Positions 1 to 36,116 of a stretch of 36,116 nucleotides of DNA are shown in pieces. Location of the stretch: positions 1 through 36,116 of the forward strand of contig JAQUCQ010000002.1 in assembly GCA_028686145.1 (NCBI GenBank), in the 5' to 3' direction. Within the stretch, counting starts at the first letter, position 1. The number at the start of each line of letters is the position of its first letter. The position numbers were made by a program, and so were the translations under genes. The stretch is from Desulfuromonadaceae bacterium (GTDB lineage Bacteria > Desulfobacterota > Desulfuromonadia > Geobacterales > Pseudopelobacteraceae). A model generated the notes under the pieces. It did not search any database, had not been told where the DNA came from, and was given only the letters and a program-made list of their open reading frames with translations.

Positions 1-656
1 TGATACCCGTGTTGCGAAAAATGCCGCACCTCAAGAGGATCAAAACCGCCTTCCGGGCCAATTGCAATAATAACTGAAGAAGGTTTCACTCCAACCGAAA
101 GTGCATCTTTCAGCGAATGCTCACGCTCTCCCTCCCAAAGTATCAGACGGAGTTCCTGACTCGTGTCATTTGCCGCTTCGACAGCGCTCGGCCTCCAGTC
201 CACCTCGGGGATATCAGGGCGTCCGCACTGCCTCGCAGCCTCCGTCACGATCCGCTTCCAGCGTTCAAGCTTATTGTTCTGCTGATCTTCTCGTATCTTA
301 GCCACTGAGCGGCGCCCCCCAAATATCCAGAAATTGTGAGCACCGAGTTCGGTTCCTTTCTGCAAAATCAAATCGATCTTATCCCCTTTTGGAAGCGCTT
401 GACAGATTGTAATACGTGGAGTAGCCGAATCTCTTTCACCAGCAAGACAGGAAGATATGATTTTTACAGCCACCCACTCCTTGGCTACCTGATTGATTGT
501 GCCAAAATATACTATCCCCTTCTCATCGGCCAATTGGACAGCATCACCCGTTCCCAACCGCAAAACACGAACCATATGATTATAAATGTCTCCATCAAAG
601 GAGGCATAGCCATCACGAATGGTTCTCGAATGTATCATAAAACGGCGCGTGCTCAT
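1..656 (-). CDS. rsmE: RsmE, 16S rRNA m3U1498 methyltransferase (partial, C-terminus outside window)
   Basis: Reading the minus strand from the ATG at 656 gives an open frame of 218 codons that runs off the window edge without a stop. The protein has the features of the SPOUT-class RsmE family, which methylates N3 of U1498 in 16S rRNA: an N-terminal PUA-like part (residues 1-70), the segment ALPKGDKIDLILQKGTELG (about 87-105), the RRSV stretch (115-118) and the cofactor-binding GPEGGF motif (200-205). Family members are about 245 residues, so only about 30 residues are missing. The start codon overlaps the prmA stop as ATGA, which implies translational coupling. prmA-rsmE adjacency is common in bacteria. 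Function is confident from the motifs. The segment HNFWIF before RRSV is less typical than the usual hydrophobic strand there. Confidence 0.93.
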   Translation of the reverse strand, partial: MSTRRFMIHSRTIRDGYASFDGDIYNHMVRVLRLGTGDAVQLADEKGIVYFGTINQVAKEWVAVKIISSCLAGERDSATPRITICQALPKGDKIDLILQKGTELGAHNFWIFGGRRSVAKIREDQQNNKLERWKRIVTEAARQCGRPDIPEVDWRPSAVEAANDTSQELRLILWEGEREHSLKDALSVGVKPSSVIIAIGPEGGFDPLEVRHFSQHGY

Positions 657-1582
657 GAACCGGCTTCGTTCCTGTACTGCATTGCTACCCATTCGCCTGA
701 ACAAACAGTCTGGCAGTAGTTCAACGGCTGGGAAGCAAATCCCTGACGAACTAATTGCTCTTTTTCCGCCAGAATTCCAGAGAGAATCAAGTACCCTCCT
801 GGAGACAACCGAGCAGTCAGGTACGGTGCCAGTCGCACTAACTCCTCTGCAAGAATATTCGCCAAAATAATATCAAAATTTTCAACAAGCGATTCAAGTG
901 GTGCGGTGCCGCATTCTATACGCTCTGAAAGTCCATTGAGCTCGAGGTTCTCATGTGCAACAGTAACCGCGTCAGGGTCAATATCAAGCGCAAGTATCCG
1001 TCCTGCGCCCAACAAGCTCGCTGCCATCGCAAGAATCCCCGAACCGGTACCAAGATCAAGCAATGACGGCTGCGATGTCTGATCGCATTGATCCATGGTC
1101 TGTTCTAATAACTCCAGACAGAGCCGCGTAGTTTCGTGTCCACCAGTACCAAATGCCATTCCCGGATCAATGCGCAAAACCAAATCACCTGGTAATTGCA
1201 TCGCTTCCTCCCATGTCGGGACAATCAGGAGACGTTTGCCAATCCGAAGCGGCTTGAAATGAACCTTCCAGCTACTACTCCAATCCTCCGAGTTAACAAC
1301 AGTTAGCGCAGGAGCACCAAAACAGGCAACTGGATGCCGCTTTGAAAGTTCTGATATGAACGCTTCAAGTTCCTGCATCTGCGGTTCAGGGTCATTATCA
1401 GCAGACAGATAGGCTTTAATCACAACGCGTACTGAATGAGGTATTTCGCTTATAGAAAATGCATCCACACACTTGTTATCAATACAGACACCGTTACCGG
1501 TTAAGCGTGTCATAAATTCAGCAACAACGTCAGCATACTCTTCAGGAACATCGCACGCAATTTCAAGCCATAAATCGATCAT
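653..1582 (-). CDS. prmA: PrmA, ribosomal protein L11 methyltransferase
   Basis: A 309-residue class I SAM-dependent methyltransferase that trimethylates ribosomal protein L11. The family signature DPGMAFGTGGHETT is at residues 139-152, and the SAM-binding loop LLDLGTGSGIL at 174-184 is followed by an acidic residue in LALDID (about 198-203). NIL, after the substrate loop, is near 242. The frame stays open upstream to 1780, but that extension crosses the terminator at 1761-1794 and has no family resemblance. I therefore take the ATG at 1582, which has GCAGGA about 7 bases upstream and gives the usual family length. Its TGA overlaps the rsmE ATG by 4 bases. It is probably transcribed from a promoter between 1583 and 1760, though I see no strong sigma70 match there. 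Confidence 0.95.
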   Translation of the reverse strand: MIDLWLEIACDVPEEYADVVAEFMTRLTGNGVCIDNKCVDAFSISEIPHSVRVVIKAYLSADNDPEPQMQELEAFISELSKRHPVACFGAPALTVVNSEDWSSSWKVHFKPLRIGKRLLIVPTWEEAMQLPGDLVLRIDPGMAFGTGGHETTRLCLELLEQTMDQCDQTSQPSLLDLGTGSGILAMAASLLGAGRILALDIDPDAVTVAHENLELNGLSERIECGTAPLESLVENFDIILANILAEELVRLAPYLTARLSPGGYLILSGILAEKEQLVRQGFASQPLNYCQTVCSGEWVAMQYRNEAGS

Positions 1583-1760
1583 GTAAAATCCTGCAGAGAA
1601 AATGGAGTAACTACCGAGGAAAAGTAGCAGAAGCACCCACCCCTGACAATAAAAAAACATCTCTACTTTTGGCTTCAACAACACAAACGCCGTAGAGGAG
1701 ATGATATGACGAGGTACTTTCTCTTTATTTCCGTCTGAATCCTTCCGGGTGTACACAAAT

Positions 1761-1794
1761 AAAAAGCCGCCCGATAACAATCGGACGGCTTTTT
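1761..1794 (-). terminator. Intrinsic terminator after the octaheme cytochrome gene
   Basis: An inverted repeat with arms AAAAAGCCGCCCGAT and ATCGGACGGCTTTTT (one mismatch) around a 4-base loop. The A-run on one side and T-run on the other mean it could work in both directions. It lies 21 bases past the stop of the cytochrome gene and about 180 bases before prmA, so it separates those two minus-strand units. Confidence 0.88.
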
Positions 1795-1815
1795 ATTACG
1801 TAAGGATACTACGTG

Positions 1816-3300
1816 TTATTTCTTCTTTTTTGCAGACTTCTTAGGAGCTACTGCTGCGCGACCACCATATTGCATTGGATCGCCTTTATAGCCAAGTGCA
1901 GTCCAGTTCATTCGTGTACCACCCATATGGCATTCGCCACATTGCAGGGCATCTTCCTTCGGAGAAACCTCATGTTGAGCGCTTATATAGGAAACCGTAT
2001 TAACAAACTGGTATTTACCGCTGTATGGAAGACCTTCCGGGCTCTTGGCACCGTTTACAAGAGCTTTTTCCCAGTCGTAGTTAACCCACAACTCCTTGTA
2101 CTGCTGGAAGGTGCTCAGGTATTTGAACTTGCTGTCCATTGGCTGGGTACCGGTAAAACGCTTATACGGATAGATTTTAGCGGTCTTATCCTTGATGTCG
2201 CCAAGTGGTCTCGTCATTATGACCGGCTTGGAGGGATCCTTAATCTTGTCGCCCAACATGTATCGGTCGATTTTGCCGTTATACCATTCATAGTCCGGCA
2301 CAACATTCATGCCCCACTTGAAGGTACCCTTTTTCTTGGCAAATGTTTCTTTGTCGAATTCTTCTTGTGGTTCAATATCTTTACCGACATCGGACCATTT
2401 CCACATCATCTTGGTGGCCTGGCCTTTTGCAAAAACAGGGATGTGGCAGGTCTGACAGGCCACGGAGGTCAGGTGATTATTCAGGATATTCTTGTTTTTA
2501 GACTTCTGGTGAGGAGCCTTGGCACCACTATGGCAATCTTCACAGGTCACTCGGGCATCGTAATGCGCCATCTGACTGGAAGCCCCTGCAATCCGGTGCT
2601 CTTTGGTTTTGTGGCAGTCCTGACACATCATTTCTTGGCCACCTTTTACCTTCTTGGCCATATGGACATCCTGCTTCTTATCAGCAAACAACAGGGTGGA
2701 ATCCAGCCCGGCATGCTTGACCGCATCACCACCACCACCGTAGAAGTGGCAATAGCCACAGTTTACCAAGTTTGGCCTGCCCACGCTCTGAGCAGCAAGT
2801 TCGAGATTCATAGAACCTTTAAGAATGGCCTGCATGTTAACGTCACACCCAACTGCAGCGCGATCATAGTTCCCTTTAAGTGCATGACAAACGAGACAAT
2901 CAATACGGGTCTTGTCAGTAAAATCAAAATTATTGGAGCGGGTCCAGCCATAACCGGCATGGCATTTGTTGCAGGATTCATGTACTACGCCATCAGGCCC
3001 ATTAAAAGGTGTTGTACAGAAGCTATTGATCATGTTCTTCTTGCCATATGTTTTAGTGCTATTTTCCAGTCGTTTGACATGGTTTGGCGTACCAGCCCAC
3101 GTCCAGTGGGTTGTCTTCATGACCTCTTCTGCCTGTTTCTCGTGGCATTCAAGACAGACCTTCGTAACCGATTGACCATCCTTGAACGGACCCTTGACAA
3201 ATTCCGTGTGATCCGTAGCGGCAAACGCCTGCAACGAGACCAAAACCAGAGCAGCGGCCATCACTGCCACCATTCCTTTAACACCCCTCATACCCCTCAT
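1816..3300 (-). CDS. Octaheme c-type cytochrome, tetrathionate reductase (OTR) family
   Basis: A 494-residue secreted multihaem cytochrome. Eight CXXCH haem-binding motifs begin at Cys 49, 110, 135, 181, 226, 253, 282 and 454. The contexts DCLVCH, NCGYCHFYGGGGDAVKH, CEDCHSGAKAPH and VACQTCHIP are those of the octaheme tetrathionate reductase family, whose Shewanella member reduces tetrathionate, nitrite and hydroxylamine in vitro. The physiological substrate here cannot be read from sequence. A signal peptide covers residues 1-27 (basic start, hydrophobic core, AFA before the cut), so the protein is periplasmic. I place the start at the ATG at 3300, with AAGGAG 8 bases upstream. The longer frame to 3375 adds 25 residues before the signal peptide and is unlikely. 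The C-terminus is a lysine tail (KKSAKKKK). The gene stands alone between a terminator and its own promoter, so no dedicated quinol dehydrogenase is linked to it. Confidence 0.92.
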   Translation of the reverse strand: MRGMRGVKGMVAVMAAALVLVSLQAFAATDHTEFVKGPFKDGQSVTKVCLECHEKQAEEVMKTTHWTWAGTPNHVKRLENSTKTYGKKNMINSFCTTPFNGPDGVVHESCNKCHAGYGWTRSNNFDFTDKTRIDCLVCHALKGNYDRAAVGCDVNMQAILKGSMNLELAAQSVGRPNLVNCGYCHFYGGGGDAVKHAGLDSTLLFADKKQDVHMAKKVKGGQEMMCQDCHKTKEHRIAGASSQMAHYDARVTCEDCHSGAKAPHQKSKNKNILNNHLTSVACQTCHIPVFAKGQATKMMWKWSDVGKDIEPQEEFDKETFAKKKGTFKWGMNVVPDYEWYNGKIDRYMLGDKIKDPSKPVIMTRPLGDIKDKTAKIYPYKRFTGTQPMDSKFKYLSTFQQYKELWVNYDWEKALVNGAKSPEGLPYSGKYQFVNTVSYISAQHEVSPKEDALQCGECHMGGTRMNWTALGYKGDPMQYGGRAAVAPKKSAKKKK

Positions 3301-3361
3301 ACCCTTTTCTCCTTTTTGATGTCTTGCGTATTGTGAGCCCAATAACTGTTGCCAAACGCCA

Positions 3362-3410
3362 CTAGATATGGACAACGCTATATAAGAACATATCTAGATC
3401 TTAATGTCAA
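3362..3410 (-). promoter_or_regulatory. Promoter and candidate operator of the octaheme cytochrome gene
   Basis: On the minus strand a perfect -35 TTGACA (3410-3405) is followed after 17 bases by TCTTAT (3387-3382) as a possible -10. A perfect 9-bp inverted repeat, CTAGATATG and CATATCTAG (plus-strand 3362-3370 and 3389-3397, 18 bases apart), brackets the -10. A regulator bound there would be placed to block or alter transcription. The promoter call follows sigma70 consensus. The operator function is inferred only from symmetry and position. Confidence 0.55.
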
Positions 3411-3580
3411 CAATCTGCATCAAGCACATAAGACCGTTAGAGTCCGTTTTAACTGACATTTTTGGGCTGACCTGAGGATAGATTTCCCACTGCCTGGCAA
3501 TCAATCAGCAACCAGAGTTGCAACAGTCAAAAGTCATCACACTTTCTTGCCAATACCCTGCACCAGCCAAACTTAAAAAA

Positions 3581-3799
3581 TCAGGAAAATCGTCCAATAA
3601 AATCTTTGGCTAGTTTGTAGACCAGCAGAGCAAACGGCCACGCATGCCAAAACAGGTCAAAGATGTCGATGGGACGCTTAAGTGTACCATTTGCCAGCAT
3701 CCTGATTTTTTCAACTATATGCGGCTGAGGGAAAAATGGGGCAAAACCGAGAAGCAATGCAAGCGGAATGAGAAACCGGTATTCCAGCAGATCCTTCAT
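3581..3799 (-). CDS. Small membrane protein of unknown function (72 aa)
   Basis: A 72-residue protein preceded by GGAG 8 bases before the ATG at 3799. Residues about 7-24 (YRFLIPLALLLGFAPFF) form one membrane helix. The middle (VEKIRMLANGTL, RPIDIFDLFWHAWP) is conserved-looking, and a second hydrophobic stretch (WPFALLVYKLAKDF) follows near residue 54. It resembles short proteins with a PHLVEKLRM...DIFDLF pattern that I recall from Geobacter-type genomes, sometimes found near RND efflux genes. No such genes are near here, and I assign no function. It sits upstream of the cytochrome gene in the same direction, about 280 bases away. That gap includes the cytochrome's own promoter. Confidence 0.7.
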   Translation of the reverse strand: MKDLLEYRFLIPLALLLGFAPFFPQPHIVEKIRMLANGTLKRPIDIFDLFWHAWPFALLVYKLAKDFIGRFS

Positions 3800-4043
3800 A
3801 TATCCAACTCCAGAAACATTGGGATTCCAGTAAATTATTTTCAGATATGTGTATATACATCTAATCTAGCGAAGGCAACGTATAGAACACGAAGAAGGGG
3901 ACAAGCGGTGTGTCACTTGCCATTGTGCATCATTCCACGGCATTAATAATTCAAATGACGGGCGAAGCATTCTGGCCCCGCTGCAACAGAGACATGAAGC
4001 ATAAAAACCATGGGCGAAAAAATTTACACATAATCAAGCTGTT
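3800..4043 (-). promoter_or_regulatory. Intergenic stretch with a candidate promoter for the 72-aa membrane protein
   Basis: This gap holds no convincing gene. A possible sigma70 promoter for the downstream minus-strand gene is TTGCCT (3878-3873), a 17-base spacer and TATACA (3855-3850). The -10 lies inside the AT-rich dyad GTATATAC and next to CATATCT, a heptamer also present in the operator-like repeat of the cytochrome promoter. The rest, 3880-4043, shows no feature I can name. Confidence 0.35.
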
Positions 4044-4082
4044 ATACAATAAATGGGTGGGTCTGCAAGCAGCCCCACCCAT
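4044..4082 (-). terminator. Intrinsic terminator after the 98-aa secreted protein gene
   Basis: Arms ATGGGTGGGTCTGC and GCAGCCCCACCCAT (positions 4053-4082) pair over 14 bases with one mismatch around a 2-base centre. On the minus strand the stem is followed by TTTATTGTAT. It lies 22 bases past the stop of the secreted-protein gene and is unusually long for an intrinsic terminator. Confidence 0.8.
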
Positions 4083-4104
4083 AACATCACAGGCCTTGAA
4101 CCAA

Positions 4105-4401
4105 TCAGCAGCCTGCTGTCTTTTGAACTCTGATAATAACCTTGCTTGCATCGTCGAAGCGAATACGCAGCTCATCGCCAACACGAATTTTCTTGTCTTT
4201 CAGTTTCTCCATTGTGGAATCGTCACGCACCTGCAACACGACAATGGCATCTGTCTTACGATCCTTTAAGGTCATTTCAGCACTGCTGCCATGCATTTTA
4301 AGCGCAGATATCGTGCCGATCATCTTGCCTTGACCAGCAAATGCCACAGTAGCCCAGACAGACACCACAACCATTACAACCAGAACAACCAGTCTTTTCA
4401 T
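4105..4401 (-). CDS. Small secreted protein of unknown function (98 aa)
   Basis: The start is the ATG at 4401, with GGAGGAAAAC directly upstream. A longer frame to 4413 would bury this ribosome site inside the coding region. Residues 1-22 are a clear signal peptide (MKRL, then a valine-rich core, ending VAFA before GQG). The mature part, about 75 residues, alternates short beta-prone stretches rich in Lys/Asp (AEMTLKDRKTDAIVVLQV, GDELRIRFDDASKVIIRV) and ends in a cysteine. This suggests a small periplasmic beta-barrel or OB-like fold. I do not recognise the family. The gene is alone between its own promoter region and a strong terminator, so context gives no function. Confidence 0.7.
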   Translation of the reverse strand: MKRLVVLVVMVVVSVWATVAFAGQGKMIGTISALKMHGSSAEMTLKDRKTDAIVVLQVRDDSTMEKLKDKKIRVGDELRIRFDDASKVIIRVQKTAGC

Positions 4402-4447
4402 GTTTTCCTCCATGTGTACCGACTAAGGATAGGAATTTACTTTTGGG

Positions 4448-4477
4448 ACAGTACACCCCTGAACAAACCATCGTCAA
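4448..4477 (-). promoter_or_regulatory. Candidate promoter of the 98-aa secreted protein gene
   Basis: On the minus strand TTGACG (4477-4472) and TACTGT (4453-4448) are separated by 18 bases, about 46 bases upstream of the ATG. The -35 matches consensus at five of six positions, but the -10 is weak. Confidence 0.35.
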
Positions 4478-4547
4478 GGCGTTTTTTGCTGATTTTAAAG
4501 CGAATCACAAGGTTGCCAGAAAAACTAGTAACACAGCCTGGCTGCAA

Positions 4548-5822
4548 TCAGCATTCTGCGGAAACCATGTTGAAGCGCCACTTGTATGCATCAAGCTGTG
4601 CATCAAGAAGACTGCCCAAAGGGATATTCGTTGCTTCCACAAGTGATTGGACTTCACCAAAGTTAACATGTTCAAGTGTCTCGGCAAGCGCCAGCAGTTC
4701 GCCTATTTCGCCTCCACGATTAAGGAGCGCCTCCGTTACAGCATCGCTCATATTTAATTCCTGTAAGATTTGTTCCATGGATGTCTCAAAAAGGACATCC
4801 ATAAGTGACATGATGCCGGCCAGAAAAGATTCTTCAACCGCTTCGTTGTCTCGGGAGGTGCCATGACGCAACATAGTAAGATACTCCATGAAACGTCCTC
4901 GGACAGCTGCCATCTCAAGAAGCGGGTTATTTATACCCCCGCTCGCAGAGCAGGCGTATATCGCGAGTTGCGTCCAACGACGGAGTTTATCCAACCCAAG
5001 GATCATAATTGCGTGACGGAGATTTCTAATCTTCTCCCGCAAACCAACATTGACAGAGTTTACAAGTTTAATCAGGTTGTAGGACAAGTCAGGATAGGTG
5101 CGAAATACCGTTTCGATATCATCGAGATCCATATTTCCGCGCAGAGATTCAAGCAGTTTGAGCATGCCGATCTTTGAGGTGTCAGGAGCTTTCCTCTTGA
5201 GCACTATTGGACGGGCAAAAAAATAGCCTTGAAAGAGTTCAAAACCCAACTCTCGGCATTCCTCAAACTGTTCCATTGTTTCTACGCATTCTGCAAGGAG
5301 TATGACGGGGAATTGCTTCAGTTTCTGTACCATCTCGCGGCAACCTTCACTGGTCGTCTCAAGCAAATTTATTTTTATTATATCGATAAATTGGTAAAAT
5401 GCGGCATTTGTAGAGGAATACGTATGATCATCAAGGGCCAGTCGAAAGCCTTGAGCTTTAAGAGTGCGTGCCCGGGCCTCATTTATTTCGTTAAAGGGCA
5501 TCGTTTCAAGAAGTTCCAGCACAATATGTTCCCGGGGGAGAAGTTCTATCGTTTCCGACAGCAGCACGTCTTCGGTTATATTTATAAAACCAAGCGTATT
5601 CCCCAACACCTCATGCAGCCCAAAATTAGTAAGGGCACTTGAAATGACACTGGCACTGGCAAAGTTCTGGCTATCATAGGTACTTCTATTGCACTCAGAA
5701 GAACGGAAAAGGAGTTCATAACCCACAATTTCCTGCCTGACATCCAGTATCGGTTGCCTGCCAAGAAAAATTTCCTGCCTGCCTATTTTCTGATTCTGGG
5801 GTTCATTCAACTGTTCATCCAA
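4548..5822 (-). CDS. EAL-HDOD (YuxH-type) c-di-GMP-related signalling protein
   Basis: A 424-residue protein with an N-terminal EAL-type domain (about 15-205) and a C-terminal HDOD domain (about 210-410), the architecture of the YuxH family. EAL landmarks can be followed: E36 in YELLFR (ELL for EAL), N81, E103, D131-D132, K150, E178 in AECVET and Q198 in FQGYFFARP. Most metal-site residues are therefore present. Loop 6, normally DDFGTGYSS, is shortened to DDHTYSS, which usually goes with loss of phosphodiesterase activity, so a binding or scaffold role is more likely. The start appears to be TTG at 5822. An in-frame stop lies 12 bases upstream, no in-frame ATG precedes the domain, and the nearest ribosome site (AAAGGACG) is about 20 bases away. 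The gene is 60 bases downstream of the HD-GYP gene and probably shares its riboswitch-controlled transcript. Confidence 0.88.
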   Translation of the reverse strand: MDEQLNEPQNQKIGRQEIFLGRQPILDVRQEIVGYELLFRSSECNRSTYDSQNFASASVISSALTNFGLHEVLGNTLGFINITEDVLLSETIELLPREHIVLELLETMPFNEINEARARTLKAQGFRLALDDHTYSSTNAAFYQFIDIIKINLLETTSEGCREMVQKLKQFPVILLAECVETMEQFEECRELGFELFQGYFFARPIVLKRKAPDTSKIGMLKLLESLRGNMDLDDIETVFRTYPDLSYNLIKLVNSVNVGLREKIRNLRHAIMILGLDKLRRWTQLAIYACSASGGINNPLLEMAAVRGRFMEYLTMLRHGTSRDNEAVEESFLAGIMSLMDVLFETSMEQILQELNMSDAVTEALLNRGGEIGELLALAETLEHVNFGEVQSLVEATNIPLGSLLDAQLDAYKWRFNMVSAEC

Positions 5823-5882
5823 CTTTAATATTTTTATTTACGTCCTTTTTTTCAGAAACGGTAGAGTAACCTGCCGACTCTT

Positions 5883-6959
5883 CTATGTATAGTTGTATGC
5901 ACTCGTAGTACGAATTTGCTTAAAATTCGATTCAAGTTCGAGAAAAGCTGCTACGATTTCTGTATCAAACTGTTTTCCGCTTTCTTGGGCTATCATTTCT
6001 TTTACATGTTCATGGTCCAGAGCCTTCCGGTAACAACGATCAGAGCAGAGTGCATCATATACGTCAGCCAGAGCCATTATTCTGGCTGACAGTGGTATAT
6101 TCGTACCCGAAAGCCCATCCGGATACCCTTTTCCATCCCACCGTTCATGATGATAGAGAGCAATCTCGATCCCCATGCCAATAAATGAGTTGTCAGGATA
6201 GCGGTTATACACCGTCTGCATATTACTCCCGCCGATTACGGTGTGGGTTTTCATGATTTCAAACTCTGCTTCGGTAAGTTTACCAGGCTTAAGCAGAACT
6301 GAATCAGGGATTGCCACTTTGCCAATATCGTGCAGAGTCGAGGCATGATAGAGGCAATCAATATAATCAGGAGTGAGTTGCCCGGAATAGGAGCTGTTGG
6401 AGTTAAGATATTCTGCCAACTGACGACAATATTCCTGAACACGCTCAAGATGGGAACCGGTGTCTTCGTCCCGGTTTTCGGCAAGTTTTGCCATGGCAAA
6501 TATTGTCGCGTGCTGGGCTTTTGAAATTTCTAAGATCTTTTTTTCTACAACTTTTTGCAGTTCAATTGTTTCGGCCATTGAACGGAGATTAAGATGCACG
6601 TCAATTCTTGCAAGGACTTCCTGATAATGAAAGGGTTTGGTGATGTAATCAACGCCTCCTGCCTGAAAACCGCGAATGATATCTTCCTTCTGTGCCATGC
6701 CACTTAAGAAGACCACCGGCGCCTTAAGACCTCTTCGCTTTACCTCTCTACAGAGTTCATATCCGTTCATTTTTGGCATTGATATGTCGAGCAGAATCAA
6801 ATCCGGAGGATTTTCTTCCATAAAATTAAGGGCTTGAGTACCATCCTGAAAAGTTTTCGTTTCCCAATTTCTGGCATTAAAAATATTACTTAAGAGTTCA
6901 AGTATTACAGGTTCATCATCAATAATAATAATTTTCTGTTTGGTGATGAGTGCATCCAT
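5883..6959 (-). CDS. Response regulator with HD-GYP domain, predicted c-di-GMP phosphodiesterase
   Basis: A 358-residue two-domain protein. Residues 8-125 are a receiver domain with acidic pair D14-D15, phospho-acceptor D58 in LILLDISMP and K108 in ITKPF. A coiled linker (about 128-150) leads to an HD-GYP domain with ENRDEDTGSH (161-170), LHDIGK with the HD pair at 210-211, and HHERWDGKGYP (270-280), which contains the HD-partner GYP signature. HD-GYP enzymes hydrolyse c-di-GMP to pGpG or GMP, and some cleave 3',3'-cGAMP. The ATG at 6959 is used, with AGAGG upstream. The longer frame to 7007 would run through the terminator hairpin in the leader. No partner histidine kinase is adjacent. Transcription must pass a GEMM-I aptamer and terminator, so expression is expected to follow a cyclic dinucleotide. 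The EAL-HDOD gene follows. Confidence 0.93.
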   Translation of the reverse strand: MDALITKQKIIIIDDEPVILELLSNIFNARNWETKTFQDGTQALNFMEENPPDLILLDISMPKMNGYELCREVKRRGLKAPVVFLSGMAQKEDIIRGFQAGGVDYITKPFHYQEVLARIDVHLNLRSMAETIELQKVVEKKILEISKAQHATIFAMAKLAENRDEDTGSHLERVQEYCRQLAEYLNSNSSYSGQLTPDYIDCLYHASTLHDIGKVAIPDSVLLKPGKLTEAEFEIMKTHTVIGGSNMQTVYNRYPDNSFIGMGIEIALYHHERWDGKGYPDGLSGTNIPLSARIMALADVYDALCSDRCYRKALDHEHVKEMIAQESGKQFDTEIVAAFLELESNFKQIRTTSAYNYT

Positions 6960-6984
6960 TTGTTTGGACCTCTGTAGCTCATAA

Positions 6985-7028
6985 GTTAAAAAACAAAAAA
7001 CCTGCATTTTTTGTGAAATGGCAGGTTT
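6985..7028 (-). terminator. Intrinsic terminator in the leader of the HD-GYP gene (riboswitch expression platform)
   Basis: On the minus strand AAACCTGC (7028-7021) pairs with GCAGGTTT (7005-6998). The inner bases ATTT and AAAT extend the stem. A U-rich tract TTTTTTGTTTTTT follows to 6985. It lies between the aptamer and the ATG at 6959, the placement expected of a transcription-terminating riboswitch. Confidence 0.88.
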
Positions 7029-7064
7029 ATCGGATATTTTATGTAGTTAATATCCAGTGCATCT

Positions 7065-7142
7065 GTTCGACAACCCCTCTTCCCGTTCTGGGCAGGTAGC
7101 TTTGCGTCATCCGGTTCCCCGAATTTTGCCATTTCGTGATAT
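7065..7142 (-). promoter_or_regulatory. GEMM-I (cyclic-di-GMP class I) riboswitch aptamer
   Basis: The minus-strand RNA reads, in order: UCACGAAAUGGCAAA; a 6-bp hairpin AUUCGG-GGAA-CCGGAU closed by a GNRA tetraloop (7124-7109); the highly conserved GACGCAAAGC (7108-7099); a second, short stem (about 7098-7078); and a 3' strand GGGGUUGUCGA (7077-7067). This matches the Vibrio cholerae Vc2 aptamer element by element: UCACG, GGCAAA, GNRA-capped stem, GACGCAAAGC, GGGGUU..CGA. In Vc2 the tetraloop docks into the second stem and the ligand sits between the two. The G before CAAA, equivalent to G20, is the c-di-GMP type; cGAMP-type GEMM-Ib aptamers have A there. A promoter lies just upstream and a terminator just downstream, before an HD-GYP gene. 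No covariance-model search was run. Confidence 0.87.
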
Positions 7143-7156
7143 ATTTAATTCTGTTA

Positions 7157-7185
7157 TTTATGAACCTCTTGTTTTCTTGTGTCAA
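7157..7185 (-). promoter_or_regulatory. Promoter of the riboswitch-HD-GYP transcript
   Basis: On the minus strand a perfect TTGACA (7185-7180) is followed after exactly 17 bases by CATAAA (7162-7157). Initiation would fall near 7150, only a few bases before the aptamer, as riboswitch geometry requires. An imperfect dyad TTGCACAATTGCAA lies just upstream of the -35 and could bind a regulator, but nothing else supports that. Confidence 0.65.
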
Positions 7186-7312
7186 TATCATTATCACATT
7201 GCAATTGTGCAAATTAACTCTGGTGTTTTTTGATGATTCGCGATGAATCACAGCCTTCCGATTATTCTTCATTTTTCAACAGGCACCGTAACTGGTACAC
7301 GTATGAATATAC

Positions 7313-8128
7313 CTACATGTGCATAAATGTACCCAGAATAGCCCACCCCAGCGTACCAAGTGTAACCGAACCGAGCAGCAGAGCCAGGGCCTGATCGAAG
7401 TTGTTTTCGCGTCTCCGTTCATTGTAACCGAGAAGTGCACCAATAATAATTCCGCCGACAATCCCCCCCCCATGGGCCCAGTTATTGATCCCTGGAAAGA
7501 TCAGGCCAAAGATAAAAAGACCAATCACCCAGCCACTTACCTCTCGATACACCGAATTACCATATGCGCCACCCCTGCTCTTTCCGTAGTAGAGCATGGC
7601 TCCAATCAAACTGCATATTGCCGCCGAAGCGCCTATGGTGAACGGAACTCCGGCAAAGTATGAAACTACATATCCAAACACGCCGCCTATAGTGTAAATA
7701 CTGAACATGCGGCTTGGTCCGTACTCGTTAGAGACCATTGGTGCAATCTGCTTAAGTGCCAACAGATTAAAAGCAATATGCAAAATTCCGCCGTGAAGAT
7801 AATTAGCGCTGATCAAAGTCCAGTATCGTCCGAAATTATCAATCGGATACGTGCCGGTTGCTCCTAACAGTAGGAGGCTCGTCTGCCCGGGAGAGAAAAA
7901 ACCACTAGTACCACCTATTTTGATACTCAGAAGGAGAGATATGGCAAAATACAGCATGTTTACAGTAATAAGTGTTTTTAGCAGCCAGTCTCCATCCACA
8001 GTCCCCCGAGACCAGTTAATAATTTTCCACCATGGCGCTGAACGCGAAGTGCCACACCAAGAACAAGTTGTTTCTTCACTGCCAATTAAACGCCTGCACC
8101 GTGGACAGAGAATTGCCCGTTGTTTCAT
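7313..8128 (-). CDS. Rhomboid-family intramembrane serine protease with N-terminal zinc ribbon
   Basis: A 271-residue integral membrane protein. Residues 8-25 hold two CxxC knuckles (CPRC at 8-11, CSWC at 22-25), a short zinc ribbon facing the cytoplasm. The rhomboid core follows: LHGGILHIAFN (111-121), the nucleophile motif GASA with Ser168, and the partner His219 in NNWAHGGG. Six or more hydrophobic helices are visible between residues 50 and 270. The Ser-His dyad is intact, so the protein should be an active protease cutting membrane-anchored substrates, which are unknown. ATG at 8128 is preferred over the in-frame TTG just before it, with GAGGG upstream. It is 138 bases downstream of the purine permease and may have its own promoter between two direct repeats. 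No terminator was seen after it. Confidence 0.9.
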   Translation of the reverse strand: MKQRAILCPRCRRLIGSEETTCSWCGTSRSAPWWKIINWSRGTVDGDWLLKTLITVNMLYFAISLLLSIKIGGTSGFFSPGQTSLLLLGATGTYPIDNFGRYWTLISANYLHGGILHIAFNLLALKQIAPMVSNEYGPSRMFSIYTIGGVFGYVVSYFAGVPFTIGASAAICSLIGAMLYYGKSRGGAYGNSVYREVSGWVIGLFIFGLIFPGINNWAHGGGIVGGIIIGALLGYNERRRENNFDQALALLLGSVTLGTLGWAILGTFMHM

Positions 8129-8153
8129 CAAACACCACCCTCAGGATTATCCG

Positions 8154-8243
8154 CGTAATGACTCCGGATTCGATCCCCATAAATATTTTCAGCTCCAACA
8201 CAGCCTGTTAGGCAAGTATAGTATACCTACTGAATCCGGATTC
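8154..8243. repeat. Pair of imperfect 18-bp direct repeats upstream of the rhomboid gene
   Basis: CCTACTGAATCCGGATTC (8226-8243) and CGTAATGACTCCGGATTC (8154-8171) match at 15 of 18 positions, with starts 72 bases apart. The first contains the palindrome GAATCCGGATTC. Both lie in the gap between the permease and rhomboid genes, where a promoter for the rhomboid gene would be expected. They could be binding sites of one regulator, but no other evidence supports this. Confidence 0.5.
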
Positions 8244-8266
8244 CTCTACGTTACCGGGCTGTATTG

Positions 8267-9568
8267 TTACATTTTTGGCAGAAATATAAACAGCGACATT
8301 GAAAGCAGCGCCAGAACCCACATACCCGCTTTGATTTCGCTGTTCCTCCCTGTGCAGACTTTTAGCAATACATATGTAATCATGCCTGATGTCATACCCA
8401 CGCCAATATTGAACGTAAAAATCATCAATACGACGGTAAGAAAAGCAGGAATAAGCTCTGTTAAATCATCAAAATCAATCTGCGTGATAGGCTTTATCAT
8501 AAATGATCCAATCACTACCAAGGAGATACCATAGGCATGAGGCGGCACAATTGTAAATAGTGGAGCGAAAAACAGCGACAATGCGAACAGTGCAGCCACT
8601 ACAAGAGCCGAAAAGCCGGTCCGCCCTCCTTCTTCAATCCCGGCCGCCGATTCTATATACGCGCCGGTGGTACTGGTTCCGAGTATCGGAGCAATCATTG
8701 TAGCCAAAGCATCGGCAAGCATCGGGCGCTCTATTTCCGGTAGATTACCATTTTCATCCAGCAGGTCTGCCCGCATGGAGAGACCGATTAGAGTGCCGAT
8801 GGTATCAAGAAAAGCCATTATAAATATTACCATCACCACTGAAAAGAATTTGGGGTTCAAAGCACCTGAAATATCAAGTTTAAACATGATTGGCGAGAGA
8901 GAGGGTGGCAGGCTGACTATACTGGTCGGCAGTGGCGTAATGCCTAATGCAATAGATCCTATTGTTGTTGCTATTATGCCTATTACAAGAGCACCGCGTA
9001 TTCGGCGAGCCAACAGGACGACAACCAAGACAAAGCCGGCAACTGCCAATAAAACGGAAGGCTGGGAAATGTTTCCGAGACGAACCGGGGCACCTTGCAC
9101 ACCGAGAACAACGACTCCAGTCTCATTCAGTCCGATAAAAGTCAGAAACAATCCAATCCCCACCGCAAAACTGGCCTTGAGTGACATGGGTATCGATTCA
9201 GCCAGCCACCCGCGAATTTTGAATACCGTCAAAACAGTAAAGAGCACTCCTGCGATAAACACGGCTCCTAGTGCTACCTGCCAAGTGTACCCCATCACCT
9301 TGACAACAACGAAGGCTATAAAAGCATTTTCGCTCATATACGGAGCAATTGCAAACGGACGTCGTGCCCAAAACGCCATGATGGTCGTACCGATAACGGC
9401 TGCCAAGATTGTTGCCGTTGTTGATGGGCCACGAGGAATGCCGGCGTTTTCCAGAATTGCTGGGTTAACAATAATGATATATGCCATGGTTAGAAACGTT
9501 GTCAGCCCGGCAAGAGTTTCCTGACGATAGCCGGTCTTATACCGTGTAAAGTCAAAAAAAGTATGCAT
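8267..9568 (-). CDS. NCS2-family purine permease (AzgA/PbuG-like)
   Basis: A 433-residue polytopic transporter with about 12-14 hydrophobic helices. Family landmarks are TTFLTMAYIIIVNPAIL (residues 23-39), the helix-3 region APYMSENAF (about 74-82), AFLDTIGTLIG in the middle and GTSTTGAYIESAAG in the C-terminal half. These match the hypoxanthine/guanine/adenine branch of NCS2 proton-purine symporters. The helix-3 motif is usually APGMGLNA, and APYMSENAF is a different subgroup signature, so the exact purine is uncertain. The gene starts 3 bases after the hpt stop, with an AAAGGA ribosome site inside the end of hpt. That pairing with a purine phosphoribosyltransferase supports uptake and trapping of hypoxanthine or guanine. 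Confidence 0.88.
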   Translation of the reverse strand: MHTFFDFTRYKTGYRQETLAGLTTFLTMAYIIIVNPAILENAGIPRGPSTTATILAAVIGTTIMAFWARRPFAIAPYMSENAFIAFVVVKVMGYTWQVALGAVFIAGVLFTVLTVFKIRGWLAESIPMSLKASFAVGIGLFLTFIGLNETGVVVLGVQGAPVRLGNISQPSVLLAVAGFVLVVVLLARRIRGALVIGIIATTIGSIALGITPLPTSIVSLPPSLSPIMFKLDISGALNPKFFSVVMVIFIMAFLDTIGTLIGLSMRADLLDENGNLPEIERPMLADALATMIAPILGTSTTGAYIESAAGIEEGGRTGFSALVVAALFALSLFFAPLFTIVPPHAYGISLVVIGSFMIKPITQIDFDDLTELIPAFLTVVLMIFTFNIGVGMTSGMITYVLLKVCTGRNSEIKAGMWVLALLSMSLFIFLPKM

Positions 9569-9571
9569 GCG

Positions 9572-10123
9572 CTATAATCCTTTTACCGCAAATATACCCG
9601 GCGCATTGCGCCAATAGCCCCTGTAATCCAATCCGTATCCAAACAGGAAGCGATCACCAACTTCAATACCGGTAAAGTCTGCCCTCATACCTACCGTGAC
9701 CTTTCGTTGATGCAGCTTTTCAACCAATACCGCCATATAAACGTGAGCAGCCCCCTGTTGACGACAGTACTCAGCTATTGCTGCAAGAGTCACACCTTCA
9801 TCAAGAATATCATCTACAAGAAGCACAGTCCTGCCCTTCAGATCGAGCTGAGGACGAACAATCCAGTGCAGGTCTGCTCCGCTTATTTCATGACCGTAGC
9901 GAGTGGCATGGACATAATCCACCTCGAGCGGGAACACAAGCTGGGTCAGAAGCTGGCCGGTAAAGATAAGTCCACCATTCATGACGCACAGCACAGCTGG
10001 GCATGACTCTGCGAGTTGTACAGAAATTTCCTGTGCCATGCGTTTAATAATGGCGACAATCTCCGTTTCCGTAACCAACTGGTCTGCTTCTTTAATTATG
10101 TTTTTAATTTCTACACTATTCAT
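9572..10123 (-). CDS. hpt: Hypoxanthine-guanine phosphoribosyltransferase
   Basis: A 183-residue type I phosphoribosyltransferase. The PRPP-binding motif VLLVDDILDEGVTL is at residues 100-113. The N-terminal VMNGGLIF (47-54) matches the family's PPi loop region. The C-terminal base-pocket segment GDRFLFGYGLDYRGYWRN is typical of bacterial HGPRT. It converts hypoxanthine and guanine to IMP and GMP with PRPP in the cytoplasm. The ATG overlaps the prmC stop (ATGA), and the permease gene follows after 3 bases, so prmC, hpt and the permease are translationally linked. The purine specificity is by family resemblance, and a xanthine-preferring enzyme is less likely. Confidence 0.92.
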   Translation of the reverse strand: MNSVEIKNIIKEADQLVTETEIVAIIKRMAQEISVQLAESCPAVLCVMNGGLIFTGQLLTQLVFPLEVDYVHATRYGHEISGADLHWIVRPQLDLKGRTVLLVDDILDEGVTLAAIAEYCRQQGAAHVYMAVLVEKLHQRKVTVGMRADFTGIEVGDRFLFGYGLDYRGYWRNAPGIFAVKGL

Positions 10124-10983
10124 GATATTTCCTTTCGTTGTGCTCCGACAACTCTTTCAATGCAACCTGAGTCACAAGAAATAAACGGTTCTTCGAAAGC
10201 ACCGCTTTTCTTAAACAACTGTTCAACCTCTTTTGCCTGACCGATTCCAATCTCTACCATAAGCCATCCCCCCGGATTCAAATGTTCAACCGCCGACGGA
10301 ATGAGCATTCGATAGATATTTAGACCATCGTTACCGCCATCAAGGGCAATGCTGGGATCATAATCACGCACTTCCGGGCTAAGGGTTTCGATATCACCGG
10401 TCGGAATATATGGCGGATTAGAAACAATGAGGTCGAAACAACGTCCAAAAACCGGAAGGAACAGAGAACCTAGCAAAAATTCGATTGGAGCGCCATGCTT
10501 ATCAGCATTGCGTTGTGCAACAACCAATGCCTCGGCAGATATATCAGTAGCTGTAACAGCAGCATGTAAAAGATGCTTCTCTAAAGTAACAGCAATACAA
10601 CCGCTTCCTGTTCCGATATCAAGCACAGAATGGGCTCCGGGATGCCGTATAATTGCCTCTGAGATCAACACCTCAGTATCATGCCGCGGTATCAGTACAT
10701 CTGCAGAGACCTCATAGTCTCGTCCATAGAACTCCTGGCTTCCGAGAATATGCTGGATCGGTTCACGCCGAGCTCTGCGAGCAATCATTTCCCGATAGGC
10801 AGCCAGTTCACGCTCATTTAACGGCTTATCGTGCTGAAGATATAACCCAACACGATCAAGACCTGTAGCGGCGCAAAGTAGCCATTCTGCTTCGAGACGG
10901 GCGTTGGGAATGCCTTTAGAGAGAAGATAGTCCTTGCTCCAAGATACCAGTTTCAGTGTAGTCCAGATTTCTTGCGCTGCCAT
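10120..10983 (-). CDS. prmC: PrmC, peptide chain release factor N5-glutamine methyltransferase
   Basis: A 287-residue class I methyltransferase. The N-terminal helical domain (1-85) binds the release factor. VLIPRHDTE (96-104), the SAM loop LDIGTGSGCIAV (121-132) and the substrate motif NPPY (189-192) are all intact. It methylates the glutamine of the GGQ motif in RF1 and RF2. The ATG at 10983 has AGGAG 5 bases upstream. The gene begins 100 bases after the end of nuoN, beyond a terminator. The order prmC-hpt-permease is a separate operon from nuo, although readthrough is possible because no clear promoter was found in the gap. Confidence 0.94.
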   Translation of the reverse strand: MAAQEIWTTLKLVSWSKDYLLSKGIPNARLEAEWLLCAATGLDRVGLYLQHDKPLNERELAAYREMIARRARREPIQHILGSQEFYGRDYEVSADVLIPRHDTEVLISEAIIRHPGAHSVLDIGTGSGCIAVTLEKHLLHAAVTATDISAEALVVAQRNADKHGAPIEFLLGSLFLPVFGRCFDLIVSNPPYIPTGDIETLSPEVRDYDPSIALDGGNDGLNIYRMLIPSAVEHLNPGGWLMVEIGIGQAKEVEQLFKKSGAFEEPFISCDSGCIERVVGAQRKEIS

Positions 10984-11020
10984 GGTGCTCCTGACACATT
11001 CAAGTTAACGAGTCTATGCA

Positions 11021-11058
11021 GTAATAACAAAAGGCGGTCTCATCTGGAGGCCGCCTTC
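11021..11058 (-). terminator. Intrinsic terminator of the nuo operon
   Basis: AAGGCGG (11031-11037) pairs with CCGCCTT (11051-11057), with further pairing of CTC/GAG inside. On the minus strand the stem ends in TTTTGTTATTA. It lies 27 bases past the nuoN stop and before prmC. Confidence 0.85.
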
Positions 11059-11084
11059 GTTGTTGTACATATTTTTAGAAAATA

Positions 11085-12542
11085 TTACAGCAGTTTTACT
11101 GCCATCTGTGCGTACTCGAGAATTACTGACGGCACAATTCCAGGAATCAGAGTGCCAGCGACTGCAATGATGAGTGCCAGTGCAACCGGAGGAGTAACGT
11201 GTACCCACTCGAAATCTTCTGTAGATTCTTTGAAATACATGAAAACCATAATGCGAAGATAATAGTACACTGATGCGGCACTGTTAAGAACACCGATAAC
11301 TGCCAGCCAGATATAACCTTTCTGAATTGCACCGGAGAACAGATAAAATTTACCGATAAAGCCTGCTGCGGGAGGAACACCAGCGAGTGAAAAAAGGAAG
11401 ATTGTCATTGCAAGAGCCAGAACCGGCCGCTTGAAACCGAGGCCAGCAAAGTCAGACACATTGCCATTGGATTCACCCTTTTTGGCAACCAAAATAATAA
11501 TCGCAAAAGCTCCAATGTTCATAAAGGAGTATGAGAGCATATAGAACAGGATACCAGCAGTACCCGTCCCATTACCGGCAGCAAAACCGACAAGAGCATA
11601 TCCTGCGTGAGCAATGGATGAATAAGCAAGGACTCGTTTGATGTTGTCCTGACGAAGGGCTGTTATATTACCTACCGTCATGGTCAATACTGCCAGTACC
11701 CAGAGGACCTGACTCCATTCAACCTGAAGCGCCGGAAGAGCAACAAGGAAAAGACGGAGTAGTGCTGCAAAACCGGCAGCTTTAGGACCAGCTGACATAA
11801 ATGCGGTCATCGGAGTCGGAGCGCCCTCGTATACATCAGGTGTCCACATGTGAAACGGTGCGGCTGCAATTTTAAAGGCAAATCCAGTCATCATGAGCAA
11901 CATTCCTGCTACGAGCATGATGTTTGTAGACGGAAGTGTCATCTGCCCGACAACTTCAGCTATCTTGTAGAGGCGGGTAGTTCCGGTTGCGCCATAGATA
12001 AGGGCCATACCGTAAAGCATAAATCCGGTGGAGAACGCACCCAGCAGAAAGTATTTTAGACCGGCTTCATTGGACTTCTTATTGGCCCTGTTAAATCCAG
12101 CAAGTACATAAAGAGTTACTGACATTACTTCGAGCCCGAGGAATATCGTCATCAGGTCCGTACCGGAAGCCATCAGCATCATACCGACAACGGCAAAGAG
12201 AATCAGGGAATATAACTCGCCATGGTTACACTCTTCTCGCTCCATGTACTTGTCTGCAATCAGTACAGTTAACCCGGCGCCAACCAGAAAGGTCATCTTG
12301 AAGAACGTAGCAAAATTATCAAGAACGACTGACCCACCAAAGCTCTCAACGTGACTGCCCCAACCAGCTCCTACCAGCACCGCTGCCGCAACAATACCGA
12401 TAAAACTGATGTATGCAAGGTATGACTTCTGCTTACCAGGTACAAATACATTGATCAGCAGAAGAGCCATAGCCAGCACGGAGAGAAATATCTCCGGTAG
12501 AATCGGCGTCATGTTGACGACTGGAATTAAAATCATGTCCAT
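11085..12542 (-). CDS. nuoN: NuoN, complex I membrane subunit N
   Basis: A 485-residue antiporter-like subunit of the proton-pumping NADH-quinone oxidoreductase, with about 14 membrane helices. Family marks include MLMASGTDLMTIFLGLE, whose glutamate is on helix 5, KIAAAPFHMWTPDVYEGAP with its broken-helix lysine, and the segment RQDNIKRVLAYSSIAHAGY. The start at 12542 has GGAGGA 9 bases upstream. It is the last gene of nuoA-N, 37 bases after nuoM, and is followed by the operon terminator. Confidence 0.96.
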   Translation of the reverse strand: MDMILIPVVNMTPILPEIFLSVLAMALLLINVFVPGKQKSYLAYISFIGIVAAAVLVGAGWGSHVESFGGSVVLDNFATFFKMTFLVGAGLTVLIADKYMEREECNHGELYSLILFAVVGMMLMASGTDLMTIFLGLEVMSVTLYVLAGFNRANKKSNEAGLKYFLLGAFSTGFMLYGMALIYGATGTTRLYKIAEVVGQMTLPSTNIMLVAGMLLMMTGFAFKIAAAPFHMWTPDVYEGAPTPMTAFMSAGPKAAGFAALLRLFLVALPALQVEWSQVLWVLAVLTMTVGNITALRQDNIKRVLAYSSIAHAGYALVGFAAGNGTGTAGILFYMLSYSFMNIGAFAIIILVAKKGESNGNVSDFAGLGFKRPVLALAMTIFLFSLAGVPPAAGFIGKFYLFSGAIQKGYIWLAVIGVLNSAASVYYYLRIMVFMYFKESTEDFEWVHVTPPVALALIIAVAGTLIPGIVPSVILEYAQMAVKLL

Positions 12543-12579
12543 CTAAAATATCCTCCGGTCGGATTGACTCGTTATTTGT

Positions 12580-14235
12580 TTATTTTGCTTCGTGCGGATT
12601 AACAACAGGTTCTGCATGTGGTGTAGAAGGAACGTCAACAGCAGGATGTCCGGCTGGCAACTGATCCATACCGGGATGTCCGACAGGCATTTGCTCCATT
12701 CCCGGATGACCAGCGGGCATCTCGGCATCAGGAATCACCTGGGCATTGACAGATGAAACATGAACCTGTGCTACAAGCTTGTTGATTGCAGGCTCCATCT
12801 TATCAATGAAGGGCTTCGGGTAAAGACCTATGAAGAAAATCAAAACTACAAGAGGAACCATAATCACTACTTCACGAACATTTAGATCAGATAATTTCTG
12901 GTTTTTAGGATTATCAAGTTCGCCAAACATGACACGCTGAAAGACCCACAACATGTAAACTGCGGAGAGAATAACACCGCTCGTAGCAACAATCGTCCAC
13001 CAACGCAGCTGACTTTCAAATGCGCCGAGTAAGATAAGGAATTCGCCGACAAAACCATTCGTTCCGGGTAAACCGACCGAGGAAAAAGTGACAATCATAA
13101 ATATTGTCGCAAATACCGGCATCTGTTTCGATAAGCCGCCAAAATCTGTAATAAGGCGGGTATGGCGACGTTCATATATAAAACCAACTATAAGGAACAG
13201 TGCACCTGTCGAAACACCATGGTTAATCATCTGGAGCATCCCGCCGGTAATACCCTCAGTATTGAAGGCAAAAATTCCGAGCATTACAAACCCCAGGTGG
13301 GCTACAGATGAGTAGGCAACAAGTTTTTTAACATCTTCCTGTACCATGGCAACAAGTGCTGCGTATATAATTCCGATAACCGCGAGGGTTGCGATCAGTG
13401 GTGCAAACTTCTGAGCCGCATCAGGAAAAAGCGGGATAGCAAAGCGCACATACCCGTAGGTACCCATTTTCAACAAGACTGCAGCAAGTATAACTGAACC
13501 GGCTGTTGGAGCTTCAGTATGGGCATCGGGTAACCACGTATGTAGTGGAAACATCGGAACCTTGATTGCAAAGGCGAAGGCAAATGCCAGGAACAACCAG
13601 ATTTGCGTTGCCATATCGAGCTTGAGACTGAAGAAGTTCAACAGACCAAAATCAGTAATGCCGGCTTCCATTCCTTTAAAGTAGAGGAAAATCAATGCTA
13701 CCAGCATCAGGAGAGACCCGACCATGGTGTAGATAAAGAACTTCACAGCTGCATATAGTTTATTTTTACCACCCCAGATGCCGATCATGAAATACATCGG
13801 AATCAGCATGACTTCCCAGAAAATGTAGAAGAGAAACAGATCCAACGAGATAAATGCGCCCAACATACCTGTTTCAAGCAACAGGAGACAGATCATGTAC
13901 TCCTTAACTTTCTCTTCAACTGCAGTGTAAGTTGAAAGAACAGCTATCGGCATAATAAAGGTGGTCAGGATAACGAGCCAGAGGCTGATTCCGTCAATAC
14001 CAATGTTATAGCGCATGATGAAAGGCCCAGCAGCAATCCAGGGTACATTTTCTGTAAATTGAAACTCAGCATTGGACTGGAATCCTGTCAGGATGATCAG
14101 CGACACCAGGAAAGTCACAATTGTTACCCCAAGGGTGACATTCCGGAGCACTCCTTTGCTGTCTTTAGGGATAAACAGCAGCAGCAGGACACCCAGTATC
14201 GGCAGGAATGTCGTCAGGCTCAGTACGTTACTCAT
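12580..14235 (-). CDS. nuoM: NuoM, complex I membrane subunit M, with repetitive His-rich C-terminal tail
   Basis: A 551-residue antiporter-like subunit. The core has IFWEVMLIPMYFMIG, whose glutamate is a conserved proton-path residue, KVPMFPLHTWLPDAHTEAP and VKKLVAYSSVAHLGFV. NuoM proteins are usually about 490-510 residues. The extra length here is a hydrophilic tail of about 50 residues after the last membrane helix. It contains three decapeptide repeats of the form [ML]P[AV]GHP[GA][MV][ED][QV], followed by a Pro/His-rich end. The ATG at 14235 has AAGGAG 10 bases upstream. The spacing to nuoL is 38 bases. The tail does not alter the catalytic core, and its role is unknown. Confidence 0.96.
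   Translation of the reverse strand: MSNVLSLTTFLPILGVLLLLFIPKDSKGVLRNVTLGVTIVTFLVSLIILTGFQSNAEFQFTENVPWIAAGPFIMRYNIGIDGISLWLVILTTFIMPIAVLSTYTAVEEKVKEYMICLLLLETGMLGAFISLDLFLFYIFWEVMLIPMYFMIGIWGGKNKLYAAVKFFIYTMVGSLLMLVALIFLYFKGMEAGITDFGLLNFFSLKLDMATQIWLFLAFAFAFAIKVPMFPLHTWLPDAHTEAPTAGSVILAAVLLKMGTYGYVRFAIPLFPDAAQKFAPLIATLAVIGIIYAALVAMVQEDVKKLVAYSSVAHLGFVMLGIFAFNTEGITGGMLQMINHGVSTGALFLIVGFIYERRHTRLITDFGGLSKQMPVFATIFMIVTFSSVGLPGTNGFVGEFLILLGAFESQLRWWTIVATSGVILSAVYMLWVFQRVMFGELDNPKNQKLSDLNVREVVIMVPLVVLIFFIGLYPKPFIDKMEPAINKLVAQVHVSSVNAQVIPDAEMPAGHPGMEQMPVGHPGMDQLPAGHPAVDVPSTPHAEPVVNPHEAK
12631..12720 (-). repeat. Three imperfect 30-bp tandem repeats encoding the NuoM tail
   Basis: Three consecutive 30-base units encode MPAGHPGMEQ, MPVGHPGMDQ and LPAGHPAVDV. 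The core codons for P-[AV]-G-H-P are kept and the third unit is the most diverged. The unit length keeps the reading frame, so copy number could change without breaking nuoM. Confidence 0.85.
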
Positions 14236-14273
14236 GAATTCGTGCTCCTTTATACAAAGTGCTTAAGAATTAG

Positions 14274-16268
14274 TTATTTAAAAATGAAGTAGCCAAGCAT
14301 TACAACAACACCCAACGCCATGGAAAATGCGTAATTATAGATGTAGCCTGACTGTAGATAGCGGAAGATGCCGCTGAAACCCATTACAGTATTGGCGACG
14401 CCATTGACAACACCGTCAACAATCAAGACATCAAAACCTTTCCAGAGAAACTGGCCAAAAGCCTTACATGGGTTCACAAAGAGATAATCATAGAGTTCAT
14501 CAACATACCATTTGTTGTACACTGCTCTGTGCAGAGCCGGGAAGGTGGCTACAAACTTACCCGGAAGTTTGGTATTCTGTACATACATGGTAAATGCGAT
14601 GCCAATGCCGATGATTGCGATAAGTACAGACAGACCCATCAGACCCCATTCAAGCCCATGACTTAAATGTTCACCATGCTGAGCATATGTGCTACCGTAT
14701 TCAGTTGACAGTTCAAAGACTGGATCCAACCAGTGTTCAAAATAGTTTGGCAACAATCCCATGAGCTTCGGCATACCAAGATACCCGCCGAATGCTGCAA
14801 GTGCACCAAGAACCATTAAAGGTATCGTGATAACGAGAGGGGACTCATGAAGATGATTCTTGGCTCCCGGATTAATTCGGCATTCACCGAAAAAGGTCAT
14901 GAAGACAAGTCGGAACATGTAGAAGGCGGTAAGACAAGCGGCAGCAGCTCCAATGCCCCACAGTACAATATTCAAATTACCGTGATAGGGGTTGGAAAAA
15001 GATTGCCAGAGGATTTCATCCTTGGAAAAGAATCCGGAAAAACCTGGGATACCTGAAATAGCAATTGTAGAAACCAAAAAGGTAATGAATGTAATCGGCA
15101 TCGCCTTACGAAGACCACCCATGTTGCGCATATCCTGTGCGTCATCATGAGAATGGATTTTATGCAGTGCATGATGCATAGAGTGAATAACAGATCCGGA
15201 ACCAAGGAACAGGCAAGCTTTAAAGAAGGCATGCGTCATCAGATGGAAGATACCGGCACTGAATGCTCCAACTCCCATTGCCAAGAACATGTAACCGAGT
15301 TGCGATACTGTGGAGTAGGCAAGAACCCGCTTGATATCGTTTTGTGCAGTGCCGATAGTCGCGGCAAAGATGGCCGTAGCGGCACCGACAACTGCGATGA
15401 CCATCATGGTATCAGGCGACTTTATAAAGACGAAACTCATCCTGCCAATCATATAAACACCAGCTGTAACCATGGTAGCAGCATGAATGAGAGCAGAGAC
15501 AGGTGTCGGGCCTTCCATAGCGTCGGGTAGCCAGGTAAAAAGTGGAATCTGAGCAGATTTACCGGTAGCACCAAGGAAAAAGCAGAGCGTAGCAACCGTC
15601 ACAACACCACCGTAGGGTAACAGATGCGATGCTGCTTTGATTTCCATGAAGTTGACTGTCCAGATGTTATGATTGCTGCCAAGCCACCAATAGAGCGTAA
15701 ACAGACCGATCAGAAACCCAAAGTCGCCGACGCGGTTCATTACAAAAGCTTTTTTAGCAGCATCACCGGCTGATTTTTTATGGAAATAATAACCAATCAG
15801 AAGGTAAGAACAAAGACCGACACCTTCCCAGCCAATAAACATGACCAGCATATTGCTGCCAAGCACCAGCAGGAGCATCGACATACAGAACAGATTCAGA
15901 TAGGCAAAGAATCGGTAAAAACCCTCTTCACCATGCATATAACCAATTGAATAGAGGTGGATCAGTGAACCTACTCCGGTTACCACCATGATCATGACCA
16001 CTGAGAGCGGATCAACAAGGAAAGCCATATCGGCTTTGAAGTGACCCGAGTGGATCCACGGGAAAACGACCTTTTCAAATACTCTTTGCTCCGGTGGTAG
16101 ACCGATCATCTGCATGAGTATTCCGCACGACACTAAAAATGAAAGGAAGATCATCAGCGTTCCTATCCCGCCGATTATTGCCTCATTTTTAATCTTTTTC
16201 CCGAAGAGTCCGTTAATCAAGAACCCGATGAGTGGGAAGAGCGGTATTAGCCATACGTTGTCAAACAT
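14274..16268 (-). CDS. nuoL: NuoL, complex I membrane subunit L
   Basis: A 664-residue antiporter-like subunit, the distal pump of complex I, with about 16 membrane helices. FIGWEGVGLCSYLLIGYY carries the conserved glutamate. GKSAQIPLFTWLPDAMEGPTP and IKRVLAYSTVSQLGYM are family motifs. The amphipathic connecting helix that runs along the membrane arm falls in the last 130 residues before the final helix. The start at 16268 follows AAAAGGAG. The length is normal for the family. It is 55 bases downstream of nuoK. Confidence 0.96.
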   Translation of the reverse strand: MFDNVWLIPLFPLIGFLINGLFGKKIKNEAIIGGIGTLMIFLSFLVSCGILMQMIGLPPEQRVFEKVVFPWIHSGHFKADMAFLVDPLSVVMIMVVTGVGSLIHLYSIGYMHGEEGFYRFFAYLNLFCMSMLLLVLGSNMLVMFIGWEGVGLCSYLLIGYYFHKKSAGDAAKKAFVMNRVGDFGFLIGLFTLYWWLGSNHNIWTVNFMEIKAASHLLPYGGVVTVATLCFFLGATGKSAQIPLFTWLPDAMEGPTPVSALIHAATMVTAGVYMIGRMSFVFIKSPDTMMVIAVVGAATAIFAATIGTAQNDIKRVLAYSTVSQLGYMFLAMGVGAFSAGIFHLMTHAFFKACLFLGSGSVIHSMHHALHKIHSHDDAQDMRNMGGLRKAMPITFITFLVSTIAISGIPGFSGFFSKDEILWQSFSNPYHGNLNIVLWGIGAAAACLTAFYMFRLVFMTFFGECRINPGAKNHLHESPLVITIPLMVLGALAAFGGYLGMPKLMGLLPNYFEHWLDPVFELSTEYGSTYAQHGEHLSHGLEWGLMGLSVLIAIIGIGIAFTMYVQNTKLPGKFVATFPALHRAVYNKWYVDELYDYLFVNPCKAFGQFLWKGFDVLIVDGVVNGVANTVMGFSGIFRYLQSGYIYNYAFSMALGVVVMLGYFIFK

Positions 16269-16323
16269 GTAAGACTCCTTTTATGCAATCATTAAACGTT
16301 GTCGTAAAAGTTGGACTGCTGTT

Positions 16324-16626
16324 CTACCACTTCATCAAGTTAGCGTCGGTGACATCAATCGAATCTTTATTATTGAAGAAAGCAATGAAAAGCGCGAGAC
16401 CAACAGCAGCTTCAGCAGCAGCCACGGTCATGATGAAGAAAACAAATACCTGGCCATCAAAATTACCGAGATAGCGAGAAAAAGCCACAAATGTGAGGTT
16501 GACCGCATTGAGCATCAACTCGATACACATAAAAATTACAATTGCATTCTTGCGGGTCAGGACGCCAATTGTGCCGATAGAAAAGAGTACGGCGCTTACG
16601 ATGAGATAGCTGTTCAGGTTTTCCAT
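16324..16626 (-). CDS. nuoK: NuoK, complex I membrane subunit K
   Basis: A 100-residue protein with three membrane helices. The two conserved membrane glutamates of NuoK are visible in [14 protein letters not shown] and in [23 protein letters not shown] lies upstream of the ATG at 16626. It is the normal length for the family and sits 14 bases after nuoJ. Confidence 0.95.
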
Positions 16627-16640
16627 GAAATAGATCCCTC

Positions 16641-17144
16641 TTATATTTTTTTCTTAGCCAGTATGACCGCGCCGACGATTGCAACTAACAGGAGTATTGA
16701 AGTGATTTCAAACGGCAGGAGAAAGTTCGTGAACATTTCTTTACCGATTAGTTCAGTATGACCAACTTGTTTGATCATATCTGCACTGTAAGGACCTGTT
16801 GCGACAGCAACACGACTTTTGAACAATACATATGCAAGATTGACAAATGTGAAGAAACCGATAATTAAGCTAAACACAACCTTATGCGAATGCTTTTTTG
16901 AAGCATCAACCCTGATATTCAGCAACATGATAGTGAATACCATCAATACCATGATCGCTCCGGCATATACCATTACCTGAACCGCAGCCATAAACGGCGC
17001 ATCAAGCATGACATAGTAGGTAGCCAGGCAGAAAAAAGTCATTATCAGCGAAAGGGCGCTATTAATCGGGTTCTTGCAAGTGACCACCAGTATAGCCGAA
17101 ATTATAGCTACAAATGTAATGATCAGGAAAAAGAGGGTTTCCAT
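16641..17144 (-). CDS. nuoJ: NuoJ, complex I membrane subunit J
   Basis: A 167-residue protein with five hydrophobic helices. Helix 3, with [17 protein letters not shown], contains the pi-bulge region typical of NuoJ. The start at 17144 has AAGGAG upstream. It is 14 bases downstream of nuoI. The length is typical. Confidence 0.95.
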
Positions 17145-17158
17145 GCACTGCTCCTTTA

Positions 17159-17560
17159 TTACTTTTCTAAAAGACGTTCTTTGGAGTAGATAAAGTCCTG
17201 ACGGTGATAATTTGCCAGCTCGAATTCACCGGTCATCTTGAGAGCGTCAACCGGACAGGCCTCAACGCAGTAACCGCAGAAAATACAGCGCAGCATATCT
17301 ATTTCATATACTGATGCGTATTTGTCGTGATTAGCGTCTTCAGCAGCCTCAACAGTAATACATTTTGCCGGGCAGACAGTCGGGCACAGGTAACAAGCAA
17401 CGCATTTTGCTTTGCTGTGTGATACTTTAAGGCCATGCAGGCCACGAAAGCGTTGTGATACCTTGGGTCTCTCAGTCGGATACTGTAGCGTAACCGGCTT
17501 CAGGAACATGTGCTTAAACGTAATTTTCATGCCGTTTATAATCGGTGTAATCGGATTCAT
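17159..17560 (-). CDS. nuoI: NuoI, complex I 2x[4Fe-4S] subunit
   Basis: A 133-residue ferredoxin-like subunit carrying clusters N6a and N6b. The two CxxCxxCxxxC sets are C53, C56, C59, C63 and C92, C95, C98, C102, each followed by proline. It passes electrons from NuoG towards the N2 cluster in NuoB. GAGGA lies upstream of the ATG at 17560. The protein is a little shorter than the roughly 180-residue E. coli subunit, mainly at the C-terminus. Confidence 0.95.
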   Translation of the reverse strand: MNPITPIINGMKITFKHMFLKPVTLQYPTERPKVSQRFRGLHGLKVSHSKAKCVACYLCPTVCPAKCITVEAAEDANHDKYASVYEIDMLRCIFCGYCVEACPVDALKMTGEFELANYHRQDFIYSKERLLEK

Positions 17561-17605
17561 ATATTCATCCTCGTCTCTGGAATAACGTTATTCATTCAGC
17601 GGATA

Positions 17606-18670
17606 TCAAACAAAATAGCCGATGATTCCTGTAACTACTATGTTTACAAGTGCTACTGGAATAAAGACCTTCCAGCCAAGATGCATTAATTGATCATACC
17701 GGTAACGTGGAAGTGTTGCGCGGATCCACATGCAGACAAACATCAGAAAGTATACTTTTGCAATGAAGTAAACCGGTCCAAGCAGTGGGAAGGCGGCGGT
17801 AAGCGGTCCGTTCCAGCCACCGAGAAACAGCGTAGTTGTCAGAGCACATACGGTTACCATATTTGCATATTCAGCCATGAAGAACATTGCGTATTTCATT
17901 GATGAGTATTCTGTGCAGAACCCGGATACAAGTTCAGTTTCCGCCTCAGGTAAATCAAACGGTGTGCGATTGATCTCGGCAAGAGAACAGATAAAAAACA
18001 TGAAAGCTGCAAGAGGTTGTTTAAAGAGATACCACTCAAAACCACCAAAACCAGACTGAAGTGCAACAATTTTGTTGAGTGAAAGTGTACCGGAAAGCAT
18101 AAACACAGAAATAATTGCCAGGCCTGCCGCCAGTTCATACGAAATCATTTGAGCGGAGGCACGCAAACCACCCATCAGAGAGTATTTGCTATTTGACGCC
18201 CACCCAGCGAGCACAATTCCATAGACGCCGAGTGATGACATTGCCAAAATATAAAGTACTCCGACATTAATATCATATACTTGGCCTGCAGCCGTATCAT
18301 AGTATGCGGCGATCTGTAATGGGATCTTATAACCGGCTACCTCAATGACGCCCCCGAATGGGATTACGGCAAAGGTAATAAAAGCTGGAATAAGAGCAAT
18401 AAGCGGTGCTACCAAAAACGCAAATGTACTGGCCTGAGAGGGTATGATCTCCTCTTTAAAGAAGAGCTTTACGCCATCGGCGATCGGTTGTAGTAGTCCG
18501 TGCCAGCCAGTGCGCATGGGTCCCAATCGTACCTGCATATGGCCGATAATTTTGCGCTCGGCGTACGTAGCGTAGGCCACGGTCAGCAGCACAAAGACAA
18601 AAGCCACCAGGACCTTGGCAACCATGGCGATGTAATACATCATCGGCAGTCCTAATATCTCGATTCCCAT
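17606..18670 (-). CDS. nuoH: NuoH, complex I membrane subunit H
   Basis: A 354-residue membrane subunit at the junction of the arms, forming part of the quinone pocket. Signature segments are AERKIIGHMQVRLGPMRTGWHGLLQPIADGVK (split here: AERKIIGHMQ, then RLGP near residue 48) and INRTPFDLPEAETELVSGF with its acidic loop. It has eight hydrophobic helices. AAGAGGGAC lies upstream of the ATG at 18670. The gene is 61 bases after nuoG and 45 before nuoI. Confidence 0.96.
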   Translation of the reverse strand: MGIEILGLPMMYYIAMVAKVLVAFVFVLLTVAYATYAERKIIGHMQVRLGPMRTGWHGLLQPIADGVKLFFKEEIIPSQASTFAFLVAPLIALIPAFITFAVIPFGGVIEVAGYKIPLQIAAYYDTAAGQVYDINVGVLYILAMSSLGVYGIVLAGWASNSKYSLMGGLRASAQMISYELAAGLAIISVFMLSGTLSLNKIVALQSGFGGFEWYLFKQPLAAFMFFICSLAEINRTPFDLPEAETELVSGFCTEYSSMKYAMFFMAEYANMVTVCALTTTLFLGGWNGPLTAAFPLLGPVYFIAKVYFLMFVCMWIRATLPRYRYDQLMHLGWKVFIPVALVNIVVTGIIGYFV

Positions 18671-18731
18671 CTGTCCCTCTTTCCTTGCTAGTATAAATTA
18701 GTTACTACAGCTAATTAGTTTAAATAACCCT

Positions 18732-21206
18732 TTACTTTGCCACCGTAACCATTGTTACGGGAGACCCGGTCCAGATTGTATTAATCGGAGCAGAGCTGAA
18801 ATGATATGGTGCAAAGACGACACCAGCAGGCATACGTGAAGAAACTTTAGCTTTTAGCTGCATACTCCCGGCTGCTGAGGCAACTGTTATAAGATCGTTA
18901 TCTGCGATTTTATACGCAGAAGCATCCGTACGTGACAGTTCAAGATAGCCTTCCGGACAAACATGCATCGGTCCTTCACCGTACTGTGACAGCGTACCGT
19001 TGTGATACAACACGCTACCAGTAACAAGAGCAAACTTACCATTCTCAGTGGCTGGCGAAGGTGTTGCTTTTGGAACAACGAAGGCAGGTTTTGTTGCAGC
19101 TGTTGCAAAGGCACCGTCCTTACGGAGTATTATATGACTTAATCCAGTATATCCCGGCGCGTGTTCGGCAATTTCTGAAAACTTTTCAGCTGGTGTCACC
19201 GCAGCCTGACCACCAAGACAGGTAATCAAGTCCGAGAATATTTCATAATCAGTTTTTGTCTGGGCATTTTTGCGGATTGCCGGTTTTATGTACTGAACTC
19301 GACGATCGGTGCTGGTAAAGGTACCTTCCTTCTCGGCAAACGAGCAGGCAGGAAGAACAACATCAGCCATAGCAGCGGTTTCCGTAAGAAACAGTTCTGA
19401 TACAACCAGGAATTCAACCGCATCAAGAGCTGCTTTGACTTTGGTACGATCCGGGTAGGATGTAAGTGGATCTTCTCCGGCAATAAAAAGTGTCTTGACA
19501 GTTCCACTCACACAGGCATCCAGAATCTGCAAGCCATTCAAGCCACCATCTTGAGCATAAAAGCCCATGTCTACCGCACCCTGACTGTTGCTTTTCTCGG
19601 AAAGACAGAGGACTCCGCACCCTTCTTTACCGTATTTACCGGTCAGTATAGCCAGGTTTGCAGTTGCGCTTGCTAAATCAGCATTGTGTCCGGCATACCC
19701 CTGACCAACCGGAAAAACGATCAGGGCCTTCTCGGCAGTAGCATATTCGGAAGCCAGTTTTTTAATATCAGCAGCAGCTAAGCCACTCTGAGCAGCAACG
19801 GACTCAGCGCTGAACTCAGACAACGCCTTTACAATCTCGGCGTAACCCGGAACTGTCGAAGCAGTGTCGACAAAAAGTTTCTCGTCGATAATTGTCTTAG
19901 CAATGGCATTCAGTATGGCAACTTCACATCCGGGGCGATGAACAAGCGTTGTCGCATCAGGAAGTTTTGAAAGTTTGCCACGTTTGTCAGAAATAATTGC
20001 GAGCTTTACTCCTTTGTTTTTAACGGCCATATTTACTTCAAAGCCAACAACCGGATGTGTTTCATAGGAGTCCGTTTTGATAACGAGAAGCATATCACTT
20101 TTTTGAATATCAAGAATACTGGCTGATGAAGCACTCTCACCAAAACTGCGCACAAAACCTTCTGTCAATGCAGAATGAGCAAAACCGGCAGAATGGTCAA
20201 AGTTTTTTGTTCCAACATTTTCTAACAGCAATGTTTTAAAAAGGGCAAGCTCTTCGTTTGTGAGACGAGGCGTAGCGAGAGCAGCAACAGATGTGCCGTT
20301 TTTAAGACGCCCAGCAACAAGTTCCAGAGCCTCATCCCAGCTTGTTTCCATTAATTTGCCGTTTTTCCTCACTAAAGGAGAGGTCAACCGCTGGGAACTA
20401 TTGATAAACTGGTAGCCAAAGCGACCACGGACACACAATTGACCTTTGTGAAAGCCCTGATTCTCATCATAAATTGTTGTCAGAACCTTGTTGTCTTTGA
20501 CTCCAAGTGTCAGGTTACAACCAGTTCCGCAGTAACCACAGACAGATGTATGCTTGGTTAAAGCCCAGAAACGAGCCTTATGCTTGAAAGGTCGTGCCAG
20601 CAGCGAACCTACAGGACACACTGAAATACAAGAGCCACAGAATTCGCAATTCAGGGCATCATCAAATTCACACCCTATTTTTGTTTCAATACCACGATCA
20701 ATAAATGTCAAGGCACCAAAGCTTACAATCTCATCACAGATTCGAGCACACTTGCCGCACAATACGCAACGGTTCATGTCTCGTTCAATAAGAGGATTGT
20801 TATAGTCTATTGAATGGTGAAATTTCTCATCCTTGAAGCGGTTAGTGTTAACTTTATATTCATAGGTGAGGTTTTGCAGGTCACAATCACCTGATTTATC
20901 GCATACCGGGCAATCAAGAGGGTGATTGAGCAGCAGCAGCTCAAGAACCATTTTGCGTGCTTTGATAATATCCGGAGTGGATGTACGGATAATCATCCCC
21001 TCCGTTACCGGTGTTGTACACGCTGGAATCTGACGCCCTTTCATCTGCTCAACCTCAACCAGACACATACGACAGGCACCGAATGGTTTCAGTTTTTTAT
21101 CGTGGCACAGAATCGGGATTTTAATTCCGTTCAGCTTGGCTGCTTCATAAATAGTCGCAGTCTTGGGCGCAGTAACCTGCTTATCATCTATCGTAACATT
21201 TACCAT
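18732..21206 (-). CDS. nuoG: NuoG, complex I iron-sulfur subunit with molybdopterin-like domain
   Basis: An 824-residue subunit of the hydrophilic arm. The N-terminal [2Fe-2S] ligands are C34, C45, C48 and C63. The His-ligated cluster is H95, C99, C102, C108. Two further [4Fe-4S] sets are C147/150/153/157 and C187/190/193/197. An additional set, C223, C226, C230 and C258, matches the N7 cluster, which many complex I enzymes have lost. The remaining 560 residues are a degenerate molybdopterin-oxidoreductase fold that binds no cofactor in characterised complex I. AGAGG is 5 bases before the ATG at 21206. The presence of N7 plus the ferredoxin-type sets is as in Geobacter-type NuoG. Confidence 0.95.
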   Translation of the reverse strand: MVNVTIDDKQVTAPKTATIYEAAKLNGIKIPILCHDKKLKPFGACRMCLVEVEQMKGRQIPACTTPVTEGMIIRTSTPDIIKARKMVLELLLLNHPLDCPVCDKSGDCDLQNLTYEYKVNTNRFKDEKFHHSIDYNNPLIERDMNRCVLCGKCARICDEIVSFGALTFIDRGIETKIGCEFDDALNCEFCGSCISVCPVGSLLARPFKHKARFWALTKHTSVCGYCGTGCNLTLGVKDNKVLTTIYDENQGFHKGQLCVRGRFGYQFINSSQRLTSPLVRKNGKLMETSWDEALELVAGRLKNGTSVAALATPRLTNEELALFKTLLLENVGTKNFDHSAGFAHSALTEGFVRSFGESASSASILDIQKSDMLLVIKTDSYETHPVVGFEVNMAVKNKGVKLAIISDKRGKLSKLPDATTLVHRPGCEVAILNAIAKTIIDEKLFVDTASTVPGYAEIVKALSEFSAESVAAQSGLAAADIKKLASEYATAEKALIVFPVGQGYAGHNADLASATANLAILTGKYGKEGCGVLCLSEKSNSQGAVDMGFYAQDGGLNGLQILDACVSGTVKTLFIAGEDPLTSYPDRTKVKAALDAVEFLVVSELFLTETAAMADVVLPACSFAEKEGTFTSTDRRVQYIKPAIRKNAQTKTDYEIFSDLITCLGGQAAVTPAEKFSEIAEHAPGYTGLSHIILRKDGAFATAATKPAFVVPKATPSPATENGKFALVTGSVLYHNGTLSQYGEGPMHVCPEGYLELSRTDASAYKIADNDLITVASAAGSMQLKAKVSSRMPAGVVFAPYHFSSAPINTIWTGSPVTMVTVAK

Positions 21207-21249
21207 CTCAACCTCTGTTCAGTGAGTTTGACCGTGTGCGTAAGGAACT

Positions 21250-23031
21250 CTATTCAATGGCCATAAAGCGGCAGGCATCGTAGCAGGATTTACACTTGGT
21301 GCATTTTTCCTTGTCAAGGTACGCAATTTGACCTTTTTCCCAGACAATTGCGTCAACAGGACAGGCTTTCTTGCAGGCACCGCACTTAACACATTTATCT
21401 TCAACAACCTGCCACAGTAATAAATCCTTACAGCAGTTGGAGGGGCAGCGTTTTTCTATAATATGTGCTTCATATTCATGGCGGAAATAGTTAATGGTTG
21501 ACAGAATCGGATTCGGTGCTGTTTGTCCAAGACCACACAGAGATGCTTTCTTAATTGCAACACCCAGATCCTGAAGTGTTTCAATATCAGACAGTTCGCC
21601 ACGGCCTTCAGTTATACGCTCAAGAATATCAAGCATGACCTTCAGACCAATACGACATGGGACACATTTACCGCATGACTCCATCCTTGTGAAATTAAGG
21701 AAAAAACGGGACACGTCGACCATGCAGGTTGTTTCATCCATGACAACCAGACCACCGGAGCCCATCATTGCGCCCGCTTTGATCAGAGAGTCATAGTCAA
21801 CCGGTGTATCGAGAATCTCTGCCGGAATACATCCTCCGGACGGCCCTCCGGCCTGAACTGCTTTAAACTTGCGGTTATTAGCAATACCACCGCAAACATC
21901 ATAAATAACTTCACGTACTTTCATCCCTGCTGGAACTTCTACAAGACCGGTATGCTTAACTTTTCCTGTTACTGCAAAGATCTTCGTTCCCTTGGTTGTT
22001 TCTGTACCAAGCGAAGCGTACCAGTCACCGCCCTTGTTAATGATATGGCGGACATTACCGAAAGTCTCAACGTTGTTAATATTGGTTGGCTTGCCCCACA
22101 GACCACGAACAGCAGGAAACGGTGGCCTTGGACGGCTCATACCGCGATGCCCTTCAATGGAAGCCATTAAAGCTGTTTCCTCGCCACAGACGAAAGCACC
22201 AGCGCCCATCTTTATACGCATATCAAAATCTATGCCCCACCCCTGGATATTCTTCCCGAGGTAACCTTTTTCATAGCAGACATCAATTGCGTGCTGAAGA
22301 CGCTGAACAGCAAGTGGATATTCGGCACGAACATATACATAACCAAAGTCGCATCCAATGGCGTATGCAGCGATCATCATTCCTTCGATAATACAGAAAG
22401 GGTCGCCTTCGAGCAGTGAACGGTCCATAAAAGCGCCTGGATCGCCTTCGTCTGCATTACAGATCAGATATTTATGGTCACCAGGGGAAGCTTTACAAAA
22501 GGACCATTTCATTCCGGTAGGGAAACCGCCGCCGCCACGACCGCGAAGGCCAGATTTCTTAACCTCGTCGATAACTTCTTCCGGCTTCATGGTCTTTACA
22601 CACTTCTCGATTGCTTTGAAACCGTCTTCTTCTTTATAGGCATCGATGCTATCAGGGTCTATTTGCCCGCAACCGGTCATAACGACACGCATTTGGGCAT
22701 CAACAAACTGATTGTAGTACGGCTTTGCTTTGCGCTTTTCTATAATTTCTTTCTTGACGATATGCTCGTCAATAATTTTTTCAACCTCTTCAGGTTTAAC
22801 GAAATCATAGGTAACGCGCCCCAATTCAGGAGTTATAACGTCAACAAGTACGTCATTGGCACAAAGACCACGACAACCGGTTTTAATAACGTCGCATCGC
22901 TTGCCGACTACTGCATCAACGCCCTTTTCAGCGAGTAGCTTTATAAAAGCAGCCTCGACATCTTTGGCACCCATTGAAATACCGCCGGTTCCCTGGCAGA
23001 TAAGAATCTGTATTCCTGCGTTTTCGCTCAT
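21250..23031 (-). CDS. nuoF: NuoF, NADH-binding subunit with N- and C-terminal iron-sulfur domains
   Basis: A 593-residue flavin subunit. The core has the NADH site GRGGGGFPTGMKW (164-176), the FMN segment CNADEGDPGAFMDR and the N3 cluster ESCGKCVPCRIG with SLCGLGQ. Two domains are added. The N-terminal 90 residues are thioredoxin-like, with C12, C46, C53 and C57. The C-terminal 50 residues are a 2x[4Fe-4S] ferredoxin (CVKCGACKKAC and CTKCKSCYDAC). This is the layout of HydB/HndC-type hydrogenase and formate dehydrogenase subunits and of Geobacter-type NuoF, not the 445-residue E. coli form. In the N-terminal domain the usual CxGTGC motif reads CQGTGG, so one canonical ligand is missing. AGGGG lies before the ATG at 23031. 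Confidence 0.95.
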   Translation of the reverse strand: MSENAGIQILICQGTGGISMGAKDVEAAFIKLLAEKGVDAVVGKRCDVIKTGCRGLCANDVLVDVITPELGRVTYDFVKPEEVEKIIDEHIVKKEIIEKRKAKPYYNQFVDAQMRVVMTGCGQIDPDSIDAYKEEDGFKAIEKCVKTMKPEEVIDEVKKSGLRGRGGGGFPTGMKWSFCKASPGDHKYLICNADEGDPGAFMDRSLLEGDPFCIIEGMMIAAYAIGCDFGYVYVRAEYPLAVQRLQHAIDVCYEKGYLGKNIQGWGIDFDMRIKMGAGAFVCGEETALMASIEGHRGMSRPRPPFPAVRGLWGKPTNINNVETFGNVRHIINKGGDWYASLGTETTKGTKIFAVTGKVKHTGLVEVPAGMKVREVIYDVCGGIANNRKFKAVQAGGPSGGCIPAEILDTPVDYDSLIKAGAMMGSGGLVVMDETTCMVDVSRFFLNFTRMESCGKCVPCRIGLKVMLDILERITEGRGELSDIETLQDLGVAIKKASLCGLGQTAPNPILSTINYFRHEYEAHIIEKRCPSNCCKDLLLWQVVEDKCVKCGACKKACPVDAIVWEKGQIAYLDKEKCTKCKSCYDACRFMAIE

Positions 23032-23070
23032 GACTCAATTGTCCCCTGCTGGATAGTTTCGAGCTACGTG

Positions 23071-23592
23071 CTACTTCAATGGTCTCTGATTATAATCAGC
23101 CACAATTTCATCGACTTTTTGTACTGTCATACCGCCGTATGTAGAATCATTGACCATCGCCAACGGCGCCATTCCACAAGCTCCAAGACACGCAACTTTT
23201 TCAAAAGTATATCGAAGATCCGGCGTAGTCTCTGCGTGGCCGATGTGCAATTTATCAAAGAAGGTCTCGACTATTCGGGTTGCACCTTGAACATGACAGG
23301 CTGTGCCAACACAAACTCGGATGATAAATTTACCACGCGGCTTAAGATGAAACTGAGCATAAAATGTGAGTACACCGTAAATCTGGCTCGGATACACATT
23401 GAGTCGCTCGGCCACATGATCAGCCACAACACGCGGGACATAGCCATATTCATCCTGAACACCCTGTAATACCGGCATCAGATTTCCAGGAATATCTATA
23501 TATTTATCAATGACCGCATCGGCTATGGATAGGTCAACTTCTGGTTCCTGCTCTGTGCCCTGCTGCGCTACTACGTCACTCATGCGCCCCAT
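23071..23592 (-). CDS. nuoE: NuoE, complex I [2Fe-2S] subunit
   Basis: A 173-residue thioredoxin-like subunit that binds cluster N1a with C94, C99, C135 and C139 (VCVGTACH and CLGACGMAP). The helical N-terminal part contains the family stretch YPSQIYGVLTFYAQF. It partners NuoF in the NADH-oxidising module. GGAGAT lies upstream of the ATG at 23592. It is 39 bases from nuoF and 20 from nuoD. Confidence 0.95.
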   Translation of the reverse strand: MGRMSDVVAQQGTEQEPEVDLSIADAVIDKYIDIPGNLMPVLQGVQDEYGYVPRVVADHVAERLNVYPSQIYGVLTFYAQFHLKPRGKFIIRVCVGTACHVQGATRIVETFFDKLHIGHAETTPDLRYTFEKVACLGACGMAPLAMVNDSTYGGMTVQKVDEIVADYNQRPLK

Positions 23593-23612
23593 CTCCTTTG
23601 AATCGTGCGGAG

Positions 23613-24785
23613 TTATCTGTCAATTTCACCAAGAACAATATCCAGAGTACCGATTACGGCTACCAAGTCGGCTATCATGGAACCAACACTCATCTTCTCG
23701 ATGGCTTGTAGATTCACAAATGATGGCGGGCGAATCCTCATACGCTCAGGCTTGTTGCCGCCATCGCTAACAAGATAAAATCCAAGCTCACCCTTAGGTG
23801 CCTCTACGCCCTGATACACTTCACCTTCCGGAGCATAGAAACCTTCAGAAGCAATTTTGAAGTGGTGAATAAGTCCCTCAATACTGTTGTAAACATTTTC
23901 CTTAGGCGGATAACAAACCTGAGGACAATCAGCCAATACTGGGCCAGGCTTAAGTTTATCAAGAGCTTGGCGGACAATTTTACATGCTTCGCGCATTTCA
24001 ACCAGGCGTACTTTATAGCGATCGAAAGTATCGCAGTTTTCACCAACAGGAACCTTGAACTGGTACTTGTCGTAGCCACTGTACGAATTATCTCTCCGTA
24101 AATCCCAATCAACCCCGGAACCTCTCAAGGCAGGACCGGTAATACCGTAATCAATTGCATCATCAGCTGAAATAACGCCATTGCCAATGGTACGCTTGAG
24201 CCAGATCGGGTTAGTTGTCAAAAGGCCTTCATACTGGTCAAGATAGCCAGGCATTGAATCAATGAAATCGCTGACCTTTTTAACAAACTCTTCCGGGACG
24301 TCCTGCGAAAGTCCTCCAACACGGAAAAAGTTTGAAGTCATACGGGCGCCGGAGATCAGTTCATAGGTCTCCATAACAGTTTCACGCTCACGGAATGCGT
24401 AAATAAAAACCGTCATAGCACCAATGTCAAGAGCGTGACAGGCCAGCCAGACCAGATGAGATTCAAGTCTTGTCAACTCGGCCATAATAATTCTGATCGT
24501 TTCAGCGCGTTCCGGCACCTCGACAGCCATCAGCTTTTCAACAGCCAATATATAACCAAGATTGTTGCTCATTGGCGCCAGATAATCGAGGCGGTCAGTC
24601 AACGGAAGAATCTGGTGATAGGTGCGATGCTCAGCAAGCTTCTCGACGCCACGGTGCAAAAAGCCGATGTGAGGAGTAACCTTGACGATCACCTCGCCGT
24701 CAAGCTCGAGAACGAGCCGCAGAACCCCGTGCGTACTGGGGTGTTGTGGACCCATATTTAGTGTCATTGTTTCAGTAGTAGCCAT
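23613..24785 (-). CDS. nuoD: NuoD, complex I 49-kDa-type subunit
   Basis: A 390-residue subunit related to the large subunit of NiFe hydrogenases, forming the quinone site with NuoB. MGPQHPSTHGVLRL at residues 12-25 contains the quinone-site loop and its histidines. SGARMTSNFFRVGG and the C-terminal VIGTLDIVLGEIDR are family marks. It is a separate gene from nuoC, unlike the fused NuoCD of E. coli. AGAGGCG lies before the ATG at 24785. Confidence 0.96.
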   Translation of the reverse strand: MATTETMTLNMGPQHPSTHGVLRLVLELDGEVIVKVTPHIGFLHRGVEKLAEHRTYHQILPLTDRLDYLAPMSNNLGYILAVEKLMAVEVPERAETIRIIMAELTRLESHLVWLACHALDIGAMTVFIYAFRERETVMETYELISGARMTSNFFRVGGLSQDVPEEFVKKVSDFIDSMPGYLDQYEGLLTTNPIWLKRTIGNGVISADDAIDYGITGPALRGSGVDWDLRRDNSYSGYDKYQFKVPVGENCDTFDRYKVRLVEMREACKIVRQALDKLKPGPVLADCPQVCYPPKENVYNSIEGLIHHFKIASEGFYAPEGEVYQGVEAPKGELGFYLVSDGGNKPERMRIRPPSFVNLQAIEKMSVGSMIADLVAVIGTLDIVLGEIDR

Positions 24786-24829
24786 GTATCGCCTCTTCTA
24801 TGATCGGATTACAGAACGATGTAGTAAAA

Positions 24830-25318
24830 CTATGACAAACGCCCTTTATAGGGTTCGCGGTCCGGTCCTTGTAGCGGATAGTCCTTGCGGAGAGGGTGTC
24901 CTACCCAGTCATCAGTCATAAGAATACGCCGGAGGTCGGGATGCCCGTCGAATGTAATTCCAAACAGGTCATAAACTTCACGCTCAAGCCAGTTTGCTGT
25001 TCTCCACACCGTGGATGCAGTCGGAATGCGACAATCAGCTTCTGCTACCGGCGTTTTAATGCGCAAGCGATCCTTGTTGGGAATAGAATAGAGCAGATAT
25101 ACCATCATGAAGCGCTCTTCTTTTTTTCCCAAATAATCGACTGCAGTAAGGTCAGTAAGCAGGTTGTACTGAAGTGACTGTTTAAGGAACGAAAGGATTT
25201 CAATAATGGCATCCTTCGCTACGGTTACCGTCACTTCTCCTCTGAATTCGACGACATCAATGATTGAAGTGGTGAATTTTTCCTTCAGCTTCAGTACTGC
25301 ACGATTGTTTTCTGCCAT
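24830..25318 (-). CDS. nuoC: NuoC, complex I 30-kDa-type subunit
   Basis: A 162-residue peripheral-arm subunit. The C-terminal signature ANWLEREVYDLFGITFDGHPDLRRI is plainly present (for example EREVYDLFGI near residue 115), followed by HPLRKDYPLQG. I take the ATG at 25318, with AGGG upstream, rather than the in-frame TTG three codons earlier. It contacts NuoD, which starts 44 bases downstream. Confidence 0.95.
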   Translation of the reverse strand: MAENNRAVLKLKEKFTTSIIDVVEFRGEVTVTVAKDAIIEILSFLKQSLQYNLLTDLTAVDYLGKKEERFMMVYLLYSIPNKDRLRIKTPVAEADCRIPTASTVWRTANWLEREVYDLFGITFDGHPDLRRILMTDDWVGHPLRKDYPLQGPDREPYKGRLS

Positions 25319-25376
25319 GATATCCAACCCTTTTGTGGGATTTTTTGTGTATATTCTCGCTACTACTTCCTGGAGA

Positions 25377-25892
25377 TCAAGCAGCCTCAGAAATGTAACG
25401 CTGCCCCAAACCGATAGCAGAGCCGAATGAGTTCCGCTCTTTCATAATCTTGTCCTGCAGCTTCATCAGACCGAACAGCAGCGCCTCAGGGCGGGGAGGA
25501 CACCCGGGGATATAGACATCAACCGGCAAAGCCTCATCGATCCCCTGCACAACACTATAGGTATCAAAAATTCCGCCGGAGCAGGCGCATGCACCCATTG
25601 CAATAACCCATTTTGGCTCAGGCATCTGCTCATAAACCGTCTTAATGACCGGCAGCATTTTTTTGGTTACCGTTCCTGCAATAATAATACAGTCGGCCTG
25701 GCGGGGTGAGGCTCGAAAAATAATCCCGAAACGGTCCAGGTCATTGTGAGAAGCTCCGGTAGCCATCATCTCAATGGCACAACATGCCAAACCAAAGGTC
25801 ATCGGCCAGATGGACGACTTCCGTGACCAGTTCACAAGTGCATCAAGTGATGTGGTGATAACGTTATCGCCAAGCGGATTATCTACTCCCAT
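25377..25892 (-). CDS. nuoB: NuoB, complex I N2-cluster subunit
   Basis: A 171-residue subunit that holds the terminal cluster N2 next to the quinone. All four ligands are visible: the adjacent pair C37-C38 in [11 protein letters not shown]102 in MGACACSGG and C131 in [11 protein letters not shown]. The gene overlaps the end of nuoA by 10 bases, with its ribosome site GGAGCG inside nuoA. Confidence 0.96.
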
Positions 25893-26239
25893 TCCAGCGC
25901 TCCTTTTTTCCAGACATAAATATAACCGACAAAAAGAATGACAATGAATACACCCATTTCAGCTAACCCAAACACACCCAGCTTTTTGTAAAGGATTGCC
26001 CATGGGTACAGAAACACAGCCTCGATATCGAACAAGATAAACAGTACGGCGATCATATAAAACTTGATCGAATAACGTTCTCGAGCCGTTCCTACCGGAT
26101 CACAACCACTTTCGTACGGCTGTAGTTTTAGTTTCGACGGGTTTTTCTGCCCAATCAATGATGACAAGACAAGAGAAACAAGCCCGAATCCTACTGCCAC
26201 GAGCACCAAAAGTAATATTGGTAAATATGCACCGAGCAT
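25883..26239 (-). CDS. nuoA: NuoA, complex I membrane subunit A
   Basis: A 118-residue protein with three membrane helices. The loop [20 protein letters not shown] carries the conserved cysteine of the TMH1-2 loop near the quinone site, and [13 protein letters not shown] is the family signature. The first gene of the operon, it has the strong ribosome site AAGGAGG 7 bases before the ATG at 26239. The transcript leader contains a perfect 15-bp dyad. Confidence 0.96.
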
Positions 26240-26262
26240 TGATAGCCCTCCTTACTGCGTAC

Positions 26263-26277
26263 TGTATACTGTATACA
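26263..26277. promoter_or_regulatory. Candidate operator in the nuo leader (perfect 15-bp dyad)
   Basis: TGTATACTGTATACA is a perfect inverted repeat, 7-base arms around one base, between the predicted start point near 26281 and the nuoA ribosome site. A diverged third copy of the 7-base unit (GTACGCA on the minus strand) follows it. The position suits a repressor or an effect on the leader RNA. No regulator can be named. Confidence 0.45.
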
Positions 26278-26287
26278 AACGCTGCTT

Positions 26288-26316
26288 GTAATAGGTTATT
26301 TGAATTTCTTTGTCAA
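26288..26316 (-). promoter_or_regulatory. Promoter of the nuoA-N operon
   Basis: On the minus strand a perfect TTGACA (26316-26311) is followed after 17 bases by TATTAC (26293-26288). Transcription would begin near 26281, about 40 bases before the nuoA ATG. Confidence 0.7.
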
Positions 26317-26392
26317 CAGTTTTTTTACTCATGCAAAAATAGACACAACGTAGTCAATTTTATAAATTACAAATAAAATTAAACCTTTACCA

Positions 26393-26421
26393 TTGACATT
26401 GAGAGCTCCAGTATGATAAAT
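26393..26421 (+). promoter_or_regulatory. Promoter of hemL
   Basis: TTGACA at 26393-26398 and GATAAAT at 26415-26421 give a 16-17 base spacer. The start point would be near 26428, about 47 bases before the hemL ATG. It is divergent from the nuo promoter, with the two -35 elements about 77 bases apart. Confidence 0.6.
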
Positions 26422-26474
26422 ACGCCACTTTGTCAGACTTATTTACCGATCAAATTCCCCTCGGAGGTGCCCCC

Positions 26475-27761
26475 ATGAATCATGAACGCTCCAGTTTTCT
26501 TTTTCAGCAGGCGAAAACGTCTATTCCCGGCGGAGTCAATAGCCCCGTACGTGCTTTCAAATCTGTTGGCGCCGACCCGCTGTTTATTAAGAAGGCCAAC
26601 GGCAGCCATATATATGATGAGGATGGTAATACTTTTATTGACTATGTCGGCTCATGGGGTCCGATGATTGTCGGCCATTGCCATCCCGACATCATTGCTG
26701 CCGTGCAGGACACTATGATTAGTGGCGCAAGCTTTGGAGCTCCGACAGAACGGGAGACTATTCTTGCTAATCTTGTCATTGACGCAGTGCCTTCCATTGA
26801 AATGGTCCGAATGGTGAGCTCTGGCACCGAAGCAACCATGAGCGCCATACGGCTTGCTCGCGGCTATACCGCACGAGACAAGATAATAAAGTTCTCCGGC
26901 TGCTATCACGGCCACGCAGATTCCCTTCTGGTTAAGGCCGGATCAGGTGCTGCCACTTTTGGGGTTCCCGACTCTCCCGGCGTTCCGGCCGATGTTGCCA
27001 GACTCACACTCACCGCCGAATACAATTCGCTTGATTCAGTCAGAAGCCTGGTGGCCGCAAACAAGAATTCCATTGCCTGTATCATTGTTGAACCAGTGGC
27101 GGGTAATATGGGGACAGTACCTCCACGTGCAGGTTTTTTGGAAGGGCTTCGCGAAATTTGTACCAATGAAGGGATCGTATTGATTTTCGATGAAGTCATG
27201 TCCGGCTTTCGTGTCGCTTACGGTGGCGCTCAGGCACTCTTTGGCGTCACACCCGACATGACAACACTTGGCAAGATCATTGGCGGTGGTTTACCGGTTG
27301 GCGCATTTGGCGGCAAACGTGACATCATGGAACAACTCTCCCCATCAGGCGGTATCTATCAGGCAGGCACCCTGTCCGGCAATCCTCTTGCCATGTCGGC
27401 AGGGATAGCAACACTGAACATACTCAAACAGCCGGGATTTTATAAAGCCTTGGAGGAAAAAAGCCGGACTGTTGCTGAGGGTATCAGCAAGGCAGCCAGA
27501 GATGCCGGATATCCGATCTACTCTACCCGTGTCGGAAGCATGTTTTGTGCATTTTTTAGTAGTGGCGAAGTTTTTGACTGGTCAACCGCTTCCAGATGCG
27601 ACACCAAGGCTTTTGCAAAATATTTCCTTGCCATGCTGGATCAGGGAGTTTATCTGGCTCCTTCTCAATTCGAAACTGCATTCGTTTCCGCTGCGCACAC
27701 CGAGTCCGATATCGATAAAACTATTGAAGCAGCTGCTAAATGTTTCAAACAGATCGCGTAA
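26475..27761 (+). CDS. hemL: Glutamate-1-semialdehyde 2,1-aminomutase
   Basis: A 428-residue class III PLP aminotransferase that turns glutamate-1-semialdehyde into 5-aminolevulinate, the first dedicated precursor of haem and other tetrapyrroles. [14 protein letters not shown] near the start is a family signature. FDEVMSGFR holds Asp239, and the PLP lysine is K267 in [17 protein letters not shown]. The start is the ATG at 26475, with GGAGGTG just upstream. An in-frame extension to 26430 precedes the ribosome site and is rejected. The haem demand of multihaem cytochromes makes the gene relevant to its neighbours, but it is ordinary housekeeping. Confidence 0.97.
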
Positions 27762-27846
27762 CGTTTGCTTTCGTTTCTGTTTGACATATCAACCAGACCT
27801 ATGGTATTGAGTACCGGTTTTATGCCGCTTTACCTAGTGAGTTTTT

Positions 27847-28083
27847 ATGGTCGGTAACAATCGTCAGCTTTTTCGAAGTCTTGCCATGGTTTCCAGCATG
27901 GGCATTTCCGTTGTACTGGCGATAGCTATCGGCGTCTGGTTCGGATTGACCCTTGACCGCTGGCTTGATACGAAGCCGTGGTTCTTTTATATCTTTTTAT
28001 TCATAGGAATTGCCGCCGGTTTTAAAAATGTGTACGTTATCGCCGGCAGGGAGATCCGTAAAAGTGATGATAACGATCAATGA
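27847..28083 (+). CDS. atpZ: AtpZ/AtpI-like membrane protein
   Basis: A 78-residue protein with two membrane helices (about 15-35 and 43-62) and a GxxxGxxLDRW turn (IGVWFGLTLDRWLDT). This is the pattern of the short AtpZ/AtpI family encoded ahead of ATP synthase genes, implicated in assembly of the c-ring or in ion (Mg/Ca) supply. It overlaps the next gene by 17 bases. The symbol is by family and context. Confidence 0.8.
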   Translation: MVGNNRQLFRSLAMVSSMGISVVLAIAIGVWFGLTLDRWLDTKPWFFYIFLFIGIAAGFKNVYVIAGREIRKSDDNDQ

Positions 28084-28447
28084 GGACAACCTCTTTGCCG
28101 TCATCATCAAGGGTAGTTTGGGGTTGCTGGCTTTTCTGACCTTGTTCGGATGGGTTTTCTTTTCTATACAAGTCGGTTTGGGCGCTCTGGCTGGCGGATG
28201 CATTGCGATAGCTAATTTTTTCTGGATTCGTAATGTTCTGCAGCGTATTCTCGGGCAGCTGCCTGCGAAGGCAACTACGTATGTTCAGCTCAGATTTATT
28301 GCCCGTTTGAGCCTGACCGGATTTCTTTTGTATTTCATTATAACTTCTGGCTGGTTTTCACTCGCCGGGCTTTTTATCGGTCTCTCAGTAATTGTAATCA
28401 ACATAATTGCACTTTCACTATACAGCGCCCTGCGCGCAGGAGGTTAG
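28067..28447 (+). CDS. atpI: ATP synthase subunit I (AtpI)
   Basis: A 126-residue membrane protein with four hydrophobic helices, matching the ATP synthase I-chain family that aids c-ring assembly. The start is either the ATG at 28067 or the GTG just before it. GGGAG lies 10-13 bases upstream, inside atpZ. It ends 4 bases before atpB, and its last codons contain the AGGAGG ribosome site of atpB. Confidence 0.8.
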
Positions 28448-28451
28448 CTCC

Positions 28452-29141
28452 ATGGTTCACCCGTTACTTTTTCTTGAGTTTTTCCGTAATTTGCTTGCTC
28501 CTCTCCACATAAGCGAAGCAAGTGTTGATGCAATCAGTTACACATGGCTGATCATCGTGCTGCTTCTCGTTCTTTCGCTTTTGACCACTGCAGCGCTCAA
28601 GACAGTTCCAAGTGGACTGCAGAACTTTATGGAAACAGTCGTCGGCGGCATTGAAACCATGATTGTCGACACAATGGGCGAACATGGCCGGCCTTTTTTC
28701 CCGTTGATTGCCACTATCGCACTTTTTGTTCTCGTATCAAACCTTATCGGTCTGATCCCCGGATTTTTCCCGCCGACTGCCAACATCAACACAACGGCTG
28801 CGTGCGCGGTAATCGTCTTTGTTTCCACTCACGTGGTAGGAATCAAGCACCATGGCCTGCACTATCTGAAACATTTCTGCGGACCTATCGCCTGGCTTGC
28901 TCCAATCATGTTCTTCATTGAAGTCATCGGCCACCTGAGCCGGCCTGTTTCACTGACACTTCGTCTTTTCGGCAATATGAACGGCCACGAACTCGTGCTG
29001 ATGATCTTTTTCGGACTGGCTCCTTTCCTTGTTCCGTTGCCGATGATGCTGATGGGTGTATTGGTTTCGTTCATTCAGGCCTTTGTATTCATGCTCTTGT
29101 CAATGATCTACATCCAGGGATCGCTGGAAGAAGCACACTAA
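28452..29141 (+). CDS. atpB: ATP synthase Fo subunit a
   Basis: A 229-residue Fo stator subunit with five to six membrane helices. The essential arginine is R171 in [14 protein letters not shown], and the C-terminal helix has the usual [16 protein letters not shown]. It forms the ion half-channels against the c-ring. The ATG at 28452 has AGGAGG upstream. The upstream in-frame extension to 28407 lies within atpI and is rejected. Confidence 0.96.
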
Positions 29142-29201
29142 CAATTAGACATACTTACTCCTATACTGTTTAGGAGACAAAACCATACGGAGGTAGTAGA
29201 G

Positions 29202-29477
29202 ATGAGTTTTTTCACGATGTGCGTTCTGGCAGCAGGTATTGGTATGGCACTGGGCACAATTGGCACCGGCATTGGCCAGGGTCTTGCCGTTAAAAGTGCT
29301 GTTGAAGGTGTTTCCCGCAACCCCGGCGCATCCGGCAAGATCCTGACCACCATGATGATCGGTCTGGCTATGATCGAGTCCCTGGCGATCTATGCACTTG
29401 TTGTCTGCCTGATCATCCTGTTTGCTAACCCTTACAAAGATATCGCTCTTAAACTGGCTGAAACCGTTGCCAAGTAA
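29202..29477 (+). CDS. atpE: ATP synthase Fo subunit c
   Basis: A 91-residue hairpin of two membrane helices, the rotor-ring subunit. Helix 1 has the glycine repeat GTIGTGIGQG with Gln26. The polar loop is SRNPGASGK. The ion-binding carboxylate is Glu59 in MIESLAIY, followed by Ser60 and Tyr64. The Q...ES...Y pattern overlaps with the Na+-binding set known from Ilyobacter c-rings, but the threonine after ES is leucine here. GGAGG lies upstream of the ATG. It is the last gene of this cluster; subunits b, delta, alpha, gamma, beta and epsilon are not in the window. Confidence 0.96.
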   Translation: MSFFTMCVLAAGIGMALGTIGTGIGQGLAVKSAVEGVSRNPGASGKILTTMMIGLAMIESLAIYALVVCLIILFANPYKDIALKLAETVAK

Positions 29478-29500
29478 TTTTTGAGTCAGGTAACGATCGA

Positions 29501-29540
29501 ACAAGAAAGGGCATCCATATCTGGGTGCCCTTTCTTGTTT
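29501..29540. terminator. Bidirectional terminator between atpE and the lipoprotein gene
   Basis: ACAAGAAAGGGCATCC pairs with GGGTGCCCTTTCTTGT, with one mismatch and a 6-base loop. On the plus strand it ends in TTTCTTGTTTATAT. Two convergent units, atpZIBE and the arg-gsp-lipoprotein operon, meet here. Confidence 0.9.
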
Positions 29541-29566
29541 ATATATATCGACATTCATTTCAATGC

Positions 29567-30337
29567 TTATTCATCGTCTTTTAACATTCCCTGAACTTCA
29601 TTTGAAGCAGCACTTTCTGCAACAGTTCCCGATTTCAGCTTGATCAGCGCCCTTGCTGAATAGCGATACGTCACCCCCCGATCAAGGCCACTGTCAACAT
29701 ATTCGCTGTTTTCCACCGGTTCCCTGTTAAGAGGTTGATACGATTGGGTACCTGCAACGGTTGACCGATACAGATTGTAGCCAAGCAGAGTGCCCCTTAT
29801 CTGGGACGGTGAGGATATTTGAAGCTTCAGCTCTGTCGGAAGCGCTTCAAGCTTCAAGAGGGGAGCTGGTAGCGCCGCTACAACGCTCACGGCGGCTGTT
29901 TGAGTCGAAGCTCCATCTATATTACCGGTAGTAAAGGGAAGAACGTTGTATGAATAGGTATTTCCTGCACTCACATCACCGTCAATAACCACAACGAGAT
30001 TTCCATAACGCTGGGCATTAGCAGGCAGGTGTTCAATATAGAGTGTTTGAAACAATCTGTAATCGTTCATACAGGATGGGCAGACATCTGTTTGGTCAGC
30101 TTCTGTCGCCCGCCTACTGAGTTTCACACCCGCAACATCCTTCACCGGACGTCCTGCACGATTTTTGTCAGGGATCATAAACTGAAGCTTTATGGCAGAA
30201 CCGCTCTGTTGGGCGGTAACAGCAGCAGGAGCTGCAGGCACCAGCATGTCGGGATAAATCAGCGGCCCTTTCCTGCCACAGCCTGATGCAACTATAGACA
30301 ATCCAACAACCAGAGCCGTTCGCTCAACTCCATTCAT
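29567..30337 (-). CDS. Predicted lipoprotein with fibronectin type III-like repeats
   Basis: A 256-residue protein with a lipoprotein signal: a hydrophobic stretch and the lipobox VASG before Cys20. The next residues GRKGPL recall the CGxKGPL start of small LptM-type lipoproteins, but this protein is much longer. The body contains two beta-rich segments with an FN3-like pattern (VLPFTTG... and YNLYRST...YVDSGLDRGVTYRYSARA), plus a CPSC pair near residue 87. Lipoproteins with a GRKGPL-type start are often found near argH or lysA. Its ATG overlaps the stop of the GspB-like gene (ATGA), so it is co-translated with it. Function unknown. Confidence 0.85.
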   Translation of the reverse strand: MNGVERTALVVGLSIVASGCGRKGPLIYPDMLVPAAPAAVTAQQSGSAIKLQFMIPDKNRAGRPVKDVAGVKLSRRATEADQTDVCPSCMNDYRLFQTLYIEHLPANAQRYGNLVVVIDGDVSAGNTYSYNVLPFTTGNIDGASTQTAAVSVVAALPAPLLKLEALPTELKLQISSPSQIRGTLLGYNLYRSTVAGTQSYQPLNREPVENSEYVDSGLDRGVTYRYSARALIKLKSGTVAESAASNEVQGMLKDDE

Positions 30338-31035
30338 CGTTTTACCTCTGCCGGCACTAGCGCGCCAAGCTTTATCTCAAAGGTCCCGGCAGCGGACGAG
30401 AATCGAACCACATTTTCCTGAATAGCAGTAATTTTGGCACCCGAAACGATATCACCTTCTTTAAGCAGAAAACCGTTGATAACGGCTCTTCGTGCGGCAC
30501 GCGCCTCCTGCCAGGCAATTCCGGACAATTTGATATCGGCAGGCGCCGGTACCAATGCAACCGTTTGTTGTGGCGGCGGGGTTGATTCCACGTTTACTTG
30601 TCTTTTTGATCGTCGCTCTTGCCGGACAAAAGTGTCATCATCCGAAATTGTTTCTGTGCTTTTTTTCACCGTACGAACAGGAGCCGGAACAGGTGGGGTT
30701 GCGTGAGATGCGGAAACCGAGGATGATTGAGCCTGAGCCGGCACCTGAATGACCGGGACTTTCGCAGGTTTCACGACAGCAACAAGCGGAGGAGTGGCAG
30801 GTCGAGTAGCCGCAGTATTTTTTTTACTGTCCCCCCGTAGAAGAAACCAGGTTCCTGCACATGTTAGCAACGACGCCACAACAACAAGAACAACAATCTT
30901 CCAGATTCCGGATCGAGGTGGTGATTGTTTCAGCTCTTTAAAGAGATCACCAGTAATATTGATTTTCCCTCCCGGAAGAACTTTTTTATTCTTTTCATGT
31001 TCAACTTTTTTTAAAGCATCGAGAATATAACTCAT
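30334..31035 (-). CDS. GspB-like (type II secretion assembly) protein
   Basis: A 233-residue bitopic membrane protein. The N-terminal MSYILDALKK is the hallmark of the GspB family. One membrane helix spans about residues 44-66. A Pro/Ala-rich linker follows to about 160. The C-terminal domain (about 165-228) contains LSGIAWQ...VINGFLLKEGD, the conserved periplasmic part. GspB works with the GspA ATPase to insert the secretin through the peptidoglycan. The GspA-like gene is immediately upstream (9 bases), which supports the call. The other type II secretion genes are not in the window. Confidence 0.85.
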   Translation of the reverse strand: MSYILDALKKVEHEKNKKVLPGGKINITGDLFKELKQSPPRSGIWKIVVLVVVASLLTCAGTWFLLRGDSKKNTAATRPATPPLVAVVKPAKVPVIQVPAQAQSSSVSASHATPPVPAPVRTVKKSTETISDDDTFVRQERRSKRQVNVESTPPPQQTVALVPAPADIKLSGIAWQEARAARRAVINGFLLKEGDIVSGAKITAIQENVVRFSSAAGTFEIKLGALVPAEVKR

Positions 31036-31044
31036 ACAGTCAGA

Positions 31045-31908
31045 TCACTTTCCGGCAAACAGCCTATGGGAAATACGGGACCAGAGCCCTTTACGCTCTT
31101 CCGCCGGTTGAAGCTCCGCGATAACCTCCGCAGCAATTGCAGGAGAAACTGACAACATCTCACAGGTCCACGCCATAACCAGCGCCTGTTCACACGCAAC
31201 ATTTATCAACCGGGGGATGCCGCGTGAAAAACGATAGATACGCGTGACAGCCCCCCGCGAGAAAATCTCAGGAATGCGGCTGCCGGACATCTTAAGACGG
31301 TGGTTGATGTATTGAAACGTATCTTCAAGCTTCATCGACGTAAGCCTGCAGCGTACAGTGATGCGCTGGTTGAGCTGACGCAAATCATGGCGCTGGAGGA
31401 CATCATTCAACTCTGGTTGTCCGGCAAGTATAATCTGGATCAACTTGTCCCGCTCTGTTTCCAGATTAGAGATCATGCGCACCTGTTCCAACACGTCCGG
31501 TTCAAGATTCTGCGCTTCATCGATCACAAGAACAACCGTCCGTCCGGCATGATTTTGTTCAATCAGAAAATTGTTGAGTGCATCAAGATACCCAAATCGA
31601 TTTTTTTCTCCGGCTTCAATACCAAACTCCCGGCAAATGCCAGCCAAAAGCTGTTCTCCTGACATACAAGGATTAAAAATAAGTGCGCATGTATACCTGT
31701 TTGGGTCGAGTTGAGTTAACAGAGTGCGGAGCATCGTGGTCTTACCGGTTCCAACTTCGCCGGTCAAGGAGATAAAGCCGGCATGACTATCAACGCCATA
31801 CAGTAAGCGGGCAAAAGCTTCGCGATGAATGCTGCTCAAAAACACAAAATGTGGATTTGGTGTAATTGTGAATGGTTTTTCTGAAAAACCGAAAAAATCA
31901 CAATACAT
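31045..31908 (-). CDS. GspA/ExeA-type AAA ATPase
   Basis: A 287-residue AAA ATPase. MYCDFFGFSEKPFTITPNP at the start is the family's characteristic opening. Walker A is GEVGTGKTT (50-58), Walker B is VVLVIDEAQN (125-134), and RGIPRLINVACEQAL lies in the lid region. In Aeromonas, ExeA uses ATP and peptidoglycan contact with ExeB to place the secretin. This copy lacks the long C-terminal peptidoglycan-binding part of the roughly 550-residue ExeA and is the short form seen in many Deltaproteobacteria. It is 6 bases after argH, so it shares the arg transcript. Confidence 0.88.
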   Translation of the reverse strand: MYCDFFGFSEKPFTITPNPHFVFLSSIHREAFARLLYGVDSHAGFISLTGEVGTGKTTMLRTLLTQLDPNRYTCALIFNPCMSGEQLLAGICREFGIEAGEKNRFGYLDALNNFLIEQNHAGRTVVLVIDEAQNLEPDVLEQVRMISNLETERDKLIQIILAGQPELNDVLQRHDLRQLNQRITVRCRLTSMKLEDTFQYINHRLKMSGSRIPEIFSRGAVTRIYRFSRGIPRLINVACEQALVMAWTCEMLSVSPAIAAEVIAELQPAEERKGLWSRISHRLFAGK

Positions 31909-31914
31909 GGTGAA

Positions 31915-33291
31915 TCAGTTTCCCGCTCGCACGTTCTGGATTTCACTCCATACACGCTCACGAGCCGTTCCACCCGGAACATTACGGGCATTGACACTTG
32001 CTTCGACGGTACAGCATTCAAATATATCGGTATCGATTTTTCCTGAAAAAAGCTGCCACTCAGCCAACGAAAGGTCGACAATATCCATCTGGTTTTCGAC
32101 ACAGTATGCTACCGCTCTGCCGACCGCCTCATGGGCGTCGCGAAAGGCAAGCCCCTTGCGCACAAGATAGTCGGCAACGTCCGTTGCAGTAGAGAACCCC
32201 TGCCCAGCGGCCTTACGCATATTTTCAGTGTTGACGCGCATCTCACGGATCATATCTGCAAAAATTTTGAGGCTCCCCTTCAGTGTGTCAATCGTATCAA
32301 AGAGCGGCTCCTTATCTTCCTGCATATCCTTGTTGTAAGCAAGCGGCAGAGCCTTCATGGTTGTCAACAACGCCATCAGATTTCCATACACCCGGCCGGT
32401 TTTCCCCCTAACCAGTTCCGGCACATCCGGATTCTTTTTCTGAGGCATGATAGACGAACCGGTGCAGAAGCCATCTGATAACTCAATAAATTGAAACGCA
32501 CTTGTAGACCAGATAATCAACTCTTCAGAAAACCGGGACAGATGCATCATTACAATGGAAGCATCCGCCAAGAACTCAATAGCAAAATCCCGGTCGGAGA
32601 CAGCATCCAGCGAATTGTGGGTAATCGCTTGAAAACCAAGCTGTTCGGCAACATAGTCCCGATCGATCGGGAATGTTGTGCCGGCCAGCGCTCCAGCACC
32701 TAACGGCAGGACATTCACCCGTTTCAGGCAATCATCAAGACGCCCCTTATCACGCTTGAACATCTCGACATACGCCATCAGATGGTGCGCGAACAGGATC
32801 GGCTGGGCGGTCTGCATATGGGTGAACCCGGGCATAAGCGTATCCAGATTAGCTTCGGCCTGGTTCAACAAGGCATCGATCAGCAGGTCGAGGTAGCTTG
32901 TAATCTCAACAATTTCATCCCGCAGATAGAGCCGAATATCCAGCGCCACCTGATCATTTCGTGACCGCCCGGTGTGCAAACGTTTCCCCGCTTCACCGAT
33001 GGCACCAGAGAGACGGGCTTCGATATTCATATGAATATCTTCTAAACCAATGGAAAAATCAAACTCACCCGCTTCAATCTGCGCCAGGATTTTCTGCAAT
33101 CCATGGACAATCTGTTCCACATCTTCCAGCGGGATGATCTCCTGTTTGCCCAACATCCGGGCATGAGCGATGGAGCCGCGTATATCCTGATGATAGAGGC
33201 GTTTGTCGAAGTCGATGGACGCGGTGAACTCCTCCACAAATTTATCAGTGGGCTGGGTGAAACGCCCGCCCCAGAGTTTATCTTTTGACAT
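31915..33291 (-). CDS. argH: Argininosuccinate lyase
   Basis: A 458-residue member of the fumarase/aspartase superfamily, which splits argininosuccinate into arginine and fumarate. The C1 region HTGRSRNDQ is at residues 106-114, THMQ at 157-160, and the catalytic loop signature [12 protein letters not shown] at 278-289. The ATG at 33291, with AGGAG upstream, gives the start [11 protein letters not shown] seen in the family. A longer frame to 33336 is rejected. It is separated from argG by the NUDIX and nitrilase-like genes and by a 130-base gap. Confidence 0.97.
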
Positions 33292-33421
33292 ACTTATCTC
33301 CTGACGTTGAAAAACGGGATACGTGCTTAATGGCATTAATTTACTGCCGGAATAGGTATAAATTCCTTCAACTCACTATACAGTTGGTGCGAAACATCTG
33401 GGATTTTATCGCCATGCTGCC

Positions 33422-34591
33422 TTAGGTGTCTGTAATTCGTTCTATTTCGTACTCTGCCACTGGTTCATCAACTGTGATCTTGCGCCACGCACCGGACTCA
33501 TCAACTGCCATGATGGCATGAACCTTGAGCGGAACACGCGTAGTACGCGGGTCAATCTCGTGCTGCGGAGGCAAGTTGAAATAGAGTAGTCTCGTTCCCT
33601 TGCTGAAACGCAATCGGCAGACTGGCGCACCACCAAAATCATCAGTAGCAAACTCCGAGAAGCTGACCTGCGCCAAACGATGATTATGATTGATCACCAC
33701 ATATGAATTGCCAAAAGCATGCTCCGCAGGAGAATTTTCGATCCTGCTCTCCTCCGACGCGTTGCCGAAGACGGTTACCGTCTCTCGTACCCCCGGAGTA
33801 TCCTCCAGATATTCACCGTAAAAGCCATTGATCACGTCTCGATATGCACGATGTTCCGGTTTGGGATTGCACTGGATCACAAACAGGGCATCCAAACCCT
33901 GTCGGGTTGTAAAAAAGAGCTTGTTGGCATGGTCGATAATCTGCCGTATATTCGATGTATAAAGGTCACGATACAGGTAATCAAGACAGATGATGGCCAT
34001 GAAATTGAAGCACGACGGACGACAGCGCAACAAGTAAAAATGCCTGCCCCGGTACAGGTCATGAAATGTGTCAATGTACTCCTCGCCGTGGAAGGGGTGG
34101 CTCTTTGCCTCAAGAAAAACCCGCAACCGGCCGTCAGCTTCCTTTACGGCGACACAGCACCAATTCACCGGCATATTCAACACATCGCCCGAATCGATAT
34201 CGTGATCAACCAATTCGATCGCCTCGGCATTATCCGCGCGGAAACGTTCCAGCAGGGCACGGTATTCACACAGTCGAATATGTTCAAGGCCAAAGACCGT
34301 TACCGTATTCGGGTGAAATCGCTGTTCAATTGCTGCCAGTATATCGTCAAAGCGGGAAGCCGGTAGGCTTGATTCCGGAAACAGCAGAAAATGTAGCTTC
34401 TTCAGGTTTCCTTCCCCGGAAGCTACCAGATCCAGGACCGAACTGACCAGACGCCACTTCTCTTCAGGGTCGACCAGACAGAAACCGATATCCGATCGCT
34501 TGAGATGATTAGGAATCTGGGCAACCATACAGTGGAGGTGATGTCCCAGGGGGAATGCAAGATTTACTTTTTTATCAATGATTTCAGGCAT
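33422..34591 (-). CDS. Divergent nitrilase-superfamily (carbon-nitrogen hydrolase-like) protein
   Basis: A 389-residue protein whose first 230 residues carry the nitrilase triad in order and spacing: Glu73 in LLFPESSLP, Lys163 in FLEAKSHPF and Cys202 in MAIICLDYLY. Nitrilase-superfamily enzymes use Glu-Lys-Cys to cleave or condense C-N bonds of nitriles, amides and carbamoyl compounds. Overall similarity is low, the N-terminus has 30 extra residues, and the last 130 residues (from about 260) form a beta-rich part I cannot place. The substrate is therefore unknown. The start is the ATG at 34591, overlapping the NUDIX gene by 8 bases and translationally coupled to it. Stand-alone and fused nitrilase domains also occur in some defence-type reverse transcriptase systems, but no reverse transcriptase is here. 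An arginine-pathway role is possible from position only. Confidence 0.65.
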   Translation of the reverse strand: MPEIIDKKVNLAFPLGHHLHCMVAQIPNHLKRSDIGFCLVDPEEKWRLVSSVLDLVASGEGNLKKLHFLLFPESSLPASRFDDILAAIEQRFHPNTVTVFGLEHIRLCEYRALLERFRADNAEAIELVDHDIDSGDVLNMPVNWCCVAVKEADGRLRVFLEAKSHPFHGEEYIDTFHDLYRGRHFYLLRCRPSCFNFMAIICLDYLYRDLYTSNIRQIIDHANKLFFTTRQGLDALFVIQCNPKPEHRAYRDVINGFYGEYLEDTPGVRETVTVFGNASEESRIENSPAEHAFGNSYVVINHNHRLAQVSFSEFATDDFGGAPVCRLRFSKGTRLLYFNLPPQHEIDPRTTRVPLKVHAIMAVDESGAWRKITVDEPVAEYEIERITDT

Positions 34592-35045
34592 CAACGTCGT
34601 TCAATATATTGTGTGAAGAAAGTTCCGGAAACACCTTCCCCAGAATATACCGTGCACCGGCGGGCATGGCATAGCCGTCCAGTTCCTGCCGGGGAACCCA
34701 TACAGCCTCGGCAACTTCATCCTCATTGTGGACGACATCGCAATAGAGGGGACGACAGCGGTAATAGAGGATCACAAAGTGACAATTTTCCTCCCCCGGG
34801 GTAAGGTGTTCGAAAACGTCAATCAAACCTTTGATATCTATTTCCAGCCCCACCTCTTCATGCACTTCCCGCTTCAGAGCCTCAAGAATCGGTTCACCAA
34901 GATCAATCTTGCCGCCCGGCATAACCCACAGATCCAAGAAAGGTGGGATGCTCCGCCTGGTCAGGAGCACCCGCCCGTCGTCATCCACGATCACCGCCAC
35001 AACCGAGGTGACGATGTGTTCTTTTTTGTAGCGCTTCTTCGTCAA
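34584..35045 (-). CDS. NUDIX hydrolase
   Basis: A 153-residue protein with a complete Nudix box at residues 45-67: G45, E51, R59-E60, E63-E64, G66. These residues bind the metal and attack nucleoside diphosphate-X bonds. The surrounding sequence (VVAVIVDDDGRVLLTRR, LWVMPGGKIDLGE) is the ADP-ribose/MutT-like core without an extra domain. The exact substrate cannot be told from sequence. The ATG at 35045 lies 3 bases after the argG stop, so it is in the arg operon. Its stop overlaps the start of the nitrilase-like gene. Confidence 0.92.
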   Translation of the reverse strand: MTKKRYKKEHIVTSVVAVIVDDDGRVLLTRRSIPPFLDLWVMPGGKIDLGEPILEALKREVHEEVGLEIDIKGLIDVFEHLTPGEENCHFVILYYRCRPLYCDVVHNEDEVAEAVWVPRQELDGYAMPAGARYILGKVFPELSSHNILNDVDA

Positions 35046-35048
35046 TCC

Positions 35049-36116
35049 TTATTTCTTCCTGTTGGCATGCATCAGCGAGCGGATGCGCAGGCGCAGTGAA
35101 TTGATCTTGATAAAGCCTTCGGCGTCGGCCTGGTTGAAAACCTGATCTTTTTCAAAAGTGGCAAAATCCAGATTAAAGAGCGAATCGCTCTCCGACTTGC
35201 GCCCAACAGTGCGGCAGAGCCCTTTGTAGAGCTTGACTCGGGCCACGCCATTGACGCATTTCTGGGAATCATCAATCAACGTCTGCAGCATCTGGCGCTC
35301 GGGAGAAAACCAATATCCGGCATATATCTGCTTGGCATATTCGGGAATCAGCCCGTCTCGGATACGCAGGACTTCCCGGTCCATGGTAATCTGCTCAACC
35401 GCCGAATGGGCCTCACGCAGGATGGTGCCGCCGGGAGTCTCGTAGACGCCACGCGACTTCATGCCGACCGAACGGTTTTCCAGCAGGTCAACCCGGCCAA
35501 CGCCGTGCTGTCCGCCGATGTAGTTCAGGTGCGCCAGCAGCTGGGCAGGTGTCATTTTCTCGCCATCCACCGCAACGGCGTTGCCGTTTTTGAACTCGAC
35601 CTCCACATACTGCGGCTTGTCGGGGGCTTCCTCCGGCGATTTGGTCAGTACGTACATTTCCTCGGGCGCTTCAGCCCAGGTGTCTTCCAGAATGCCACCC
35701 TCGAAGGAAATATGCAGCATGTTACGGTCCGATGACCAGGGACGTTTCTGGATAGTCGGAATCGGAATATCATTTTTTTGAGCATACTCAATCAGCGCCT
35801 GGCGACTGTTCAGATCCCACTCGCGCCAAGGCGCCACGACCTTGATGGCCGGATCAAAATGATAATAGGCCAGCTCAAAACGCACCTGATCGTTGCCTTT
35901 CCCGGTGGCACCATGGGAGACGGCATCGCAATTTTCCATAGCGGCAATTTCCATCTGACGCTTGGCGATCAGCGGACGGGCAATGGAAGTACCCAACAGA
36001 TAGTGCCCTTCGTAAATGGCATTGGCGCGGAACATCGGATAGACGAAATCGCGCACGAACTCTTCTTTCAGGTCGTCGATATAGACTTTATCGGCGCCGG
36101 TGGCCAAGGCTTTCTC
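35049..36116 (-). CDS. argG: Argininosuccinate synthase (partial, N-terminus outside window)
   Basis: Residues visible: 355, open to the window edge. It joins citrulline and aspartate with ATP to make argininosuccinate. Family segments include [14 protein letters not shown], near the ATP/citrulline site, [18 protein letters not shown] and [23 protein letters not shown] (for example [19 protein letters not shown]). The N-terminal P-loop (SGGLDTS) and about 45-50 residues lie beyond the edge. Any apparent start within the window is internal. It ends in a basic HANRKK tail. The first visible gene of the argG-NUDIX-nitrilase-argH-gspA-gspB-lipoprotein series, it has a GC content visibly higher than that of the nuo genes. 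Confidence 0.96.

Follow-up and report, generated by a model that had tools for sequence, protein, structure and literature searches.

A computational analysis of the leader of a gene encoding a REC-HD-GYP protein in a Desulfuromonadaceae bacterium suggests that this RNA acts as a transcriptional OFF riboswitch for c-di-GMP, a reading to which we give a probability of roughly 0.8. The leader lies in a 36,116-nt stretch of DNA, hereafter the window (contig JAQUCQ010000002.1 of assembly GCA_028686145.1), from a 3.37-Mb draft genome. In it we find an aptamer, a terminator and an antiterminator whose folding excludes that of the aptamer, together with conservation of these elements and of the gene order. 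If the ligand, the direction of switching, the activity of the enzyme and the latch are as we infer them, c-di-GMP should repress its own phosphodiesterase and so create positive feedback. The kind of riboswitch is itself already known; what makes this member informative is its predicted OFF sign.

On the minus strand, the segment from 7185 to 6988 has TTGACA-N17-CATAAA first, then a GEMM-I aptamer and a linker hairpin, and last an intrinsic terminator; downstream lie a CAGAGG ribosome site (6974-6969) and the ATG of the REC-HD-GYP gene (Table 1). The first-pass annotation had described a promoter, aptamer parts, a terminator and a start codon in this leader, and all are present: the TTGACA/CATAAA boxes, the GGCAAA core, a terminator folded by RNAfold at 7027-6988, and ATG 6959. 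The promoter scores 10/12 against the consensus, lacking the T at position 6 of its -10 box, and the pair of boxes is conserved in orthologues (L013, L094, L095 and L096) whose flanking sequences differ. A consensus promoter/terminator scan lists neither the leader promoter nor the leader terminator, which under its strict rules is not evidence of absence; the terminator is found by both RNAfold and RNAalifold, and its bulge and long loop are the probable reason that the scan misses it. We rejected ATG 7007, which would give the longest open reading frame, as the start of the REC-HD-GYP gene, as it falls inside the terminator and the orthologues share a start at ATG 6959. The gene ends at 5883 and is followed after a 60-nt gap by an EAL-HDOD gene starting at about 5822; within this gap the same strict scan lists no minus-strand terminator.

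Table 1. Features of the riboswitch leader and the two genes downstream, in window coordinates
Feature	Position	Strand	Basis
Putative sigma-70 promoter, TTGACA (7185-7180), 17-nt spacer, CATAAA (7162-7157)	7157..7185	-	sequence
c-di-GMP-I (GEMM-I) aptamer	7066..7140	-	RF01051
Antiterminator 5' strand GAAAUGGCA, overlapping the ligand pocket	7127..7135	-	9-bp perfect complement to 7023-7015; conserved, covarying
Pocket nucleotides G20, G21, C22	7130, 7129, 7128	-	RF01051
GACGCAAAGC in the aptamer	7108-7099	-	sequence
Linker hairpin UGGAUAUU/AAUAUCCG between aptamer and terminator	7031..7056	-	RNAfold
Antiterminator 3' strand UGCCAUUUC, also the terminator 5' arm (switching strand T)	7015..7023	-	folding, conservation
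Intrinsic terminator hairpin and U-tract, AACCUGC(C)AUUU...AAAUGCAGGUUUUUUGUUUUUU	6988..7027	-	RNAfold/RNAalifold
Predicted REC-HD-GYP response-regulator phosphodiesterase, 358 aa	5883..6959	-	Pfam Response_reg + HD_5/HD
EAL-HDOD protein, 424 aa, TTG start, second gene of the transcription unit	4548..5822	-	Pfam EAL + HDOD

A search of the minus-strand leader with RF01051 confirmed the proposed GEMM-I aptamer at 53.7 bits (E 6e-08, full model 1-87, gathering score 35 bits), and this is the sole Rfam match in the whole window. Its core is present, comprising GGCAAA, a P2 stem capped by GGAA (a GNRA loop), GACGCAAAGC and GGGGUU..CGA. Position G20 is a selectivity factor in this class (PMC9262584), and the substitution G20A in class I GEMM riboswitches permits binding of cGAMP (PMC6274999; PMC7288161). 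The window aptamer, which includes GGCAAA and GACGCAAA, combines G20 with a G21-C46 pair, and because of this G20, unlike copies with A20, we assign it a pocket of the c-di-GMP type. The pocket supports, without proving, c-di-GMP as the likely ligand. The GEMM-Ib (cGAMP) signature of A20 with C21-G46 (ACUAAACC...ACGGAAAGCC) is not that of the window copy, which has GGCAAA/ACGCAAA instead. We consider it unlikely that 3',3'-cGAMP, alone or along with c-di-GMP, is bound in nature, in which case the loop would link cGAMP to HD-GYP expression: the same genome holds nine cGAMP-type copies and a GGDEF protein (L266, contig C81) with Ser for Asp at the Hypr selectivity position, and two orthologous leaders (L153 and L154) contain A20 (AGCAAACC), but the window pocket groups with the c-di-GMP type and G20 is kept in 33/33 aligned related leaders.

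Stepwise folding of the leader revealed how the c-di-GMP aptamer might be coupled to termination. The strand UGCCAUUUC forms a perfect 9-bp helix with GAAAUGGCA, taking in G20-G21-C22; a match of this score was reached by 10/3000 dinucleotide shuffles of the downstream sequence. In the predicted folds, this antiterminator destroys the ligand pocket and takes one terminator arm, so that it and the folded aptamer exclude each other; the terminator, which contains no nucleotide of the aptamer, is compatible with aptamer folding. We predict an OFF switch because the antiterminator clashes with the folded aptamer while the terminator does not. As the antiterminator is built from the strand that bears the ligand pocket, binding and read-through would be mutually exclusive. 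An ON switch, in which c-di-GMP blocks termination and a high level of the signal induces its own phosphodiesterase in a homeostatic negative loop, would perform the intuitive function, has precedents in the Bacillus class I riboswitches Bc3-5 (PMC4759541), and matches the layout of 7/9 cGAMP-type copies in this genome, with the terminator 3' arm pairing with the aptamer 3' strand. We regard it as improbable for the window leader, as the 3' strand of this aptamer has only a 6-bp match downstream and ligand binding cannot disrupt a terminator that contains no aptamer nucleotides. A different antiterminator, pairing GGGGUU of the P3 3' strand with AACC of the terminator, was also considered and set aside, as the helix with the 5' strand is stronger and is the one that folding predicts.

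We analyzed conservation of this platform by searching 141 genomes of the order at the DNA level with the leader as query, which gave matches in 68, many of them covering the terminator; 52 leaders were read, including the window and orthologue regions, and 33 of these were aligned. Across the nine antiterminator pairs, 94.3% of 297 cells show standard pairing, in comparison to 91.4% in column shuffles (0/500 reach 94.3%) and 38-55% in slid registers. The middle pair (7131 with 7019), which lies outside the pocket, is U-A in the window group and A-U in most others, and the six rows that carry the swap may reflect a single evolutionary event; in six rows (L188, L189, L210, L211, L214 and L231) this pair is mismatched. 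The CC facing G20-G21 is kept in 33/33 and 31/33 leaders despite lying in the terminator internal loop, and its near-invariance there means that the terminator alone does not explain its conservation. When only the terminator 5' arm has emerged, which we take as the decision point, the antiterminator is favoured in 31/33 leaders (median -5.3 kcal/mol; window -5.4 kcal/mol), and once the full-length leader holds the whole terminator, the two states lie close together in energy (median +0.7 kcal/mol; window -3.4 kcal/mol). L211 and L231 are the two leaders that go against the antiterminator at the decision point. L231 is close to C55 (L001), another GEMM-I copy in the source genome, and both of these fit the 5'-strand antiterminator poorly.

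These data also bear on whether the leader has decayed or become constitutive, with an aptamer that has lost its switching function and a terminator that only attenuates. An aptamer and a terminator alone are no proof of switching, and RNAfold predicts a weak P1 in the window aptamer, in a calculation that leaves out aptamer tertiary contacts and so underestimates the stability of the apo-aptamer. Since orthologues retain the aptamer core, the antiterminator strand and the terminator arm even though the sequence between them has diverged, we consider decay very improbable.

The REC-HD-GYP protein matches Pfam HD_5 at 103.5 bits and has the same architecture as HD-GYP phosphodiesterases with REC domains, with LHDIGK (209) and HHERWDGKGYP (270) intact; among solved structures it best matches the c-di-GMP phosphodiesterase 4r8z and the HD-GYP protein 4mcw (PmGH). 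It differs from PmGH at a metal ligand, presumably E185 in the PmGH numbering, which aligns with and is replaced by D166. The EAL-HDOD protein has an EAL domain scoring 55.7 bits, above the cut-off, and shares its architecture with EAL-HDOD proteins of what we take to be the YuxH/CdgJ type, from which it differs in its altered EAL motifs. Catalysis by this protein is doubtful because YELLFR, DDHT and KIN stand at the usual catalytic places of the EAL, DDFG and KID motifs, and it may be a non-catalytic partner. The HD-GYP/EAL-HDOD pair named in the first-pass annotation therefore holds at the level of Pfam domains but does not imply two active phosphodiesterases, as the EAL match is weak and parts of its signature are missing. 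The apparent TTG start of the EAL-HDOD gene (window 5822) follows AAGGA by about 20 nt and is kept in close relatives, with ATG in L152. In a protein search, the closest named relative is a metagenomic 'Proteobacteria bacterium' with a 94% identical protein, followed by a Desulfuromonadaceae bacterium at 52%.

From these elements we propose that, in cells without ligand, the emerging terminator 5' arm would invade the aptamer and pair with its 5' strand GAAAUGGCA, blocking the terminator and allowing RNA polymerase to read into hd-gyp and eal-hdod. Binding of c-di-GMP would lock this strand in the aptamer, the terminator arms would pair, and transcription would end ahead of hd-gyp. HD-GYP enzymes hydrolyse c-di-GMP, so a high level of the signal would shut off its own breakdown; as the predicted OFF switch represses the degrading enzyme, the feedback would be double-negative and hence positive. 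It had been suggested, with the sign of the feedback left open, that the signal controls its own turnover here, and such a loop remains plausible, though not in a homeostatic sense, since the platform predicts OFF switching and thus a latch. Placing a class I switch in control of the enzyme that degrades its ligand closes the loop, and the OFF sign would make it self-reinforcing: feedback would sharpen or latch the high state, with c-di-GMP held high once raised and low once cleared, rather than buffered. The REC domain, through its phosphorylation, would let an external input act on the loop. By analogy, further and even opposite c-di-GMP control could act through the promoter, as promoter-level control can override the class I switches Cdi-1-1 of C. 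difficile and Vc2 of V. cholerae (PMC6200980).

The gene order and the retention of the riboswitch ahead of REC-HD-GYP orthologues support the earlier assignment of the HD-GYP gene to this leader. In near relatives (94%) and at 74% identity (L096/L152) the riboswitch is kept before the REC-HD-GYP gene, and it is also kept at ~55% identity in two genomes of another genus (L106/L153 and L108/L154). In L153 and L154 the platform has been rebuilt, with the P1 3' strand (GAGRGGGC) pairing with a terminator arm (GCCCUU); as this antiterminator excludes the closed aptamer, these leaders are again of the predicted OFF type. The aptamers of L153 (G066:C15) and L154 (G059:C1) combine A20 with a G21-C46 pair, and they may bind cGAMP or both dinucleotides. 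For several other REC-HD-GYP orthologues of 50-60% identity we found no GEMM-I above threshold nearby, so the link between riboswitch and REC-HD-GYP is not universal.

The first gene behind related leaders encodes an HD-GYP protein in eleven of the leaders read, a count that, like those that follow, is a biased frequency, since leaders were selected by similarity to that of the window. EAL-HDOD or EAL genes come first in three genomes (L186, L187 and L197), PilZ genes behind four leaders (L200, L204, L210 and L214, the last by similarity to L210), and other leaders precede GAF or histidine-kinase, FapA, SpoIIE and other genes. That EAL-HDOD stands alone behind such leaders elsewhere supports its membership in the window regulon and the earlier suggestion that control extends to this gene. 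About ten leaders (L188, L191, L192, L193, L195, L198, L201, L209, L219 and L220) precede a ~111-aa protein (SLIDVPKEAEVISQIIEKTLKNGMLVEVYLVKYPRQYESALFINGHYKPGPPxPRP) for which a Pfam scan of four members (L188, L193, L209 and L219) gave no match and which in L192 and L198 lies directly ahead of an HD-GYP gene. In L189 (G007:C65), a related c-di-GMP-type leader stands ahead of an HU-like DNA-binding protein.

Riboswitches for c-di-GMP have mostly been studied on output genes (flagella, adhesins, cytochromes), and in the literature searchable outside subscription we found no description of one on a phosphodiesterase gene. In C. difficile, high c-di-GMP lowers CD630_07570 5.1-fold, but this gene is not listed behind a riboswitch. 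The closest parallel to the window leader is Cd1 of Clostridioides difficile flgB, which likewise has a class I aptamer and transcriptional OFF control (PMC9262584; C. difficile class I OFF, PMC6200980), a terminator that coexists with the folded aptamer and an antiterminator that competes with it (PMC9262584). The Cd1 antiterminator is described as T+A+H, where A is an aptamer-stabilising strand (PMC9262584), whereas in the window T pairs with the pocket-bearing 5' strand; moreover, Cd1 controls flagellar genes and the window leader precedes c-di-GMP turnover genes. The Geobacter GEMM-Ib cGAMP riboswitches (pilM, GSU1761 and pgcA) share the fold and Rfam family of the window copy but have an A20 pocket with a swapped 21-46 pair, and their terminator captures the aptamer 3' strand to give ON switching (PMC9262584), in contrast to the predicted OFF switch of the window.

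Twelve GEMM-I copies above threshold are present in the source genome, which also encodes about 15 HD-GYP genes and has 28 GGDEF matches. Nine of the twelve have a cGAMP-type pocket (ACUAAACC with GGACGGAAAGCC or close variants), and seven of these nine have ON-type terminators whose 3' arm captures the aptamer 3' strand; most cGAMP-type copies precede exported or lipoprotein-like genes. GG(C/U)AAA occurs in the other three (the window copy, C55 and C24), two of which precede phosphodiesterase genes, C55 being ahead of an HD-GYP gene and then a GGDEF-EAL gene. Both c-di-GMP and cGAMP are probably made in this cell, a view we base on the nine cGAMP-type riboswitches and the GGDEF complement, including the Ser-bearing C81 protein. 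Within this one genome, cGAMP copies of ON type can be set against c-di-GMP copies of OFF type that share their fold. We tentatively extend this picture to the bacterial order, with a chance that we judge a little below even, as one fold serving two signals with opposite sign, in which cGAMP copies would be ON switches and pocket-strand c-di-GMP copies would be OFF switches on phosphodiesterases and effectors, forming an RNA latch. Geobacter relatives are rich in GEMM-Ib (PMC8835794; PMC6456294).

Several cGAMP-related loci of the source genome have features of their own. The single-GGDEF protein at C81:634-1104 has GHLVGS for GHxxGD and is a candidate Hypr GMP-AMP cyclase that could feed the nine cGAMP-type riboswitches; its Ser replaces the usual Asp at what we take, from GacA, to be the Hypr selectivity position. 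Tandem cGAMP-type aptamers lie upstream of an L,D-transpeptidase-like lipoprotein (C176:548-823, the two aptamers being identical) and of an exported lipoprotein (C110:4026-4314). At C276:12084-12230, a GEMM-I match of 36 bits has a large P3 insertion (147 nt in all) and is followed by an ON-type terminator.
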